From contig JAADGJ010000012.1 of the NCBI GenBank assembly GCA_013152435.1, positions 1-64,000 of the forward strand: a stretch of DNA of 64,000 bases, in the 5' to 3' direction. Each line of letters begins with the position of its first letter. Positions within the stretch are counted from its first letter, which is position 1. The notes under the pieces were generated by a model, which was not told the DNA's origin, ran no database searches, and saw nothing but the letters and a program-made list of their open reading frames with translations. This document shows, in pieces, positions 1 through 64,000 of this stretch. This stretch comes from Chloroflexota bacterium. Its GTDB lineage: Bacteria > Chloroflexota > Anaerolineae > DUEN01. The translations under genes and the position numbers were made by a program.

Positions 1-73
1 GCCCCTCACCTGCCCTGTGGGGCCGGAGGCCACCGGCCAAAGCCCCAACCAGGCAGGGAAAAGGCGAGAATCG
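1..73. repeat. Dispersed structured repeat, module C, copy 1
   Basis: Begins at the window edge and reads through CCTGCCCTGTGGGGC, a GGCC-rich stem and CCCCAACCAGGCAGGGAAAAGG. Closely similar sequence recurs at 23829-23886 and 31744-31814, always between genes. The outer CCTGCC and GGCAGG arms are inverted and can fold. It may extend left of the window. Confidence 0.7.
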
Positions 74-86
74 GACTCGCCATCCT

Positions 87-115
87 TTGACAAATCGACA
101 GGGGCGGGATATTAT
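87..115 (+). promoter_or_regulatory. Sigma70-type promoter for the DUF1573 operon
   Basis: TTGACA at 87-92 and TATTAT at 110-115 are separated by exactly 17 bp, a near-consensus housekeeping promoter. It lies just after the repeat and would give a leader of roughly 150 nt before the GTG at 273. It probably drives at least the first four genes, which overlap or nearly touch. Confidence 0.65.
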
Positions 116-272
116 CTGAACGATTATTCAACTATAGATCGGTCCCGACAGCCACATCGCCCCCGCAGCGCCACGTTCACGTGTGATGCTACCCCTTCGG
201 CTTCTCAGAACAAGGAAGGGAGCGACGGTGGCTGTCCGACCATCATATGACATCGCACAACCGGAGGTGATC

Positions 273-698
273 GTGACCGCCGTCAGGCATCGTTCGCCGT
301 GGATCCGAAGGATCACGCTATTCGCTTTCATCATGATCGTCGCCGCCCTGCTGGCGGCTTGCGGGAATCCCCCGCCGCGCATCGTGGTGGAGCCCCAATC
401 CCAGGATCTGGGCGAGAGGCCACAAGAGCCCCTGGAGCTGACTTATACGGTACGCAACGAGGGGGGAAGCCCCTTGCGAATCGAGAAGGTGAGCACATCC
501 TGCGGCTGCACCCGGGCGACCGTGGATCGAGAGACCATCCCCCCCGGCGAATCCGCCCAATTGCGCGTCGTGCTCGATCCCACCGAGGACAACCTGTACG
601 GGAACCTGCTGCGAGTGATCTACGTGCGCAGCAATGACCCGGACAACCCAGAGGTAGAGGTGGAGTTTCGGGTAACCATCCGGAAGCCGGAGGGTTAG
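273..698 (+). CDS. DUF1573 domain lipoprotein
   Basis: A 141-residue exported lipoprotein. The GTG start at 273 is chosen because GGAGG at 263-267 precedes it by 5 nt and because it places a normal lipoprotein signal at the N terminus (membrane segment about 14-28, lipobox LLAAC, acylated Cys30). The rest is one Ig-like DUF1573 domain with the hallmark phrase CGCTRA and an alternating beta pattern ending in SNDPDNPEVEVEF. Family members are extracytoplasmic and have no settled biochemical role. It stands first in an operon with electron-transfer genes, 9 bp before the next gene. Domain call secure, function unknown. Confidence 0.85.
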   Translation: MTAVRHRSPWIRRITLFAFIMIVAALLAACGNPPPRIVVEPQSQDLGERPQEPLELTYTVRNEGGSPLRIEKVSTSCGCTRATVDRETIPPGESAQLRVVLDPTEDNLYGNLLRVIYVRSNDPDNPEVEVEFRVTIRKPEG

Positions 699-707
699 GA
701 GGCCCCG

Positions 708-1433
708 ATGCTCAAACGCTGGCTGGAAAAGCTGGCCGGGAGTAACACCCTCTACTATCCCGGATGCGTGACCCATTATGCCCTGCCCGACATCGGCAGG
801 CGCTATGAAGAGCTGCTACGCCAGGCCGGGGTGGATTTCATCGTCCTGTCCGGAGAGGTCCTCTGCTGCGGCAGCCCTGTCAAACGGGCTGGCTATCTCG
901 CCGACTTCGAGGATCTGAAGGCGAAGAATCAGGCCATCTTCGCCCGCTTCAGCGTCCGCAAGATCATCACCAACTGTCCCGGCTGCTACCATACCCTCAA
1001 GTTCGACTACGGGCTAGACGCCTACCACGTCACTCAGGTGCTCTCGCCCGAACGGCTGAGGACGGGCGATGGACGAGCCAGTGTGGGCCGTGAAGCTCCC
1101 ATCACCTACCACGACCCATGTCACCTGGGACGCTGGTCCGACATCTACGACGAGCCGCGGCGCCTGCTGGCGCGGGCCGGATGGACGGTGACGGAGTTGC
1201 CCGACAACCGGGAGCACAGCCTGTGTTGCGGCGCGGGCGGAGGCGTGAAGTCCAACTTCCCCGATCTGGCGAACGCCATCGCCCGGCAGCGCCTGGCCCT
1301 GGTGGAGAACGAGCGGCTCTGCACAGCCTGTCCTCTCTGCTACGCCCATTTCAAGGAAAACGCCGATGGGGTGGAGGTGCTGGAGCTCAGCGAGGCCCTG
1401 ATGGGCGGCCTGAGCCGGGAGGATACGCCATGA
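708..1433 (+). CDS. CCG-domain Fe-S protein (HdrB / GlcF C-terminal-like)
   Basis: A 241-residue cytoplasmic protein with two cysteine-rich CCG repeats: C20, C53-C54-G55, C90-x2-C93, and C138, C173-C174-G175, C205/C208/C211. In HdrB, LutA and the C-terminal half of GlcF these motifs bind non-cubane or 4Fe-4S clusters and pass electrons between a flavin subunit and a membrane carrier. The usual GlcF ferredoxin half is missing and is encoded separately at 2599. The stop codon overlaps the next start (ATGA), so translation is coupled to the FAD subunit. Probable electron-transfer subunit of a 2-hydroxyacid dehydrogenase. Confidence 0.85.
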   Translation: MLKRWLEKLAGSNTLYYPGCVTHYALPDIGRRYEELLRQAGVDFIVLSGEVLCCGSPVKRAGYLADFEDLKAKNQAIFARFSVRKIITNCPGCYHTLKFDYGLDAYHVTQVLSPERLRTGDGRASVGREAPITYHDPCHLGRWSDIYDEPRRLLARAGWTVTELPDNREHSLCCGAGGGVKSNFPDLANAIARQRLALVENERLCTACPLCYAHFKENADGVEVLELSEALMGGLSREDTP

Positions 1434-2605
1434 ACCTGGAGCGCCTATCAACGCTCGTTGGCGAGGAGAACGTCTCCACTGCAATCGAGGATCGAATCGT
1501 CTACGGCCGGGACGCCTCCCGTTTGGAGGGGGAGTGCCAGGCCGTGGTCTGGCCGTCACGCCCGGAGCAGGTGGCCGCGATCGTCGAGTGGGCCCGGAGG
1601 GAGGGCGTCGATCTGGTACCTCGCGGGGCAGGCACGGGGCTCTGCGGCGGGGCCGTCCCCCAGCATTCGGTAGTGGTGGATCTCTCGCGTCTGATCTACA
1701 TCGGCCCCGTGGACCTCGGACAGCGTCGGATACGGGTGGGAGCCGGCGTCGCATTGGGAGCCCTCAACCGTCATCTGGCGGCGGATGGCCTCCTCCTGCC
1801 CGTTATCCCGGGCAGCCATCGAGCGGCCAGCATCGGCGGCATGATCGCCACCGACGCGGCGGGGCTGCGCGCCGTGCGCTATGGCACCATGCGGAACTGG
1901 GTTGAGGAGGTCACCCTGGTGGACGGCCTGGGGCGTATCCACCGCCTGGCCGGAGACGAGGTGAATGACGCGGCGGGATGGGAGGGAATCACCGGCTTCG
2001 TCACCGAGGCGACGATGCGCCTGATCCCCCTTCCCGCTCGGCGCACGGTATCGCTCCTCCCCTTCGACGGCGAGGAGGCGCTGCTGGCCCAGCGAGATCG
2101 ATGGCTGGCCGATCCCCGGCTCACGGCGCTGGAGTACATCAACCGCCACGCGGCGGAGGCCATCGGCTGGGAGGCGCGTCCGCACCTGCTGGCGGAGTTC
2201 GACTCGGACGGCGGGGAGATCGCCGATCCGGAGCGCATCGCCGCCCTGTGGCATGCCCGCGATGGCCTCTATCCGGTGCTGGCCCGAAGCGGCTATCCCG
2301 TCATCGAGGACCCGCAGATGGAAGGGGAAGGGCTGGCAACACTGCTGGCCTGGCTGGAGGCGGAGGGGATCCCCGCCTTCGGCCATCTGGGCGTCGGTAT
2401 CATGCATCCCTGCTTCCACCCCAATGACGAGCGCTTGGCCGCGCTCTACGAGCGGGTGGCGGAATGGGGCGGCCGGGTCAGCGGAGAGCACGGCATCGGA
2501 TTGAAGAAGAAGAGATGGACCGACGCCGCCTTCCAGGCCGAGGCACGGCGGTTGAAGGAGCACTACGATCCGCAGCAGGTGATCAACCGGGGGAAGCTAT
2601 GCTGA
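1430..2605 (+). CDS. FAD-linked 2-hydroxyacid dehydrogenase, GlcD-like
   Basis: A 391-residue flavoprotein of the GlcD / D-lactate dehydrogenase family. The PCMH-type FAD domain occupies about 1-200 (pyrophosphate-binding region PRGAGTGLCGG) and the FAD-oxidase C-terminal domain follows, ending with the family motif GEHGIG near residue 355. It would oxidise glycolate, D-lactate or a related 2-hydroxyacid. It is shorter than typical GlcD (about 460-500 residues). The ATG at 1430 overlaps the previous stop by ATGA; an upstream in-frame extension inside the CCG gene is not supported. Flanked by HdrB-like and HdrC-like genes, so the three likely form one complex. Substrate not determinable. Confidence 0.85.
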   Translation: MNLERLSTLVGEENVSTAIEDRIVYGRDASRLEGECQAVVWPSRPEQVAAIVEWARREGVDLVPRGAGTGLCGGAVPQHSVVVDLSRLIYIGPVDLGQRRIRVGAGVALGALNRHLAADGLLLPVIPGSHRAASIGGMIATDAAGLRAVRYGTMRNWVEEVTLVDGLGRIHRLAGDEVNDAAGWEGITGFVTEATMRLIPLPARRTVSLLPFDGEEALLAQRDRWLADPRLTALEYINRHAAEAIGWEARPHLLAEFDSDGGEIADPERIAALWHARDGLYPVLARSGYPVIEDPQMEGEGLATLLAWLEAEGIPAFGHLGVGIMHPCFHPNDERLAALYERVAEWGGRVSGEHGIGLKKKRWTDAAFQAEARRLKEHYDPQQVINRGKLC

Positions 2606-2952
2606 GAGAGCTGGCCGAGAACCCGCCCTGCATCGAGTGCGGCCTGTGCCGGGAGGCCTGTCCCATCTTCACGATCCTGCGGCAGGAGCACATCAGCCCC
2701 AGGGGGTTGGCCATCCTGGCGGATCAGGGCGTGGCCTCCGTGGTGTTCTATCAATGCACGTTATGTCGATCCTGTCGAGTGATCTGTCCCGTGGGCCACG
2801 ATCCGGCCGGGGAGAGCATACGCGCCGATCTGGTGGCGCGAGGCGTGGAGACGGAGGCCAACCGGGAGATGATCGCCAACATCCGGCAGTACGGGAATCC
2901 GTTCGGGCCGTTGAAGGAGGGGGAGATCCCCAAAAGGCTCACCTGCTGCTGA
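2599..2952 (+). CDS. Small 4Fe-4S ferredoxin, HdrC / GlcF N-terminal-like
   Basis: A 117-residue protein with two classical cluster motifs: C11-x2-C14-x2-C17-x3-C21-P and C53-x2-C56-x2-C59-x3-C63-P. The spacing and the phrase ISPRGLAIL match HdrC and the N-terminal half of GlcF. The ATG at 2599 overlaps the end of the GlcD-like gene. With the CCG protein at 708 it rebuilds a full GlcF/HdrD-type module from two genes placed on either side of the flavin subunit. The C terminus ends in CC before TGA. Likely relays electrons from flavin to the CCG protein and then to the quinone pool or the multihaem cytochrome downstream. Confidence 0.85.
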   Translation: MLRELAENPPCIECGLCREACPIFTILRQEHISPRGLAILADQGVASVVFYQCTLCRSCRVICPVGHDPAGESIRADLVARGVETEANREMIANIRQYGNPFGPLKEGEIPKRLTCC

Positions 2953-3011
2953 GGCTGCTGGGAGCATGTCTGAGAAATGCCGTGCTTCTGCTATAAGGCA
3001 GGTACGGGCCA

Positions 3012-3043
3012 GGGCAGGGGCGATTCATGAATCGCTCCTGCCC
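3012..3043. repeat. 32-bp near-perfect palindrome around GGCGATTCATGAATCGC
   Basis: The two 16-bp halves are inverted copies with one mismatch. The core GGCGATTCATGAATCGCC recurs without mismatch at 23924-23941. Just before it, 2961-2993 resembles one end of the repeat unit at 31283-31543 (GTGTCTGAGAAA followed by GCTTCTGC). Probably a REP-like hairpin element, possibly doubling as a terminator for the dehydrogenase genes. Confidence 0.6.
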
Positions 3044-3080
3044 ACAGGTAGGTGGCGGCAGATACCCCCGTCTGGGAAAA

Positions 3081-3137
3081 AGCCCACAGGAGGCGCCATT
3101 CCTGCAGCGCTGCTCACAAAATGGTCTCCTGTGGGCT
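3081..3137. repeat. Long inverted repeat (AGCCCACAGGAG ... CTCCTGTGGGCT)
   Basis: Twelve-base arms at 3081-3092 and 3126-3137 are perfect inverted copies, and an inner CCATT/AATGG pair extends the stem. It lies 60 bp before the multihaem cytochrome start and has no T-run. It may be a terminator-like or attenuating hairpin, or another member of the intergenic palindrome families. Confidence 0.55.
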
Positions 3138-3198
3138 CACCAACATGAGACAGGGAGTCCACCTTCTGAGGGGATCCAGGCTTAAAGGATGATCTTCC

Positions 3199-4857
3199 AT
3201 GAGTGAGCCACCGTCGGCACCTGAAAACCGGGCACCGGAAGTGCACGAGTTTCAATTACTGATCCGAAATCCGCTCAGCTGGCTGGGCGGCGTGATCGCT
3301 GCCGTCGCGACGGTGGTCTTGGTGATCCTGCTTTTCCTGCAATTCACCGCCCCTCGCCACAGCCCTTACCTGGGCGTCGTCACCTTCCTGATCCTGCCGA
3401 TGATGCTGGTCACCGGGCTACTGCTGGTGCCCATCGGCATGCTCTGGAACCGGCGCCGACTGCGCGCCGCCCAGGCCCTCCAGCCTGGCGTAGTGTTGCG
3501 ACCCTTCCCCAGCCTGGATCTGAACATCCCCGAGCAACGGCACCGCGTGATCCTGTTCCTGATGGCTACGGCCGGGATCGTGATGCTGCTGGGCCTGGTC
3601 ACTTACAAGGGGTACCAGTTCACCGAATCCGTCAGCTTCTGCGGGCAGGTGTGCCACCAGGTGATGGCACCCGAGTTCGTGACTTACCAGAACTCACCTC
3701 ACGCCCGCGTCAAGTGCGTCGAGTGCCACATCGGCCCGGGTGCGACCTGGCTGGTCCGATCGAAGATCACCGGGATCAGCCAGGTGATAGCGGTCCTGAC
3801 GAACTCCTATCCCCGGCCCATCCCGCTACCGATCAAAAATCTCCGCCCCGCCCGCGACACATGCGAACAATGCCATTGGCCCCAGAAGTTCTACGGCGAC
3901 CGGATGAAAACCAGCCCGCACTTCAACTCCGATGAGCAGAATACCGGTGAGCGCATCTTCATGATCATCCGGGTCGGAGGGCGGGGAGTAGAGATGAGCG
4001 CCAGCCGGGGGGTGCATTGGCACGTAGATCCGCGTATCCGAGTCGAATACATCGCCACCGATCCCGCCCGGCAGGATATCCCCTGGGTACGCGTGACCCG
4101 AGCCAACGGCGAGGTCGTCGAATATCTGCGGGCCGGTTCGGATCTAACCCCTGAAGACATCGCCCGGCTGCCCAAGCGCGTGATGGACTGCGTGGACTGC
4201 CACAACCAGCCCTCGCATACCTTCAAGTCGCCCAGTCAGGCGGTGGACCAAGCCCTGGCCGCCGGCAAGATCGATCGGAGCCTGCCCTACATTCGACGGC
4301 GGTTGGTGGAGCTGCTCAGCCGGAGCCATCCCTCTGTGGAAGTGGCCACGATGACGCTGGACAAAGAGTTGACGAACTACTATCGGACCTCCTATCCTGC
4401 CCTATATGCGGCTCGGGCGGATGCCGTGCGCCAGGCGATCCGGGTCGCCCAGAATATCTATCGGACGAACATCTTCCCTGAAATGAAGGTCGATTGGAGA
4501 ACGTACCCGAACAATATCGGCCACAAGGACTCACCCGGGTGCTTCCGCTGCCACGACCTGCACCATCTCAGCGCCGACGGCAGCAATATCCCCATGGACT
4601 GCGACTTGTGCCATACCATTCCGACCACGATCGCCATCGACAAACCCTTCACCGTGCGTCCGACAGACCTACCGCCGAAGCCACCCTCCCACAAAGAGCC
4701 GGGATGGTCCGTTCGTCACGACTCCGACGCCCAGAACACGTGCCGTCAATGCCACGAACCAGGCTTCTGTGCCTATGGCCTCTGCCACGGGCCGACGTGG
4801 ACCGGTTGGCTCTTCTACACTGGCGGCCAAAACTGTACGCTCTGCCATAAGGGATAG
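3199..4857 (+). CDS. NapC/NirT-like membrane multihaem cytochrome c
   Basis: A 552-residue protein with about three N-terminal membrane segments (near 30-55, 60-88 and 115-138) followed by an outward-facing haem-rich domain. Seven CxxCH motifs are visible (CVECH, CEQCH, CVDCH, CFRCH, CDLCH, CRQCH, CTLCH). Two atypical sites, CGQVCH (Cx3CH, first in order) and CAYGLCH (Cx4CH), could raise the count to nine. The first site followed by QVM resembles the quinol-proximal haem of NapC/NrfH-type proteins. It probably takes electrons from menaquinol or the upstream dehydrogenase and passes them to periplasmic partners. A cytochrome c maturation locus lies at 45827-49041. Confidence 0.8.
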   Translation: MSEPPSAPENRAPEVHEFQLLIRNPLSWLGGVIAAVATVVLVILLFLQFTAPRHSPYLGVVTFLILPMMLVTGLLLVPIGMLWNRRRLRAAQALQPGVVLRPFPSLDLNIPEQRHRVILFLMATAGIVMLLGLVTYKGYQFTESVSFCGQVCHQVMAPEFVTYQNSPHARVKCVECHIGPGATWLVRSKITGISQVIAVLTNSYPRPIPLPIKNLRPARDTCEQCHWPQKFYGDRMKTSPHFNSDEQNTGERIFMIIRVGGRGVEMSASRGVHWHVDPRIRVEYIATDPARQDIPWVRVTRANGEVVEYLRAGSDLTPEDIARLPKRVMDCVDCHNQPSHTFKSPSQAVDQALAAGKIDRSLPYIRRRLVELLSRSHPSVEVATMTLDKELTNYYRTSYPALYAARADAVRQAIRVAQNIYRTNIFPEMKVDWRTYPNNIGHKDSPGCFRCHDLHHLSADGSNIPMDCDLCHTIPTTIAIDKPFTVRPTDLPPKPPSHKEPGWSVRHDSDAQNTCRQCHEPGFCAYGLCHGPTWTGWLFYTGGQNCTLCHKG

Positions 4858-4865
4858 GAAAGACG

Positions 4866-5453
4866 ATGAAACAAGTGCTCCTGTTTCTTTCGCAAGGTTT
4901 TGAGGAGGCGGAAGCGGCCGCCTTTATCGACGTCCTGGGCTGGACACGCTCCACCGAGGGAGTCACGCCCGTGGATACCGTGGTGGCCGGCCTCCGATCG
5001 GAGGTCAGGGCCGCCCACAGCCTTGTCGTACGGCCCCAACATTTGCTATCGGAGCTGGATCTGAGCCGGTTTGCAGCCCTGGCCTTCCCCGGCGGATACC
5101 ACGACCGAGGCTTTACCGAGGCATATGAGCCGGTCGTGCTGGATGCCATTCGCACCATCCACGCTGCCGGGGGCATCATCGCCACCATCTGCGTCGCCGC
5201 CCGTCCCGTGGCCGCCGCCGGGCTGCTCGCCGGCAAGGAGGCGACCACCTATCCCCTGGATGGGGGCAAACACCTTCGCTACCTGGCCGAGCACGGCGCG
5301 AGGGTGAGGGACCAAGAAGTCGTGGTGAGCGATCGCATTATCACCAGCACGGGCCCGGCGACCGGCTTCACGGTAGCTTTCCGGCTTCTGGAGATGCTCA
5401 ACGGCTCCGAGGACGTGAAGAGGATCCAACATGCAATGCGGTTTCAGGATTGA
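4866..5453 (+). CDS. DJ-1/PfpI family protein
   Basis: A 195-residue class I glutamine-amidotransferase-like protein of the DJ-1/PfpI superfamily. Visible features are the N-terminal GFEEAE with the conserved Glu near 14 and the nucleophile-elbow Cys109 in IATICVAARP. Relatives act as glyoxalases, deglycases or redox-sensitive chaperones; the sequence does not say which. The gene starts 8 bp after the multihaem cytochrome and is followed by thiol-redox genes, which fits a protective role against reactive carbonyls or oxidants, but that is inference. Confidence 0.8.
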   Translation: MKQVLLFLSQGFEEAEAAAFIDVLGWTRSTEGVTPVDTVVAGLRSEVRAAHSLVVRPQHLLSELDLSRFAALAFPGGYHDRGFTEAYEPVVLDAIRTIHAAGGIIATICVAARPVAAAGLLAGKEATTYPLDGGKHLRYLAEHGARVRDQEVVVSDRIITSTGPATGFTVAFRLLEMLNGSEDVKRIQHAMRFQD

Positions 5454-5526
5454 CCCTCAGCCCTTTATACGCCTTCCCGTCGCTGGAAGGTCAAGCCGAA
5501 AACACGGATCATAGGAGGAATCGCCG

Positions 5527-6726
5527 ATGAAGGGATTGCTGCGACTGGCCCTAGTGCTGGGCACCTTATGGGCCTCGGTCGCCGTAGCCTGGGCCCAAGA
5601 CTCCGGGCGTCAGGCCGTCGTCTACTATAACGAAGCCTGCGACGAGTGCGTAACCTATGTCGAGGGCGAACTGGCGGAGATCATGGCCGCCCACCAGATC
5701 CAGCTCGTCAAGAAGGACTACATCAACCAGCGAGAGAACCGCCGGGAGCTAAACGAGCTGAACGACCGGCTGGGCGTGCCGTTGGAATTGCAAAGCCATC
5801 TGGCCACCTATATCGACGATGGGCGCATCATCCTGCAGGGCGAACCCCCTCGTGCAGTAGTAGAGGCCCTGCTGGCACCAGACGCCCAACTGCCAGAGCG
5901 CATCCTGGTCTACCGTGACGAAGGAGCTGACGAATACAAAGTCTGGGCCTTCGCCGGCCCCATCCAGAGCTACCCGGCCGACACCCCCATTGAGACCTAC
6001 CTGACCTGGTTTGAGGCCAACCGGGAGAGCTTCCCGACCGCAACGGCCGACAAACCTAGCCTGCTGCTGCCAGCGGTGCTGCTCACCGGGCTGGTGGACG
6101 GGATCAACCCCTGCGCGCTGGCCATCCTGCTCTTCTTCGTCTCCTTCCTGTTCACCATCCGCAAGACGCGGGCCTCCGTAGCTCGCATGGGAGCCGTATA
6201 CATCGCCGCGGTGTATGTGGTCTACTTCCTGATCGGGCTGGGGCTGCTGCGCGCCTCGACGCTGCTCCAGGGACACTGGCTGGGCCAAGCAGGAGCCGTC
6301 CTGCTGATCCTGCTGGGCCTCACCAACCTGCTGGGAGCCATCTTCCCCAACTTTCCCATCCGATTGGAGGTGCCCGAGGGGAGCAAGGAATCGCTGCAAA
6401 AGTGGATGTACCGGGCCACGCTGCCCACCACCCTGGTGCTGGGCACACTGGTGGGGCTGCACACCTTCCCCTGCTCCGGCGGCCCCTATGTGGCGGTGCT
6501 GGGATTGCTGGCCAGCCAGACCGGGTTCTGGGAAGGGGTAGTCTACCTGGTGCTCTACAACCTGATGTTCGTCGTGCCGCTCGTCGTCGTGCTCCTCCTG
6601 TCATTGGATCCGGTGCTGGGAGGCAAGATCCAGGAGTGGGAGCGATCATCCTCACGAGCGGTGCGAGGCGTAACCGGCGGTGTGATGGCCGCCCTGGGCC
6701 TTGGCCTGCTGATCTGGGTGCTCTAG
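5527..6726 (+). CDS. CcdA/DsbD-type thiol transporter with glutaredoxin-like N-terminal domain
   Basis: A 399-residue protein with signal peptide (1-24, ending AWAQ), an extracytoplasmic thioredoxin/glutaredoxin-like domain carrying C38-D-E-C41, and from about 180 a six-helix CcdA/DsbD-like core with the paired transport cysteines at NPC196 and FPC316. Such proteins move reducing equivalents from cytoplasmic thioredoxin across the membrane. The fused N-terminal domain could receive them directly, as in DsbD. AGGAGG sits 8 nt before the ATG. The next gene is the selenocysteine-candidate DsbA, making this its likely redox partner. Confidence 0.8.
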   Translation: MKGLLRLALVLGTLWASVAVAWAQDSGRQAVVYYNEACDECVTYVEGELAEIMAAHQIQLVKKDYINQRENRRELNELNDRLGVPLELQSHLATYIDDGRIILQGEPPRAVVEALLAPDAQLPERILVYRDEGADEYKVWAFAGPIQSYPADTPIETYLTWFEANRESFPTATADKPSLLLPAVLLTGLVDGINPCALAILLFFVSFLFTIRKTRASVARMGAVYIAAVYVVYFLIGLGLLRASTLLQGHWLGQAGAVLLILLGLTNLLGAIFPNFPIRLEVPEGSKESLQKWMYRATLPTTLVLGTLVGLHTFPCSGGPYVAVLGLLASQTGFWEGVVYLVLYNLMFVVPLVVVLLLSLDPVLGGKIQEWERSSSRAVRGVTGGVMAALGLGLLIWVL

Positions 6727-6820
6727 TCGGCGGAGAGGCCCCCGGTAAGGGCACGGTGGCACCACGTCCATGGCGCATCAGCGAAGAGCATTGCCTTCCG
6801 CTATCCGAAGGGAGTGACGC

Positions 6821-7540
6821 ATGACACCGAAGAAAAGGAAGAGGAAACCTACCCGTAGGGTGAGATCCCGCCCCACGAGCCAGAGATCAGAACAGCGCTC
6901 CTGGCTGGGAGCGCATCACCTGGCCGTTGGGTTGCTGGTTTTGCTGCTGGTGTTGGTGGTGGGTGCGATCCTGTTGATCACGGGATACGACGGCGACTCA
7001 TCCCAGGCCGCAGAGGCGGAGCTGGATAAAAGCAAGGGGGCCGCCGACGCCCCCGTTGTGGTGGTGGAATATGGGGACTTTCAGTGACCGTGGTGTCGGC
7101 GATTCGCCACCGACGCGGAGCGTCGGCTAGAAGAGGAGTATGTGAGCCAGGGCAAAGTGCGCTTCGTCTTCCGCCACTTCGCCTTCATCGGCGACGAATC
7201 GCTCTGGGCGGCGGAGGCGGCCGAGTGCGCCAACGAGCAGGGTCGCTTCTGGGATTACTACGACAAACTCTTCGAGGAGCAGGCCGGCGAAAACATAGGC
7301 GCCTTCAGCAAGGAGAACCTGAAGCGCTTCGCCGCCGAGTTGGGCCTGGACACGAAACAGTTTAACCGGTGCCTGGATTCCGGAAAATACAGCGCCAAGG
7401 TGCAACAGGAGACCGCCCAGGGCCGGCAGAAGGGCGTGCGCGGCACCCCCACCCTCTTCGTCAACGGGAAGCTCATCGAAGGAGGGGGCGACTACCAGAT
7501 ACTCCGCGCGGCCATCGAGGCGGCCCTGAACGAGCCGTGA
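6821..7540 (+). CDS. Membrane-anchored DsbA-like thioredoxin, candidate selenoprotein (TGA at 7085-7087 read as Sec)
   Basis: Read straight through one in-frame TGA, this frame gives 239 residues: a basic N terminus, a membrane anchor (about 32-55) and a complete DsbA-like thioredoxin domain. The TGA is codon 89, exactly where the family has the first active-site Cys; the codons after it read P-W-C, giving U89-P-W-C92 after VVEYGDFQ. The rest is intact: FVFRHFAFIG, an alpha-helical insert and the cis-proline loop GVRGTPTLFVNG (Pro210). A hairpin fitting a bacterial SECIS follows at 7110-7126. Read conventionally, the product would be a useless 88-residue stub plus a 132-residue fragment. A simple nonsense mutation or a sequencing error is the alternative. 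SD GAAGGGAG precedes the ATG. Confidence 0.75.
7110..7126 (+). promoter_or_regulatory. Candidate bacterial SECIS hairpin
   Basis: CCGACGC-GGA-GCGTCGG forms a perfect 7-bp stem with a GGA loop. The loop starts 29 nt after the in-frame TGA at 7085-7087. Published bacterial SECIS models place the apical loop about 16-37 nt downstream and require a G among the first two loop bases; both conditions hold. A competing 7-bp pairing (7093-7099 with 7110-7116) exists but puts its loop too close to the TGA. Confidence 0.65.
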
Positions 7541-7570
7541 TCGCTCCGTCCAGTCAGTTCGTCGAAACCC

Positions 7571-8044
7571 TCACGGCTCCAAATCCCAACGGAAGACACG
7601 TTCCGGTATACCGGCCACGTCGCGGATCACCACCTCGATCCACTGCGCGCCATCCAGGTCTATCGTCGGGAAGTAGAGAACGCCGCTGACGTGATGCCCA
7701 CCCCGTGCGCCATCCCACCGCACGGGGGCCACTTCGTCGCCACGGTCCGTGCGGAGCACGGCCAGCTGCGTCAAATCGTAATCCAACTCCACCGAATGGG
7801 TGTTCATCGCCACCCGGAAGTGCAGCGTCGACTCGGGTCGATCGAGATTCAACGGCGCGATCTCGACCGTCACTCGGCCGGCATCGCTGATACGCGCCGG
7901 GAAAGGTTGCGCGGCCTGTTGAGGGCCCGTCGAGATCTCCGCACGCGTTGCGGGCGAATCGACCGGGGCCTCCTCGCGCCCGCCGCACGCCGCCAACAGC
8001 AAGCCAACGCCCAACAGCACAAGGGCCCATACGAGCCGTTTCAT
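7571..8044 (-). CDS. Lipoprotein of unknown function
   Basis: A 157-residue lipoprotein: ATG at 8044, hydrophobic signal and lipobox LLLAAC, then a low-complexity linker and a beta-rich domain of about 110 residues (for example DLTQLAVLRTDRGDEVAPV). No family is recognised. The start is fixed by the signal peptide, an AGGAGG about 10 nt upstream and an ATGA overlap with the preceding membrane-protein gene. A longer upstream frame would bury the signal and is rejected. It belongs to a five-gene minus-strand block ending the multicopper oxidase operon, so an extracytoplasmic metal-related role is possible but unproved. Confidence 0.7.
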   Translation of the reverse strand: MKRLVWALVLLGVGLLLAACGGREEAPVDSPATRAEISTGPQQAAQPFPARISDAGRVTVEIAPLNLDRPESTLHFRVAMNTHSVELDYDLTQLAVLRTDRGDEVAPVRWDGARGGHHVSGVLYFPTIDLDGAQWIEVVIRDVAGIPERVFRWDLEP

Positions 8045-8532
8045 CGACAACCACCCTCCTGAAGTTGCCATATGGTCAGAGCCCGCCGCCGATCCCGTCG
8101 CAGCAGGCGCAGCATGACGAGGATGCCGATCAGGTTCGTCGCCAGACCCGCGGCCATGAACCAGATCTTGTACTCGGCCAGGAAGACGGCCGCCGCCGAG
8201 AGCCCGACCAGCGGCAATACATCCGTCACGTGGTGGGCGCAACAGGCGACCATGGCCAGAGTGGACGTGCCCCCGGCCGTGCCGGTGAGCGCACCAGCAG
8301 CCCGGGTGCCATCGGGTAAATGTAATCCCAGTTTGAGGTAGGTGAAAAGCCCAACCTGGATGCCGAACCCCAGGATGATGGGCACCACAAAGGGAGCGTC
8401 CTCCCGGAACAGGTCCCGGGCGTGCTCCCAGGACTCCGCCAGGGTGACGATGCCGAGATAGAGCGCCGCCAGCCCCAGCGCGCCCAGCACTCCGGCGATC
8501 ACGGGCCAGCGAAGACGACGCACGGATCCCAT
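8041..8532 (-). CDS. Integral membrane protein with CCAHH motif, unknown function
   Basis: A protein of about 163 residues with four or five membrane segments. The striking feature is MVACCAHHVTDVLP in the middle of a helix, a cluster of two Cys and two His that could bind a transition metal. The ATG at 8532 (MGSVRRLRW) is preferred because GAGG lies 6 nt upstream; an alternative ATG at 8589 would overlap the HD-YHS gene and lacks a clear ribosome site. Neighbours are a lipoprotein, an HD-YHS protein and a multicopper oxidase, consistent with copper or mercury handling. Family not recognised. Confidence 0.65.
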   Translation of the reverse strand: MGSVRRLRWPVIAGVLGALGLAALYLGIVTLAESWEHARDLFREDAPFVVPIILGFGIQVGLFTYLKLGLHLPDGTRAAGALTGTAGGTSTLAMVACCAHHVTDVLPLVGLSAAAVFLAEYKIWFMAAGLATNLIGILVMLRLLRRDRRRALTIWQLQEGGCR

Positions 8533-8566
8533 CGCAAACCTCAGCGCAGCCAAAGATCGAAGCGGA

Positions 8567-9646
8567 TCAAGAATGGCCCTCCGAGCCATACCGCACCGGA
8601 TCGCTCTGGAAGCGGGTCAGACACGCCACCGAGCAGAAGTGATAGTGCGTGCCCTGAAAAACGATGCTGCCCGCCGCCCGTTCCGGCGCCACCGCCATGC
8701 CGCACACCGGGTCTACCGGCCAGGATTCGGCATCCTGGCGGGGCAGCACCTCGGGCTGGAAGTGCCCCTGTCGCAACACCAGGCAGTGAAAGGCCTGGTC
8801 CTGGCCATCGCCGGGCGTGACACAGGCGCGCAGGCTGATGTATCGTTCCAGGCCGCTGAGGGCCAGCTTGCGGCCCAGCAGCTTTTCCACCTGAAACAGC
8901 CCGGCCGGGTTGTCCATCGCCACCTCGATGTGGGCCGGGGTCTCCTCGCCAGGGCAGATCGTCACCTCCCGGATAGCCATCGCCGAGACGGCGTGGATAT
9001 CGGCCTTGCCCCGATCGAAGGCCACCTGGCCCCGTCTCTGGGTCATATCCGCCCCGTCCGCCACGGCCACGATGGCCGCCTCTAAAGTAGCAGGAACGGG
9101 ATCGCAATCGTGGCTGGCGATGGCGGAGAGGACAAAGCCGGTCAACACCTGACGTTGAGCCAGATCGGGGTAGATATGCGGCAGATGGCGGGCCAAGACG
9201 GGATAGGCCAGCACGACGCTATACGCCTCATGCCCCCTCCGGGCGACCTGATTGCCCACATCGTGGAGGAGCGCCGCCGCCAACACGACGACATACGCAT
9301 CCTCCAGGGTCCCAGCGTCGCTGGTCACCACATCGGACCCGACGCCGCCCTTGACCAACAGATGCAACAGACGCAACGCGTCGGCCGCCACCACCTGCGC
9401 GTGCATCTGACCGTGATCGTTGTATCCCAGCTTCTCCACGCTCATATACCCCGTCAGGTCCCACAGGGCCAGGACCTGGGGATCTTCCATCAGGCGCGCA
9501 TAGAGGGCGGCCGCGCGAGGATACGGTCGGGTGAGCTCATGGATAGCCGCATCGGCCGCATGGGCCAGCTGATGATAGTCCCAATCCAAAGCCACCCGCA
9601 CGCCGTGTCCGACGTGCGTGCAGGGAGGAGCCCCTGTTTCCGTCAT
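8567..9646 (-). CDS. HD-domain phosphohydrolase fused to a C-terminal YHS metal-binding domain
   Basis: A 359-residue two-domain protein. Residues about 60-210 form an HD domain with the metal motif LLHDVGN and later SHDCD and VADGADM; HD proteins hydrolyse nucleotides or other phosphoesters. The last 50 residues are a YHS domain: DPVCGMAV, then GTHYHFCSVACLTRF, with Cys ligands typical of metal-sensing or metal-storing modules. The ATG at 9646 is chosen because GGGGG lies 6 nt upstream; 9652 is possible. The fusion suggests metal-regulated hydrolase activity, which is inference. It lies in the multicopper oxidase operon. Confidence 0.75.
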   Translation of the reverse strand: MTETGAPPCTHVGHGVRVALDWDYHQLAHAADAAIHELTRPYPRAAALYARLMEDPQVLALWDLTGYMSVEKLGYNDHGQMHAQVVAADALRLLHLLVKGGVGSDVVTSDAGTLEDAYVVVLAAALLHDVGNQVARRGHEAYSVVLAYPVLARHLPHIYPDLAQRQVLTGFVLSAIASHDCDPVPATLEAAIVAVADGADMTQRRGQVAFDRGKADIHAVSAMAIREVTICPGEETPAHIEVAMDNPAGLFQVEKLLGRKLALSGLERYISLRACVTPGDGQDQAFHCLVLRQGHFQPEVLPRQDAESWPVDPVCGMAVAPERAAGSIVFQGTHYHFCSVACLTRFQSDPVRYGSEGHS

Positions 9647-9658
9647 GATCATCCCCCG

Positions 9659-10243
9659 TCAATCATCAACGGATTTCCCCATCTGGGTGGCATCGGAGGC
9701 GAAGCCGAGCAGGTCTCGCAGGCCCTGCTCAGCCTGATCCGGCGCCACGGCCAGCCAGTACACCCGATCGCCCACCTGGAAGTAGAAGTGCGTCTGTCCC
9801 ATCCCCGTGAGCTCATACACGAGAACCCCCTGCTCCCGGCGTGAGCCCACCGGGGTAAAGGGGGTATCGGACCCTGCGATGGCCCGCGTCATCCAGGTGG
9901 TCAGCAGGCGCGCTCCCCAGCCTCCCCAGGAACGCGCGACCCACAGGGTGGCCGATGGAGAATCGGCTCCATAGATGGCAACGGCCGCGCCGGTCAACGG
10001 AAAGGGGGTGCGATGAAGCTGACGGATCGCATCCGCCGCCTCCGATCCGAACAGATGCGTCCGCAACGGCAATCCCGCCGTCTGCGAGGGCACCGGCAGC
10101 GGGGCCGGATCGCGCGCCGACGACATCAACCCGGCCAGCAGGAGCGTGCCCGCCAGCAACACCAGTCCCAGCCCAACCAGCACCCTGGGCCACCACCGTC
10201 TTCTCCTAGGACGAACGAGCGGCAGAGGGGCCTCTGTCCTCAA
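9659..10243 (-). CDS. Membrane-anchored protein of unknown function
   Basis: A 194-residue protein starting at TTG 10243, supported by GGAGG 6 nt upstream. A basic N terminus and one membrane segment (about 18-40) are followed by an extracytoplasmic domain of about 150 residues with no recognised motif. It contains sequences such as GQTHFYFQVGDRVYWLAV near the end. It lies 20 bp downstream of the multicopper oxidase and 12 bp before the HD-YHS gene, so it is almost certainly co-transcribed. Could be an anti-sigma-like or substrate-binding periplasmic domain; nothing decisive is visible. Confidence 0.65.
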   Translation of the reverse strand: MRTEAPLPLVRPRRRRWWPRVLVGLGLVLLAGTLLLAGLMSSARDPAPLPVPSQTAGLPLRTHLFGSEAADAIRQLHRTPFPLTGAAVAIYGADSPSATLWVARSWGGWGARLLTTWMTRAIAGSDTPFTPVGSRREQGVLVYELTGMGQTHFYFQVGDRVYWLAVAPDQAEQGLRDLLGFASDATQMGKSVDD

Positions 10244-10263
10244 CGTCCACCTCCATCAGTTTC

Positions 10264-11889
10264 CTAAGCGACGATCTCGAAGTTGCGCATCATGCCCATG
10301 TCCTCGTGCTCCAGGTTGTGGCAGTGGTAGAGGAAGAGGCCGGTGAAATCGGCGAAACGACGGATGACCCGAACCGTCTCGCCCGGCATCACCAACACCG
10401 TGTCCTTCCACCCCTCGTCCACGAACCCCTCGCGGAGATCCTCCCAGGCCGCCCGGCCCGCCCGGCTGATCTGGCGATCCAGCACCTGGAACTGCTCGCC
10501 ATGCATGTGTATGGGATGGGGCAATGTCATGCCACCGCCCATCATGCCGCCGCCCCCGCCGCGGTTGACGAACTCCCATATCTCGATACTCCCCAACTTC
10601 ACCTGCTCCTCCGGGGCCACCCCCGTCATCTCAAAGGTGCGGCCGTTCAGCGTCCAGCCGAGACGGGGTGTCATCTCCAGGACCACGGTGCGGGTGGCGA
10701 CCGCATCTCGGGGCGAGAGGCGCTCGATGGTGGAAAGGCGGGCCGGCAGCTCCGGCCGATCGCTTGATTCCCGCTCCACGCGCACGGTGAGGATGTCAAA
10801 AGGATCGCCCAATTCCAGCGAGGATCCGCCCATCATCATGCCGCCGCCCGCGGGCGATCGGAAGGGGAGGCTCTGCAGGGTCAACTGGCTGCCCACAGGC
10901 CGATCGCTGAAATCCACCCACAGCTCCACCCGCTCGGCTGGAGCCAGGGTGACGTAAGGCCGCTGCACCGGCTCCTCCAGCAGGCCGCCATCCGTGCCGA
11001 TGACGGTGAACGGCGAGCCATCGCTCCAGCCCAGTTTATAGATGCGGGAATTGGATCCGTTGAGCAGGCGTAAGCGATAGGGGCGAGTGGCCACCCCCAG
11101 GGTGAAATCGGGCTGGCCGTTGACGAGGATCTGATCGCCCAGGAACCCTACCATTCGATCCATCATGCCGTTGGGCAGGTAGACCAACTGATTGTCATCG
11201 TCGAAGAGCCGATCCTGGATGACCAGCGGGACGTCGTACTCGCCCGAGGGCAACCCCAGCGCCTGCTCCTCCTCATCGCTCACCAGGAAAAACCCCGCCA
11301 TCCCCGCGTAGACCTGGGGACCGGTGATGCCATGGGGATGAGGATGATACCAGTACGTCCCCGCCCGGTTCAGTATCTCGAACTCGTATTCATAGGTCTC
11401 GCCCTGATTGATCGCATATCGGGGATGCCCGTCCATCTCCGCGGGCACATGGAGGCCATGCCAGTGGACGATGGTCTCCTGCGGGATCTCGCTGGAGAAG
11501 TGCACGCGCAGGCGTTGCCCCTTCCTCACGCGAAAGATGGGGCCGAGATAGGTATCGGGCAGGGCCTGGAGGTGTGCGGGATCTCCCTTGAGCACCCGCC
11601 CCTGGAATTGCCAAACCCGGGTGGCCTCCCCCGCGAAGATGGGAGCCGTAGCGGCGACCGCTGCCAGAGCGATCTCCGCATCTACGCCCCCCACGTCGGC
11701 ACGCGGGGTGGGAGCAGAGGACGCCGTCGTCGCGACCGGGCCGATGTCGGCATCGGACGCGGACGCCGTGGGAGCGGCGGGGGTGAGCAAGTCGACGGAG
11801 GGTGAGCACGCGGCCAGCGCGGCCGCGGCCAGCCCTGCACCGCCCAGCCCCAGGAAAGCGCGTCGAGTGAAACGTTTCTGTCGTGTCAT
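10264..11889 (-). CDS. Tat-exported multicopper oxidase
   Basis: A 541-residue enzyme oxidising a substrate (probably Cu(I) or phenolics) with reduction of O2 to water. The ATG at 11889 gives a twin-arginine signal, FTRRAFLGLG, and a lipobox-like AACS, so it may be a lipoprotein. All copper sites are present: HWHGLHVP and YWYHPHPHG in the first cupredoxin domain, HPIHMHGEQF and YHCHNLEHEDMGMM at the C terminus, the last carrying the type 1 Cys and Met ligand. Met/Gly-rich loops (GGGMMMGG, GGGGGMMGGGM) resemble those of cuprous oxidases such as CueO. A GAGG 5 nt upstream supports the start. Upstream DNA has dyads and tandem CTTCACA-type repeats. Confidence 0.9.
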   Translation of the reverse strand: MTRQKRFTRRAFLGLGGAGLAAAALAACSPSVDLLTPAAPTASASDADIGPVATTASSAPTPRADVGGVDAEIALAAVAATAPIFAGEATRVWQFQGRVLKGDPAHLQALPDTYLGPIFRVRKGQRLRVHFSSEIPQETIVHWHGLHVPAEMDGHPRYAINQGETYEYEFEILNRAGTYWYHPHPHGITGPQVYAGMAGFFLVSDEEEQALGLPSGEYDVPLVIQDRLFDDDNQLVYLPNGMMDRMVGFLGDQILVNGQPDFTLGVATRPYRLRLLNGSNSRIYKLGWSDGSPFTVIGTDGGLLEEPVQRPYVTLAPAERVELWVDFSDRPVGSQLTLQSLPFRSPAGGGMMMGGSSLELGDPFDILTVRVERESSDRPELPARLSTIERLSPRDAVATRTVVLEMTPRLGWTLNGRTFEMTGVAPEEQVKLGSIEIWEFVNRGGGGGMMGGGMTLPHPIHMHGEQFQVLDRQISRAGRAAWEDLREGFVDEGWKDTVLVMPGETVRVIRRFADFTGLFLYHCHNLEHEDMGMMRNFEIVA

Positions 11890-12205
11890 AGTACCTCGTT
11901 TCTTGAAATCATCTTGAAATACACGATGCGATGACAGGCGCATGACATCTGCAGGAGACAAAAGCGCCGTCATCGCATGTACGTGCTCGGTTCACACAAC
12001 TTGTGTCGCGTTGGTGAAGTAGATTGTTAGAAAAGGCATCCCGGACGTTTCCGTCCGACTTCATCTTCATCATGGACCAGTTTCATGAGGATATGTTGAA
12101 GCTAATGTGAAGCTTCTATGACGATTCCGGTCACCCCTCGGCGCCTCGCGATTTTTCCGCATATCCGCCATGCTCATCCACATCATCTTCGATGCCAGCT
12201 TACGA
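11890..12205. other. Regulatory intergenic region of the multicopper oxidase
   Basis: 316 bp without a gene. It holds an imperfect inverted repeat (11926-11941 with 11964-11978), a perfect small dyad ACACAA-C-TTGTGT (11994-12006), a CGGACG-GAAA-CGTCCG hairpin on the minus strand (12042-12057, followed there by a CTTTTCT stretch), and two tandem 11-bp repeats at 12093-12114. The hairpin may end transcription of the oxidoreductase gene upstream; the remaining elements may control the oxidase. Confidence 0.6.
12093..12114 (-). promoter_or_regulatory. Tandem 11-bp direct repeats (CTTCACA-type) upstream of multicopper oxidase
   Basis: On the gene strand the units read CTTCACATTAG and CTTCAACATAT, spaced exactly 11 bp. 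The same unit with the same period and orientation precedes the genes at 52168 (minus strand) and 57320 (plus strand). Such 11-bp tandem sites are typical of OmpR/PhoB-family response regulators. It lies about 205 bp before the oxidase start, which is far for a direct activator site. Confidence 0.45.
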
Positions 12206-13291
12206 TCAGCGCGCCGCCGTCATCATCTCCTGCGCGGCCGTCTGAGCGGTCTCCGGAGATCCCAACCAGAACGCCTGCGTGTAGCGCTCCAGAACCCGGG
12301 AGAGCACCTCGGGCCGCCGGATGGTCGCCATCAGACCCCGCACCAGGGGGAGCGGCAGCCGGGGCAACACCCGCTGGGCCAGGCACAACACGTCATAGTA
12401 CGGCTTGCGAGCGGCCACCAACCTCCGGTAAGCTCCCTGAACCTCCGCCAGGCTCGCCTCGCCTTCCAGCACCCGCCGCAGCAGGCGCCCCAGGTGAGTA
12501 CCGAAGAAGAGGGCCGGGCGAATGCCCTCGCCAGTTAGCCCCAGGCACTGCCCGGCCGCATCCCCCACCAGAAATAGGTCGCCCATCATGGGATCCCGCA
12601 AGGCATGCGGGAAATACCCGCCGTGTACCCCATCCCGTCGCACGCCCAGGTCGGTCAGGAAACGGTCCAGCTCGCGCCCCAGGCGCGTGTCCCCCAGGTA
12701 GCTGCCGATGCCCACACGGCTGAATTCGCCTACAGGGAAGGCCCAGGTGATCCCCACCGGCAGGATACCCTGCGGATCGTACCAGAAATGTAGGCCATCG
12801 TCCCGATAAGGCACCAGAGTCTCCATGCCAAAGTTCAGCCGATCCCGGCGCACCAGATCCGGTCGAATCCTCCCCCCCAGCGCGGCCCGCCAGCCGGAGG
12901 CGTCCACGATGAGATCCCCACGGAAGGTGCCCTGGGATGTATGCACCTGGTCGCCCGTCAGGCCCAGGGCCGCAGCCTGCACGAAATCAGCGTCCGCCTG
13001 CTCCCATAGCAGGCGGCAAAGGACACCATAATCAAAGGTGCAAAACGGCTCGGCCACAGGATAGACGAAGGTGTGGCCCGGCGTGTGGACGACCAACCGG
13101 TCGTGGACCTGCAAGATCGCCCCTCCCAACCCCAGGGCCTGCAACGTGCAGACCAACGTGCCGCATGCGGATGTCTGTCCCACACCAATGGGCTTGCGAT
13201 CCAGCAGAAGCACCCGTTTCCCCCGCAACTGTGCGGCCACGGCCAGTCCAGCAAAGCTGGCCCCGGCGATGACGACGTCGTAACGCATCAT
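12206..13291 (-). CDS. FAD-dependent oxidoreductase, geranylgeranyl-reductase-like
   Basis: A 361-residue flavoprotein of the geranylgeranyl reductase / PHBH-like superfamily. It has an N-terminal Rossmann dinucleotide site (VVIAGASFAGLAVAAQL), a mid-protein GDLIVDASG and the second FAD motif GDLFLVGDAAGQCLGLTGEG. Relatives reduce isoprenoid double bonds in lipids, quinones or chlorophyll precursors; here a menaquinone or lipid side-chain substrate is a guess. Two adjacent ATGs (13291, 13288) follow AGGGGTGA. It lacks the Cys-rich features of archaeal lipid reductases. It lies between the YHS block and the multicopper oxidase, and may be a separate transcript. Confidence 0.75.
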   Translation of the reverse strand: MMRYDVVIAGASFAGLAVAAQLRGKRVLLLDRKPIGVGQTSACGTLVCTLQALGLGGAILQVHDRLVVHTPGHTFVYPVAEPFCTFDYGVLCRLLWEQADADFVQAAALGLTGDQVHTSQGTFRGDLIVDASGWRAALGGRIRPDLVRRDRLNFGMETLVPYRDDGLHFWYDPQGILPVGITWAFPVGEFSRVGIGSYLGDTRLGRELDRFLTDLGVRRDGVHGGYFPHALRDPMMGDLFLVGDAAGQCLGLTGEGIRPALFFGTHLGRLLRRVLEGEASLAEVQGAYRRLVAARKPYYDVLCLAQRVLPRLPLPLVRGLMATIRRPEVLSRVLERYTQAFWLGSPETAQTAAQEMMTAAR

Positions 13292-13388
13292 TCACCCCTT
13301 ACACCAACGCGGTGATCCCCCCTGAAAGCCCCGGCCCCGGTCACCGAACGGCTCGTTCAAACGACGATGGCTCGATCGCCGAGGCAGA

Positions 13389-13420
13389 GGAGCCGCCCCT
13401 CGCCATTGAGGGACGGCTCC
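13389..13420 (-). terminator. GC-rich hairpin between small membrane protein and oxidoreductase genes
   Basis: GGAGCCG and CCCTC pair with GAGGG and CGGCTCC around a short loop, with one mismatch. It lies 10 bp past the stop of the gene ending at 13430, in the position of a terminator, but has no T-run on either side. Transcript ending here is plausible but not shown. Confidence 0.4.
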
Positions 13421-13429
13421 CTCCCCACA

Positions 13430-13732
13430 TCAATGGGACCCGGATGCATGCGACTGCATCTGAGCCGCCTCGGCCGTTATCTCGCGCCGGTGCAGATAGT
13501 TATACACGGGCACGAAGATCACGGCGACGTAAAAGCCGTAGAACACCGTCTCCACCAAGCCGATAAGGAGGCCGACCGCGCTCCAGCTGAAGCCGGGGAA
13601 CAGCCGCTGCCACACCTCGTACATGGCCCAGCCCGGCAAGACCAGGTCCCAGAACACGCAGAAAACGTAGGTCACCGCGAAGAGAACGCTCAACGAGAGG
13701 CCCACGGTCTTGATGCGCAATCCGTTCATCAT
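13430..13732 (-). CDS. Small two-helix membrane protein, DUF5676-like
   Basis: A 100-residue protein with two membrane segments (about 8-32 and 48-78) joined by a loop containing FPGFSWSAVGLLIGLVE, which resembles the DUF5676 family (small membrane proteins common in metal-resistance islands). The C-terminal tail is His-rich. The ATG at 13732 follows AGGAGGTGAGAG with ideal spacing. The next gene upstream is a YHS protein with the same Shine-Dalgarno layout, so the small proteins at 13430-14281 look like one operon. Function unknown. Confidence 0.65.
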   Translation of the reverse strand: MMNGLRIKTVGLSLSVLFAVTYVFCVFWDLVLPGWAMYEVWQRLFPGFSWSAVGLLIGLVETVFYGFYVAVIFVPVYNYLHRREITAEAAQMQSHASGSH

Positions 13733-13781
13733 CTCTCACCTCCTGTGGGCAACCATGCCCATCCCCGCCGCATCCGGCCCC

Positions 13782-14021
13782 TCACCGATCGGCAGGCCCT
13801 TTCCTGCCCGCCGGCCGGTGGGGCACGGTCCGCCGTCCCCGTCGTCCGGCCTTGCCCCCGACCGCTACGCCCACCCCCGGCCGGGCATAGCGCTCCGGAG
13901 CGGCCTCGAACTCGGCCTGACAGCGCGGACAGCATAGATAATAGATCACCTTCTCGTACTCGATCGCGACATGGGCCCGCCCCCGATTGATTCTGCGACC
14001 ACATACGGGATCCCTCAGCAT
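13782..14021 (-). CDS. Small YHS domain protein
   Basis: A 79-residue protein whose first 47 residues form a YHS domain: DPVCGRRI, an aromatic strand IYYLCCPRCQAEF and the closing PERYAR. Cys pairs at CCPRC and the first Cys of DPVCG are likely metal ligands. The tail is a basic, Gly/Arg-rich stretch with no homology. YHS proteins accompany copper and mercury resistance genes and may act as metal chaperones. GGAGGGTGAG precedes the ATG. It resembles the YHS domain fused to the HD protein at 8567, so this locus has two copies of the module. Confidence 0.75.
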   Translation of the reverse strand: MLRDPVCGRRINRGRAHVAIEYEKVIYYLCCPRCQAEFEAAPERYARPGVGVAVGGKAGRRGRRTVPHRPAGRKGPADR

Positions 14022-14095
14022 CTCTCACCCTCCGTTGGGCGGCCAACCCGCTGCCCGGGCGGCCGGACGCACATCCACGGTTCACCCACACCGAG

Positions 14096-14281
14096 CTAAC
14101 GGCAGCTTGTGGGTTTCGTCGGAGCATCCTCCGAGCCTTCTTCATCTTGATCGGGCGGATGTTGATGTCCTCTGCCCATGCCGCATCCCCCGCCGCCATG
14201 TCCGCCATGGACACGCATCATGATCAGGAGGAGCGCTCCAAAGAGGATCCAGGAACCATACGCCTGCAAGAATTCGATCAT
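14096..14281 (-). CDS. Small His/Gly-rich single-helix membrane protein
   Basis: A 61-residue protein: one membrane segment (EFLQAYGSWILFGALLLIMM) followed by a His/Gly/Cys-rich tail (HGGHGGGGCGMGRGHQH) that could bind copper or zinc. Proteins of this design are common beside YHS and P1B ATPase genes. A GGGAGGAAGG about 6 nt upstream of the ATG supports translation. It is first in the small-protein operon that continues with the YHS and DUF5676-like genes. No named family is claimed. Confidence 0.65.
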   Translation of the reverse strand: MIEFLQAYGSWILFGALLLIMMRVHGGHGGGGCGMGRGHQHPPDQDEEGSEDAPTKPTSCR

Positions 14282-14465
14282 GAGAGCCTTCCTCCCGGAG
14301 CGAGTGATCCCTCCCTCGAAAGTACATCCAACGATCTAACCTCAATCCCAGCATAGCACACCGACCTGAGCCGAGACAGCGCCGTTCGGCGGGGATGGCA
14401 CCGGGCAGAAACCCCTATGCCCGTCAGGGGAGTTGGCGGGGATCGCCTCGCGCCGGGATGCGGGT

Positions 14466-15614
14466 CTACGGCTGGCGGATACCCTCCAGGGCCTTCTCCA
14501 ACGCGCCGCGAGCCTCCTCCGACTTGCCGGCCTCGATGTCCTCCAGAGCGTGCTCAGCAGCCTCCTTCAGATCACCGGGGGGCAACAACTCAAACGCCTC
14601 CTGCAAAGCCGCCCTGGCCTCCTCCAGATCATCCCGCTCCAGGGCGCGGGCCGCCTCCTGTAGATGCGCCACGCCCGGATCGACCGGGGCCTCTGGGGAG
14701 GGCGCCCCCTCACCGGAGGCGGGCATCTCTTCCCCCATGCCCTGAGCCTGCTCGATGAGACTCGTAGCCTCCTGAATGTTGCCCGCGTTCAGCGCGTCCA
14801 AAGCCTGCTCGATCACCTCGGCCTGCTCATGCTCGGCCGAATCCGCCGCCTGCTCCAGGAGTTCGACGGCCTCGTCGATCTCGCCATGTTCGACGGCGTG
14901 CGCCGCGTCCTTCAGCAGGCTGGCCACGTCGCCGAAAGCGATCTCCTCGCCGCGCCGCCAGGCGTCGAGTAGGGCCACCAGATCGCCGATCTGCTGGGGA
15001 GACAGGACGCCCCCCCACGCGGGCATGCCCCGTTCCAGCCTTCCGCTGGCGATGGCCTCGGCGTACCACACATCATCGAACTGTCCCAGTCGGGCCGGAT
15101 CGTTCAACGCAGGAGCCGTCCCGCCCTGGCCGTTCTCCCCGTGGCAAACCACGCAGACGGCGGCGTAGATCCGGGCACCCCGCCGGGCGTCCGGCTGCAT
15201 ACGCAGCTCGCCCAGGTCCGGGGCCGTAGACTCCCAACTCCGGATGAAGGCCACGATCTTCCGGAGCTCCTCGTCGGTGAATGGACCGCCGCGGGCCTGA
15301 CTCCAGGCGGGCATCTCCGTGCCCGGGATGCCGCTGGCCGCCAGATCGAAGAGGGTCTCATCGGGCGTATCGCGCAGCAGCGCCAGGTTGTTGAGGGCCG
15401 GCGCGTCTACGCCCTCCCCCTGCTCGCCGTGGCAACTGGCGCAGTTGGCCTGATAGAGCTCCTCGCCGGCGGCGATGGCCGCGGCCCGATCCGCTGCCCG
15501 CACCGCCTGAATCCGGGTCGGCTCACGGTTGATGTAGAGTTGGAAGGCGACCAGGATCAGCACACTGAGAGCCAGCGCCCCCCAGAGCAGGCGGGTATAG
15601 TTTTCTTGTCGCAT
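14466..15614 (-). CDS. Di-haem cytochrome c with acidic helical C-terminal extension (bc complex operon)
   Basis: A 382-residue membrane-anchored cytochrome c. A helix (about 10-27) is followed by two class I haem domains, C58-x2-C61-H62 and C154-x2-C157-H158, with Met ligands in TEMPAW (Met101) and RGMPAW. Residues about 235-382 form an unusual acidic, helical repeat region (ELLEQAADSAEHEQAEVIEQ and similar) of unknown role. Last gene of the Rieske / cytochrome b operon, so it probably serves as the cytochrome c subunit. GGGGGAG precedes the ATG. Confidence 0.85.
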   Translation of the reverse strand: MRQENYTRLLWGALALSVLILVAFQLYINREPTRIQAVRAADRAAAIAAGEELYQANCASCHGEQGEGVDAPALNNLALLRDTPDETLFDLAASGIPGTEMPAWSQARGGPFTDEELRKIVAFIRSWESTAPDLGELRMQPDARRGARIYAAVCVVCHGENGQGGTAPALNDPARLGQFDDVWYAEAIASGRLERGMPAWGGVLSPQQIGDLVALLDAWRRGEEIAFGDVASLLKDAAHAVEHGEIDEAVELLEQAADSAEHEQAEVIEQALDALNAGNIQEATSLIEQAQGMGEEMPASGEGAPSPEAPVDPGVAHLQEAARALERDDLEEARAALQEAFELLPPGDLKEAAEHALEDIEAGKSEEARGALEKALEGIRQP

Positions 15615-15623
15615 GGCTCCCCC

Positions 15624-16118
15624 TTAAACCGGCGTCGCTTGAGACGGATCGAACCGATCACGCGTGATGACCCGACTGGTATCCACAACGATCTCGCCAT
15701 CCACGATCTCGACCGGGAAGAGATCGAGCGGGCGGGGCGGCGGTCCGGCCAGCACCTCCCCCTTCTTGTTGTAGATGCCGCCGTGGCAGGGACAGTGGAA
15801 GCGGTCCTCATCATCCCGCCAGGGGACGGTGCAGCCCAGATGCGTGCAACGATGCCACATGGCCAGCACGCCCTCATCCAGACGGGAGATATAGAAGCGC
15901 CCCTTCCGTACGTGGACGATGCTTCCGACGGGGAACTCGTCGACCCGGCCGGCCTTGACCTTCTCGCCAAAGCCCCCCGGCTCGACCACCGGCTTGAAGA
16001 ACTGAAGCAGGCTCCCCAGGGATTGCCCCGCCAGGGCCAGCAGGGACGCCCCCCAGGCCCAGAGCAGGAACCGCCGCCGGGGGAGCTTCTCCTCGGGAGC
16101 GTGTTCGTGGATGGTCAT
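15624..16118 (-). CDS. Rieske iron-sulfur protein (bc complex, copy 2)
   Basis: A 164-residue Rieske protein: Tat-like N terminus (RRRFLLWAWG), one membrane anchor, then the 2Fe-2S site C91-T-H93-L-G-C96 and C109-P-C111-H112. It takes electrons from quinol at the cytochrome b Qo site and passes them to cytochrome c. It lies 15 bp past the cytochrome b gene and 9 bp before the di-haem cytochrome. AGGAGG precedes the start. A second Rieske protein is encoded at 19812, on the other side of cytochrome b. Confidence 0.9.
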   Translation of the reverse strand: MTIHEHAPEEKLPRRRFLLWAWGASLLALAGQSLGSLLQFFKPVVEPGGFGEKVKAGRVDEFPVGSIVHVRKGRFYISRLDEGVLAMWHRCTHLGCTVPWRDDEDRFHCPCHGGIYNKKGEVLAGPPPRPLDLFPVEIVDGEIVVDTSRVITRDRFDPSQATPV

Positions 16119-16133
16119 AGGAACCTCCTCGGG

Positions 16134-17690
16134 TTACAGATCACTGAGCGGGTTGTATCCCCCCGGCATGTTCCACGGCCAGTAGAGCTTGAAGCCCGGC
16201 CCCCGGAAGAGGAGCCCGCTCAGGGTGAACACAAATGCGGAGACGAACATCACCGTGAACAACGCCAGCATCCGCTCCCGGGGCGTCGGCCGCCAGCGGC
16301 GCAAGACCAACATCGGCGCCCCCACCAACACGGTGAACACGATGATGGGAATGAGCCATTGGCTGACCCATCCGGGAGCCACACCTCGCAACATCTCCCG
16401 GGGGGTGATCCAGTTGTCCACGACGATGTAGGCCGGCATCACCACCAGGGTGTACAAGGTCGTCCACAGGACGATCCTCCTGCCACGGAGGGAAGTGAAC
16501 CAGCGCCCGGCCCCGGACCGATGATAGTCCAGATACGGAAGGGCCAGCAGGAAGAGCACCAGCAACGTCGGGACGACCACCCCGGCCAGCGTGGGATGCA
16601 TGTGCTCCAGCAGCTCCTGCAGGCCGACGAAGTACCAGGGCGCCTTGGCCGGATCGATGGTCAACGCCGGATTGGCGATGTCTCCCAGCGGCGCGTGACG
16701 CGCCAACGATAACAGGAACAGGAAAAGGGTGGTGCCCAGAAATAACACCACCTCCCACAACAGGAGTACCGGGAAGGAGAAAACCGTGTCCTCCGGCCCG
16801 CGGTTCACCAGGGGAGAGGTGCCGCGCATCAGCTCGACCAGGCCGTAGGTCTTGCGGGGATCCTTGGGGAAGATCTCCCAGTCCCGCTGCGTCCCGCCCA
16901 AGGCGCGCTCGGCCCCCTCGCCTTCCCGCTTCCCCGCGTCAGCGCCCTCACGCTCCTCCGCGTGCGCCTCCTGAGCCGCCAGGCCACCATCCTTGCGCAC
17001 CCGCCAGATGTGGTAGGAGATGCCCAGGGCCAGCAACAGGGGAAGCACGATCACATGGAGGGTGTAGAAACGGATCAGGGCGTTCTGGCCGACCTCGCGG
17101 CCACCCAAAAGCAGCGTATGCATCTCAGAGCCGACCACCGGCGCATAGCCGGCGATGTTGGTCCCCACGGTGATGGCCCAATAGGCGAGCTGATCCCAAG
17201 GCAAGAGGTATCCGGTGAAGCTGGCCCCCAGGGTGAGCAGCAGCAGGAAGACCCCCACCACCCAGTTGAACGCCCGGGGAGGCTTGTAGGCGCCGGTATA
17301 GAAGACCCGAGCCATATGCAAGGCAACGGCCAGGACCATCAGGTGCGCCGCCCAGCGATGCATGGCCCGGGTAAACTGCCCCAGCGAGACGGAGGTCTGG
17401 ATCGCCTTCATCGTCGGGTAGGCGCGCTCCACCGAGGGGATGTAGTAGAACATCAACAGGGTCCCGGTGAACACCAACACGGCGAAGAGGACCACGGTGA
17501 TGATGCCCAACCCCATGCTATAGCTCCAGCGCAGGCTCTTGCGGCTCACCTTGACGGGATGGAGATGGAAGAAGAGGCCGCTGGTCATCACCAACGAGCG
17601 ATCCAGCGGGTTATCCGGCAGGCCATGGCGAAAGTACGAACGCCACAGGCGGGAACGGGTAATGCGAGTGGTCCAGGATTCGATATTCAT
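16134..17690 (-). CDS. Cytochrome b of a bc-type quinol:cytochrome c oxidoreductase
   Basis: A 518-residue membrane protein that joins the b6-like N-terminal half and subunit-IV-like C-terminal half. Haem b ligands are visible as paired His in HRWAAHLMVLAVALH and LHVIVLPLLLALGISYH, 14 residues apart in two helices. A charged linker (EEREGADAGKREGEGAERA, near 250) separates the halves, and KAPWYFVGLQELLEHMHP marks the C-terminal part. It contributes the Qo and Qi quinone sites. The start overlaps the stop of the FAD/Fe-S gene (ATGA), so translation is coupled. Confidence 0.9.
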   Translation of the reverse strand: MNIESWTTRITRSRLWRSYFRHGLPDNPLDRSLVMTSGLFFHLHPVKVSRKSLRWSYSMGLGIITVVLFAVLVFTGTLLMFYYIPSVERAYPTMKAIQTSVSLGQFTRAMHRWAAHLMVLAVALHMARVFYTGAYKPPRAFNWVVGVFLLLLTLGASFTGYLLPWDQLAYWAITVGTNIAGYAPVVGSEMHTLLLGGREVGQNALIRFYTLHVIVLPLLLALGISYHIWRVRKDGGLAAQEAHAEEREGADAGKREGEGAERALGGTQRDWEIFPKDPRKTYGLVELMRGTSPLVNRGPEDTVFSFPVLLLWEVVLFLGTTLFLFLLSLARHAPLGDIANPALTIDPAKAPWYFVGLQELLEHMHPTLAGVVVPTLLVLFLLALPYLDYHRSGAGRWFTSLRGRRIVLWTTLYTLVVMPAYIVVDNWITPREMLRGVAPGWVSQWLIPIIVFTVLVGAPMLVLRRWRPTPRERMLALFTVMFVSAFVFTLSGLLFRGPGFKLYWPWNMPGGYNPLSDL

Positions 17691-19681
17691 CAGTTTACCT
17701 CACGTTCAAACACCATCTCCTCCGTAAACCGGAACGCTTCCATCGTGATCGCGTCCGTTGGGCAGCGCTGAGCACACAAAGCGCAGCGGATACACCGGGC
17801 CGGATCGAAGAGCATGGCCGTGGCCTCCGGGGATTCCCCTTGATGGAATTCCGCCAGCGGACGCCCGAAGCGAGCCTCCACCACGGCAGCCACCGCGTCA
17901 TCCCCCTCCACCCAGCTCATGGGCACCAGCTTGAGGCAGTCGGTGGGACAGACGTCCACGCAGCCGTTGCAGAGGATGCACAGGTCGCCGTTGAAGACCG
18001 GGTTGACGCTGCACACCAGGCAACGCTCGCCCTGACGGCGGGCCTCATCTTCCTCGTACCCTAGCTCCACCCGGGCCACGCCGATGCGCCGCTCGACGGG
18101 CAGCATCGCGGGCAATCGATGGGGCAACCGCAGATAGCCGGGAGTGGGGCCATGATCCGGATACTCCCGCAGGTCGATCGGCGTCATCCATCCCTTGCGC
18201 ACCACCCGCGGCTCCACGCCCTGCAGAAAGCGGTGGATGCTCCGGGCGGCCCGCTGACCGTCAGCCACGGCGTGGATGATGAGCCGCGGCCCAAAGGCGA
18301 TGTCCCCGCCGGCGAAGACGCCAGGCGCCGTGGTGGCCAGCGTCTCCCGATCCACCGCCAGCGTGCCCCGCCGTGTCACCTCCAGCCCGTCCTCGGGCTG
18401 CACCCAGCTCAGCTCGCCCGTCTGCCCGATGGAGACGATGACGCTGTCGCAATCCCACACCCTCTCCGTGCCGGGGATCAGTTCTGGGTTGAAGCGCCCC
18501 TGCTCGTCGAACGTCCGGGCCACATCCAGCGTCTCCACCGCCACGGCCCGGCCATCCCGCCCCACGATGCGCCGGGGGGCCACGTGATTGTGGATGATCA
18601 CCCCCTCCCGCTCCGCCTCCTCGATCTCCAGCGGGTCGGCCAGCATCTCATGGCGATCCTCCACCACCAGACAGTGGACCTCCTCGGTAGCCCCCAGGCG
18701 GACCGCCGCCCGGGCCACGTCCAGGGCCAAAGCGATGTCACCGCCCGCCTCGGTGGACGGCTGCCCCAGCCGCAACGCCGTGCGGGCCACATCCATGGCC
18801 ACATTCCCCCCGCCGATGACCAGCACCCTGCGGCCCAGGTCCAGGTTGTAGCCGCCCAGATTCACATTGAGCAGGAAGTCCACGGCCCGCAACACGCCGT
18901 CCAGGTCCTCGCCCTCCACCTGGAGCTGCCGGCTCTTGTAGGTGCCGATGGCGATGAAGACGGCGTCGAACTCCTGGCGCAGATCGGCCAGGGTGAAGTC
19001 CCGGCCCAGGGCCTGATTGAGGCGCAGCTCCGGTCCCAGGGCCAGGACGGCGGCGATCTCCAGATCCACGACCTCGCGAGGCAGGCGGTACTCCGGCACC
19101 CCCAGGCGCAGCATGCCGCCCGGCACCGGAGCCGCCTCGAAGATGACCACGTCGTGGCCCAGCAAGGCCAGATCGTGGGCGCAGACAAGGCCGGCCGGCC
19201 CGGCGCCGACTACGGCCACCCGCTTGCCGGTGCGCTCGCCCCGGGCGGCCGCGCGCCGCAGCTGGCGAAGGCTATGAGGCAGATCGGAATTGCCCAGGTC
19301 GAAATCGCCATCGGGGCCCTTGTAGACCCGGGCCTCCGGCAACTGGTCCCGCCACGGGAGCGGGGGCAAGGACAGGTCCTCGCCCAGGTAGACCCCATAC
19401 CGGTCGTTGACGAAGCGCTTCAGAGCACGAATCGCGACGGGGGCATCGATCGTCCCCCGACGGCAGGCGGCCTCGCAGGGGGCGCCGCACACCCAGCCGC
19501 AGGTGGAGGCCAGAGGGTTCACCTCACGAGCGATCAGGTACGCCCGTTCGTACTCCTCCCGAGCGATGGCGATCACGTATCCCCGGGCGTCGGTGCCCGC
19601 CGGACAGGCGAACTGGCAGGCGATCAGGCTTCGATAATAGTCGAAATCCGGCACAAAGACGCGAAACCGCTCCTCCGGCAT
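17690..19681 (-). CDS. FAD/NAD(P)-dependent 4Fe-4S oxidoreductase, GltD-like, bc operon
   Basis: A 663-residue cytoplasmic protein. The N-terminal domain II-type Fe-S module has CQFACPAGTD and CGWVCGAPCEAACRRG. An FAD Rossmann motif (VAVVGAGPAGLVCAHDL) and a second NAD(P) motif (VLVIGGGNVAMDVA) follow. The C-terminal ferredoxin carries CILCNGCVDVCPTDC and CIRCALCAQRCPTDA. This is the glutamate synthase small-chain / NuoF-like electron bifurcating family. It sits between Rieske 1 and cytochrome b and overlaps the latter, so it may link NAD(P)H or ferredoxin to the quinone pool or bc complex. Direct membrane contact is inferred, not seen. Confidence 0.85.
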   Translation of the reverse strand: MPEERFRVFVPDFDYYRSLIACQFACPAGTDARGYVIAIAREEYERAYLIAREVNPLASTCGWVCGAPCEAACRRGTIDAPVAIRALKRFVNDRYGVYLGEDLSLPPLPWRDQLPEARVYKGPDGDFDLGNSDLPHSLRQLRRAAARGERTGKRVAVVGAGPAGLVCAHDLALLGHDVVIFEAAPVPGGMLRLGVPEYRLPREVVDLEIAAVLALGPELRLNQALGRDFTLADLRQEFDAVFIAIGTYKSRQLQVEGEDLDGVLRAVDFLLNVNLGGYNLDLGRRVLVIGGGNVAMDVARTALRLGQPSTEAGGDIALALDVARAAVRLGATEEVHCLVVEDRHEMLADPLEIEEAEREGVIIHNHVAPRRIVGRDGRAVAVETLDVARTFDEQGRFNPELIPGTERVWDCDSVIVSIGQTGELSWVQPEDGLEVTRRGTLAVDRETLATTAPGVFAGGDIAFGPRLIIHAVADGQRAARSIHRFLQGVEPRVVRKGWMTPIDLREYPDHGPTPGYLRLPHRLPAMLPVERRIGVARVELGYEEDEARRQGERCLVCSVNPVFNGDLCILCNGCVDVCPTDCLKLVPMSWVEGDDAVAAVVEARFGRPLAEFHQGESPEATAMLFDPARCIRCALCAQRCPTDAITMEAFRFTEEMVFEREVN

Positions 19682-19811
19682 AGTCTTCTCCTCTCACTAG
19701 CGCCACAAGTGCGCACGACGGCGCGAAAAAGCCATCGCCCATCGCCCTCCCGGGCAGGCCCGGAGGGACGCCCGTTCTCCAGCCCTCCTTCCCTCTCCGC
19801 CCGATGCGCGC

Positions 19812-20300
19812 TCACGCGCCGTACAGCGGCCCCAGGGGCTTGCCGACGTAGATCTTCCCCTCCTCTACGGAGAACTCGTACGCGGGCAGAGGCCGAGGCG
19901 GAGGGCCGGCGATGACCGTTCCATTGACCGGGTTGAACCGCCCATCATGGCATGGACAGTGGATATAGCTCGTGCCAGGGTCCTTGTTCAACACGATGCA
20001 CCCCAGATGGGTACAAACGGCGGAGAAAACCCGGAAGCCCTGCTCCGTGTTGAGCACGATGACGGGCTTGCTGCCCACCGGCACCACCTTCCCCGTCCCG
20101 GGCGCAAAGTCCTCCACCGAGCCCACCATCGTCCTGCTCCCGATGGCGCCATCGGGATGGGACGAAGGCCACAGGTAGCCCAGGATGGGGGTCAATATCC
20201 CCACCAGGGTGCTGACGGCGGAGAACCCCAACAGGTACCTGAAGATCTCTCGCCGCGTCATCTGCGGCGGCGCCTCGCCAGAGTTCATTTGATCAGCCAT
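19812..20300 (-). CDS. Rieske iron-sulfur protein (bc complex, copy 1)
   Basis: A 162-residue Rieske protein with one N-terminal membrane segment (about 22-45) and the cluster site C96-T-H98-L-G-C101, C115-P-C117-H118. It starts with MADQMNSGEAPPQMTRREIF after GAGGTGAGGAG. It opens the operon whose later genes encode the FAD/Fe-S protein, cytochrome b, another Rieske protein and a di-haem cytochrome c. The two Rieske proteins share the same layout but differ in sequence, so they may be alternatives or sit in different subcomplexes. Confidence 0.9.
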   Translation of the reverse strand: MADQMNSGEAPPQMTRREIFRYLLGFSAVSTLVGILTPILGYLWPSSHPDGAIGSRTMVGSVEDFAPGTGKVVPVGSKPVIVLNTEQGFRVFSAVCTHLGCIVLNKDPGTSYIHCPCHDGRFNPVNGTVIAGPPPRPLPAYEFSVEEGKIYVGKPLGPLYGA

Positions 20301-20436
20301 CTCCTCACCTCACAGTCCAGGATTCGGGCAAGGGTCCTTCGAGAGGAGCACAAGCCCCTCCAGCATCCTCCCCTTCCCTCCGCGTCCCTCGCTGCCTCCC
20401 ATTCAGGCATGACCGAACAGCCGTCGGGCCACAGGG

Positions 20437-21456
20437 TCAGGGCTCAAACGCCACGTCGGCGATCATCCCCGGCTTGAGCGCCAGATCCGGGTTGCGCAAA
20501 CGGATCTCCACCGCATACATCAGGCGGTCGCGCGCCCCCGTTTGCGCGCCGACGGGCGTGAACTCGGCCCGAGGCGAGAGGTAGACGACCGCGCCGGAGA
20601 AGGCCCGACCGGGCAGGCCGTCCACGGTAACGGTTACCGGATCGCCCAGCTGTATCCGGGCGTAAAGCGCCTCCGGGACGTACGTGGTCAGGGTCACCTC
20701 GCGCAGGTCAGCCAACACTAGGATCGGGGCCAGCGGGGCGGCGATCTCCCCCTCAGAAAGCAGGCGGTCAACCACATAGCCATCCCGTGGCGCGGTCAGC
20801 GCCATCCTCTCCCGCTGCATGCGAAGGAGATCCTGAATGCTGAGGGCCGTCTGCAACAGGCCCTCCAGGCCGCGATAGAACATCTCCGCCTGGCTGACCC
20901 GGGCCTTCCCCGCGTAAGGCTCAGAGCGCACGGCCGTGAGCAGATCCAGAACCCTCTGCAGCCCATCCCGCGTCGTCTCCGCCAGCTTGAGTCGAGCCTC
21001 GTCCCCGGAGAGCCGGGCCGCCTCCACCTGGAGCTCGGCCACCTCCAGTTGCGCCTGCACCTCGGCGATCTTGATATCGATCTCCTGCGGGCCATCCCGT
21101 GCCTTCAACGCCGCCTGCCAGGCATCATAGGCCGCGTCACGGGCTGCCTGAAGCGCCTTCACCGCTGCCTCCGTCCGGGCCAGGTCGACATCCAGCATGT
21201 CCGTCTCCAGCCGCACCAACACATCACCCGCCCGGACCTCATCCCCCTTATCCACGGCCAGTTCAACGATCCGGCCGCCAACCTGGGACGCGATGGAGAT
21301 CTCCTCCGCCTCGATGGTGCCGGACAGCCACACAGGGCTATCCGGGCGGGCGCCCGCAGGCCGCGACAGCCACCACCAGGTGCCACCTGCCGCCAGAGCC
21401 CCGATGAGAACCAGCCCCACGGCGAAGGTTCGGACGCTCATCGCCTGCCGCCACAT
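20437..21456 (-). CDS. HlyD-family periplasmic adaptor of an ABC exporter
   Basis: A 339-residue membrane fusion protein like YbhG. One N-terminal helix is followed by a lipoyl half (GTIEAEEISIASQVGGRI, DKGDEVRAGDVLV), a long alpha-helical coiled-coil hairpin (about 85-215) and a beta-barrel region with APRDGYVVDRLLSEGE. It couples the inner-membrane ABC pump to the cell exterior. The ATG at 21456 has no strong ribosome site; ATG 21441 (MSVRTF) is an alternative. It follows the permease gene by 13 bp and completes the adaptor-permease-permease order of Ybh-type systems. Confidence 0.85.
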   Translation of the reverse strand: MWRQAMSVRTFAVGLVLIGALAAGGTWWWLSRPAGARPDSPVWLSGTIEAEEISIASQVGGRIVELAVDKGDEVRAGDVLVRLETDMLDVDLARTEAAVKALQAARDAAYDAWQAALKARDGPQEIDIKIAEVQAQLEVAELQVEAARLSGDEARLKLAETTRDGLQRVLDLLTAVRSEPYAGKARVSQAEMFYRGLEGLLQTALSIQDLLRMQRERMALTAPRDGYVVDRLLSEGEIAAPLAPILVLADLREVTLTTYVPEALYARIQLGDPVTVTVDGLPGRAFSGAVVYLSPRAEFTPVGAQTGARDRLMYAVEIRLRNPDLALKPGMIADVAFEP

Positions 21457-21469
21457 AGCTCGATCAACT

Positions 21470-22600
21470 TCACGCCAAACTGCGCCGGAAACGCAGCGTG
21501 CTGACCCCCAACAGCGCCAGCCCGTAAATCGCCAGCGCCAGAGCTTGGGGCCAGAGGATCTCCAGCCCGATTCCTTTGAGAAAGATCCCCAGCATGGCCT
21601 CCACGTAGTAGCGCAGCGGGCTGAGATACGTCAGCCATTGCATCGCCCGTGGCATGTTGCTGATGGGCACCATGGTCCCGGAGAGGAACGCCAGCGGGAA
21701 GAGGATAAAGAAGGCCAGCAGCAACGTCTGCTGCATGTTCTGTGCGATGGTCCCCATCAACACGCCGATGCCGCTGCTGCTCAGAAACATGAGAACGGAG
21801 ATGCCATAGAAGAGCCACAGGCTGCCTCGCAACGGCACGCCGAAGAGCCACATGGACATGGCCACCCCGATGGTCAGCCCCACCAGCTTGAGCAGGATCA
21901 TGGGCAAGATCTTGGCCGCGATGAGCTCGACCCCGGTGATGGGCGTGATCATCAACTGTTCAAAGGTGCCGGCCTCCTTCTCACGTACGATGGCAGCCGC
22001 CGGGACGAGGACCCCTAACAACAACACGGAGATGGCCAGCATGGTCAGCATGATGAAGTGCACATACTTGAGCTGCGGCATGTACCAGATCCGGATCTGG
22101 TTCCTCACCCGTGGCAGAAAGCCATGGCCGCCCTGCCCCACGCGCTCCACCCGGGCCAGGATGATCCGCTCGTTGTAGTCCCGCAACAGGCCCGCGGTGA
22201 CCGCCATGGCCTGCCCGGCAATGCTGCTGTTGGAGCCATCCAGCAACAACTGCACCTGCGCCGTCCTCCCCGCCTGTAGGTCGCGGCTGAAATCGGGGGG
22301 AATGACCAGTGCGAACTGCACCTGCCCCTCGTCCATCAGGCGATCGAGATCCCCAGGCCTGTCCACCTGGGCCACCAGGCGGAAATTATCCAGCCGGGCG
22401 AAGGCGTCCACCAGCGCCCGGCTCTCCGCCGAGCGATCGCCGTCGTACACCGCGATGGGCATGTTCCGCACCTCCAGCGTCAGCGCCCAGCCGCAGATGG
22501 CGATCTCCACAAACGTGTAGAGGATGAGGAGCACCAGCGCCTTATCCCGGAAGAACTGGATGAACTCCTTGCGCATGAGGCCGATCAGGCGACGGTTCAT
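21470..22600 (-). CDS. ABC-2 type permease (YbhR/YbhS-like)
   Basis: A 376-residue ABC-2 membrane subunit: one N-terminal helix (LVLLILYTFVEIAICGW), a large extracytoplasmic loop of about 150 residues, then five helices with the family phrase REKEAGTFEQLMITPI between them. Paired with the permease at 22602; the two genes nearly touch. They form the channel of an efflux pump with the fused ATPase at 24650 and the HlyD adaptor. Substrates of such pumps include drugs and cationic compounds; none can be named from the sequence. Confidence 0.88.
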   Translation of the reverse strand: MNRRLIGLMRKEFIQFFRDKALVLLILYTFVEIAICGWALTLEVRNMPIAVYDGDRSAESRALVDAFARLDNFRLVAQVDRPGDLDRLMDEGQVQFALVIPPDFSRDLQAGRTAQVQLLLDGSNSSIAGQAMAVTAGLLRDYNERIILARVERVGQGGHGFLPRVRNQIRIWYMPQLKYVHFIMLTMLAISVLLLGVLVPAAAIVREKEAGTFEQLMITPITGVELIAAKILPMILLKLVGLTIGVAMSMWLFGVPLRGSLWLFYGISVLMFLSSSGIGVLMGTIAQNMQQTLLLAFFILFPLAFLSGTMVPISNMPRAMQWLTYLSPLRYYVEAMLGIFLKGIGLEILWPQALALAIYGLALLGVSTLRFRRSLA

Positions 22601-22601
22601 C

Positions 22602-23735
22602 TCACCCCACCTTCTTCTTGAAGCGCAACGAGGCCAGGGTCACCAATGCCACGGTGTAGAGCGCCAGGATGGCCAGCTGAGTCAGCCAGACCTCCAACCC
22701 AACGCCCTTGAGGAACACGCCGTACGTGATCTCGGTGAAGTAGCGGGCCGGGAAGAAGTAGGAGTAGATCTGAAGCAGCGTCGGCATGGTGAAGATCGGG
22801 AACATGAAGCCGGAGAACAGGAAGGAGGGCATGAAGGTGAGCACAAGAGCCAGCAGCATGGCGGCCAGCTGGCTGCGGGTCAGCGTGCTGACCAACAGGC
22901 CGATGCTCACGGTGCCGATCACATAGGGCACCGAGGCCAGCAGGAAGAGCCAGACGCTCCCGGCCATAGGCACTCGGAACCAATAGCGGGCCGTCAACAG
23001 GATGAGCACCAGCTCGCCGAAGGCGATGATCATGTAGGGGATCAGCTTGCCCACGATGAACGCCCAGGGCCGCAGCGGGGAGACGAAGATCTGCTGGATG
23101 GAGCCGCGCTCCTTCTCACGCACGATCGCCAGGGCCGAGAGCAAGGGCGGAAAGGACATCAGGATCACGCCGATCAGGCCGGGCACGATGAAGTTGGCGC
23201 TCTTCAGAGCCGGATTGTAGCGGATCTGGGGCACCGCCATCACCGCAGGGGCCACCAGGCTCTCACCAGGGCCCAGCGAGGCGAAGTGTTCGGCCAGCAG
23301 CCGGGCCGTGAAGGCGTCATTGATGGCGTCCACATAGCCCTGCACCACCCGGGCCGATGTGGGGAAGGTGCCATCCACCAGCGTCTGCACCACGGCCGTC
23401 CCGCCGCCCGCCAGCGTGCGAGAGAAGTTCGGTGGGATCAGCACGACCACCTGGGCCTTCCCCCGGTCGAGCAGACGTTTGGCCTCGTCCGGGGTGGCGG
23501 GATAATACTTCAGATCGAAGCTGCCGGTGTTCACGAACACCTGGATATACAGGCGGCTCTCGGGGCTCCTATCCAGATCCACCACGCCCATCGGGATGTC
23601 CTTCACGTCCAGGTTCAGCGCATAGGCGAACAGGAGAAGCAACACCAACGGCAGGAAGATGGCGATGCCCAAGGTATAGGGATCACGCCAGATCTCCCGG
23701 AATTCCTTTTTAAGAATGGACACGACGCCGCTCAT
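22602..23735 (-). CDS. ABC-2 type permease (YbhR/YbhS-like), second subunit
   Basis: A 377-residue paralogue of the neighbouring permease with the same plan: helix 1 (GIAIFLPLVLLLLFAYALNL), a long extracytoplasmic loop, and REKERGSIQQIFVSPLRP before helix 3. It ends in a short basic tail (RFKKKVG). It would heterodimerise with the 21470 product. The ATPase gene is not adjacent but lies 900 bp further upstream, separated by a divergent lipoprotein gene and a repeat copy, which suggests that the original operon was split by insertion. Confidence 0.88.
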   Translation of the reverse strand: MSGVVSILKKEFREIWRDPYTLGIAIFLPLVLLLLFAYALNLDVKDIPMGVVDLDRSPESRLYIQVFVNTGSFDLKYYPATPDEAKRLLDRGKAQVVVLIPPNFSRTLAGGGTAVVQTLVDGTFPTSARVVQGYVDAINDAFTARLLAEHFASLGPGESLVAPAVMAVPQIRYNPALKSANFIVPGLIGVILMSFPPLLSALAIVREKERGSIQQIFVSPLRPWAFIVGKLIPYMIIAFGELVLILLTARYWFRVPMAGSVWLFLLASVPYVIGTVSIGLLVSTLTRSQLAAMLLALVLTFMPSFLFSGFMFPIFTMPTLLQIYSYFFPARYFTEITYGVFLKGVGLEVWLTQLAILALYTVALVTLASLRFKKKVG

Positions 23736-23828
23736 CGGCTTTCCACCTGGCTTCCCACCATCTGATTCGCCACAGCGCGCTACGTTATTGCCCCCGGCTG
23801 GCCCCTTCCATCATCAGAGTGTGTCTGA

Positions 23829-23886
23829 GACCGGAGGCCACCGGCCGAAGCCCCAACCAGGCAGGGAAAAGGCGGGAAAAGGATTC
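23829..23886. repeat. Dispersed structured repeat, module C, copy 2
   Basis: Matches the copy at 1-73 almost base for base over GGAGGCCACCGGCC, GCCCCAACCAGGCAGGG and the AAAAGGCG tail, but lacks the leading CTGCCCTGTGGGG arm. Preceded directly by GTGTCTGAGA, an end also found at 2966 and, inverted, at 31527-31537. Confidence 0.7.
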
Positions 23887-23923
23887 TTTCTGCGGAGGGG
23901 CATTCCCTCCGCACCTCCCCTTA

Positions 23924-23941
23924 GGCGATTCATGAATCGCC
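23924..23941. repeat. 18-bp perfect palindrome GGCGATTCATGAATCGCC
   Basis: Perfectly self-complementary. The same core lies in the 32-bp palindrome at 3012-3043, and a partial form (GGGCGATTCACGA) occurs at 49448. Probably a REP-like intergenic element rather than a protein site, given its GC-rich surroundings. Confidence 0.55.
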
Positions 23942-24070
23942 CGCCCCAGCCCCGGCCCCGGCAACCCCCATGAGGGAGACTACCCGCGTCCCACATCCGC
24001 TGAAGCCACAACAGCCCCCAATCATCCCTCCAGAGGCAAACCAAAATGCTTATCACTTCCAAGGGTAATC

Positions 24071-24099
24071 TGGTCAACAGATGTTGGCTGAGATATAAT
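24071..24099 (+). promoter_or_regulatory. Probable sigma70 promoter of the lipoprotein gene
   Basis: TGGTCA at 24071-24076 and a consensus TATAAT at 24094-24099 are separated by 17 bp. The start codon of the only plus-strand gene in this region lies about 50 nt further on. Confidence 0.5.
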
Positions 24100-24151
24100 C
24101 GGATAAGAAAACGGAAATGAACCGCCGCGCCTATCCACGAGAGGTGTGACC

Positions 24152-24637
24152 ATGTTCCGCATCTTCAATACCCACCTGTTGACGCTTCTGAGCCTCCTGC
24201 TTGCAGCCTGCGCGCCAGCCACTCCCATCATGTCATCCCCCGCGCCGAAGAGCTTCACGTTCTCCAGCGGAGGCGCCTACCACCCGCAGGGCTTTGGCGC
24301 CTGGACGGTGACGCTCGACGCCACAGGCCGACTCGTCATCACCCATCAGGTACGTGATGAGGTGACAAACTACGGCCCCTTCACCCTGACGGAGCAAGAG
24401 AACAGCGATCTGTGGACCCTCATCGACCAGGCCAATCTGGCCCATCTTTCCTCCTCGGATCGGCCAGGGATGCCGGATGAGGTACAATACACCTTCACCC
24501 TGCAATCGGATGGCCAGAGCAAAACCGTTACCATATGGGCGGGGGACGCCCAGGACCTGGCCCCGCTGGCAGAGCTGATCACCCGTCTGGGAGCGATCAT
24601 TACCAACTACACGGGGCAAATTCCCGTCCTGCGATGA
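24152..24637 (+). CDS. Orphan lipoprotein, unknown function
   Basis: A 161-residue lipoprotein: signal MFRIFNTHLLTLLSLLLAAC with lipobox LLAAC, then a beta-rich domain with FTFSSGGAYHPQGFGAWTVTLDATG (split here: FTFSSGGAYH, GAWTVTLDAT) and an alpha-helical C terminus. The ATG at 24152 follows GAGAGG; a GTG two codons earlier is less likely. The only plus-strand gene between 7571 and 52532, it interrupts the ABC exporter locus and has its own promoter. Its end faces the end of the ATPase gene (12 bp apart). No family recognised; it looks like a later insertion. Confidence 0.7.
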   Translation: MFRIFNTHLLTLLSLLLAACAPATPIMSSPAPKSFTFSSGGAYHPQGFGAWTVTLDATGRLVITHQVRDEVTNYGPFTLTEQENSDLWTLIDQANLAHLSSSDRPGMPDEVQYTFTLQSDGQSKTVTIWAGDAQDLAPLAELITRLGAIITNYTGQIPVLR

Positions 24638-24649
24638 CATCACGAACCT

Positions 24650-26662
24650 CTATATCGCTCTTGCCCTCCGCCCCGCCTCCTCCATTCCGATGAAGAGCAT
24701 GAACAGGTCCTCCAAAGAGATGGGCACCTGTCGAATCGGCCCGGTCATCAGGTCGTGAGACGCCAGCGCCCGCTCGACGGCCCGCTGTCCCGCCTCCGCC
24801 TCCCATATCAGGATGTGTAACTTATCGCCGAAGACCCCCGTCTGAATGATCTCCGGCAGGCCCTCCAGCGGCCCCAGGGCGGCCAGCGGATCCCGCACCG
24901 GGACCTCGATGAGGGAGCCCAGCTTCATATCGGCGCGCAACTGCGCCGGGCTGCCCTGGGCGATCAGTCGGCCCCGGTAGAGCAATCCCAGACTATGGCA
25001 GTGTTCGGCCTCGTCCATGTAATGCGTCGTGACGAAGACGGTCACCCCCTGTGCGGAAAGGGCGAAGATCAGATCCCAGAACTCGCGTCGGGAGACCGGG
25101 TCCACGCCGCTGGTCGGCTCGTCCAGAAAGAGGACGTCCGGCTCATGGAGGATGGCGCAGCCCAGAGCCAGACGCTGCTTCCAACCGCCAGAGAGGTCCT
25201 TGGTCAGCAAGTGCTCCTTGCCGACCAGGCCCGCCATCTCCAACACCCACTTCTTGCGATCGGCGAAGCGAGCGGGCGGAAGATCATATACATCGCCATA
25301 GAAGCGGATGTTCTCCTCCACCGTCAGATCGTTGTACAGGGAGAACTTCTGTGACATATAGCCGATGTGCGGCTTCATGGCCACACGCTGCCGGGCGATG
25401 TCGAAGCCGGCCACCGCAGCCGTGCCCTCCGTGGGGGGCAGCAACCCGCACAGCATGCGGATGGTGGTGGTCTTTCCGGACCCGTTAGGACCCAGGAAGC
25501 CGAAGATCTCGCCCCGACGCACGTCGAAGCTCACGTGATCCACGGCCGTGAAACCGTCGAAGCGCTTCGTGAGATTCTCCGCCCGGACGGCCAGTGACTC
25601 GCCTCGCCCGTTCTCGTTGGCGACAGACGATGGACGGACGACGGACGATTCGTCCATCGTCTGTCGTCCTTCGTCCGTCGTCTCAGGCAATGGTGCCAAC
25701 GGCCGGCTCGCCTCGTCGGCTACGCGCAGATCCTCGATGGCCGCGATGAAGACATCCTCCAGACTGGGCAACGTGGTCGTCACGTCCAGCACGGTCACGC
25801 CAGACGCCGCCAGTCGCGTGGGCAGTTCGTCCGCCAGCTCGCGTCCATCGCGCAGCAGCAGATGCAGCCGCTCGCCGAACACCTGGACCTGGGTCACGCC
25901 GGGCATCTCCCGCAGGCGAGCCACGGCCTGGATCTGCGGTCGGGCGATAACATCCACGGCCACCCCCCGGATCATCCTCTTGAGCGCGGTGGGCGTGTCG
26001 CTGGCGATGATCTCGCCGCGCCGCATCAGCGCCACCCGGTGGCAGCGCTCCGCCTCGTCCATGTAGGGGGTGGTGACGAAGATGGTGATCCCCTCGGCCA
26101 GGAACTCGTACAGGATCCTCCAGAAATCCTGGCGAGAGACCGGATCCACGCCGGTGGTGGGCTCGTCCAGGAAGAGCACTTGGGGCTGGTGGATGAGCGT
26201 GCAGGCCAGCGCCAACTTCTTCTTCATGCCGCCGGACAGATGCTCCGCACGACGGTGCCGCGCCTCCTCCAGCCGGGCGAAATGCAACAGCTTCTCCTTA
26301 CGCCCGGCGGCCACATCCGACGGCACCTGATACAACTGGGCAAAGAAGTCGATGTTCTCCTCAACGGAAAGCGAGCCGTAGAGGGAGAAGCCCTCCGACA
26401 TGTAGCCGATCTTCCCACCCAGGGCGTCGGCGTCGTTCACCACGTCCACACCCGCCACCGTCGCCGATCCGGCCGTCGGGGTCAGGATGCCGCACAGCAT
26501 CTGGATCGTCGTCGTCTTGCCAGCGCCATCCGGCCCCACCAGGCCGAAGATCTCGCCCGGCATCACGCTGAGGGTCAGGTCACGTACGGCCTGAATGTCC
26601 GCCTTCCCTCGCGTCCTGTACACCTTCTGCAGATGCTGCGTGTGGATGATCGGGCGGTCCAT
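24650..26662 (-). CDS. Double ABC ATPase (YbhF-like) of an ABC-2 exporter
   Basis: A 670-residue fusion of two complete ABC ATPase domains. Domain 1: Walker A GPDGAGKTT, signature LSGGMKKKLALAC, Walker B FLDEPTTGVDP. Domain 2: GPNGSGKTT, LSGGWKQRLALGC, FLDEPTSGVDP. Together they power the two permeases encoded at 21470-23735. The linker near residues 325-350 (ETTDEGRQTMDESSVV) is encoded by an inverted repeat (25622-25665), suggesting in-frame insertion of a palindromic element. The gene is separated from its partners by the divergent lipoprotein gene. Confidence 0.9.
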   Translation of the reverse strand: MDRPIIHTQHLQKVYRTRGKADIQAVRDLTLSVMPGEIFGLVGPDGAGKTTTIQMLCGILTPTAGSATVAGVDVVNDADALGGKIGYMSEGFSLYGSLSVEENIDFFAQLYQVPSDVAAGRKEKLLHFARLEEARHRRAEHLSGGMKKKLALACTLIHQPQVLFLDEPTTGVDPVSRQDFWRILYEFLAEGITIFVTTPYMDEAERCHRVALMRRGEIIASDTPTALKRMIRGVAVDVIARPQIQAVARLREMPGVTQVQVFGERLHLLLRDGRELADELPTRLAASGVTVLDVTTTLPSLEDVFIAAIEDLRVADEASRPLAPLPETTDEGRQTMDESSVVRPSSVANENGRGESLAVRAENLTKRFDGFTAVDHVSFDVRRGEIFGFLGPNGSGKTTTIRMLCGLLPPTEGTAAVAGFDIARQRVAMKPHIGYMSQKFSLYNDLTVEENIRFYGDVYDLPPARFADRKKWVLEMAGLVGKEHLLTKDLSGGWKQRLALGCAILHEPDVLFLDEPTSGVDPVSRREFWDLIFALSAQGVTVFVTTHYMDEAEHCHSLGLLYRGRLIAQGSPAQLRADMKLGSLIEVPVRDPLAALGPLEGLPEIIQTGVFGDKLHILIWEAEAGQRAVERALASHDLMTGPIRQVPISLEDLFMLFIGMEEAGRRARAI
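25622..25665. repeat. Inverted repeat inside the ABC ATPase coding region
   Basis: GACAGACGATGGACG (25622-25636) and CGTCCATCGTCTGTC (25651-25665) are perfect 15-bp inverted copies with a 14-bp spacer rich in CGGACGACGG. Further CGTCCGTCGTC follows to about 25682. The region encodes the low-complexity linker between the two ATPase domains. Confidence 0.7.
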
Positions 26663-26893
26663 ACATCACTTCTTTCCCCCAGCCGGCGCCCAGCGCCTCT
26701 TCTTCATCCGGCCTGCAGACGTCCCGGGGTCTCCAACAGGATGGGGCGGGCCCTCGGCTCGCCATCCAACCCAGGCGAACACGGCCCGAACCCCCTCATT
26801 TGTCAGTGTATCACGTTCGCCAGGGCCATAACAGCGCCAAATCACCCACCCGGCGGTAGGCAAAAGCACCTACCCGCCTCAGAAGGATCCCCC

Positions 26894-29332
26894 TCAGGAG
26901 AGCGACGACACGCGCTCCTCCTCCAACTCTAACCGCTTCAGCAACAGGGCGTTAACCGCCACGATGATCGAGCTGCCGCTCATGGCGATAGCGCCGATCT
27001 CGGGCCGCAAGGTGATCTTCAGGAAGGGATACAGCACACCCGCCGCGATGGGGATGGCCAGCATGTTATAGGCTACCGCCCAGGCCAGGTTCTCCTTCAT
27101 CTTACGCACCGTGGCCCGGGAGATCTTGAGCATCTTGAGGACATCAAAGGGGTCGCTCTTCATGAGCACGACGTCCGCCGTCTCCACGGCCACATCCGTG
27201 CCGGCGCCGATGGCGATGCCCACATCCGCCTGGGCCAGGGCCGGTGCGTCGTTGATACCATCCCCCACCATGGCGACGAACTTGCCCTGATCCTGGAGTT
27301 CCTTCACCTTGTCCTGCTTCTGATCCGGCAACACCTCGGCGAAGACCGTCTCGATGCCCAGCTCCTTCGCCACCCGCTCCGCCGTGCCCCGGTTATCCCC
27401 GGTGAGCATGGCGACTTGAATGCCCATACTTCGCAGGGCGGCGACGGCTTCCCGAGCGCTGGGGCGCACCGCGTCGGCGATGGCGATGAGGCCAGCCGGC
27501 TGGCCGTCCACAGCGATGTACACCACCGTCCTCCCGCCGCCCTCCAGCTCCTGAGCCTGCGCCCCCAGACGATCGAAGGAGACATCGTGGTCCGCCATCA
27601 GCTTACGGTTGCCGATCAGCACCTCATGCCCATCCACGACAGCCCGCATCCCGTGGCCGGGGATGGCCTCAAACTCCTCGGCGGGGCTCAGCTCGAGCCC
27701 CCGCTCCCGGGCCGCCCGCACGATGGCCTGGGCCAGCAGATGCTCGCTTCCCTGCTCGGCCGAGGCGACCAAACGCAACAGCTCATCCTCATCGACGGGG
27801 TTATCGGAAGGCACCACGTCCACCACCTCCGGCTCCCCCTTGGTCAGCGTCCCGGTCTTGTCGAAGATGATGGCATTCAGCTTGGCCGGCTGTTCCAACG
27901 CCGTGGCGTTCTTGTAGAGGATGCCATGCTGAGCACCCAGCCCGGTGCCGACCATGACGGCGGTGGGCGTGGCCAGGCCCAGCGCATCCGGGCAGGTGAT
28001 GACCACCACGGTGATGGCCAGGGTCATCGCGAACAACAGCGACTCCCCGATGAGGAAATACCAGATGACGAAGGTGAGCAGGCCGCCGAAGACGGCCACC
28101 AACACCAGGTAATGGGCAGCCCGGTCGGCCAGGCGCTGAGCCGGCGCCTTGCTGTTCTGGGCGCTCTGCACCAGCTTGACGATCTGCGCCAGGGCGGTAT
28201 CGGCCCCCACCCGGGTGGCCCGGAACTTGAAGCTACCCGTCTTGTTGATGGTCGCCCCGATCACCTCATCGCCTGGCCGCTTCTTGACCGGCACGCTCTC
28301 GCCGGTGATCATGCTCTCATCCACATCGGACTCGCCCTCGAGCACGACGCCGTCCACGGGCACCTTGTCGCCGGGGCGGATCACCACCACATCGCCCACC
28401 CGAACCTCGCTGGTGGGGATCTCCACCTCCTGTCCATCCCGCTCCACCCGGGCCATGGGCGGCGCCAAAGTGAGCAGCTTCTGGATGGCCTGACCGGTGC
28501 CGCTGCGGGCTCGCATCTCCATCCAGTGTCCGAAGAGGACAAAGGTGACCAGCATGGCCGCCGCCTCGTAGAACACCTCGCCTTTAAATACGAAGGTGCC
28601 GGCCAGGCTGAAGATGTAGCCCGCCAGCACACTGATGCTGACCAGCACGGCCATATTGAGCACGCCGTTCTTGAGCGCACGATAGGCGCCGACGAAGAAG
28701 GGCCACCCGCCGTAGAGCACCACCGGCGTTGCCAACAGGAAGGCGATGAAGTCGGGGTTCACCCCCAAAGGCGTGGGCAGCTCGAAGTTGAAAAGCCGAT
28801 AGAAGAGCGGCGAGTACAGGAAGACGGGGATGGTCAGGAGGAAGGCCACGAAGAAGCGGTTGCGCATGTCCCGCACCATGCCCTCCATGCTCATGCCCGG
28901 GCCGTGGCCCATCTCATGAGCCATGGCCGTCTCCTCCCCGCCCATCTCATGTCCCGCGTGCTCGTCCATCGCGGGCGCCGCCGCGTGCTCGGCGTGGTCG
29001 GCATGTTCCGCCGGCGGAGCGGTGGGAGCCGTCGGCATGACGTGGCCGGCATGGGCCGCGTGCTCCATCGACATCGTGGCCGCCCCGGGATCCCCGGGGT
29101 TGCAGATGTGTTCCGGCAGCGATTCACCTGTGCAGTGAAAGCCGCACTCGCCCACCAGCGCCTTGATCTCGTCCAGGCTGATGACCGACTCGTCGTAGTG
29201 CACCGTGGCGGTGCAATTCAGGTAGTTGGCGTCCACGTGGTGAATGCCGGGATGTTGAAGCAACCGCTTCTCCACCCCCCGTCCGTCTCCCACGCACAGC
29301 ATGCCATGAACGCAAATCACGGCCTCTTTCAT
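26894..29332 (-). CDS. P1B-type copper ATPase with CPD transport motif and His/Met-rich N terminus
   Basis: An 812-residue heavy-metal pump. The N terminus is an HMA-like domain with one Cys where the motif should have two (GMLCVGDG), then a His/Met-rich stretch (about 85-150: [23 protein letters not shown]). Core motifs are present: [28 protein letters not shown]. Helix 7 (N-x6-YN-x4-P) and helix 8 (P-x6-M-x2-SS-x5-N-x3-L) fit the Cu+ P1B-1 signatures, but helix 6 reads [15 protein letters not shown] instead of CPC or CPH. It probably exports Cu(I) or a related ion. GAGGAGGAG precedes the ATG. Confidence 0.85.
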
Positions 29333-29354
29333 GATGATCTCCTCCTCAATGACA

Positions 29355-30182
29355 TTACGCTTCCGCCCGGCTCCTGGCCGGACCGGGCTTCATTCCCCGC
29401 AGGAAGGTCGCCCCGAAAACGGCCAGATATAGCCCGTAAGCCAGCGCCTGCCAGAGCGTAGGCCGGGCCTCGTAGCCGATAAAGGCGTGCAACAGACGCC
29501 CCACCAGGCTATCCCCACTGATGATCCCACTCGTATCCCAGAGAGGCTCCTCGAAACCGGGCAGCACCCCCAACTCTTGCAGCCCCTCCACGCTATGCCC
29601 TACCAGCCCGGCAGCGATGAAGATGAGCAACACCCCCGTCACCACGAAGAAGGCGCGCAGATCAAGCCGTACCGTGGTGTGGAAGACGAGGTAGACGATC
29701 ACGAGGGCGATCGGCAACCCCAGCAGGGCGCCCAACAGCAGATTCCGCTGTCCGGCGGTGAAGAGCAGCGCGCTCAGGAACAGCGCCGTCTCCACGCCCT
29801 CCCGGAGCACGGAGATGAAGGCCAGCCCCGCCAGGACGTACGCCTGATTGCGGGAGATGGCCGCCGCTACCTTCTGCTCCAACTCGCCGCGGATCGTGCG
29901 CGCCTGGCGCTGCATCCACAACACCATCCACGTCAGCACCCCAACGGCCGCCAGCGCCACGCTCACCTCGAAGACCTCGGCACCGGTCCCCTCGAATTGC
30001 AGGGCCAGGGCCTGGAAGGCCAGAGCCAGCAGGACGCTGAGCGCCAGGGCACTCAGCGCACCAACCCAGACGTATCGTTTGAGCCCCTCCTGGCCCATTC
30101 GGGTCAGATAGCCGAGGAGGATGCCGACGATCAAGAACGCCTCAACCCCCTCTCGAATCGTGATCAATGCGCCTGTGAGCAT
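29355..30182 (-). CDS. FTR1-family iron permease
   Basis: A protein of about 275 residues with seven membrane segments and two REGxE motifs, REGVEAFL near the N terminus and REGVETAL in helix 4, the iron-binding signatures of the FTR1/EfeU family. These permeases take up Fe(III) produced by a partner oxidase. The ATG at 30182 places REGVEA in helix 1; a GTG at 30233 would overlap the GAPDH gene and add a hydrophilic leader. It lies 22 bp upstream of the P1B ATPase gene. No EfeO/EfeB partner is present; the multicopper oxidase at 10264 could serve, but that is speculative. Confidence 0.82.
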
Positions 30183-30213
30183 CTCCACATCCCATCTTCT
30201 ATAGCCACGATCC

Positions 30214-31257
30214 TCACCGAGCCAGAAAATCACGTCGGAGGCCCAAGGCCTCGTCCGTGATGCGGATGGACTCCCGCCCGTCCCGCACCGTGCCCATCAG
30301 GGCACGGATGGCGTCGATATTCTCGGGGATAACGATGGCCTCGTTGTAGACCTGATACGTGTAGTACGCCTCGTTCCCGTTTACCGTCAGCACATCCTCC
30401 CACAGGGCGACCTCCCACATGTCCCCCCGGGGGCGGCCCAGGTCCTTCATCAGCTCGATGGTGCTGTTGAGCGCCACGATGCCGTCGCTCATGCGGATGA
30501 AGGCGATGCGCGGCGCGGCGCGAAACGCCTCCAGCACCTCCTCACGGCTGGCCGAACGGGTCAGCTCCACCACCCAATAGTGGTTGTGGGTCTGGGTGTG
30601 AGCCGCCTTGGCCGCGATGGTGACCACGTCCAGGTCTGGCGCCACCGTCTGAGCATCCGGCCCCTGATGACTGGGGATGTGAGGCTCGGGCACCACGGTG
30701 TTCATGATGCCGCTATGATCCGACTCCCAGGGATCGGTGGCGCGGCGCACCAGCACCCCCCGGGCCTTCTTCAGCAGACCAGCGTCACGCAGCGCGATCA
30801 GCGTGCGCACGGTGCTGGTCGTGTTGCATGAGACGACGCGCGTCGCGTCCCGGCCCAGGGCCGTCTCGTAATTCGCCTGGGCCACGAAGGAATGACCGGT
30901 AAGCTCGTGCTTCTCGCCGCCCTGGTAGATGGCCTTCACGCCGGCGGCCCGATAGCGCTCCAGGTTCCTGGCGCCGATCCCCTTGGGCGTGCAATCCACC
31001 ACCACATCCGCCTGGGCCAGCAGATCATCCAGCGTGCCCACCACCGGGATGCCGGCCGCCTTCATCTCGTCCACCTTTTCCGGCAGTGAGGCGTAGACGG
31101 GCAGGCCGAGGACGACGGCGGCCTTCACCCGATAGTCGCTGACGACATCGCCCACGCCAACGAGCTCCATGTCGGGTTGCGCTCGAACGGCATCGGCCAC
31201 CCGCTTGCCGATGACCCCGTAGCCGTTGACGGCCACGCGTATTTTCTTGTTCGTCAT
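30214..31257 (-). CDS. gap2: Type II (archaeal-type) glyceraldehyde-3-phosphate dehydrogenase
   Basis: A 347-residue enzyme of the phosphorylating type II GAPDH family, typical of archaea and rare in bacteria. It has an N-terminal NAD(P) Rossmann motif (VAVNGYGVIGKRVADAV), the catalytic Cys in VVSCNTTST and HNHYWVVEL in the catalytic domain, and is full length for the family. It interconverts glyceraldehyde-3-phosphate and 1,3-bisphosphoglycerate. PFK, LDH and glucan phosphorylase genes lie upstream, so it belongs to a glycolytic neighbourhood, though the repeat region at 31283-31814 separates it from them. Ends 32 bp before the FTR1 start. Confidence 0.9.
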   Translation of the reverse strand: MTNKKIRVAVNGYGVIGKRVADAVRAQPDMELVGVGDVVSDYRVKAAVVLGLPVYASLPEKVDEMKAAGIPVVGTLDDLLAQADVVVDCTPKGIGARNLERYRAAGVKAIYQGGEKHELTGHSFVAQANYETALGRDATRVVSCNTTSTVRTLIALRDAGLLKKARGVLVRRATDPWESDHSGIMNTVVPEPHIPSHQGPDAQTVAPDLDVVTIAAKAAHTQTHNHYWVVELTRSASREEVLEAFRAAPRIAFIRMSDGIVALNSTIELMKDLGRPRGDMWEVALWEDVLTVNGNEAYYTYQVYNEAIVIPENIDAIRALMGTVRDGRESIRITDEALGLRRDFLAR

Positions 31258-31282
31258 TGCTTTTGCTCCTTGTCAGATCTCA

Positions 31283-31730
31283 AAGCGTGTCTGAAAATTT
31301 ACCAGCAGGGTGTCTAAGGGGTCTCCCTCAACCACCAGCTCCACAGGGAGTGGCGTGGAGCGGATCTCCCCTCCACGGGAACCTCGCTTTTCCTGCCTGC
31401 ACCTGCCTTTCTCGGCCCTTCCCGAAGGGCCCAGGCCGAGGCCAGGCAGGTCGAGGGCAAAAGAAGGGCTTTTTCCGGAGGGGCTCCGCCCCTCCGGGCC
31501 TCCCCACGGCAGAAGCAATGGCCTTTCTCAGACACACTCTAAGCGTGTCTGAAAACTTACCAGCAAGGTGTCCAAGGGATCTCCCTCAACCACCAGCTCC
31601 ACAGGGGGTGGTGTGGAGGGGTCCTCCCCTCCACGGAAACCTCGCTTTTCCTGTCTGCACCTACCTTTCTCGGCCCTTCCCGAAGGACCCAGGCCGGGGC
31701 CAGGCAGGTCGAAGGCAGAAGAAGGGCTTT
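31283..31730. repeat. Tandem 258-bp-period repeat
   Basis: Unit 1 (31283-31473) and unit 2 (31541-31730) start with AAGCGTGTCTGAAAA, continue with TTACCAGCA, CCTCAACCACCAGCTCCACA and the palindromic GGCCCTTCCCGAAGG and end near AAGAAGGGCTTT. They agree at most positions. Unit 1 is followed by an inverted end, TCAGACAC (31529-31536), suggesting GTGTCTGA...TCAGACAC boundaries. Confidence 0.8.
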
Positions 31731-31743
31731 CCTCTCGGCCTTC

Positions 31744-31814
31744 TACCTGCCCTGTGGGGCCCAAAGCCGCCGGCTCAGGCCCCAACCGGGCAGGTAAAAG
31801 GCAAGAAAAGGAGG
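31744..31814. repeat. Dispersed structured repeat, module C, copy 3
   Basis: CTACCTGCCCTGTGGGGC, GCCGCCGGCTCAGGCCCC and AACCGGGCAGGTAAAAGG match the copies at 1-73 and 23829-23886 with scattered changes, several of which keep the pairing of the CCTGCCC and GGGCAGG arms. Confidence 0.7.
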
Positions 31815-31870
31815 CCTTCCCTCTACTTCCTCTTTTCAGGTGCAAGGGCGCCCGGCGTACGAATTCTCGC

Positions 31871-32773
31871 TCATGGGCCCTCGCCGGCCGTGCCCGCCTC
31901 GCTGGCCGTCCCCAGTCGGGCGTTGGTCAGATAACGGAAAAAGTCGGAATTGGCGGGGATGACGACGGTATCCCCGGCCTTGAGGGTGGTCTCGTAAGCC
32001 TGCAACCGCCGCAGGAAGGCGTAGAACTCCGGGTCCTGCTCCAGGGCCTGGGCATAGATGCTGATCGCTATGGCCTCCCCCTCACCGCGAAGGCGCTGGG
32101 CCTCCCGATAGCCCTCGGCCAGGATAACCGTCTCATTGCGATCGGCTTGGGCGCGAATGATCGCCGCCTGCTCCTCGCCCTCCGCCCGGAACAGGGAGGA
32201 TTCTCGCTGACGCTCCGCCCGCATCCGATTGAAGACGCTCTGCTGCACCACCTCCGGCAGATCAGCCCGCTGAATGCGGACATCCACGAGCTCGATGCCG
32301 AACTCCCTGGCGTTCTCCGCCGAGGAGCGAGCTACACTTTCCATGATATTCTCCCGCTCCTGGGAGATGACGTCGACGAAATCGACCGTGGCCAGCTCCC
32401 GCCGCAGCTCGGAGAAGACGATATCGTCCAGGCGGGCCCGGGCCCGCGCCTCCGTGCTGACCGTCTTGTAGAAGAGGAGAGGATTGGTGATCCGCCATCG
32501 GGTCACGTGGTCCACCACCAGCCGCTTCTTGTCCGTGGTCAGGTACTCCTGGGGCGGCGCGTCGCTGGAGAGGACGCGTCTCTCAAAGTAGATCACGTTC
32601 TGAATGAAGGGTAGCTTCGTAGCCAGGCCAGGGTCCTGTATGGTGCGGATAGGATCACCGAACTGGAGAACGATGGCCTGCTTGGTCTCATCCACGATGA
32701 AGACGGTCTGGCTGGCAAGGATCACCACAAGGATCAGAAGCACGCTCAGGCCACGAAGGATGCGCGTATTCAC
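31871..32773 (-). CDS. hflC: HflC, membrane SPFH protease modulator
   Basis: A 300-residue SPFH/band 7 protein with one N-terminal membrane segment (LSVLLILVVILASQTVFIVD) and a long amphipathic alpha-helical region rich in Glu/Arg after the band 7 domain (QRADLPEVVQQSVFNRM, AQRLRGEGEAIAI). HflC pairs with HflK to form a large cage that regulates FtsH. The hflK gene ends 5 bp upstream, in the usual hflK-hflC order. Confidence 0.9.
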   Translation of the reverse strand: MNTRILRGLSVLLILVVILASQTVFIVDETKQAIVLQFGDPIRTIQDPGLATKLPFIQNVIYFERRVLSSDAPPQEYLTTDKKRLVVDHVTRWRITNPLLFYKTVSTEARARARLDDIVFSELRRELATVDFVDVISQERENIMESVARSSAENAREFGIELVDVRIQRADLPEVVQQSVFNRMRAERQRESSLFRAEGEEQAAIIRAQADRNETVILAEGYREAQRLRGEGEAIAISIYAQALEQDPEFYAFLRRLQAYETTLKAGDTVVIPANSDFFRYLTNARLGTASEAGTAGEGP

Positions 32774-32778
32774 GATAT

Positions 32779-33801
32779 TTACTCCTCTCCCAGGCCCGTA
32801 TTCGGGCCGGTCAGGTCCCTCAAGGGCAGGAAGGGCAGGACCGGGCTGCCACTGGTGCCCGTGTCCAACAAGATCAACTCCACCCTGGCCAGAACGGTCT
32901 CCAGGGCCTCGATGTGCATTCGCTCCCGCGTGACCTCCGGGGCCAGGCGATATTCCTTGAGAATTGACAGGAAACGCTCGGCATCGCCGGTGGCCTGTAG
33001 CACCTGCTTCTCCTTGAAAGCCGCAGCCTCCTCGATCAGTTTCTGCTTCTCACCCCGGGCCCGGGGGACCACGTCATTCTGGTAAGCCTGTGACTCGTTG
33101 ATCAGGCGCTCCCTGTCGGCCCGGGCGCGCACCACCTCCTGGAAGGCGTCACGCACCTCCGCGGGAGGATCGGCCACCTGGAGGCGGACATCCGTCACCA
33201 GGATGCCCGTGCCATATTCTTTTAAGAGCCGAGCCAGGAAAGTACGCGTCTCCTCCTGGACCCGGGCCCGCTCCTCCGTGATGACCGCATCGATGGTCAT
33301 CTGCCCCACAGCGCTGCGCAGGGCCACCTCGGTGGTGGTGCGAAGGACCCGCTCGGGCTCCTGGACGTTGAAGACGAAGGCACGCACATCACCGACACGA
33401 TACTGAACCAGGAGCTCCACCTGGACGATGTTCTCATCCTCGGTCAGCATCAGCGCTTCGCTCAGTTCCTCCCGTTTGTCCCCGCTGGCCGTGGTCCGGA
33501 ACCCCACCTCCATCCGGCGTATGCTCTCGACGTCCACCACCGTCACCGTCTGGATCGGCCAGGGCAGACGGTAGTGAAGGCCGGAGCTGGTGGTCCCCGT
33601 GTACCGGCCGAGGGTGCGAACGACACCCTCCTCGCCTGGCTGCACCTGGTAAATCCCTGTGGCCAGCCAGAGGATCAACGCGATGGCGATGATCCCCGCA
33701 TAGAAAATCCCGCTACGTCTCGAAAACCATCGGGAGAAGTTCGCCCGATAGCGCTCGAGCTGCTCGAACTCCGCCTCATCTGAGGAATTGCGGAAAGACA
33801 T
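32779..33801 (-). CDS. hflK: HflK, membrane SPFH protease modulator
   Basis: A 340-residue SPFH protein. A short cytoplasmic N terminus precedes one membrane helix (FYAGIIAIALILWLATGIY), the GEEGVVRTLGRYT start of the band 7 domain and a helical C-terminal region (QAYQNDVVPRARGEKQKLIE). It lacks the long Gly-rich N-terminal segment of enterobacterial HflK. Forms a complex with HflC around the FtsH protease. First gene of the pair; 128 bp of mostly featureless sequence separates it from the PFK gene. Confidence 0.9.
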   Translation of the reverse strand: MSFRNSSDEAEFEQLERYRANFSRWFSRRSGIFYAGIIAIALILWLATGIYQVQPGEEGVVRTLGRYTGTTSSGLHYRLPWPIQTVTVVDVESIRRMEVGFRTTASGDKREELSEALMLTEDENIVQVELLVQYRVGDVRAFVFNVQEPERVLRTTTEVALRSAVGQMTIDAVITEERARVQEETRTFLARLLKEYGTGILVTDVRLQVADPPAEVRDAFQEVVRARADRERLINESQAYQNDVVPRARGEKQKLIEEAAAFKEKQVLQATGDAERFLSILKEYRLAPEVTRERMHIEALETVLARVELILLDTGTSGSPVLPFLPLRDLTGPNTGLGEE

Positions 33802-33929
33802 GTCTCATCCTTTGCTAACACTCATCGAAAATCCAGATATACCGCGCCCCACCTCCCACACGATCATGTATGTCTTGCTTCGATACACTCCTTCACAACC
33901 CCATAAGCGGCTTTCATAGCCGCCTTTGC

Positions 33930-34949
33930 TTATTTCGCCAGCACCTGTGCCAGCTCCAGCAGACGCAAGTCCAGCGGCTTCTCATTGGCAACCACCTCGG
34001 CCAGCGGGGTGGCGGAGACCTCACCCTTGAGCAGGCCCATCAGCACCCCGTGCTCGCCCTGAGCCAGATGCTCCGTTGCAGCCGCCCCCAGCCGGGTGGC
34101 CAGCAGCCGGTCGAAGGCGCCGGGCGCCCCGCCACGCTGCACATGCCCCAGGGTGGTCACCCGCAGCTCAAAGCCCAGCCGCTCGCGGTGTACCTGAAAG
34201 TAACGGGCCAATCCCTCGGCCCCGCTCAGAGGCTGTTCCGACCCTCCCGCCGAAACAACGCCCTCCACGTTGTACCGAGCCCCCTCGGCGACCACCACCA
34301 GGGCGTGGGTCTTGCCCCGCTCGTAGGCGGCGCGTAGCTCGGCGGCCACGGCCTCGGGATCCGTCTCCACCTCCGGGATCACGATCGCCTCGGCCCCGCC
34401 GGCGATGCCGGCCATCAGGGCCAGATAGCCGCAATCGCGCCCCATGACCTCCACGAGAAAGGCCCGCTGGTGGGACGAGGCGGTCACCTTCAGCCGATCG
34501 ATGGCCTCCAGGGCGACGTCGAGGGCGGTATCCACCCCAATGGTGATCTCCGATCCGTAGAGATCGTTGTCGATGGTGGAGGCCACGCCGATCACCGGGA
34601 AGCCCATCTGGGACAGCGCGTGGGCGCCCGCCTGCGACCCGTTGCCGCCGATCACCACCAGGGCCTCCACATCGCGCTGATGAAGCTCCCGCAGCGCTTT
34701 CAGCCGCCCATCCTCGGTTTTGAACTCCGGACAGCGAGCGCTGCCCAACACCGTGCCCCCCTGCTGGATGATGCCGCCCACGTCTCGAGCGCCCAGGGGC
34801 ACGAAATTGCCGGCGATGAGGCCGGCATAGCCGCGACGGACGCCGAAGACCTCCCATCCCTTCGCCAGGCCGCTGCGCACCACGGCCCGGATGGCGGCGT
34901 TCATGCCGGGGGCGTCGCCCCCGCTGGTCAACACGGCAATCCGCTTCAT
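33930..34949 (-). CDS. pfkA: 6-phosphofructokinase
   Basis: A 339-residue group A phosphofructokinase phosphorylating fructose-6-phosphate to the 1,6-bisphosphate. Motifs: N-terminal GGDAPGMNA, substrate loop STIDNDLYGSE (general base Asp), MGRDCG and GHVQRGG. The nucleotide motif reads GGNGS: the Gly that favours ATP over pyrophosphate is present, but the preceding Asp (Mg2+ contact, Asp103 in E. coli) is Asn. The start overlaps the LDH stop (ATGA), so LDH and PFK are translationally coupled. Donor preference therefore needs testing. Confidence 0.9.
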   Translation of the reverse strand: MKRIAVLTSGGDAPGMNAAIRAVVRSGLAKGWEVFGVRRGYAGLIAGNFVPLGARDVGGIIQQGGTVLGSARCPEFKTEDGRLKALRELHQRDVEALVVIGGNGSQAGAHALSQMGFPVIGVASTIDNDLYGSEITIGVDTALDVALEAIDRLKVTASSHQRAFLVEVMGRDCGYLALMAGIAGGAEAIVIPEVETDPEAVAAELRAAYERGKTHALVVVAEGARYNVEGVVSAGGSEQPLSGAEGLARYFQVHRERLGFELRVTTLGHVQRGGAPGAFDRLLATRLGAAATEHLAQGEHGVLMGLLKGEVSATPLAEVVANEKPLDLRLLELAQVLAK

Positions 34950-35908
34950 AGTCCCTCCAGGTCCAATTGATCCAGGGTCGTCTTCAGCACCCGAGCGGAC
35001 CGGCGCAGTCCCTCGATCTCCTCCGGCGCCAGATCCAGTCGCAACACCTGCTCCACGCCGCCCCGATCCACGACCGTGGGCAGGCTGAAGCAGACGTCCC
35101 GAATGCCGTAGTAGTCCTCAATGAGGCTGGAGACCGAGAGCACTGTGCTCTGATCCCGCAGGATGGCCTCCACGATCCGCATCAGCCCCGCCGCCACGGC
35201 GTAGTAGGTCGCTCCCTTGCGCTCGATGATGTGATAAGCGGCGTCCCGGGTCTGACGGAAGATCTCATCCATGGCCGCCCGGTCGTAGGTCAGCCCGTGA
35301 GCGGCGCAAAAGGCGGGCAGCCGCATCCCGGCGATGTTGGCCAGCGACCACACCGGCACCTCGCTGTCGCCGTGCTCTCCGATGATATAGGCGTGCACGC
35401 TGCGCGGATCCACCCCAAAGTGCTGGCTCAAGAGGTAGCGAAAGCGGGCCGTGTCCAGGATCGTGCCGGACCCGAGAACCCGCTGCGCCGGCAACCCGGA
35501 GAGCTTCCAGGTGACGTAGGTCAGCACGTCCACCGGATTGGTGGCGATGAGCAGGATGCCATCCGGGTTGTGTCGCACAACCTGAGGCACGATCTGCCGG
35601 AAGATGGCGGCGTTCTTCCTCACCAGGTCCAGGCGGGTCTCCCCCGGCTTCTGCGCTGCGCCAGCGGCGATGACGGTCACAATGGCCCCAGCGCAGTCGG
35701 CGTAGTCGCCGGCCCAGACGCGGGTCGGATGGGCGAAGGGGACCGTGTGGTTCAGGTCCATGGCCTCGCCCTCGGCCCGATCACGATTTATGTCAATTAA
35801 CACGATCTCCGTCGCCAGGCCACTGAGCAGCAGCGCGTAGGCGAAGGTGGCGCCCACATGGCCGGCGCCCACGATGGCCACCCGGGTTGGCTGAGAATGC
35901 ATGCTCAT
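34946..35908 (-). CDS. ldh: L-lactate dehydrogenase
   Basis: A 320-residue NAD-dependent LDH/MDH-family enzyme. The Rossmann motif VAIVGAGHVGATFAYAL opens the chain; GAAQKPGETRLDLV has Gln at the specificity position, favouring pyruvate/lactate over malate; ATNPVDVLTY and GEHGDSEVPVW carry the catalytic His. It would regenerate NAD+ by reducing pyruvate during fermentation. It overlaps PFK by ATGA and lies 9 bp after the glucan phosphorylase stop, so storage glucan breakdown, glycolysis and fermentation appear in one operon. Confidence 0.9.
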   Translation of the reverse strand: MSMHSQPTRVAIVGAGHVGATFAYALLLSGLATEIVLIDINRDRAEGEAMDLNHTVPFAHPTRVWAGDYADCAGAIVTVIAAGAAQKPGETRLDLVRKNAAIFRQIVPQVVRHNPDGILLIATNPVDVLTYVTWKLSGLPAQRVLGSGTILDTARFRYLLSQHFGVDPRSVHAYIIGEHGDSEVPVWSLANIAGMRLPAFCAAHGLTYDRAAMDEIFRQTRDAAYHIIERKGATYYAVAAGLMRIVEAILRDQSTVLSVSSLIEDYYGIRDVCFSLPTVVDRGGVEQVLRLDLAPEEIEGLRRSARVLKTTLDQLDLEGL

Positions 35909-35917
35909 CCTACCTCC

Positions 35918-38503
35918 CTACCTCGTTTGCACGCCGGCCCCGGCCCAGGCGATGAGGCCCGGCAGGAACGGCGAGAGCAGATCGGGATGATGGGGCAACA
36001 CCCGCACCGTGTATCCGTGCTGGCCGCTCTTGCGGCAGGGGACGGCGCCGACCTCGAAGAGATACATCCCGTCGCCATCTGGCCCAACGGGCCGCATCGG
36101 CACCGCCTCCGCCTCCACGATCTCGCCATCGGCGTCCACCCGCCCCAGATAGAGCTCCACCTGTACGTCGTCCAGCGAGAGAGCGCCCAGGCGCACTCGC
36201 GCTCGCGCATGGATCTCGTCACCGACCTGCAACTCCGTGGCGGGCCCGGCGTCGACCACCTCGATCCGAACCTGCGCCCAGTTCTCCCGAATCCGGGCTT
36301 CCCAGCCCACCAGCGCCTTGGCCCGGGCCATCTCCTCCTCCGTGAGCTGCCGATAGCGATCGGCGGCGGGGAGATAGAAGCGCTCCGCATATTCCCGCAC
36401 CATGCGGTGGGTATTGAAGAAATGGCACAGGCTGCCGATGGACGCCTTCATGTGAGCGATCCAGCGACGCGGCAGCCCGTCGGCCCCACGATCGTAAAAG
36501 GTGGGCACCACGTCCTGTTCCAGCAGGTCATAGAGCGCCTCGGCCTCCACCTGATCCTGGTAATCGGGATCGTCATACATCTCCCCCCGCCCGATGGCCC
36601 AGCCCACCTCCGGCTGAAAGGCCTCATCCCACCAACCATCCAACGTGCTCAGGTTGAGCACGCCGTTGGCGGCCGCCTTCATGCCGCTGGTGCCGCTGGC
36701 CTCTCGTGGCCGACGCGGCGTGTTGAGCCACACGTCGGCCCCCTGCACCAGATAGCGGGCCACGGCCATGTCATAGTCCTCCAGGAAGATGATCCGTCGC
36801 CGGAACCCCTCCTGCCGGGCCAGGCTCACCACCTGTCGAATCAGCTCCTTGCCCGCATCGTCCCGTGGATGCGCCTTGCCGGCGAAGATGATCTGCACCG
36901 GCCGGTCGGGATCGTTGAGGATGCGCACCAGCCGCTCCGGATCGCGCAGCAGCAGCGTCGCTCGCTTGTACGTGGCGAAGCGCCGGGCGAAGCCGATGGT
37001 CAACACCTCGGAATCCAGAACCTCGTCGGCGGCTTCGATCTCCGCCCGGGAGGCGCCGCGCTGCTCCAATTGAGCGCGCAGCCGACGGCGGGCGAAGGCC
37101 ACCAGCCGCTCCCGACGTCGCGCGTGGGTGCGCCACAGCTCCTCGGCCGGGATATGCTCGGCCCGCTGCCAGACCTCCCGGTCGGCGGGCTCCTCCCGCC
37201 AGCGCGGCCCCAGGTAGCGATCGTAGAGCTGGTCCATCTCATGGGAGATCCACGATCGGAAATGGACGCCGTTGGTCACGTGGCCGATGGGGACCTCGTC
37301 CTCGGGCACCCCCGGCCAGATCCCCCGCCACATCCGCCGGCTGACCTGGCCGTGCAGCCGACCGACCCCATTGCTATAAGCGGCCATGCGCAGGGCCAGC
37401 ACGGTCATGCAGAAGGGTTCACCGTCGTGATCGGGGTTTTGCCGGCCCAGGGCCAGGAAGTCCCGACGGGACAGGCCCAGGCTGCGGGCGTAATCGCCGA
37501 AGTAGCGATCCATCAGGTCGGGCGGGAAGTAGTCCTGGCCCGCCGGCACGGGGGTGTGGGTGGTGAAGATCAAGCCAGCCGAGGCCGCCTCTCGCGCCTC
37601 GGCAAACGAAAGCGATTGGGTCTCCATCAGACGGCGCACCCGCTCCAGCGCCAGGAAGGCGGAATGGCCCTCGTTCATGTGATAGACGACGGGCGCCAGG
37701 CCCAAAGCCTCCAGGGCCCGATAGCCGCCGATGCCCAGCATGATCTCCTGCTGGATGCGCATCTCCAGATCGCCACCGTATAGCTGATCGGTGATGTCCC
37801 GATCCCCAGGGCGATTGGCCGGGATGTTCGTATCCAGCAGGTACAGGGAGACGCGACCCACCTGCGCCCGCCACACCTGGGCGATGACCTGCCGGCCGGG
37901 ATAGGAGACCTCTACGGTGAGCGGCGCCCCGTTCGCTCGACGCTCCAGGACCAGGGGTAACGTGTAGAAATCGTTGTCCTCGTAGTCCTCCTGCTGCCAT
38001 CCCGCCTCGTTGAGATACTGCCGGAAATAGCCCTGCTGATAGAGCAACCCGACCCCCACCAAAGGGAGCCCCAGGTCGCTGGCTGACTTCAGATGATCGC
38101 CGGCCAACACCCCCAGCCCGCCGGCGAAGATCGAAAGGCATTCAGTCAGACCGAATTCGGCCGAGAAATAGGCGACGAAGGGTCCCTCGCTCTTGCCATG
38201 AACCCGGCGGAACCAGGCGGACTCGCCCGTCAGATAGGCGTCGAAGTCCCGAGAGACGCGCTCCAGATGGGCCAGGAATCCATCGTCGGCCGCGACGGCC
38301 TCGAGCCTGGCCTGATCGATGGTCCCCAACATGAGGACCGGGTTATGGCCCGTCGTCTCCCACAGGTCGCTGTCCAGCCTGCGGAACAACTCGATGATAT
38401 CGTGATTCCAGGCCCAACGCAGGTTGTAGGCCAGGTCGCGCAGGCGCTCCAACGGGGCCGGCAGCGACGGGGTGACGGTAAAGGTGCGAACAGGTTTCAT
38501 CAT
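35918..38503 (-). CDS. glgP: Alpha-glucan (glycogen/maltodextrin) phosphorylase, GT35
   Basis: An 861-residue phosphorylase of the shorter bacterial/archaeal GT35 type with its own N-terminal DUF3417-like domain (LRDLAYNLRWAWNHD). It releases glucose-1-phosphate from alpha-1,4-glucans. The PLP site lies in EASGTSGMKAAANGVLNLS (Lys of GMK). A C-terminal beta domain of about 120 residues (ATELQVGDEIHARARVRLG) is present. The start at 38503 (or 38500, adjacent ATGs) follows AGGAGAG and overlaps the upstream stop. A much longer upstream frame is only a shadow of the neighbouring gene. Confidence 0.9.
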   Translation of the reverse strand: MMKPVRTFTVTPSLPAPLERLRDLAYNLRWAWNHDIIELFRRLDSDLWETTGHNPVLMLGTIDQARLEAVAADDGFLAHLERVSRDFDAYLTGESAWFRRVHGKSEGPFVAYFSAEFGLTECLSIFAGGLGVLAGDHLKSASDLGLPLVGVGLLYQQGYFRQYLNEAGWQQEDYEDNDFYTLPLVLERRANGAPLTVEVSYPGRQVIAQVWRAQVGRVSLYLLDTNIPANRPGDRDITDQLYGGDLEMRIQQEIMLGIGGYRALEALGLAPVVYHMNEGHSAFLALERVRRLMETQSLSFAEAREAASAGLIFTTHTPVPAGQDYFPPDLMDRYFGDYARSLGLSRRDFLALGRQNPDHDGEPFCMTVLALRMAAYSNGVGRLHGQVSRRMWRGIWPGVPEDEVPIGHVTNGVHFRSWISHEMDQLYDRYLGPRWREEPADREVWQRAEHIPAEELWRTHARRRERLVAFARRRLRAQLEQRGASRAEIEAADEVLDSEVLTIGFARRFATYKRATLLLRDPERLVRILNDPDRPVQIIFAGKAHPRDDAGKELIRQVVSLARQEGFRRRIIFLEDYDMAVARYLVQGADVWLNTPRRPREASGTSGMKAAANGVLNLSTLDGWWDEAFQPEVGWAIGRGEMYDDPDYQDQVEAEALYDLLEQDVVPTFYDRGADGLPRRWIAHMKASIGSLCHFFNTHRMVREYAERFYLPAADRYRQLTEEEMARAKALVGWEARIRENWAQVRIEVVDAGPATELQVGDEIHARARVRLGALSLDDVQVELYLGRVDADGEIVEAEAVPMRPVGPDGDGMYLFEVGAVPCRKSGQHGYTVRVLPHHPDLLSPFLPGLIAWAGAGVQTR

Positions 38504-38994
38504 CAGCTCTTCTCTCCTCTGGAGAAAAAGATCGTGCCCAGGAGGGCGATGGTCGCCACGCCACCCCAGAAGAGGACGGGCACCCAATGGCGATGCTGTT
38601 GGTACAAACGCCGATACTCCCGCCCCCCCTTGGCCACCACGTACCCCTCGGAGGCGAGCTCCCAGGCGGCCTCGTGTACGACCAGAAAGGCCAGGAAGCG
38701 TGCCAACCGTGACCACAGCCCCCTCGACCGCCCTCGCGATCGGCGTCGCCATAGCCAGACGACATGGGCCAGCGCCAGCGGCAGCGTTTGAAGGTGCCCG
38801 AACTCATGCCAGTAGCCGAACTGGAGCCGGGCCTCCCGAGGCAACCCCTGCCGGGCGAAGAAGTTGACCACCGGCGGGTGAGGGAGCGGGATCGGCCCCG
38901 CCCTCACCCAATGCCAGCAATCCCCCTCGATCACGATCTCGCCGGGCAGGCCGTACCAGGCGCGCACCCGACGAGGCATACGGTCAGCGCTCAT
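38503..38994 (-). CDS. Predicted membrane protein with HEFGH (HExxH) motif
   Basis: A 163-residue protein with hydrophobic segments near 75-95 (LPLALAHVVWLW), 107-122 and 142-158 at the C terminus. GYWHEFGHLQT contains HExxH, the zinc motif of many metallopeptidases, next to a predicted helix as in membrane peptidases; a third ligand is not obvious. The ATG at 38994 overlaps the stop of the rhodanese gene, and the stop overlaps the phosphorylase start, so it is firmly within that operon. Family not recognised; peptidase activity is only a possibility. Confidence 0.65.
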   Translation of the reverse strand: MSADRMPRRVRAWYGLPGEIVIEGDCWHWVRAGPIPLPHPPVVNFFARQGLPREARLQFGYWHEFGHLQTLPLALAHVVWLWRRRSRGRSRGLWSRLARFLAFLVVHEAAWELASEGYVVAKGGREYRRLYQQHRHWVPVLFWGGVATIALLGTIFFSRGEKS

Positions 38995-39458
38995 CGGCTT
39001 TTGCTCACCAGAGAGTAGCCGGCCTGCTCCCAGCCGATCATCCCACCATCCAGGTTCCACACGTTGGTGTAGCCCAGCTTCACCAACGTGCGGGCGGCGA
39101 TGGCGCTCATCCCCCCGCTGCGGCAATAGACCACGATCTTGGCGTCCTTCTCAGCCGGCAGCTTGTCCAGATTCTGCTCGATCTGATCGAAGGGGATCAG
39201 AAGATCGGTGCCCTCGATCTCGCCCGCGTAGGGGACGTGAACGTTGATCAGCAGGAAGTCCTTGTCCTCCAACATGGACGCCAGGCCGGCGGCATTGACA
39301 TCGGTATAGCTGCCGCCTCCCTCCACCGGCACCTCCTGCGTCTGCAGGGCCTGCCCCTGAGAGGGAACAGCCGCGCCGCCAGCGCCACAGGCGGCCAGGA
39401 TCAGGACGAAAACGGTCAGAATCGGCAGCGTGAACAGGACGAAACGCGAGCTCATCAT
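38991..39458 (-). CDS. Rhodanese-domain lipoprotein
   Basis: A 155-residue lipoprotein (signal with lipobox LILAAC) carrying a single rhodanese domain with active-site Cys112 in VVYCRSGGMS. It would handle sulfane sulfur or act as a thiol-binding module outside the membrane. Its domain is strikingly like the C-terminal part of the YVTN protein at 57320 (shared frame VH-PY-GEI-GTDL-IPF--I-QNLD-LP), so the two are paralogues. First gene of the operon leading to glucan phosphorylase, PFK and LDH. Confidence 0.85.
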   Translation of the reverse strand: MMSSRFVLFTLPILTVFVLILAACGAGGAAVPSQGQALQTQEVPVEGGGSYTDVNAAGLASMLEDKDFLLINVHVPYAGEIEGTDLLIPFDQIEQNLDKLPAEKDAKIVVYCRSGGMSAIAARTLVKLGYTNVWNLDGGMIGWEQAGYSLVSKSR

Positions 39459-39813
39459 CCGTCTATCTCCTTCAGTAGCTCTACACTCAACCGTAGCCGT
39501 TGCATCAGGGCCTGTCTGAGGGTCTCCCTCAGCTCCAGGCAGGACGACACCGCCAGGCCCTCACAAGGGGAGGGTCGGCAGCCAAAGGGTTCGCCAACTG
39601 TGCCAACCACCATGATAATGGACGAGTTTGCGAGGAAGGCCGTCAACCTAGCGAGCCAGCCGCTTCCAGCTTTCTCACTATAGCCTCCCCGGAACCGCCA
39701 GACCAGCGCTGATCTGCCCAGACCGTCGTGCGCAGTTCAGCCCGCTCCGCTCATGTCCCGGGATAGGCGAAATGGCGTGTGGGGAACCAGGCCAAATGGC
39801 GGGGTCGATACCA
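39459..39813. other. 355-bp intergenic region
   Basis: No gene is supported. The stretch 39510-39545 (CCTGTCTGAGGGTCTCCCTCAG then GCTCCAGGCAGG) looks like a degenerate piece of the repeat at 31283. No clear promoter or terminator is seen, though the rhodanese gene (start 39458, minus strand) needs a promoter here. Confidence 0.5.
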
Positions 39814-42096
39814 TCACCGGCAGCGAACCGAATACTCCCTCGGCTCACAGCAGACATCGCGGCAGTCGCAACCCAGATGCGTACAACGGAACACGAAATG
39901 AACTTCTCTCACCTCCGGTGGAAAGGGCCCCAAGGACAAGTGATAGCGCCGCACGCCGGCCATCACACCGCCGGCCGGCACCATCTCAGCCGTCTGGGGC
40001 TCGCCATCGTCCAGCCGCCACGTGAGGACGCCCGGGCAATTGGTGCGTATCGTCAGCCGATCCCCACGCTGAATGTGCGGGATCTGCTGCACGAAGGTCC
40101 ACGTCATCGCGTGGGGCACGATATGGCGGTCCAAAGCCGCCGGCGGGTCGGCCTCCAGGCCCCGGTAAACGTTCTTCAGGTGGATGCGGAACAGATCATC
40201 GAACTCATCGTCGTTGCCGGAGTCCTGATCCTCGCCGAACCACCAGAACCAGTCACTCCCTTCAGCCCTGTAGAGCGCCTGGAAGGCGTCCGGAGCCGTC
40301 TCCGGCGTGACGTCCGCCCGGGCGAGGAAGTCCCGCGCCAGCCCCAACAGCTCCCATCCCCGGTTCTCCTCCTCCTCACCGATCCAGGTCCCCAGGTCCA
40401 CACCCGGCAGCGACCCGTTCTCATCGATCCAGGAGCCGGTGAAGAGATCGTAGACCTTCGTCTGCCCTTCCAGGGGATGGGGAGCGACGTCTCGGGCCGG
40501 GTTTCCGTCCAGATACTCCCCCAGGGTGACGGTCTGCACCTCCGCATCGCGCTCCAGCAGCCCATACAGCGCGTGCAGGAAGGGCCGGGCATCCTCCCGA
40601 TAGGCCCCCCAGGCGTTCTCACCGTCCAGCACGATCGTCAGGATCCGATCCTCGTCCCCCGTCACCCGCCGGGCGAAGCGATCCTTGATCTCCTGCAAGA
40701 AATCCCGCGCCGCCTGCTCATAGTCGGCATAGCCATGGTAACGAAAGCCGATGGCATTGGAGAGCCGCGTATCCCGAAAGAAGACGGAAACGGCATGCTC
40801 CCCCTCTTCGGCACGATAGGGCTGACAGAGGACATCGGGGTCATCCGCCTCGTATCCCCATCGGCCGGAGCGGGCCAGCACCCCCTGGTCCGTGGCGAGC
40901 CAGCGCACGCCGTGCCGGGCGAAGATGGGGACGACGAACTGGCTCACAGCCCCCTCGGCCGGCCACATACCGCACGGAGGGCGTCCAAAACATCGCCGAT
41001 AATGCTCAACGGCCATCCGCACGTGGGCCTCCGCATCCTCCGGGCGGGCGAAACGACGAGGATGGGTCGCCCCGGGCCGGTCGATGGTGGCCCGATCGGT
41101 ATCCACCAGTAAGGGCAGGATGGGATGATAGAAGGGGGTGGTCGAGACCTCGATCTGGCCCCGCTCCTGGAGCTGGCGATGGATGGGGATCACCGCCCGC
41201 ATGATCTTATACTGCTCGGCGACCATCGCCCGGATATCCGCCACGCGGAAGCCACGTCCTCGCTCGATGAAGCGGCGCACCGAGGCGGTCTCACCCGTCG
41301 CCAGCGTCACCTCCCCTTCTCGAAACTCCTTGCCGAACCAGGCCAGGTTGAACCACATCTGCAGGTCACGCAGGTCCTGGGCCGTGAAGGGCAATCCCTC
41401 CCGCCGCTGGATGAACAGCTCCCGGTAGCGGGGATGGGGAAAGATCTGATTGTGCCAGTGGGCGTCGAAGAAGGAGCAGAGCACCAGCTCTCGCTCCTCC
41501 GCGCGCAACGATCCGGCCGGCCTCAGCGTCAGCTCCAGAGCCCGATCCGTCGCCTCCCGCTCCACGTAGTCCTCGATCTGCCATAGCAGCGCGGGCGTCA
41601 GATTGATGGTCAGGTGGAGGTCGGGATGCTCCGCCACCAGGGCGGCCATGCTGTAGTAATCCCGGATGGCATGCAGCCTCACCCACGGCTGCACATAGCT
41701 GCCCCCTGGGGTGGGATAGGAGCCGTCCCGATAGACCGGCTGGTGCTGATGCCACAGGATGGCCAGGTAGAGCCTGGGCCCCACCCGGAAGGAGGCCCTC
41801 GGCCCGGCTATCTCCCCCTGGAGCGAGCGACCGTGCACCGTGTAGGTCACCCGATCGCCCCGGGCGAAGGGGCCGATCTCGGCGCGCCAGTAGCTATTGA
41901 CGCCCTCGTTGCGCCGCCAGACAGCGTCCACCCGCCCCTGCTCATCCGTCCCATCGGGATGCTCGACCCGACACGTCACCCACACCGACTGCCCCGGCTC
42001 AATGGGCCAGGTGCCAACGCGCAGGATCACCCGCTCGCCCGGGCACACCCGGCGGGGCACACGCGGCGCGTCGGACGTCAGGTGCCAGATATGCAT
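39814..42096 (-). CDS. Glycoside hydrolase family 57 protein
   Basis: A 760-residue GH57 enzyme. An N-terminal beta domain (about 1-105, CBM-like) precedes the catalytic region with AILWHQHQPVYRDG, MWPAEGAVS (nucleophile Glu) and VLDGENAWGAY (acid/base Asp). The C-terminal 110 residues are another beta domain ending in a Cys-rich tail (CTHLGCDCRDVCCE). GH57 enzymes are alpha-amylases, branching enzymes or 4-alpha-glucanotransferases. Co-location with a glucan phosphorylase gene fits a role in glycogen or maltodextrin metabolism. The product is separated by 3 bp from the site-2 protease gene. Confidence 0.88.
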   Translation of the reverse strand: MHIWHLTSDAPRVPRRVCPGERVILRVGTWPIEPGQSVWVTCRVEHPDGTDEQGRVDAVWRRNEGVNSYWRAEIGPFARGDRVTYTVHGRSLQGEIAGPRASFRVGPRLYLAILWHQHQPVYRDGSYPTPGGSYVQPWVRLHAIRDYYSMAALVAEHPDLHLTINLTPALLWQIEDYVEREATDRALELTLRPAGSLRAEERELVLCSFFDAHWHNQIFPHPRYRELFIQRREGLPFTAQDLRDLQMWFNLAWFGKEFREGEVTLATGETASVRRFIERGRGFRVADIRAMVAEQYKIMRAVIPIHRQLQERGQIEVSTTPFYHPILPLLVDTDRATIDRPGATHPRRFARPEDAEAHVRMAVEHYRRCFGRPPCGMWPAEGAVSQFVVPIFARHGVRWLATDQGVLARSGRWGYEADDPDVLCQPYRAEEGEHAVSVFFRDTRLSNAIGFRYHGYADYEQAARDFLQEIKDRFARRVTGDEDRILTIVLDGENAWGAYREDARPFLHALYGLLERDAEVQTVTLGEYLDGNPARDVAPHPLEGQTKVYDLFTGSWIDENGSLPGVDLGTWIGEEEENRGWELLGLARDFLARADVTPETAPDAFQALYRAEGSDWFWWFGEDQDSGNDDEFDDLFRIHLKNVYRGLEADPPAALDRHIVPHAMTWTFVQQIPHIQRGDRLTIRTNCPGVLTWRLDDGEPQTAEMVPAGGVMAGVRRYHLSLGPFPPEVREVHFVFRCTHLGCDCRDVCCEPREYSVRCR

Positions 42097-42099
42097 CGG

Positions 42100-43218
42100 C
42101 TAAAGGCCCAACTCGGCCCGAGCACGGAGGAAGGCCAGCACGTTGTCCCGGGCCACCATGCCCAGCAGACGGTCGTCCTCCATCACGGGGAACTGGTTGA
42201 CATCCTCGGCGGTCATGCGGTCAAAGACGAGGGCCAGCTCATCGTCAGGCCCCACCGCCTTCAACTCGGATCGGGGGATCATCACGTCCCTGACCCGGGT
42301 GGTAGCCCACCGCTCCCGGGGGACCTTCCGGATCAGGTGCAAAGTGAGCAGCCCCTGAACGCGATCCCCCTCCATGACCGGGAAGCACCGCCGGCCGCTG
42401 GGCAGCACCAGCTGATCTACCAGGACGTCGAGGGTCAGCCCGGGGAGGATGTGCGGACAATCGGTCATCATCACCTCGCGAGCGGTATGGCCGGCCATCA
42501 TCTCCTGCAGGGCCACATGTCGATAGCTGGCCGTGGCCGCGTTCAACAGGAACCAGCCGATGAAGGCGATCCACAGCCCACCGGCCCAGTTGCCGCCGAA
42601 GATCTGCCAGACCCCCCAGAAGATGAAGCCGTAGGCCACCGCCCGCCCCAATCCCGTGGCGATCTGGGTGGCCCGCTGCAGGTTACCCGTGATGGCCCAA
42701 ACCAGGGCGCGGAAGATCCGTCCACCGTCCAGGGGAAAGCCAGGGATGAGGTTGAAGAGGGCCAGCGCGGCGTTGATCCAGGCCATCCAGCCGGCCAGGG
42801 CGTGAAGCGGCTCGCTGATCGGCCGGCTGACCAGCCACAGCAAGCCGAAGAGGGCGGCGATGGCGAGACTGGTCGCCGGACCGGCCAGGGCCATGAGGAA
42901 CTCATCGCGTGCGCTCTTGGGCTCCTCGCTGATCTGCGCGGCGCCGCCGAAGATGAAGAGGGTGATATCCCGCACGGGCACCCCTTGAGCCTGGGAGACG
43001 AAGCTGTGGGCCAGCTCGTGGGCCACCACCGAGGCGAAGAAGAGCAAAGCGGTGATCACGCCCATCATCCAATACACCGCCGTCGGCCAACCCGGATGGG
43101 TCATGGGGAAATAGTAACCGGTCAAAGACCAGGCCACCAGGATGAACACGATAAACCAGGAGTAATCGAGTTTGATCTCGATGCCGAAAACCCTTCCCAG
43201 GCTCAGTGCGTTGCGCAA
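42100..43218 (-). CDS. Site-2 protease (M50) with tandem CBS domains
   Basis: A 372-residue intramembrane metalloprotease of the SpoIVFB-like S2P class. The zinc motif VVAHELAHSFVSQAQG and the partner motif NLIPGFPLDGGRI are both present among about six helices. Residues about 240-370 hold two CBS domains (DVMIPRSELKAVG, EDDRLLGMVARDN), which sense adenosyl ligands. It may release a membrane-bound anti-sigma or transcription factor. The TTG start at 43218 is supported by GAGGAGGG 6 nt upstream. It leads the GH57 gene by 3 bp. Confidence 0.88.
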   Translation of the reverse strand: MRNALSLGRVFGIEIKLDYSWFIVFILVAWSLTGYYFPMTHPGWPTAVYWMMGVITALLFFASVVAHELAHSFVSQAQGVPVRDITLFIFGGAAQISEEPKSARDEFLMALAGPATSLAIAALFGLLWLVSRPISEPLHALAGWMAWINAALALFNLIPGFPLDGGRIFRALVWAITGNLQRATQIATGLGRAVAYGFIFWGVWQIFGGNWAGGLWIAFIGWFLLNAATASYRHVALQEMMAGHTAREVMMTDCPHILPGLTLDVLVDQLVLPSGRRCFPVMEGDRVQGLLTLHLIRKVPRERWATTRVRDVMIPRSELKAVGPDDELALVFDRMTAEDVNQFPVMEDDRLLGMVARDNVLAFLRARAELGL

Positions 43219-43419
43219 GCGACCCTCCTCACTGTCATAGATAAATCTATTCTAACACAATTTGTTTAAATTACGAAATGCAATATATATTGATGCAAAT
43301 GCACCGCACACGCAAACGCCGCCGGGTTGCGAAGGGGATCTGATGATCACCGCGCCCGCCACGGACGCCAAGGGGACGCCCTTAAGGCAGCTCAGAGGGG
43401 CCACCGCCCGAGGGAGCCC

Positions 43420-43998
43420 TCAGCACTCCCCCTTCTCGCGTAGCTCCTGCAGCGCCCGGCGGATGGCCGGATCGGATAGCGCGCGGCGCTCCAGCTCGGC
43501 CGCCACGGCCTCCCTCGGGAACATGTACGCCTTCCAGCGATCCACCTCCCGCTGGACGTCGGCCGCCGCGTAGCCCTGGGCGAGCAGGTACTTGCTCAGG
43601 CCATACAAGGCCTGGTGGTGACCACAGGGGCAATTCCGGCTCTCATCCCGAAAGGGATGCACGACCCGGCAGCATGGCAACGCGACGTCAACCGCCTCGT
43701 ACTGGGCCACCCAGGGCGGCGAGGGCCTCGCCTCCTGATTCCAGATCAACATCGTCTGATAGCCGGCGTAGTTGAAGGCGATCCCATAGCCCGTGGGCGC
43801 GTTCTCCGGCGGGACGACCTCCGCGCGTATCCTGTCCAGGATCTCAAGAGGGGTGAGCGTCGGCGTCGGCTCCACCCGGATCGGGCTGAAAAGCGGAGAT
43901 ACCTGAGCCGGGCTACAGGCCGTGAGCCCCAGGGCGGTGACGATCCACAAGAGGAGAAAAGTCCTCGGGGAGAGGGAGCGTCTGATCGATTCCCGCAT
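43420..43998 (-). CDS. Cys-rich lipoprotein, PCYCGC-like
   Basis: A 192-residue lipoprotein with lipobox LTAC and, in the C-terminal half, a Cys/His cluster: PCCRVVHPF, NCPCGHHQALYG and a helical DVQREVDRWKAYMFPRE. The arrangement resembles the PCYCGC family of extracytoplasmic metal-binding lipoproteins, although the signature itself is altered. Last gene of the cytochrome c maturation cluster, so it could help deliver haem or metal, but no direct evidence is present. AAGGA precedes the ATG. Confidence 0.65.
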   Translation of the reverse strand: MRESIRRSLSPRTFLLLWIVTALGLTACSPAQVSPLFSPIRVEPTPTLTPLEILDRIRAEVVPPENAPTGYGIAFNYAGYQTMLIWNQEARPSPPWVAQYEAVDVALPCCRVVHPFRDESRNCPCGHHQALYGLSKYLLAQGYAAADVQREVDRWKAYMFPREAVAAELERRALSDPAIRRALQELREKGEC

Positions 43999-44022
43999 CG
44001 TGTTCCTTTTCCGTGAGCGCGA

Positions 44023-45234
44023 CTACTCTTCATACTCCTCGGCGGCCAACAGGGCCATCGCCTGCGCGTGCAGGCGCGCACGTCGGTCCTGATATTCCGC
44101 CTCGTCGATGGTGCCTGCCTGATAGGCGTCGTCCAGGTCCGCGATGGCCTGGAAGAGGGATGGCAACTCGTCCGATGCCGACGCGAGCACGACGGGAGCG
44201 AGCTCCTGCTGGCGATCCCGCCACCACCAGAAGCCGCCGACCCCGATGAGCGCCACCGAGAACAACAGGCCGATCATCAGCACCCACCGCCAGCGATCCC
44301 CATCGCTCCCCGGTGCAACGCCCGAATCGGCAGACGCCGCGACCATCTCCGGCCGACCCGTAACGGTCAAACGCAACGCGTCGCCCGGCTCCAACGGCAG
44401 GTGCCCGAAGCTGTAGACCTGATGCGGGCGCCCCTGGATCGAGACCTCCTGGTCCACGCTCCAGCCGGCCCCGCTCAGCGTCACCCCCACGTCAGGGAGA
44501 AGGACGCTGGCGTTGAGGACCGGATAGTCCACCGGCACGGCCAGCTCGATCTGATCCTCATAGGGCAGGACGTAGCGGACCAGGCTCGAAAGGGTCCCCT
44601 TCCCCGGGGCGACCGGGGCCGTGTCGATGAAGCCATCCTCCAACTGGATGAAGCGAGTCCCATCCCGATCGCCTCTGAAGCTGACCTCCGAGGCGCCGGG
44701 GGGCAGACGAAAGCGAAGCCCCTCCTGATCACGGGCCACGACGGCGCGATCCCCGGTGTTGGAGAGGATGTAAATCTGGATCACCTGCATCATCCCCGGC
44801 GTGAAGTCCAGCAACATGTGCAGCTGCTCCACCTGTACGGTCGACGTGTCGGTGGTCGTCTCGTAGACGGTGACGGGCAGATCGAGCTCGGTCTGTCCGG
44901 GCTCGGGCTCAATCCGCTCGCTGAAATAGGTCACGTCACGGTATGTCACCATCACCTCGAAGCTGCGCCCCGGGGCGGTCTCCACGTTCTCAAAGCGGAA
45001 GCGCCCCTCGGCATCCGCGGTGCCATCGGTCATGCCGGTCATCATCTGGCCATCATAGGTGTGCAGCATCAACGACAGATCGGCCGAGATCTCCTCGCCT
45101 GGGGTCCCGTTGGTGATCTGCCCCAGGATGGTGATCGCTGGCCCCGGCTCGGGCGCCTGGGCCAGCGCGATCAGCGGGGTCAGGAGCAGCCAGGCCAAAG
45201 CCAGCAGCACAGGTCGGAAACGGGAAGATGTCAT
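44023..45234 (-). CDS. Exported membrane protein in the ccm cluster, unknown function
   Basis: A 403-residue protein with signal peptide (LLALAWLLLTPLIALAQA), a carboxypeptidase-regulatory-like beta domain (about 35-115: GQITNGTPGEEISADLS), a further beta-rich region, one membrane segment near 320-342 (WVLMIGLLFSVALIGVGGFW) and a C-terminal SHOCT-like helix (AYQAGTIDEAEYQDRRARL). The ATG at 45234 overlaps the preceding stop. Wedged between CcmI-like and PCYCGC-like genes, it probably belongs to cytochrome c assembly. No family name is offered. Confidence 0.7.
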   Translation of the reverse strand: MTSSRFRPVLLALAWLLLTPLIALAQAPEPGPAITILGQITNGTPGEEISADLSLMLHTYDGQMMTGMTDGTADAEGRFRFENVETAPGRSFEVMVTYRDVTYFSERIEPEPGQTELDLPVTVYETTTDTSTVQVEQLHMLLDFTPGMMQVIQIYILSNTGDRAVVARDQEGLRFRLPPGASEVSFRGDRDGTRFIQLEDGFIDTAPVAPGKGTLSSLVRYVLPYEDQIELAVPVDYPVLNASVLLPDVGVTLSGAGWSVDQEVSIQGRPHQVYSFGHLPLEPGDALRLTVTGRPEMVAASADSGVAPGSDGDRWRWVLMIGLLFSVALIGVGGFWWWRDRQQELAPVVLASASDELPSLFQAIADLDDAYQAGTIDEAEYQDRRARLHAQAMALLAAEEYEE

Positions 45235-45692
45235 GACGTTATCGTAACCTCCTCGGTCAATGAGCGCCCACAGCTGGCGCAGAATCGATCGCCCGGCTGC
45301 GCCAGGCGTCCACACTGGGGACAGGCCACGGCCGTACCCGGATGCGCGCCGGCCGTGCGCGCCCGCCGGGCCCGCACGGCGCTCACCATGGCCTCGATCC
45401 GTGCCTCCAGGTCGGCCTGCCGGCCGGAGTGGCGATCCAGCTCCTGCAACAGGGTCGCCGCCCGCAGAAGCAGGTGATCCCGCAGCGGTCGATAGTCCTC
45501 CTCGGCCACAAGGCCAGCCCGGTAGTCGAAGTCCAGATCGCGAATGGTGGCTACCAGCGCCTGGTACTCCTGCCGGGGATTCGCCGCAGATCGAGCCCGG
45601 CGCCGCCTCATAGGCCGAAGCCACGGCCAGGCGACGGTCACGCCCACGATCCCCAATAGGGCCACACCCAATACGATACTCTCCGGAGCCAT
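45231..45692 (-). CDS. CcmI-like N-terminal membrane domain fused to a zinc ribbon
   Basis: A 153-residue protein. One membrane helix (VLGVALLGIVGVTVAWPWL) is followed by a helical region like the N-terminal part of CcmI/CycH (QEYQALVATIRDLDFDYRAGLVAEEDY) and a C-terminal zinc ribbon (CPQCGRLAQPGDRFCASCG). CcmI normally presents apocytochrome to the CcmFH ligase and carries TPRs, which are missing here. The ATG at 45692 follows GAGGGG. Gene order ccmF-ccmH-this gene is typical of CcmI. Confidence 0.75.
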   Translation of the reverse strand: MAPESIVLGVALLGIVGVTVAWPWLRPMRRRRARSAANPRQEYQALVATIRDLDFDYRAGLVAEEDYRPLRDHLLLRAATLLQELDRHSGRQADLEARIEAMVSAVRARRARTAGAHPGTAVACPQCGRLAQPGDRFCASCGRSLTEEVTITS

Positions 45693-45714
45693 GTTCCCCT
45701 CAAGTTTGGTCTCT

Positions 45715-45747
45715 CGGGTAGCGGAGGGCAATACCCTCCGCTACCCG
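45715..45747. repeat. 14-bp perfect stem hairpin (CGGGTAGCGGAGGG)
   Basis: Arms 45715-45728 and 45734-45747 are perfect inverted copies around CAATA. Similar GGTAGCGGAG...CTCCGCTACC hairpins occur at 61906-61940, and a related GCGGAGGG stem at 23891-23913. Lies between ccmH and the CcmI-like gene, without a T-run. Confidence 0.6.
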
Positions 45748-45826
45748 CACAAGATGCAGAGTAGCGCTGCAGAGAAAGCCGTGTATCTGGACGATCAAAG
45801 GAAAAGATCAAAGCCCAGATGATCCC

Positions 45827-46300
45827 CTATCCTTTCCGCACGTCCTCCTCCAGGCGGGCCAGGTACTCGGACGGGATAGGCAACGTCCCATCCTGGCCCG
45901 TCCCAAGCAGTGGCCGCGTGGGGCCACGCTCCTGGCGTCGAAAGACGCGCATCAGCAGCCATCCCCCGGCCAACAGCCCGACGACGGGCAACACCCACAC
46001 CAGGGCGGTGAACCCCCTACGGGGCGGCGCCGCCAGAACCCGGATCCCATATTGGGCGACGAAGTAGTCGATGATGGCCTGCTCGTCCTGGCCCTCGGCC
46101 AGCATATCCCGAATCTGCGCCCGCCAATCCTCACACGCCTTGGTCTCGCACACGTCCAAAGGCGTGTTGGGACACACCGGGCAGTAGAGCTGCTTGGCGA
46201 TACGGTTGACCTCGTCGGCCGTGGGCTCCTGGGCCGCCACCGGGATCCCCAGGGCCAAGCCGAGGAACAGCAACACGGCAATGATCGTTCTCCGCCACAT
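45827..46300 (-). CDS. ccmH: CcmH, cytochrome c maturation thiol oxidoreductase subunit
   Basis: A 157-residue protein with signal peptide (FLGLALGIPVAAQEP), the CcmH thiol motif as LYCPVCP (usual form LRCxxC), then TKACEDWRAQIRDMLAEGQ and a membrane helix (LVWVLPVVGLLAGGWLL). It reduces or holds apocytochrome Cys pairs for haem attachment by CcmF. Lies 54 bp after CcmF. The additional C-terminal tail is charged. The altered first motif residue (Tyr for Arg) is common in distant homologues. Confidence 0.88.
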   Translation of the reverse strand: MWRRTIIAVLLFLGLALGIPVAAQEPTADEVNRIAKQLYCPVCPNTPLDVCETKACEDWRAQIRDMLAEGQDEQAIIDYFVAQYGIRVLAAPPRRGFTALVWVLPVVGLLAGGWLLMRVFRRQERGPTRPLLGTGQDGTLPIPSEYLARLEEDVRKG

Positions 46301-46354
46301 AGCCTTCGCTCTCCCAAAGCTGCGCGCGGCCGGGCGCGCGGCGTGCGCCGTCGC

Positions 46355-48427
46355 CTACGCCGGGCTCGGCGCCTGCTCGCCTTGCGGGGCCAGTTTCCAG
46401 GTCCGCCGGACGGCCGAGTCCGGCCAGGCCGCGATCACCGTGCCCAGCACAAACGTCAAACCGCCGAGCCACAGCCAGCCGATCAACGGGTTGATGTACA
46501 GCTTGAACGTGGCGCGCAGGCCCGGATCGGTCTCCCAGGTCACCAGCAAGGCGTACAGGTCCCCCTGGGGGCGGCTCCACACGGAGGGGATGGTCATCGG
46601 CTGCTCAGCGCTGATGAAAAAATCCCGCCGGGGCCGCAACGTGCGCACGGGGCGCCCATCCTCGTAGACCGTCAGCACCGCCTCCGTCACCTGGCGATCT
46701 CCCGCCTCCAGGCTATAGGCGTGCAGGTTATCGAACTGGAGCGCGTAGGGTCCGAAGTTCAGCCGCTCTCCCAGGACCAGCGTGGCCTCAGTCTCCTGCT
46801 GGAAGAGATAGGTGCCGATGATCCCCAGGGCCATCATGAGCACCCCCAGGTGGATCAGATATCCCCCATAGCGACGTCGATGACGGGAGATCAGCCGGGC
46901 CAAAGCGATGGGCCACGATTCGCCATGGGCCTGACGCCGGGCCTGCGCGCCCCTCCAGAACGCCAGCAGCGTGGCCAGCCCCACGAAGGCCACCAGCCAG
47001 AACCCGAACAGCGCCGTGGGATTTCGATGGCCCGCCGCGATCAGGCCGCCCACGATCAGCGCGCTCCCCACAAAGGGCCAGAGGAGCTTATGAGCCAGTT
47101 GGGACGCCGATTGGCGTCGCCAGGCCAGCAGCGGGGCCACCCCCATCAACAACACCAGGGCGCCGAACAGGGGGCCGGTCACCTGATTGTAGTACGGCGG
47201 CCCCACCGTGATCTTCTGCCCCGTGATCAACTCCGTCACCATGGGGGAGATAGTGCCCCAGAAGACGGCGAAGGTGATGCCCAGGAAGAGCAGGTTGTTC
47301 AACAGGAAGGCCGCCTCCCGGGACAGGACGTTCTCCAGGGCGTTCTCACTGCGCAGAGTGTCCATCCGGCTCACCAACAACGTTACAGAGGACAGGAACG
47401 TGACGGTGATGAACGCGAAGAACGCCGGCCCGATGGCGGACTGGGTGAACGAGTGCACGGAGGAGATGACACCGCTGCGGGTGATGAAGGTGCCGAAGAT
47501 GACCAGGCTGTAGGTGAGGATGATGAGCACCATGTTCCACACCTTCAGCATCCCGCGCTTCTCCTGGATCATCACGGAATGGAGGAAGGCCGTGCCCGTC
47601 AGCCAGGGCATCAGGGCGGCGTTCTCCACCGGGTCCCACCCCCAAAAGCCGCCCCAGCCCAACACGTCATAGGCCCAACGTCCCCCCAATAGCAACCCCA
47701 GCGAGAGGAAGAGCCAGGACACCAGTGTCCAGCGCCGGGTGGTCCGGATCCAGCGATCGCCGATGGAGCGCCGGGTGATGAGCGCGGCCATGGCGAAGGC
47801 GTACGGGATCACGAACCCCACGAAGCCCAGGTACAGGGTGGGCGGATGCCCGATCATCCCCGGGTGACGGAGCAGCGGGTTCAATCCTTTGCCATCAAAG
47901 GGCACGAGGGGGGCGGCTCCCGCCGGACGCCACACGCGCTGCACGACCTCGCCGCTACGGAGATCCTGCCACAATCGATCAAAGGGGTTGGCCACGAGCA
48001 GCGACAGCCCCTGGAAGAAGAGCAGGGTCAGCATGGTGATGACGATCACCCAGGGAAGCAACGGCCGGTCCACCTCCCACTTGCGCAGGAGCACGGCCGC
48101 GGCGAACAACGACATCAGCCACGTCCAGAAGAGGATGGACCCCGCCTGGCCGCCCCACAGGGCCGTGGCCTTCAGGAAGGGCGGCATGGCCCTGGCCGAG
48201 ACGTCATACACATAGGAGATCTGGAAATTTCCGGCCAACAGGTTGTACACGAGGGCCACGCAAGCGATGGTGAGCAACGGCGCCGTGCCCACGGCCGCGT
48301 TGCGGGCGCTCTCCAGCCACCGCTCATCCCCACGCTGGGTGCTCCACCAGGCGGCAGCGGCCGCATAGGCGGCCAGCAACGCGGAAAGAGCCAATGCGAA
48401 GAAACCGAGATCGTTGACCACGTACAC
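46355..48427 (-). CDS. ccmF: CcmF, haem lyase of cytochrome c maturation
   Basis: A 690-residue multi-helix protein with the haem-handling WWD motif GGFWGWDPVENAALMPWL and helical repeats typical of CcmF. Conserved His residues in periplasmic loops would bind haem b. It attaches haem to apocytochrome c with CcmH. The start is GTG at 48427 or 48421: the AGGAGGT just upstream touches the first but is 6 nt from the second. CcmA, B, C and E are not in this window, so the remaining genes lie elsewhere. Needed here for the multihaem and di-haem cytochromes. Confidence 0.92.
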   Translation of the reverse strand: MYVVNDLGFFALALSALLAAYAAAAAWWSTQRGDERWLESARNAAVGTAPLLTIACVALVYNLLAGNFQISYVYDVSARAMPPFLKATALWGGQAGSILFWTWLMSLFAAAVLLRKWEVDRPLLPWVIVITMLTLLFFQGLSLLVANPFDRLWQDLRSGEVVQRVWRPAGAAPLVPFDGKGLNPLLRHPGMIGHPPTLYLGFVGFVIPYAFAMAALITRRSIGDRWIRTTRRWTLVSWLFLSLGLLLGGRWAYDVLGWGGFWGWDPVENAALMPWLTGTAFLHSVMIQEKRGMLKVWNMVLIILTYSLVIFGTFITRSGVISSVHSFTQSAIGPAFFAFITVTFLSSVTLLVSRMDTLRSENALENVLSREAAFLLNNLLFLGITFAVFWGTISPMVTELITGQKITVGPPYYNQVTGPLFGALVLLMGVAPLLAWRRQSASQLAHKLLWPFVGSALIVGGLIAAGHRNPTALFGFWLVAFVGLATLLAFWRGAQARRQAHGESWPIALARLISRHRRRYGGYLIHLGVLMMALGIIGTYLFQQETEATLVLGERLNFGPYALQFDNLHAYSLEAGDRQVTEAVLTVYEDGRPVRTLRPRRDFFISAEQPMTIPSVWSRPQGDLYALLVTWETDPGLRATFKLYINPLIGWLWLGGLTFVLGTVIAAWPDSAVRRTWKLAPQGEQAPSPA

Positions 48428-48447
48428 CTCCTGCCGTCGGCGGCCGC

Positions 48448-49041
48448 CTACGGCTCCGCCAGCAGTTCCTCGATCTTCTGCTCGAGCTGGGGCGGCTTCA
48501 GCGGGCCGATGTGGACCCCGCGCAGGCGCCCCCGCTTGTCCACGAAGAAGGTCTCAGGGACCCCCCGGATCCGATACGCCTGAGAGATCTCCGTCCCGAT
48601 GTCGGGGCCATTCGGATACGTGATGTCGAACTCCTCGATGTAGGCCAGCGCCTTCTTCTCCGTATCGGCGTAGTCGACCCCGATGAACACCACGCCCCGA
48701 TCCCGGTATGCACGCCACGTGCGCTCCAGGTAAGGCGCCTCCTCCCGGCAGGGCGGACACCACGAGGCCCAGAAATTGATCACCACCACCTTGCCACGCA
48801 GGTCGCTCAGGGTCACGGTCTCCCCCTGAAAGGTGGTCAGCGTGAAATCAGGGGCCATGCCGGATTCCACGGGTCCGGCCGCCGTCCGCACGATGCCCCA
48901 TCCCATCAGAGCCAACAGGGCCAGGACCAGGGAATAGACGACCACGCGGCCCCAGCCGAGCGAGAGCCCTGACAGGCCCGCAGGCGACGCCGCCGCCATC
49001 TCCGCCGAAACCTCTCCTACGGATCCATTCTCGTCCTGCAT
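48448..49041 (-). CDS. TlpA/CcmG-type thioredoxin
   Basis: A 197-residue membrane-anchored thioredoxin-like protein. One helix (VVVYSLVLALLALMGWGIV, about 32-52) precedes an AhpC/TSA-like fold with APDFTLTTF, active site WASWCPPCREE and the cis-Pro in RGVPETFFVDK. It lies next to CcmF, so it is the likely CcmG that reduces apocytochrome thiols. The ATG at 49041 follows GGGAG; an upstream in-frame region to 49239 is not supported by codon use or ribosome site. Its substrate partner may be one of the two CcdA-like proteins. Confidence 0.85.
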   Translation of the reverse strand: MQDENGSVGEVSAEMAAASPAGLSGLSLGWGRVVVYSLVLALLALMGWGIVRTAAGPVESGMAPDFTLTTFQGETVTLSDLRGKVVVINFWASWCPPCREEAPYLERTWRAYRDRGVVFIGVDYADTEKKALAYIEEFDITYPNGPDIGTEISQAYRIRGVPETFFVDKRGRLRGVHIGPLKPPQLEQKIEELLAEP

Positions 49042-49144
49042 GCCGTTCTCTCCCAACGCGACAGCGCCCACACCCGAATTCGGCGCAGAGCTCCCGCCTG
49101 CCGCGCTCGCGTACGGCGCCGTCGTGCTATGCGATCCAGGTAAC

Positions 49145-49420
49145 CTATGCCCCGTCGCGCTCCGCCGCCGGACGGCTCGCACCCGGCAATGAGACCGGCG
49201 CGTCCGATGCCGCATCCCCAGCGTCCTGCGCGGCACCATGCGAGTGGCCCAATCGTCCCATCAACAACAGATGGCTCAACGGGCACAGCAGGATGAGCGC
49301 AAACAACAACGCGCTGGACACCGGCACATTGAACAGGAAGATGGCCCCCAGCGCAGCGATGGGGATGAGGCAACAGGCCAACATCAGCCACAGATGATGA
49401 CGATGCCCTCGGGCGCTCAC
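49145..49420 (-). CDS. Small membrane protein, DUF2933-like
   Basis: A 91-residue protein with two hydrophobic segments (LWLMLACCLIPIAALGAIFLF and SSALLFALILLCPLSHLLLM), a layout and CC-x-P motif close to the DUF2933 family of small membrane proteins found in heavy-metal gene clusters. His-rich N-terminal and loop regions (RGHRHH, GHSHG) could bind metal. It begins the ccm operon 104 bp upstream of the thioredoxin. Function unknown. Confidence 0.65.
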   Translation of the reverse strand: MSARGHRHHLWLMLACCLIPIAALGAIFLFNVPVSSALLFALILLCPLSHLLLMGRLGHSHGAAQDAGDAASDAPVSLPGASRPAAERDGA

Positions 49421-49590
49421 GACACCTCGCCTCCTCTCCGGTGCAAGGGCGATTCACGATCTTTGAACACGCTCACATTTATTGTGCTCTGCCTTTCACA
49501 GGGGCACCAGCGCCATTCAGCCTAGGAGCACCCCGCCAAAAGGCGTGTTTCGCGGTCGCCTATGGGCCGCGGCCGTGCCAGCCTCACCAC

Positions 49591-49631
49591 AAAAAGAAGC
49601 GGCGGCGCCCATTTACCGGGCGGCCGCCGCC
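49591..49631 (-). terminator. Rho-independent terminator of the coiled-coil gene
   Basis: On the minus strand GCGGCGGCCGCCC pairs with GGGCGCCGCCGC (one bulge) around a GGTAAAT loop and is followed by TTCTTTTT. It lies 26 bp past the stop of the gene ending at 49657 and ends the PspA-block transcript. Confidence 0.8.
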
Positions 49632-49656
49632 GAAAGCCGAAAGGGGGCGGAGATCA

Positions 49657-50328
49657 TCACGTCTCCGCCCCATCGATTTGTGAGCGCAAGGACTGAAGCT
49701 CCTGACGAGACCGCAGCGCCTCCAGCTCCGCCACCTTGGCCTCCAGCTTCTCCCGCAACGCGTCCAGCTTGGCCAGGTCCTCCTCAAGCGCCTGGGCCTG
49801 GGCCTCCAGGCGCACCTGCGTCTCCATCAGTTCCTGTTTCTCCATCAAGTACCGACGCGCCAGGGCCTCATCCGTCGCCACTGCCCGGCGGGCCGCCTCC
49901 TCGCGCTGCTGCGCCCGGGCTTCCACGTCCGCGATCCTCTCCTGCAGCGAGGTCAGCACCTGAGACGACTCCTCACGCGCCTCCTCCAGCCTGGCGATCC
50001 GGGCCCGCAGCTTCCGAATGGCGACGTCCTCCTCGCTCTCCCGCGGCCGGCTCCGGGCCTTCTGGCGTCTCTCATAACGCAACACGGCCAGATCCACCGG
50101 CCGGAGCTGTCCTCGGGACACCAGGTCTTTGAGCTCACGGAAGGTTTCCTCGTCCAGCTCCCCTCGTTCATACATCTCATAGAGCTGCTCCTGGAGCGAG
50201 GGGCCGGGAGGCTGCGGCTGGCCCGTCGCAGGCCAGGTCCTATAGCGGCGGGCCCGGTTATCCCGCACCAGGGCATCCGCCAGATCGAAAAGCCGGAAGA
50301 CATCCGGTCCGCATCCCATCCGATTCAC
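49657..50328 (-). CDS. Coiled-coil protein of the PspA operon
   Basis: A 223-residue soluble protein. An N-terminal part (about 1-50) precedes a SHOCT-like motif YERGELDEETFRELKDLV, and residues about 100-220 form a long coiled coil with heptads (ARIARLEEAREESSQVLTS, EEDLAKLDALREKLEAKV). No catalytic motif. It follows PspAA by 30 bp and ends at a strong terminator. Such helical proteins often assist PspA scaffolds in membrane stress; function inferred only. Confidence 0.7.
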   Translation of the reverse strand: MNRMGCGPDVFRLFDLADALVRDNRARRYRTWPATGQPQPPGPSLQEQLYEMYERGELDEETFRELKDLVSRGQLRPVDLAVLRYERRQKARSRPRESEEDVAIRKLRARIARLEEAREESSQVLTSLQERIADVEARAQQREEAARRAVATDEALARRYLMEKQELMETQVRLEAQAQALEEDLAKLDALREKLEAKVAELEALRSRQELQSLRSQIDGAET

Positions 50329-50358
50329 CTCCCCTCGTCACAGGAGGGGGGCTCCCCC

Positions 50359-50649
50359 CTATCCGGGGATGAGCCCCTCCCCCACGAACAGCTCCAGTGC
50401 CTCGTCCAGAGTCAGGTCCTCCGGAGGCAACACCAGGTCCGATTCCGCCAACGTCGCCTCCAACGAACGTCCCCGCTCGCGCACCAGATCCGCCATTCGC
50501 TCTAACAGCCGCTGGAGCTCGGCCTCGCTCTCCCGCAGCAGGGCCACGATCTGATTATCGATAGCGTTCAGCTCGGTCAACAAGCTCGCATCCCGGGGGA
50601 CCTCGAACTGGCCCTTACCGGCCACGCGAATCACGAATGTCTCCTTCAC
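50359..50649 (-). CDS. pspAA: PspAA, PspA-associated protein
   Basis: A 96-residue protein matching the PspAA family: beta strand FVIRVAGKGQFEVP, then LLTELNAIDNQIVALL, a helix and the end motif SDLVLPPEDLTLDEALELF followed by LIPG. It always sits beside pspA in archaea, actinobacteria and Chloroflexi and is thought to bind PspA. Its start overlaps the stop of pspA (ATGA), so production is coupled. The order PspA-PspAA-coiled-coil is intact. Confidence 0.85.
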   Translation of the reverse strand: MKETFVIRVAGKGQFEVPRDASLLTELNAIDNQIVALLRESEAELQRLLERMADLVRERGRSLEATLAESDLVLPPEDLTLDEALELFVGEGLIPG

Positions 50650-51350
50650 GATGCCACCACCTCGCCCTTGAGCCGGGCCAGCTCGGCCTCCACCGCCTCG
50701 GAGCGGGCCAGCCGCATCAGCTCACGATCGATATCATCGGTCTCGGGCTCCAGGACGTCCTCAATGGCCCCGGTGGCGATCAACTCGTCGATGGCCTCCG
50801 CCCGAGCCTGCATGTGACGGATGCGCTCCTCGGCCCGCTGGATGGTATTCCCCACATCAGCCAGATCCTCCGAGATGCCGCTCAACGCCTCCCGCACCTT
50901 CAGCTGCGCCTGCGAGGAATCGTAGATGGCCTTCAGCTCCTCCTTCTTGCTGCGGAAGAGCTCGATCTTGGTGCGCAGGCTGGCCTGAGTCGTCTTAAGG
51001 CTCTCCACCTGTCTCTCCAGGTTGGCGATATTGGCCTCCAACTCCGCCTGGCGGGCCAGGGCGGCCTGCTTGCGCTCCAGTGCCAGCTTCGCCAGGTCCT
51101 CCCGCCCCTTTTCCAGGGCAGCCCTGGCCTGTTCCTCGTAACGGGTCACGGCAACGGCCAGCTGATCCCGCTGCGCCTCCATCGAGCGCTTCGCCGCCGC
51201 CACCTCTACCAAACTCTGACCGACCTGACGCAGGCTCTCCTGCAGCCGGGTCAGGCTATAATCCAAACTGGCCTTCGGATCCTCCAGGCTCTCCATAGCC
51301 TTGTTGGCCTGAGCCTGAAAGATGGCCTTAAATCTCGCCAGCAATCCCAT
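50646..51350 (-). CDS. pspA: PspA/IM30 family membrane-stress protein
   Basis: A 234-residue nearly all-helical protein of the PspA/Vipp1/ESCRT-III family. MGLLARFKAIFQAQANKAME is the usual amphipathic N terminus, followed by LDYSLTRLQESLRQVGQSLV and long coiled coils. It polymerises on stressed inner membranes. The ATG at 51350 is preferred to a GTG three codons earlier, because AGGAG lies 10 nt upstream of the ATG and only 1 nt from the GTG. Followed directly by PspAA. Confidence 0.92.
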   Translation of the reverse strand: MGLLARFKAIFQAQANKAMESLEDPKASLDYSLTRLQESLRQVGQSLVEVAAAKRSMEAQRDQLAVAVTRYEEQARAALEKGREDLAKLALERKQAALARQAELEANIANLERQVESLKTTQASLRTKIELFRSKKEELKAIYDSSQAQLKVREALSGISEDLADVGNTIQRAEERIRHMQARAEAIDELIATGAIEDVLEPETDDIDRELMRLARSEAVEAELARLKGEVVAS

Positions 51351-51413
51351 GATGTTCACTCCTCTTCCAAATCTCTCTTCTCAGTCTCTACTTCCCAGTT
51401 CCCAACTCGCCCC

Positions 51414-51444
51414 CGGGTGGCGAAGGGATATCCCCCGCCACCCG
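51414..51444. repeat. Hairpin CGGGTGGC...GCCACCCG
   Basis: Eight-base perfect arms (51414-51421, 51437-51444) with an additional inner GGG/CCC pairing. The same GCCACCC/GGGTGGC pair with another loop occurs at 53169-53197. Between the zinc-ribbon gene and pspA; lacks a T-run. Confidence 0.5.
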
Positions 51445-51463
51445 AGGCGATCCTCGCGATCCA

Positions 51464-51715
51464 CTACGCCGACTCCTCCAGGGTCGCCCCGCAATAGGGG
51501 CAGGCGACCCAATCCGTATCCACAGCCTTGTGGCAGGAGGGGCAGGAACGCTTCAACTGCGTCCCACAACGGGGGCAGAGGACGAAATCCTCTTCAACGG
51601 GCCCTCCGCAGTTCGGGCAGGTTTGAGTCGTCTGGGCCGCCTGCGGCGCCGGCTCCTGCCATGGAGCCTCCCGATAGATCATCCGCTCACGATGGGATCT
51701 TCCACCACCACACAT
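51464..51715 (-). CDS. Double zinc-ribbon protein
   Basis: An 83-residue protein with two C4 zinc ribbons: CPNCGGPVEEDFVLCPRCG and CPSCHKAVDTDWVACPYCG, and an N-terminal CGGG segment. The ATG at 51715 is chosen because AAGGAGGT precedes it by 9 nt; a start at 51751 lacks one. Double zinc ribbons act as adaptors or nucleic-acid-binding modules. Located between a zinc-ribbon membrane protein and pspA, it probably joins the envelope-stress group. Confidence 0.75.
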   Translation of the reverse strand: MCGGGRSHRERMIYREAPWQEPAPQAAQTTQTCPNCGGPVEEDFVLCPRCGTQLKRSCPSCHKAVDTDWVACPYCGATLEESA

Positions 51716-51778
51716 ATCACACGACCTCCTTTGATCGCGGTAGCATCGCACGAAAGCGCGCGGTGCGAAAAGTCATGC

Positions 51779-52168
51779 TCACACCAGCCCCTGTCCACAG
51801 TAGGGGCAGACTTGCCAGTCCGCCTGCACAGGCCGACCGCAACTGGGGCAGGTCTTACCGGAGGCGTCCTGCTCCGACGCAGGCGGCAGGTTACGAGACA
51901 GACCACTCTGCCGAAAGAGCCAGACGCCGCCCAGGGCCAGCAAGGCCAGGAATGCCAAGGGAATCAGCAGGCCGATCAGCGGAAGGATCCAACCCCACAC
52001 ACCCCAACCGCCTCGCGCGCTGCCGTCCCATCCGCCCATCATCCCCCATCCCCCCATCATGCCGCCACAGCAGCCCCAACCGGGGAACAGGAATCCAAGG
52101 CTCAGCACCGAAAACAGAAGGATCACGATGCCAAAGGTGGCAACCAGGACCCAGTTCACTTTGCCCAT
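51779..52168 (-). CDS. Membrane protein with Met/Gly-rich loop and zinc ribbon
   Basis: A 129-residue protein: helix 1 (WVLVATFGIVILLFSVLSL), a loop rich in Gly, Met and Trp (GCCGGMMGGWGMMGG) that could bind copper, helix 2 (ILPLIGLLIPLAFLALLAL) and a C-terminal zinc ribbon (CPSCGRPVQADWQVCPYCG). Its ribbon closely resembles the one at 51464, so they share an origin. Its promoter region holds three exact 11-bp CTTCACA repeats and a dyad, so it is likely regulated. Function unknown. Confidence 0.7.
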   Translation of the reverse strand: MGKVNWVLVATFGIVILLFSVLSLGFLFPGWGCCGGMMGGWGMMGGWDGSARGGWGVWGWILPLIGLLIPLAFLALLALGGVWLFRQSGLSRNLPPASEQDASGKTCPSCGRPVQADWQVCPYCGQGLV

Positions 52169-52196
52169 CCTCTACCCTCCTCTCTCTCACTCCACA

Positions 52197-52240
52197 ACAT
52201 CGTCTGATCTTGTGCTACCATCACTGTAGCAGAACGATGT
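52197..52240. promoter_or_regulatory. Dyad ACATCGT ... GCTAC/GTAGC ... ACGATGT
   Basis: Outer arms 52197-52203 and 52234-52240 and inner arms 52214-52218 and 52226-52230 are perfect inverted copies. It lies just before the start of the zinc-ribbon membrane protein (52168) and overlaps the end of the CTTCACA repeats. Could be an operator or a leader hairpin. Confidence 0.45.
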
Positions 52241-52266
52241 GAAGAGTTTGTGAAGACCGGATGAAG
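52238..52266 (-). promoter_or_regulatory. Three 11-bp tandem CTTCACA repeats before the zinc-ribbon membrane protein
   Basis: On the gene strand the units read CTTCATC, CTTCACA, CTTCACA with an exact 11-bp period. The last lies about 70 bp before the ATG of the 51779-52168 gene. They match the repeats at 57216-57244 and 12093-12114 in sequence, period and orientation, as expected of sites for an OmpR/PhoB-family response regulator. Confidence 0.55.
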
Positions 52267-52298
52267 AGGTGGCAAAGGACGACGAGGGGCCCACTTCC

Positions 52299-52532
52299 TC
52301 AGCAACGCTCACGATATGCTGCCAGCTGAGCCGACGAGAGGTCAAGGAAGACGCTCTCATACCCTGTGGCGACCACATGTCGGACGGGCACGACGACATC
52401 GCCGGATGGCGCTACCGTCTCGATCACCAGGTGGGTTGTCCTCCCCGTGTTCAGATCCACGATCAGTCGCTTTAGCGTTCCTGCCCACCCATCCCGGCAG
52501 GAGATCTTGACTCCAACCTGAGTTTGAATCAT
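52299..52532 (-). CDS. Small PRC-barrel-like protein
   Basis: A 77-residue protein: VGVKISCRDGWAGTLKRLIV then THLVIETVAPSGDVVVPVRHV, matching the beta pattern of the PRC-barrel (strand, G-x-LKRL-V, T-HLV-E). PRC-barrels occur in RNA-processing and photosynthetic proteins and in stress proteins. Stands alone upstream of the regulatory region for the zinc-ribbon gene; no strong ribosome site seen. Moderate confidence in the domain, none in a function. Confidence 0.6.
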   Translation of the reverse strand: MIQTQVGVKISCRDGWAGTLKRLIVDLNTGRTTHLVIETVAPSGDVVVPVRHVVATGYESVFLDLSSAQLAAYRERC

Positions 52533-52793
52533 TTCCGCTTCTCCACCAGGAACCTTGAAGCAAGCCAGGCCCGGCAGTCGCCATATCCCGGGCCTGCGAG
52601 GGACCGTAGGGATCTTTATCGTCTATCGTAACTCAGCATACCAATTGTGGAGATAGTACGTCAGCGCCATCCTGCTCATCCCCCATGCGCCGATTGGCCT
52701 GGCTTCGAGGGCTCCGGGCGTCCGCAAATGTCGTGCGATGGAGGGTCGCCCCCATGGGGCACGACCAGCAGAAAACGGCTCTCATCCCCCAGA

Positions 52794-52823
52794 CCCCCTT
52801 CTCCCAAGCCCGGGAGAAGGGGG
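52794..52823. repeat. Perfect 12-bp inverted repeat CCCCCTTCTCCC
   Basis: Arms 52794-52805 and 52812-52823 pair perfectly around AAGCCC. No T-run. Looks like another intergenic REP-type hairpin. Confidence 0.6.
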
Positions 52824-53091
52824 CTCATCAGTGGGTGGTGGGGTACGTTTGGCCACGTCGTGCGCCGGGGGAAAACCGAGAAGGCGTATACAGACACAAC
52901 ATCTTGCCGTGCCTATGGGGCCAACTCTGCCTATGCGGCTCCGTATCTTGGCGCGAATGGCGGAAGGCAGCGCCCTTCGCCACTTGAAAGGCCAACCTTG
53001 AGGAGCGAGCCAATCCTCGTCCCTGCAGGTGCCACGTATGCCGATATGAACGCTGGACTTTGAAAAGGCCCTGACCCTCCGGCCCCGCCAG

Positions 53092-53121
53092 TTGACGGAA
53101 CCCCAGAGCCGCTTGTATAAT
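53092..53121 (+). promoter_or_regulatory. Strong sigma70 promoter upstream of blaI
   Basis: TTGACG at 53092-53097 and TATAAT at 53116-53121 with an 18-bp spacer. It is 130 bp upstream of the blaI-like start, with a GCCACCC/GGGTGGC hairpin in between. No other gene could use it. Confidence 0.6.
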
Positions 53122-53204
53122 GGGGCCCGAAGTGCCGGGGCATCAACAGGGTCCGTTGTGGATGGCAAGCCACCCATCCTTTCAAAGCACGGGTGGCGTT
53201 CTTG

Positions 53205-53230
53205 TTGACACGATCTCTTACAGCGTGTAG
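53205..53230 (+). promoter_or_regulatory. Proximal blaI promoter with BlaI-type operator TTACA-GCG-TGTAG
   Basis: A consensus -35 (TTGACA, 53205-53210) is followed 17 bp later by TGTAGGAGT, and the dyad TTACA-GCG-TGTAG (53218-53230) covers the -10 area. The same dyad, CTACA-CCC-TGTAG followed by GGA-TTAC, occurs before the ccdA operon at 54734-54746. BlaI/MecI repressors bind this kind of TACA-TGTA site, so autoregulation is likely. Confidence 0.6.
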
Positions 53231-53251
53231 GAGTTACCGAAGGGGGAATGG

Positions 53252-53677
53252 ATGGGCGAGGAAGCGAGTATTCCGGCCTTCAAGCTGGGGCAGACCGGGC
53301 TGGCCAGGATCTTCGGCGAGCTGGAAGCGCAGATCATGGACCTCATCTGGCGGCTGGAAGAGGCCACCGTGAATGACGTCGTCGCTCATCTGGATGGGAA
53401 CTACCACTACAACACGGTCATGACCATCATGAACCGGCTGGTGGAGAAGGGGTTCCTGAAACGTTGCCGCGAGGGACGGGCGTACATCTACTCGGCCGTG
53501 GAGGATCGGGAGACCTTTCTGGCCCGCGTGTCGCGGCAGGTGGTGGAGGGGCTGCTACAAGATTTCGGTCGGCTGGCCATCGCCCAATTCATCGATGTTG
53601 CGGACGCCATCGATCCCGACCTGCTGAACGAGCTACGGCACCTGGTCGATCACCGATCCGGGGAGGAAGAGGCATAA
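53252..53677 (+). CDS. BlaI/MecI/CopY-family transcriptional repressor
   Basis: A 141-residue winged-helix repressor. FGELEAQIMDLIW and ATVNDVVAHLDGNYHYNTVMTIMNRLVEKGFLKR (here in parts: NDVVAHL, NTVMTIMNRLVEKGFL) are family hallmarks, and the C-terminal half forms the dimerisation helix. BlaI proteins repress until cleaved by a BlaR1 protease; CopY members respond to copper. The next gene overlaps by 1 nt (TAATG) and encodes an M56-type metalloprotease, the BlaR1-like partner. A dyad operator lies before this gene and before the ccdA operon. Confidence 0.88.
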   Translation: MGEEASIPAFKLGQTGLARIFGELEAQIMDLIWRLEEATVNDVVAHLDGNYHYNTVMTIMNRLVEKGFLKRCREGRAYIYSAVEDRETFLARVSRQVVEGLLQDFGRLAIAQFIDVADAIDPDLLNELRHLVDHRSGEEEA

Positions 53678-54684
53678 TGGCGTCTCGCTCTCAGGGAGGA
53701 CGCGTGATGGCCGATCGTCCCCTTCGCACGCAAAGGTCGACCCGCCGGGTGGTCCAGGCGACGTCCCCTCACCACGTATCGCTCCAACGATGGGCGGATA
53801 GATCCTTCCACGCGCTCCTGGCCGCGGCGGCGCTGATCACGGCCGGCCTGATCGCGGTGATCGTGAACCTGTGGCCCCTGTACGCCCATGAGATCATCCG
53901 CTTCTGCCACCGTTCCTGGTCGACGCTGGTAGCCCATCTCCCCGCCGCGGGGGCCTTCGCGCTGCCGGTCGGGCTGGCCGTCCTGGCGGGGCTGGGGGTC
54001 CGGGCCTGTCTGCAGCAGCTCCTCGCATCCCGGCGCTTCATCCGGGCGATTCGGAGCCGACGCGCTCCGATCCCTCCTTCCCTGCAACAGCTATCCCATG
54101 AGCTCGGCATCGCCGACCGCCTCGACGTGATCCGGGACGAGCGGGCGTACGCCTTCTGCTATGGGCTATGGCGGCCGCGCGTCTGCCTGAGCACCCAGCT
54201 GTTGACCCTGTTGAACCCGGAGGAGCTGCGAGCCCTGCTGGTCCACGAACGTCATCACCTTCATCGTCGCGATCCGCTGCGGAAGCTCCTCACCCGGACG
54301 CTGGCTCGCGCGCTGGGCATCTTCCCCATCATGGACGATCTCGCCCGTCACTGCCAGCTGGCCCAGGAGATCGCCGCCGACGACGCCGCGATCCGGGATT
54401 CCGGATCGCCTCTGCCGCTGGCGGCCGCGCTGCTGAAGCTGTGGGAGGCCGCCCACCCCACCCTGTCCCCCACCGTCGTCGGGGCGCTGAGTGTCACGGA
54501 AGCCCGCATCGCCTACCTGCTACACGGGCAGATCATACCTTCTCGCCTCTCAGGGTCCCGCCTGATCGCGACCGGAATGGTCCTCCTTGGGATCGCCCTG
54601 GCGGGGCTGCTCGGGGGCATGACCATGCAAACGTTTCCTATCGGGACCCAGGAGTGCCTGAACGCCATCTCCTGGCTCCGTTGA
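53677..54684 (+). CDS. M56-family membrane metalloprotease, BlaR1-like without sensor domain
   Basis: A 335-residue membrane protein: about three N-terminal helices (46-66, 88-108), a cytoplasmic-facing peptidase region with HERHH (His190, Glu191, His194) in LLVHERHHLHRRDP, a downstream acidic helix QEIAADDAAI and a final helix (IATGMVLLGIALAGLLGGM). The extracellular penicillin-binding sensor of BlaR1 is missing, so the inducer is not a beta-lactam bound there. It presumably cleaves the BlaI protein encoded just upstream. TAATG overlap gives translational coupling. A terminator follows. Confidence 0.82.
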   Translation: MASRSQGGRVMADRPLRTQRSTRRVVQATSPHHVSLQRWADRSFHALLAAAALITAGLIAVIVNLWPLYAHEIIRFCHRSWSTLVAHLPAAGAFALPVGLAVLAGLGVRACLQQLLASRRFIRAIRSRRAPIPPSLQQLSHELGIADRLDVIRDERAYAFCYGLWRPRVCLSTQLLTLLNPEELRALLVHERHHLHRRDPLRKLLTRTLARALGIFPIMDDLARHCQLAQEIAADDAAIRDSGSPLPLAAALLKLWEAAHPTLSPTVVGALSVTEARIAYLLHGQIIPSRLSGSRLIATGMVLLGIALAGLLGGMTMQTFPIGTQECLNAISWLR

Positions 54685-54691
54685 TCCGACC

Positions 54692-54720
54692 CGCGTCGGG
54701 ACTTCTCGACGCGTTTTTCT
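54692..54720 (+). terminator. Rho-independent terminator after blaR-like gene
   Basis: CGCGTCG and CGACGCG form a perfect 7-bp stem with an 8-nt loop, followed by TTTTTCT. It separates the blaI-blaR transcript from the ccdA operon. Confidence 0.8.
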
Positions 54721-54733
54721 ATGTGCTTTTACA

Positions 54734-54746
54734 CTACACCCTGTAG
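54734..54746 (+). promoter_or_regulatory. BlaI-type operator CTACA-CCC-TGTAG before ccdA
   Basis: A perfect dyad with 5-bp arms, followed by GGACTTAC as at the blaI site (GGAGTTAC). It lies 37 bp before the GTG of ccdA. Points to control of the thiol-transport operon by the adjacent BlaI protein. Confidence 0.6.
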
Positions 54747-54782
54747 GACTTACGGACGGCTACATTAGGGAGGCGCAACATC

Positions 54783-55517
54783 GTGGATACACCCAACATC
54801 TCGGTACTGCTGGCGTTGGTCGCCGGGCTGCTCTCCTTTCTCTCCCCCTGCGTGCTACCCCTGGCGCCGGGCTACGTCGGCTACCTGAGCGGGACAACCG
54901 TGCACACGTCGGAAGGCGTCCAGATCACGAACCGGCGGGTTACCTTCCTCCACGCGCTGAGCTTCGTCCTGGGCTTCTCGTTGGTCTTCGTGGCCCTGGG
55001 CGCCTCGGTGGGGCTGATCGGGTACATCCTGTACGACTTCATGCCCCTGATCCAGAAGATCGGCGGCGTGCTCCTGGTCGTCTTCGGCCTGCACTACATG
55101 GGGGTGCTGAAGATCCCCTTCCTCTATCAGGAGAGGCGCGTGGAGTTCAGGGGAAACCCGAGGCTCGGCTACCTCTCGTCCCTGCTGGTCGGGGTGTTCT
55201 TCGGCGCCGGGTGGACACCGTGCATCGGGGTGACGCTATCCGGCATCCTGCTGCTGGCCGGCAACACCGCAACCGTAGGGCGCGGCGCCCTTCTCCTGGC
55301 GGTCTACTCGGCGGGGCTGGGCATCCCGTTCCTCCTGATGGGCCTGGTCCTGGACCGGCTATCCGGGTGGCTACGCGGCCTGAACCGCCGGATGAACCTG
55401 GTCTCCATCGTCAGCGGGCTGTTCCTGATCGGCATGGGCATCATCGTGTACACGAACACCATCGGCAAATTGAACGCGTGGTTTGCCCGGGTCTTCGGCT
55501 TCACCACGATCCTATAG
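54783..55517 (+). CDS. ccdA: CcdA, thiol-disulfide transporter
   Basis: A 244-residue six-helix CcdA. Paired cysteines lie in FLSPCVLPLAPGYVGYLSG (helix 1) and GAGWTPCIGVTLSG (helix 4). It transfers electrons from cytoplasmic thioredoxin to extracytoplasmic thioredoxin-like proteins such as TlpA/ResA/CcmG, needed for cytochrome c assembly. The start is GTG at 54783 after GGGAGG. The next gene encodes a TlpA-domain fusion, its probable acceptor. A BlaI-type operator lies just upstream. Confidence 0.9.
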   Translation: MDTPNISVLLALVAGLLSFLSPCVLPLAPGYVGYLSGTTVHTSEGVQITNRRVTFLHALSFVLGFSLVFVALGASVGLIGYILYDFMPLIQKIGGVLLVVFGLHYMGVLKIPFLYQERRVEFRGNPRLGYLSSLLVGVFFGAGWTPCIGVTLSGILLLAGNTATVGRGALLLAVYSAGLGIPFLLMGLVLDRLSGWLRGLNRRMNLVSIVSGLFLIGMGIIVYTNTIGKLNAWFARVFGFTTIL

Positions 55518-55615
55518 GGCATCCCCCAGCCCCCAGCGAAACATCACCATTCATTTCCACGTCCACGGCTACGCGCAGAGCGAATGAGAAGATGAGATGA
55601 GGGGAGAGATTGGCA

Positions 55616-57103
55616 ATGGGCGAGCAAAGGGAACCCTGGCTGGAATCGAGAGATGTGAATACGCCCAACGACGATGAAGACGTCGGGCTGGGAGGCTCCT
55701 CCACCGCCGTACTATGGGAGAACGGACAGGAGGCCATCACACCGCCTCCCCGGCGGCGGCTCCGGTCGTGGGCGGCGGTGCTGGTCCTGCTGGCCCTGAG
55801 CTTTGGCCTCTTCCTTACATACGGGCGCGATGGGCTCGAGCTGCGGAATTCCCCCTCATCGGCCGCCAACGAGCCCCTCGTGGCGAGGGTCGGAGACGAG
55901 ACCATCACACGAGAGGAGGTCGTCCGGGCCGTGGCGGTGGCGCGGGCGCTGTACCGGGCGACACAGGGGATCGCGCCCGGCGAGATCGACGAGACATCCG
56001 TCGTCAACCAGCTGGCCGATCAGGCGCTTCTCCTGCAGGCGGCGGAGGCCGCCGGGATCTCCATCTCGGAGGACGAGGTGACCACTTACATCCGTCAATT
56101 GATCCAGGCACGCAAGTTAACCGAGGAAACCCTGGCCCGTGTATTAAAGGAAGAGGGAGCGACCATGGAGGATTTGCGAGAGGTGATCCGAAGGGCCATG
56201 ATCGCCGACCGTTTCACCCGCGAGGTGATCACCGTGGATGTCCCCCCCGGCAAGGCAAAGGAGGCCATCGACCGCTGGCTGAAGGAGCGACGCGCTCGCG
56301 TCGGCGTCGAGATCCAGCCGGCGGCCATGAGCAAACCCGTCACCAACCGGGAGGAGCCCATCGTCGGGGCCCTTGCCCCCGATTTCACCCTCCCCAACCT
56401 GGCGGGGGACGAGATCACCCTGAGCGATCTACGCGGCCAGGCCGTGCTGATCAACTTCTGGGCCACATGGTGCCCGCCCTGCCGGCTGGAGATGCCGGCT
56501 ATCGAGCAAACCTACCGCAAATATCGGGAACAGGGCTTCGTCGTCCTGGCCGTCGACCTGGAGGAGCCGAAGGACCGGGTACAGGGCTTCGTCGATGAGC
56601 TCGGCCTGACATTCCCCGTGCTGCTGGACGAATCCGGCACGGTCAGCCGGCGTTACCGGGTCCTCGCCATCCCCACCAGCTTCTTCGTGAACCGGCAGGG
56701 GGTGATCATCGCCATCTGGCGGGGAGCCATGTCCGCGGAGGTCATCGAACGGTACACCCTTCGAGCCCTCTCGGACGCGAAGGCGCCAGAGAACGCGGTC
56801 CCGGAGCCATCGGACAGGCAACAGGTGCACTGGCATGCCCGCCTGCGGATCGTCCGCAACGGACAGGAGGAGCCGCTACCCAACCTGGAGCGGGGGCAAT
56901 TCATCGATATCCACCAGCCCGACCTGACGCTGGGCGCGGCGCTGGAGCAGATGGGCGTGGAGTACGGCCCGAATTGCGTCCTGGAGTGCCCCGGCAACCC
57001 GGCCAACGGAGAGCTGATCGTCAGGGTCAACGGGAGGATCACCCGGAACTTCGCCACATACACGCTGCGGGACGGCGACGAGATCCTCATGGAGCTGCGC
57101 TGA
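55616..57103 (+). CDS. Three-domain fusion: SurA-type chaperone, TlpA thioredoxin, C-terminal beta domain
   Basis: A 495-residue membrane-anchored protein. Helix 50-69; residues about 85-230 form a SurA-N chaperone domain (ARVGDETITREEVVRAVAV, EAAGISISEDEV); 245-385 form a TlpA/ResA domain with APDFTLPNL, WATWCPPC (Cys286/Cys289) and cis-Pro353; 400-495 form a beta domain opening HWHARLRIV and ending DGDEILMELR with Cys454/Cys458. The ATG at 55616 follows GGGGAGAG. Placed right after ccdA, it is likely to receive electrons there and act on unfolded, disulfide-bonded exported proteins. Fusion of these three domains is unusual. Confidence 0.85.
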   Translation: MGEQREPWLESRDVNTPNDDEDVGLGGSSTAVLWENGQEAITPPPRRRLRSWAAVLVLLALSFGLFLTYGRDGLELRNSPSSAANEPLVARVGDETITREEVVRAVAVARALYRATQGIAPGEIDETSVVNQLADQALLLQAAEAAGISISEDEVTTYIRQLIQARKLTEETLARVLKEEGATMEDLREVIRRAMIADRFTREVITVDVPPGKAKEAIDRWLKERRARVGVEIQPAAMSKPVTNREEPIVGALAPDFTLPNLAGDEITLSDLRGQAVLINFWATWCPPCRLEMPAIEQTYRKYREQGFVVLAVDLEEPKDRVQGFVDELGLTFPVLLDESGTVSRRYRVLAIPTSFFVNRQGVIIAIWRGAMSAEVIERYTLRALSDAKAPENAVPEPSDRQQVHWHARLRIVRNGQEEPLPNLERGQFIDIHQPDLTLGAALEQMGVEYGPNCVLECPGNPANGELIVRVNGRITRNFATYTLRDGDEILMELR

Positions 57104-57180
57104 CGGAGGCCAGGAGAGGACGCGGGCGGACATATCCAGGACAAACCATAGATATGCGCACAGAAACCTCGGAGATGCCA

Positions 57181-57211
57181 GGCCCGGGCGCACCTCCCAC
57201 GTGCCCGGGCC
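57181..57211 (+). terminator. GC-rich hairpin after the SurA-TlpA gene
   Basis: GGCCCGGGC (57181-57189) and GCCCGGGCC (57203-57211) are perfect inverted copies with a CAC/GTG extension inside. No T-run follows, so termination may be inefficient. It sits directly before the CTTCACA repeats. Confidence 0.5.
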
Positions 57212-57215
57212 ACGT

Positions 57216-57244
57216 CTTCACAAAACCTTCACACTCCCTTAACC
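57216..57244 (+). promoter_or_regulatory. Three 11-bp tandem repeats CTTCACA, CTTCACA, CTTAACC
   Basis: Units start at 57216, 57227 and 57238, an exact 11-bp period, on the gene strand and about 75-105 bp before the TTG start at 57320. CTTAACC is itself close to known cyanobacterial Pho-box units, and the same unit precedes two other genes in the window. Candidate site for an OmpR/PhoB-type regulator. Confidence 0.55.
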
Positions 57245-57319
57245 GATCCGTCGTGCTTTCCCCCTAACCTACGGGTGGCCTGAGATGAGGCCGCATACCA
57301 CTCATAAAGGAGATCCATC

Positions 57320-58906
57320 TTGTCTATACCGAAGAAATGGTTCATAGGAATCGCCTTTGGTGGACTGGCCCTCCTGGCGGTTGCCTGTACGCCGGGGCCA
57401 TCCCCGGAGGTGCCGACGGAAGTGGAGCAGATGCGAGAGCCCGCCACCGTCGCGGCGCCGGTCGAGGCCAGCGAGGCCACATCCCCCACCACGGAAGCGG
57501 AGACGGCGCCCGCGGAGGTCCAGGGCACGATCTGGGTGGCCAACGGCATGGAGGACTCGTTGAGCGCCATCAACCTGGCGACCGGCGAGGTCGTCGCCAC
57601 GATCCCGGTGGGGATCAACCCCCACATCCTCAACGTCAGCCCGGATGGGCGCATCCTGTACGTCATCAACGCGGGAGGGCATGACCGGGAGGCGGGCGCC
57701 CACGAGTCACCCTCGGGTGACAAGGCAGGTCAGCCCATGGGCGAGTCGTCCAAGTCCGGCGACCACATGGGCGGCATGGGCATGGATATGGATATGGAGG
57801 AAGAGGCCAAGGGGAACAGCCTGTGGGCCATCGACACCACCACCGGCGAGATCCTGGCCCGCGTTCCCGTCGGCCAGGGTCCCACCCATCCGCTGCCATC
57901 CCCGGATGGCCGCTGGGTCTACGCAACCAACACGGATGAGGGATCGGTCAGCGTCGTGGATACGGCCTCATGGCAGGTGGTGGCGACGATACCGGGGCTC
58001 AGTGAACCCCACGATGGCGAGCTCACGCCAGATGGCCGATGGCTCTACCTGGCGACCAGCGGCGATAGCACCATGACCGTCGTGGACACGGAGACCAGGC
58101 AGGTGGTCAAGACCTTCGCCGTCGGCCGGAAGCCACGAGGCGTGGCCATCGGCGGCGCCAACGGGGAGATCGCCTACGTCACGAACAAAGGGGACGGCAC
58201 TCTGAGCGTGATCGACATCCCGGCCGAAACGCAGACCACCATCCCGGTGGGGCAGGGCGCCCATGCCGTTCGCATCAGCCCAGATGGGAGGATCGCGTAC
58301 GTGGCGCTCAGCAAGGAGAACGCGGTGGCCATCGTGGATCTCGAGGCCGGGGAAGTCATCGGCAGGACCCCCGTCGGGCAGAAGCCGGAACAGATCGACC
58401 TGAGCCGGGATGGGCGATGGCTCCTGGCGAGCAACAACGGCGACGCCACGGTCTCCATCATCGACACGGAGAACGGTGAAGTGGTGCACACCGTCCGGGT
58501 GGGCGAGGGCGCCTATGGCGTCCAAGCGGTCTCAGCGCCCGTACGCCAGGCCCCCGCATCGGCATCCATGCCGATGTTCTCGAAGAACATGGACGGCTTC
58601 TCCGATATCACCGTCCAACAGCTTGCGGAGATGCTCCCGGGCAAGGGCTTCACCCTGGTCAACGTCCACATCCCCTACGAGGGGGAGATCCCGGGGACGG
58701 ACCTGTTCATCCCGTTCAATGAGATCGCTCAGAACCTCGATCAGTTGCCCGACAAGGATGCCCCCATCGTCCTGTACTGCCGCAGCGGCTCCATGAGCAC
58801 GGCGGCCGCCAGGACGCTGGTCGGCCTGGGGTACACCAACGTGATGGAGCTGGACGGCGGATTCAACGCATGGAAGGCCGCAGGCCACGAGCTGATGATC
58901 CGCTGA
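57320..58906 (+). CDS. YVTN beta-propeller lipoprotein with C-terminal rhodanese domain
   Basis: A 528-residue lipoprotein starting at TTG 57320 (AAAGGAGAT upstream) with lipobox LAVAC (Cys23). Residues about 65-415 form a seven-bladed YVTN/NHL propeller with repeats such as [19 protein letters not shown] and a Met/His-rich insert ([13 protein letters not shown]). Residues about 420-528 form a rhodanese domain with active-site Cys487 in [11 protein letters not shown]. The rhodanese part is paralogous to the lipoprotein at 38991. Probably an extracytoplasmic sulfur- or metal-related protein; its regulatory repeats match those of the multicopper oxidase. Confidence 0.85.
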
Positions 58907-59310
58907 TGGGGAGCCGGGCGGCGCTCGTTCTCATGTCGCCCGTATCCCTTTCCTCTGGGTCCCACCGCCCGCCAACGGCGCCGGGCGGCGGGGCCCTTTG
59001 AAGGTCTGGGGGGTACCGGACCGGGGATATACGCCTTTTGGCGCGGGTGCCAATAGGTTGAATAGCGCTGGTATTGTCATCCCTGTAGAGGCACAATAGG
59101 GAGCGCATGGGATCATCGCCCTGGCGGTGGCCTTTATGCCGCCGCAGGTGGGGCGTGGGAGCTCCGCCCGCAGAAGGAGAACAGGGCAGATCCCGTAGCT
59201 CATTCCCAACATGCCTTAACTCTCTGCTGGACAGGCAGGAGGAAAAGACATGGAGGATGCGTGGGCAGCGAGTAAGCGGTAGTGCGAACGTATGAAAGTC
59301 GGAGGCAATG
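58907..59310. other. 404-bp intergenic region before copA
   Basis: No gene. After a strong terminator hairpin (58957-58996) come the dyads TTGGC-N6-GCCAA (59038-59053) and TATTGT...ACAATA (59072-59077 with 59093-59098). The second is the best candidate operator for the copper ATPase gene, but no convincing promoter hexamers are seen. Confidence 0.5.
58957..58999 (+). terminator. Strong terminator hairpin after the YVTN-rhodanese gene
   Basis: GGGTCCCACCGCCCG (58957-58971) and CGGGCGGCGGGGCCC (58982-58996) pair over 15 positions with one wobble and one mismatch, then TTTG. Very stable. Confidence 0.65.
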
Positions 59311-61851
59311 ATGACGGAGAAACAGATCATCCTTCCTGTCACAGGCATGACTTGCGCTTCCTGTGCGAATCATATCGGCCAGGCGCTCAAGAACGTGCCA
59401 GGTGTGGCCGAAGCCCAGGTGAACCTGGCCACGGAGAAGGCGACCGTCACGTTCAGCAACGGGGCGGTCCCTCTGACGGCACTGATTCAGGCGGTGAGGG
59501 ACGCCGGCTATGACGTCCCCACGGAGACGCTGATCCTGCCCATCGGCGGCATGACGTGCGCCTCCTGCGCCAATCACATCGAACAGGCCCTCAAGAAGGT
59601 GCCGGGCGTCCTGGATGCCGCGGTGAACCTGGCCACCGAGAAGGCCACGGTGACCTTCGTCCCGGGCGTGGCGGGGCTGGCGGACTTCAAGCGGGCCGTG
59701 GCCGACGCGGGATACGAGGTGCTGGAACTGGCCCAGGAGGAGGGCGCCGGCGAGGAGTCGGAGGAGGACGAGGCCGAGCGCAAGATGCGTGAGGCCCGCT
59801 TCCGCATGTGGGTCGCCTGGGGGTTCACCATCCCGATCATCCTCTGGATGTTCGCGGAGATGTTCTTCGGCATCGTCTGGCCCAACGCCACCATCTACAA
59901 CCTGGGCATGATCGTCCTGGCGCTGCCCGTGCTGTTCTGGGTCGGCCGCAAGACGTATCGAAGCGGCCTGACGGCGGTGCTGCACGGATATGCCAACATG
60001 GACACGCTCATCGCGTTGGGCACCGGCGTCTCCCTGCTCACCGGGCCGGCGGCCTTCTTCTTCCCGGTGGCGAACTACGCCGGCGTGGCGGCCATGATCA
60101 TGGCCTTCCACCTGACGGGGCGCTACGTGGAGGAGACGGCCAAGGGACGGGCATCCCAGGCCATCCGCAAGCTGCTGGAGCTGGGGGCTAAGACCGCCCG
60201 CGTGCTGCGAGATGGGCAGGAGATCGAGATCCCCATCGAGGAAGTTCAGGTGGGCGACATCATGGTCGTGCGCCCCGGCGAGAAGATCCCCACGGACGGC
60301 GTCATCATCGAGGGGGAGAGCGCCGTGGACGAGTCCATGGCCACCGGCGAGAGCATGCCGGTGAACAAGCACCCCGGCGACGAGGTCATCGGCGCCACGG
60401 TGAACCAGGAAGGGCTGCTGAAGGTGAAGGCCACCAAGGTGGGCAAGGACACCTTCCTGGCCCAGGTCATCAAGCTGGTGGAGGAGTGCCAGGGGTCCAA
60501 GGTGCCCATCCAGGAGTTCGCCGACCGAGTGACGGGCGTCTTCGTGCCGGTCGTCATCGGGATCGCCGTGCTCACCTTCGTCGCCTGGCTGATCTTCCCG
60601 GATACGATGCGGGTCCTGGTGCAGGCGGGGTCCTTCCTGCCCTGGGTGAACCCCGACCTGAGCGTGATCACCCTGGCCATCGTCTCCACCGTGGCCGTCC
60701 TGGTCATCGCCTGCCCGTGCGCGTTGGGCCTGGCGACGCCGACGGCGCTGATGGTGGGCAGCGGCATGGGGGCCGAGCACGGCATCCTCATCCGCACCGG
60801 CGAGGCGATCCAGACGCTGAAGGACGTGAAAGCGATCATCTTCGATAAGACGGGGACGATTACCAAGGGCAAGCCGGAGGTGACGGACATCGTCCCCGTG
60901 AACGGGTTCGACGAGAAGGACCTGCTGAAGGCGGCCGCGTCGGCCGAGCGAGGCAGCGAGCACCCGCTGGGTCGCGCCATCGTGGAGCGGGCCCAGGCGG
61001 AGGAGATGCCCCTGGCCGAGCCGGAGGCGTTCCAGGCGGTTCGGGGGAAAGGGGTGATGGCGTCGGTGAACGGCAGCCAGGTGTTGGTGGGCTCCCGTCG
61101 ATTGATGCGAGAGCACGGCCTGGACCCGGCCCCCCTGGAGGACACGCTGCGCCGCCTGGAGGAGGAGGCCAAGACGGCCATGCTGGTGGCCGTAGACGGT
61201 CAACTGGCCGGGGTCGTCGCTGTGGCCGATACCCTGAAAGAGGACTCGGTGGCCGCCATCCGTGAGCTGCGAGAGATGGGGCTCCAGACGGCCATGATCA
61301 CCGGCGACAACCAGCGGACGGCGGAGGCCATCGCCCGCCGGGTGGGCATCGATCACGTGCTGGCGGAGGTGCTGCCGGACGGCAAGGTGACTGAGGTGCA
61401 AAAGCTGCAAGAGCGGTTCGGCCTGGTGGCCTTCGTTGGAGACGGCATCAACGACGCCCCTGCGCTGACGCAGGCCAACGTGGGCATCGCCATCGGCACC
61501 GGCACCGACATCGCCATCGAGGCTTCCGATGTGACCCTGGTACGCGGCGAGTTAACGGGCGTGGTGGAGGCGATCAATCTGAGCCGCGCCACGTTCCGCA
61601 AGATCAAGCAGAACCTGTTCTGGGCCTTCTTCTACAACGTGGCCATGATCCCGCTGGCCATCATCGGCTGGATGCACCCGGTGCTGGCGGAGATCGCCAT
61701 GGCGACCAGCTCGATCACGGTGGTCACCAACGCAAACCGGCTGCGCAGGGTGGACATTCGGCCCAGCTACGAGGCGACGCCCAGCCGAACCGAGGGGAGC
61801 CCGGCGGAGACGCCCTCGACGCCGCTGCCGTCCCCGCGCTCGGTGAACTAG
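59311..61851 (+). CDS. copA: CopA, Cu(I)-exporting P1B-1 ATPase
   Basis: An 846-residue copper pump. Two N-terminal HMA domains each have GMTCASC. Core: TGES, transport motif [42 protein letters not shown]. Helix 7 (N-x6-YN-x4-P) and helix 8 (P-x6-M-x2-SS-x5-N-x3-L) fit P1B-1. It exports Cu(I) from the cytoplasm. The second of two adjacent ATGs (59311) is chosen since GGAGG lies 5 nt upstream of it but only 2 nt from 59308. Standard form, unlike the CPD variant at 26894. Confidence 0.92.
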
Positions 61852-61905
61852 CGCTATCCAACGGAGCATAACAACCGGACGTCCTGCGGGGGACATCTTA
61901 TCCTT

Positions 61906-61940
61906 GGGGGTAGCGGAGAGCACGATCCTCCGCTACCCCC
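61906..61940. repeat. 13-bp perfect stem hairpin GGGGGTAGCGGAG
   Basis: Arms 61906-61918 and 61928-61940 are perfect inverted copies. The stem shares GGTAGCGGAG with the hairpin at 45715-45747. Lies between copA and the MTHFR gene; could also end the copA transcript. Confidence 0.6.
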
Positions 61941-61960
61941 CAATCCAAGGAACGAAAAGG

Positions 61961-63490
61961 ATGCCACTCTTCACGCCGAAACGTTTCCAGCCGCCCTACT
62001 ATCCCATGGAGCCACCCCCCCGCCTCGAACGATGGCTTACCGCCTTCGAGCGAGCGGTGAAGGGGGCGCTCTTCGGGTGTCGGATGTGCGGCAACTGCAT
62101 CCTGCAGGAGACGGCCTTCATCTGCCCGATGGCCTGTCCGAAGGGGTTGCGAAACGGCCCCTGTGGAGGCTCCACGCCGGAACGATGCTACGTGGACCCC
62201 ACACGCCCCTGCGTCTGGTACAAGATCTACGAACGATCCGAGCGCATGGGGCGGATGGACAGGCTGCTGGAGATCCAGGCGCCCCTGGACGGCCGCCGCA
62301 TGGGGCGGGAGACCTGGCTGGACCTCTACCGCCACTGGAGGCAGAGAGGGGGATTGGGGCTGGGAGTGCGAGGCGCCCTCGACCGACGGCGACTGTCCCA
62401 GGCGCTGGAGCAGTTCTTCTACGAGGTGCGCCAGCCCGACTGGTGGCAGGGGGACGATCAGCCCCACCCGCCGGCCTACGAAGGCGCGATATCCAATCTG
62501 GAGGCCCGCCTGAAGTCCGGCGCCTTCGTGGTGACCGCCGAGATCGCGCCGCCACGCTCCTCCACCGGCCGCCCCGTGGACAGGAAGGCGCACATGCTGT
62601 CCGGGTACATCGACGCCGCCAATTTCATCGACGGCGCATCGGCCACGCCCCGCATGTCCAGCCTGGCATCGGCGCTGATCTGCCTGGACTGCGGCGTGGA
62701 GCCCGTCCTGCAGATGACCGCCCGAGATCGCACCCGAATCACCATCCAGGCGGACGCTTTGGGGGCCAGCGCGCTGGGCATCCGCAACATCCTCTGCATC
62801 TCCGGCGATCATCCCAAACTGGGGCCAGCGCCCATGACGGTGCTGGAGCCGCTGGACGTGGATTCCATCCAGATGTTGTGGATCCTGCGGCGGATGCGAG
62901 ACGAGGGCAGGCTGCTGGATGGGCGCACGTTGAAGACGCCCCCTCGCTATTTCCTGGGGGCGGCAGCCTCGCCCTACGCGTCCAATCCCAGGTTCGAGGC
63001 GCTGCGCATGGAGAAGAAGATCAACGCCGGCGCCCAATTCTTCCAATCGCAGCCCATCTACGACTTCGACACCTTCGAGCGCTGGCTGGAGGAGCTGGAC
63101 AAACGGAACCTGTTGGAACAGACATATATCCTGGCGGGTGTGGCCCCCCTGCACAGCGCGCACGCGGCCCACTACCTGAACGACCACGTGCCCGGGGTCG
63201 TCGTGCCCCAGACCCTCATCGACCGCATGGAGCGGGCGGCCGACCCGGCGGAGGAGGGCGTCCAGATCGCCCTGGAGATCATCGATCGCCTGAGGCATAC
63301 CCCCGGCATCTCGGGGATCCACATCATGGCCGTCGGATGGGAGTCGATCGTGCCACGCCTGATTCGGGACTCAGGGATCGAGCGGGTGACCGAGCCTCCC
63401 GTATGTGGGGACGAACGCCCCCAGGAGCTTATGCCCATCACCCTGGAGAAAGAGGACGGGGAGAACGGACAGCGCCCGTTCGAGGCATGA
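61961..63490 (+). CDS. metF: MetV-MetF fusion, methylenetetrahydrofolate reductase
   Basis: A 509-residue protein. The N-terminal part is a MetV-like zinc/Fe-S domain with Cys at 40, 43, 46, 55, 59, 68, 76 and 84 (GCRMCGNCILQ, ICPMACPKGLRNGPCGG); the rest is a methylenetetrahydrofolate reductase TIM barrel (AFVVTAEIAPPRSSTG, LCISGDHPKLGPAP, AGAQFFQSQPIYDF). It reduces methylene-THF to methyl-THF. MetV is a separate subunit in acetogens; here it is fused at the N terminus. The ATG at 61961 is used since an upstream frame would run through the hairpin at 61906-61940. Confidence 0.85.
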   Translation: MPLFTPKRFQPPYYPMEPPPRLERWLTAFERAVKGALFGCRMCGNCILQETAFICPMACPKGLRNGPCGGSTPERCYVDPTRPCVWYKIYERSERMGRMDRLLEIQAPLDGRRMGRETWLDLYRHWRQRGGLGLGVRGALDRRRLSQALEQFFYEVRQPDWWQGDDQPHPPAYEGAISNLEARLKSGAFVVTAEIAPPRSSTGRPVDRKAHMLSGYIDAANFIDGASATPRMSSLASALICLDCGVEPVLQMTARDRTRITIQADALGASALGIRNILCISGDHPKLGPAPMTVLEPLDVDSIQMLWILRRMRDEGRLLDGRTLKTPPRYFLGAAASPYASNPRFEALRMEKKINAGAQFFQSQPIYDFDTFERWLEELDKRNLLEQTYILAGVAPLHSAHAAHYLNDHVPGVVVPQTLIDRMERAADPAEEGVQIALEIIDRLRHTPGISGIHIMAVGWESIVPRLIRDSGIERVTEPPVCGDERPQELMPITLEKEDGENGQRPFEA

Positions 63491-63597
63491 TGTCAACATA
63501 CGGTTAACTCGATGCGTATAGGGTGAGGCGATGCCTTGCCCTTACCTGGTGTTGTGTATCTCAATGACGAGCGAAACGGTTTTGAGGAGAGACGTTC

Positions 63598-63999
63598 ATG
63601 TGGTGTCATCTGTTGCTATCCATGCCGATCATCGGCCTGGTGTTATTCGTGATCTTCCCCCTCCCACTGGCTCTGCCCATCTACCTGGCGGTGGCCCTGA
63701 CCTCCCTCGCCCTGTACAGGAAGATCTTCCGGGCGATGGGACAGCCCGTCATCACGGGGAGAGAGGGCATGATCGGGGTCGTGGCCGAGGTCGTGTCCGA
63801 GGTCAACCCCTACGGGCAGATCCGCTATCGGGGGGAGGTGTGGAGTGTCGTGTCATCGGAGAGGCTGAAGCCCGGACAGAAGGTCCGGATCACGGGATTC
63901 GACGGGATGAAGGCGATCGTGGAGGCCGTCCAGCCTCCTGAACCAGGCGGCGATGGGAGCATGGCCATGTCAGCGCCCTCCGGAGCGCTATCCAGATGA
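63598..63999 (+). CDS. NfeD-like short membrane protein
   Basis: A 133-residue protein: two hydrophobic segments (MPIIGLVLFVIFPLPLALPI and LPIYLAVALTSLALY) and a C-terminal OB-fold-like domain (GMIGVVAEVVSEVNPYGQI, KPGQKVRITGFDGMKAIVEA) typical of NfeD C-terminal proteins, which accompany SPFH/stomatin proteins such as HflK/C-like members. No stomatin gene is seen nearby within the window. GAGGAGA precedes the ATG. The stop lies one base from the window end. Confidence 0.75.
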   Translation: MWCHLLLSMPIIGLVLFVIFPLPLALPIYLAVALTSLALYRKIFRAMGQPVITGREGMIGVVAEVVSEVNPYGQIRYRGEVWSVVSSERLKPGQKVRITGFDGMKAIVEAVQPPEPGGDGSMAMSAPSGALSR

Positions 64000-64000
64000 T

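Follow-up and report, generated by a model that had tools for sequence, protein, structure and literature searches.

Selenoproteins related to DsbA, in which selenocysteine (Sec) replaces the first cysteine of the CxxC redox motif, were first seen in Sargasso Sea data in 2005 (9 sequences; PMC1088965). These DsbA-like UxxC proteins were listed again in PMC1794560, number 45 in 41 organisms in PMC5029168 and stand in table 1 of PMC13188914 as DsbA-like selenoprotein form 1 (PF01323, UxxC). The latter paper also uses the name 'DsbG-like' for the family NF041057 (Rcas_1661 family thioredoxin-like (seleno)lipoprotein), which includes Sec and Cys members in Chloroflexota. The closest solved folds and sequences are those of Bacillus subtilis BdbD (3eu3) and of Corynebacterium DsbA/TsdA, but these have Cys where the protein described here has a predicted Sec. 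The original prediction for this locus held that a selenocysteine DsbA is not well described in this kind of organism. That overstated the novelty, since UxxC DsbA proteins have been known since 2005 and NF041057 is related. A literature search, with most subscription papers outside its reach, found no description of the subfamily in the Caldilineae/Anaerolineae.

The gene lies within the 64,000-nucleotide stretch of Chloroflexota DNA that we analysed (the window) and has the following features:

6810 to 6814, plus strand: Shine-Dalgarno-like GGGAG, read from the sequence, 6 nt ahead of the ATG at 6821
6821 to 7540, plus strand: predicted Sec-DsbA/BdbD-type gene, 239 residues, with Sec89 in U-P-W-C and a terminal stop TGA at 7538-7540
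6896 to 6979, plus strand: hydrophobic N-terminal helix (residues 26-53; sequence and predicted helix), a probable membrane anchor
7085 to 7087, plus strand: TGA read as selenocysteine at the first position of CxxC, aligned with TGA or Cys codons of relatives
7110 to 7126, plus strand: bacterial SECIS-like hairpin, 7-bp stem (7110-7116/7120-7126) and GGA loop (7117-7119), kept in 50 TGA relatives with covariation

Apart from the terminal TGA, the sole interruption of the frame is the TGA at codon 89, which agrees with the prediction of a single TGA at the first Cys of a CPxC motif in an otherwise open frame. Both Pfam matches of the product, Thioredoxin_4 (E 9.6e-40) and DSBA (E 1.5e-22), span this codon. 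The PWC that follows the TGA and the continuation of the domain up to its cis-Pro, also foreseen, were confirmed by an alignment with 14 relatives, in which neither Cys92 nor the Thr-cisPro pair (T209-P210) varies. The window protein is of the DsbA type (PF13462/PF01323), with a thioredoxin fold containing an inserted helical domain, UxxC in the place of CxxC and a cis-Pro loop. For most of the domain, the predicted structure of the 239-residue protein has a pLDDT above 95, and a Foldseek search with this fold returned BdbD with a probability of 1.00 (TM-score 0.86 on BdbD length, rmsd 1.9, 29% identity). By sequence as well as by predicted fold, the nearest solved relatives are BdbD and Gram-positive DsbA proteins. 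The hydrophobic helix at residues 26-53 suggests that the catalytic domain probably faces outwards. A scan of the window for frames interrupted by a TGA close to a Cys gave nine candidates by length, among which no redox motif was recognisable by eye outside the gene described here.

Like the published form 1 proteins, compared here by description only, the window protein has a DSBA domain, Sec as the first residue of CxxC and a bacterial SECIS-like element just downstream. However, the published reports name neither the Caldilineae/Anaerolineae nor a conserved register of the signal. The fold is also that of NF041057, the nearest curated family, which was the best NCBIfam match of 44/44 tested Sec members. 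Membership of the window protein in this family was considered and rejected, since its score of 146.6 bits falls under the curated cut-off of 190. Furthermore, the Sec members of NF041057 that were read have a U-T-x-C motif, and their hairpin loop lies about 17 nt beyond the TGA, whereas the window has U-P-W-C and 29 nt. The missed cut-off and the different placement of the signal point to a sister subfamily of NF041057, new in detail and not in kind, as the probable home of the window protein. A separate Cys-type NF041057 protein is present in the same genome.

Homologues with and without one TGA occur in 60 genomes, the majority from the same class, and these genomes plus further ones yielded a comparison set of 176 domains after removal of identical stretches. 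The first motif position is TGA in 69 of the 176 domains and TGC or TGT in 107, a proportion that is not a frequency because the set was partly built by choosing TGA hits. The in-frame TGA is aligned with the conserved redox Cys of homologues, as expected of a bacterial selenoprotein, and the alternation of TGA, TGC and TGT that had been proposed as a check of codon 89 is seen at that column across Chloroflexota. For example, the same-genus orthologue (genome G001; 78% identity) keeps the TGA at codon 89, as do orthologues from other families (G052 and G291; 62-68% identity). The orthologues of G329 and HGW-Chloroflexi-4 have Cys, not Sec, though the gene neighbourhood is the same. Among named relatives of the gene, the closest lies on contig DUEN01000171.1 of Caldilineae bacterium isolate J4.

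A quick tree built from 175 domains requires at least 23 switches of the Sec/Cys label by parsimony, and well supported branches force at least 10 of these. Genome G036 contains two copies that are sisters on this tree, L051 with Sec and L022 with Cys. The hairpin is intact in L051, and L022 still holds 5 of the 7 pairs, a remnant that matches the expectation for a decaying signal and makes a recent Sec-to-Cys change in G036 probable.

The predicted perfect 7-bp hairpin with a GGA loop was borne out (CCGACGC-GGA-GCGTCGG); its stem starts 22 nt after the TGA and its loop 29 nt after it, the latter being the distance given in the original prediction. A bacterial SECIS element has this layout: a hairpin that closely follows the UGA and whose small apical loop has a G near its start. 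At the fixed register and without gaps, at least 6 of the 7 pairs are formed in 50 of the 69 TGA domains (all 7 in 37 of them) versus 1 of the 107 Cys domains (Fisher p 7e-27, a value that takes no account of relatedness). Choosing the 50 at 6 or more pairs biases their pairing percentage and leaves the TGA-versus-Cys comparison unbiased. Shuffling of synonymous codons led us to expect about 8% of TGA domains at 6 pairs, against the 72% observed, and G is the first loop base in 50/50 hairpin-bearing TGA domains. The covariation score was 0.516, compared to 0.215 +/- 0.019 in shuffles, which do not model relatedness, and to 0.109 or less with slid structures; sliding the partner strand abolishes the score. 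Changes on both sides occur in 5 of the 7 pairs, and the exchanges C-G/U-A, A-U/G-C and G-C/U-A/A-U recur across 14 family-level groups. RNAalifold recovered the stem unaided, minus the loop-closing pair (broken in 12 sequences). These patterns show that compensatory changes conserve the hairpin and that it goes together with the TGA.

For the window sequence alone, all 7 pairs arose in 0.8% of draws from the synonymous-codon null. Folding of the mRNA, suggested earlier as a check, went both ways: the whole region of the single sequence gave no signal (z 0.06 versus shuffles) and preferred a competing hairpin as its minimum-energy fold, but the SECIS-like hairpin was the best fold once the 13 nt directly behind the TGA were dropped, as if covered by the ribosome. 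An Rfam scan of the window returned nothing at gathering scores and hence no Rfam support for a SECIS. The hairpin is therefore unremarkable in a single sequence, and it is the comparative evidence across relatives that is decisive. In the remaining TGA members the hairpin lies at other distances from the TGA, and this, with the loop at about 17 nt in NF041057, suggests that the signal was gained or shifted on separate occasions.

The genome encodes SelA, SelB and SelD, as expected of a selenoprotein producer, with selA split over two contig ends. The selA gene (572 bits) is cut by a contig end, and an overlapping second piece lies at another contig end. The two pieces (L001 and L002, on contigs C147 and C96) overlap with slightly different sequence, which suggests a strain mixture or an assembly break. 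selB encodes 640 aa and scores 299 bits, or 323 with its C-terminal piece. selD (379 bits) has an in-frame TGA in the motif MAACAG-U-ASK (L103 3720-3800, contig C61) and would be a second selenoprotein gene. Searches for tRNA-Sec (selC) by Rfam model, DNA similarity, synteny and pattern did not find it in this assembly, which is about 96% complete and in 149 contigs. The pattern search gave one match in each of five other genomes, and same-genus and same-family genomes have the gene. Thus, the search for the Sec machinery called for by the original prediction succeeded for selA, selB and a TGA-containing selD, and located selC in close relatives only. In G001, the tRNA-Sec gene adjoins a flavodoxin gene; the flanks of that site are inside two different contigs of our genome, where the position is a synteny break.

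Alternatively, the gene could be a pseudogene or an artefact, with the TGA a genuine stop or a sequencing error. The window normally uses TGA as its stop, and this very gene ends with one. However, this codon is TGA in independent assemblies from many families, the rest of the frame beyond it is intact and conserved, and compensatory changes maintain the hairpin in TGA members only, which leaves this explanation extremely improbable. We give just as little credence to a suppressor or a reassigned code that would insert another amino acid, Trp or Cys, at the UGA. The failure to find selC in the assembly would be consistent with it, but UGA serves as a stop elsewhere and SelA, SelB and SelD are present, the last with a TGA of its own in M-A-A-C-A-G-U-A-S-K. 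Furthermore, the hairpin with its G-first loop is of the bacterial SECIS type and is lost in Cys members.

The undetected selC also bears on whether the family is truly selenocysteine-containing but the tRNA-Sec was recently lost in this organism, so that no full-length product is now made. The rearrangement of the syntenic site relative to the same-genus genome and the splitting of selA across two contig ends are compatible with such a loss. Yet the TGA, the hairpin, the entire downstream frame, selB and the Sec-type selD are all intact, and the selA break at contig ends points to the assembly. tRNA-Sec is known to be missing from other assemblies: in a published benchmark, missing tRNA-Sec calls in selenoprotein-containing genomes were traced to assembly gaps (PMC5330540). 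Given the incompleteness and fragmentation of the assembly and a selA that is itself broken, the absence of selC is weak evidence; we read it as missing sequence or a rearrangement in the draft, and consider loss of the gene very unlikely. The selenocysteine reading of the TGA at 7085-7087 is, by contrast, strongly supported by codon alternation, the TGA-linked covarying hairpin and the machinery. We conclude that 6821-7540 is very probably a selenoprotein gene, in which UGA, hairpin and Sec-tRNA yield a U-P-W-C enzyme of the DsbA/BdbD type, as proposed.

Comparison with relatives establishes the frame, the fold, the exchange of Sec and Cys at this codon, the SECIS signal, the presence of SelA, SelB and SelD and the conservation of the neighbouring gene. 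The insertion of selenium itself is inferred, as are the topology, electron donor, redox direction and substrate of the enzyme. Ribosomes would arrive at the UGA (7085-7087), where SelB bound to the hairpin (7110-7126) would bring the Sec-tRNA, and translation would run on to the 239-residue protein with its U-P-W-C active site. The N-terminal helix would tether the protein outside the cytoplasmic membrane, where it would serve as a DsbA/BdbD-type thiol oxidoreductase with Sec89 as its nucleophile. The genes upstream, which belong to a conserved cluster, bear on its likely partner:

183 to 698, plus strand: DUF1573 lipoprotein, first gene of the conserved cluster
708 to 1433, plus strand: CCG-domain (heterodisulfide-reductase-like) protein, conserved cluster
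1118 to 2605, plus strand: FAD-linked oxidase, conserved cluster (mechanical ORF)
2464 to 2952, plus strand: 4Fe-4S dicluster protein, conserved cluster (mechanical ORF start)
5527 to 6726, plus strand: DsbD/CcdA-like membrane protein (DsbD_TM-like), conserved DsbA neighbour and probable electron donor

The order of the cluster is DUF1573 lipoprotein, CCG protein, FAD oxidase, 4Fe-4S protein, DsbD-like protein and DsbA. It is kept in G001, G052 and HGW-Chloroflexi-4 and partly in G329 and G291, with a DsbA of either the Sec or the Cys form. The domain of the FAD oxidase starts at residue 141 of its ORF, and the true start is therefore probably at about 1430. The CcdA/DsbD-like gene predicted upstream is indeed present and adjoins the DsbA gene in four other genomes. 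Its protein has an N-terminal CxxC (C38 and C41) and a membrane pair (C196 and C316), one cysteine per membrane segment, and all four are invariant in five orthologues. This arrangement is that expected for outward electron passage. The conserved pairing and the four expected cysteines make a reductive thiol pathway likely, in line with the earlier view of the DsbD-like protein as the probable reductant source. The partner of BdbD is quinone-linked, whereas the neighbour in the window is DsbD-like. This neighbour probably holds the Sec-DsbA reduced, which makes a reductase or isomerase likelier than an oxidase, and we propose, with moderate confidence, a reductive or isomerising role. The remaining genes of the cluster may point to a cytoplasmic electron source.

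The subfamily appears to be widespread and little described in Chloroflexota, as does its precisely conserved RNA signal. We suggest, tentatively and with rather less confidence than for the direction of the reaction, that this could be a distinct Sec-DsbA subfamily spanning at least 14 family-level groups of its class, with a fixed SECIS register of its own, repeated Sec/Cys switches and a dedicated DsbD-like reductant, and that it might represent an undescribed pathway of extracytoplasmic selenothiol reduction. Annotation that stops at the TGA truncates a common class of redox enzymes at the catalytic residue in the host's class, and the 7-bp stem, G-first triloop and 29-nt spacing provide a simple pattern to find and correct such genes. 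Furthermore, because the family has both Sec and Cys members, among them two paralogues of one genome that differ in this way, the benefit of selenium to extracytoplasmic disulfide chemistry is directly testable.

We also noted other features of the cluster and family. A gene for a NapC/NrfH-like multihaem cytochrome and a DJ-1/PfpI gene (3199-5453) lie between the 4Fe-4S and DsbD-like genes in the window; the latter two are almost adjacent in G001 and G052. The DUF1573 lipoprotein (183-698), a Cys form here, resembles NF041425 (OS_HP2 (seleno)protein family) below the cut-off. Paired Sec-DsbA domains are close together within single genomes (L209, L108, L055; G256, G154, G016), which suggests local duplication. 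Tandem two-domain DsbA proteins also occur: L058 (G003) has Sec in one domain, and L079, from contig C6 of our own genome, has Cys and exceeds the NF041057 cut-off.
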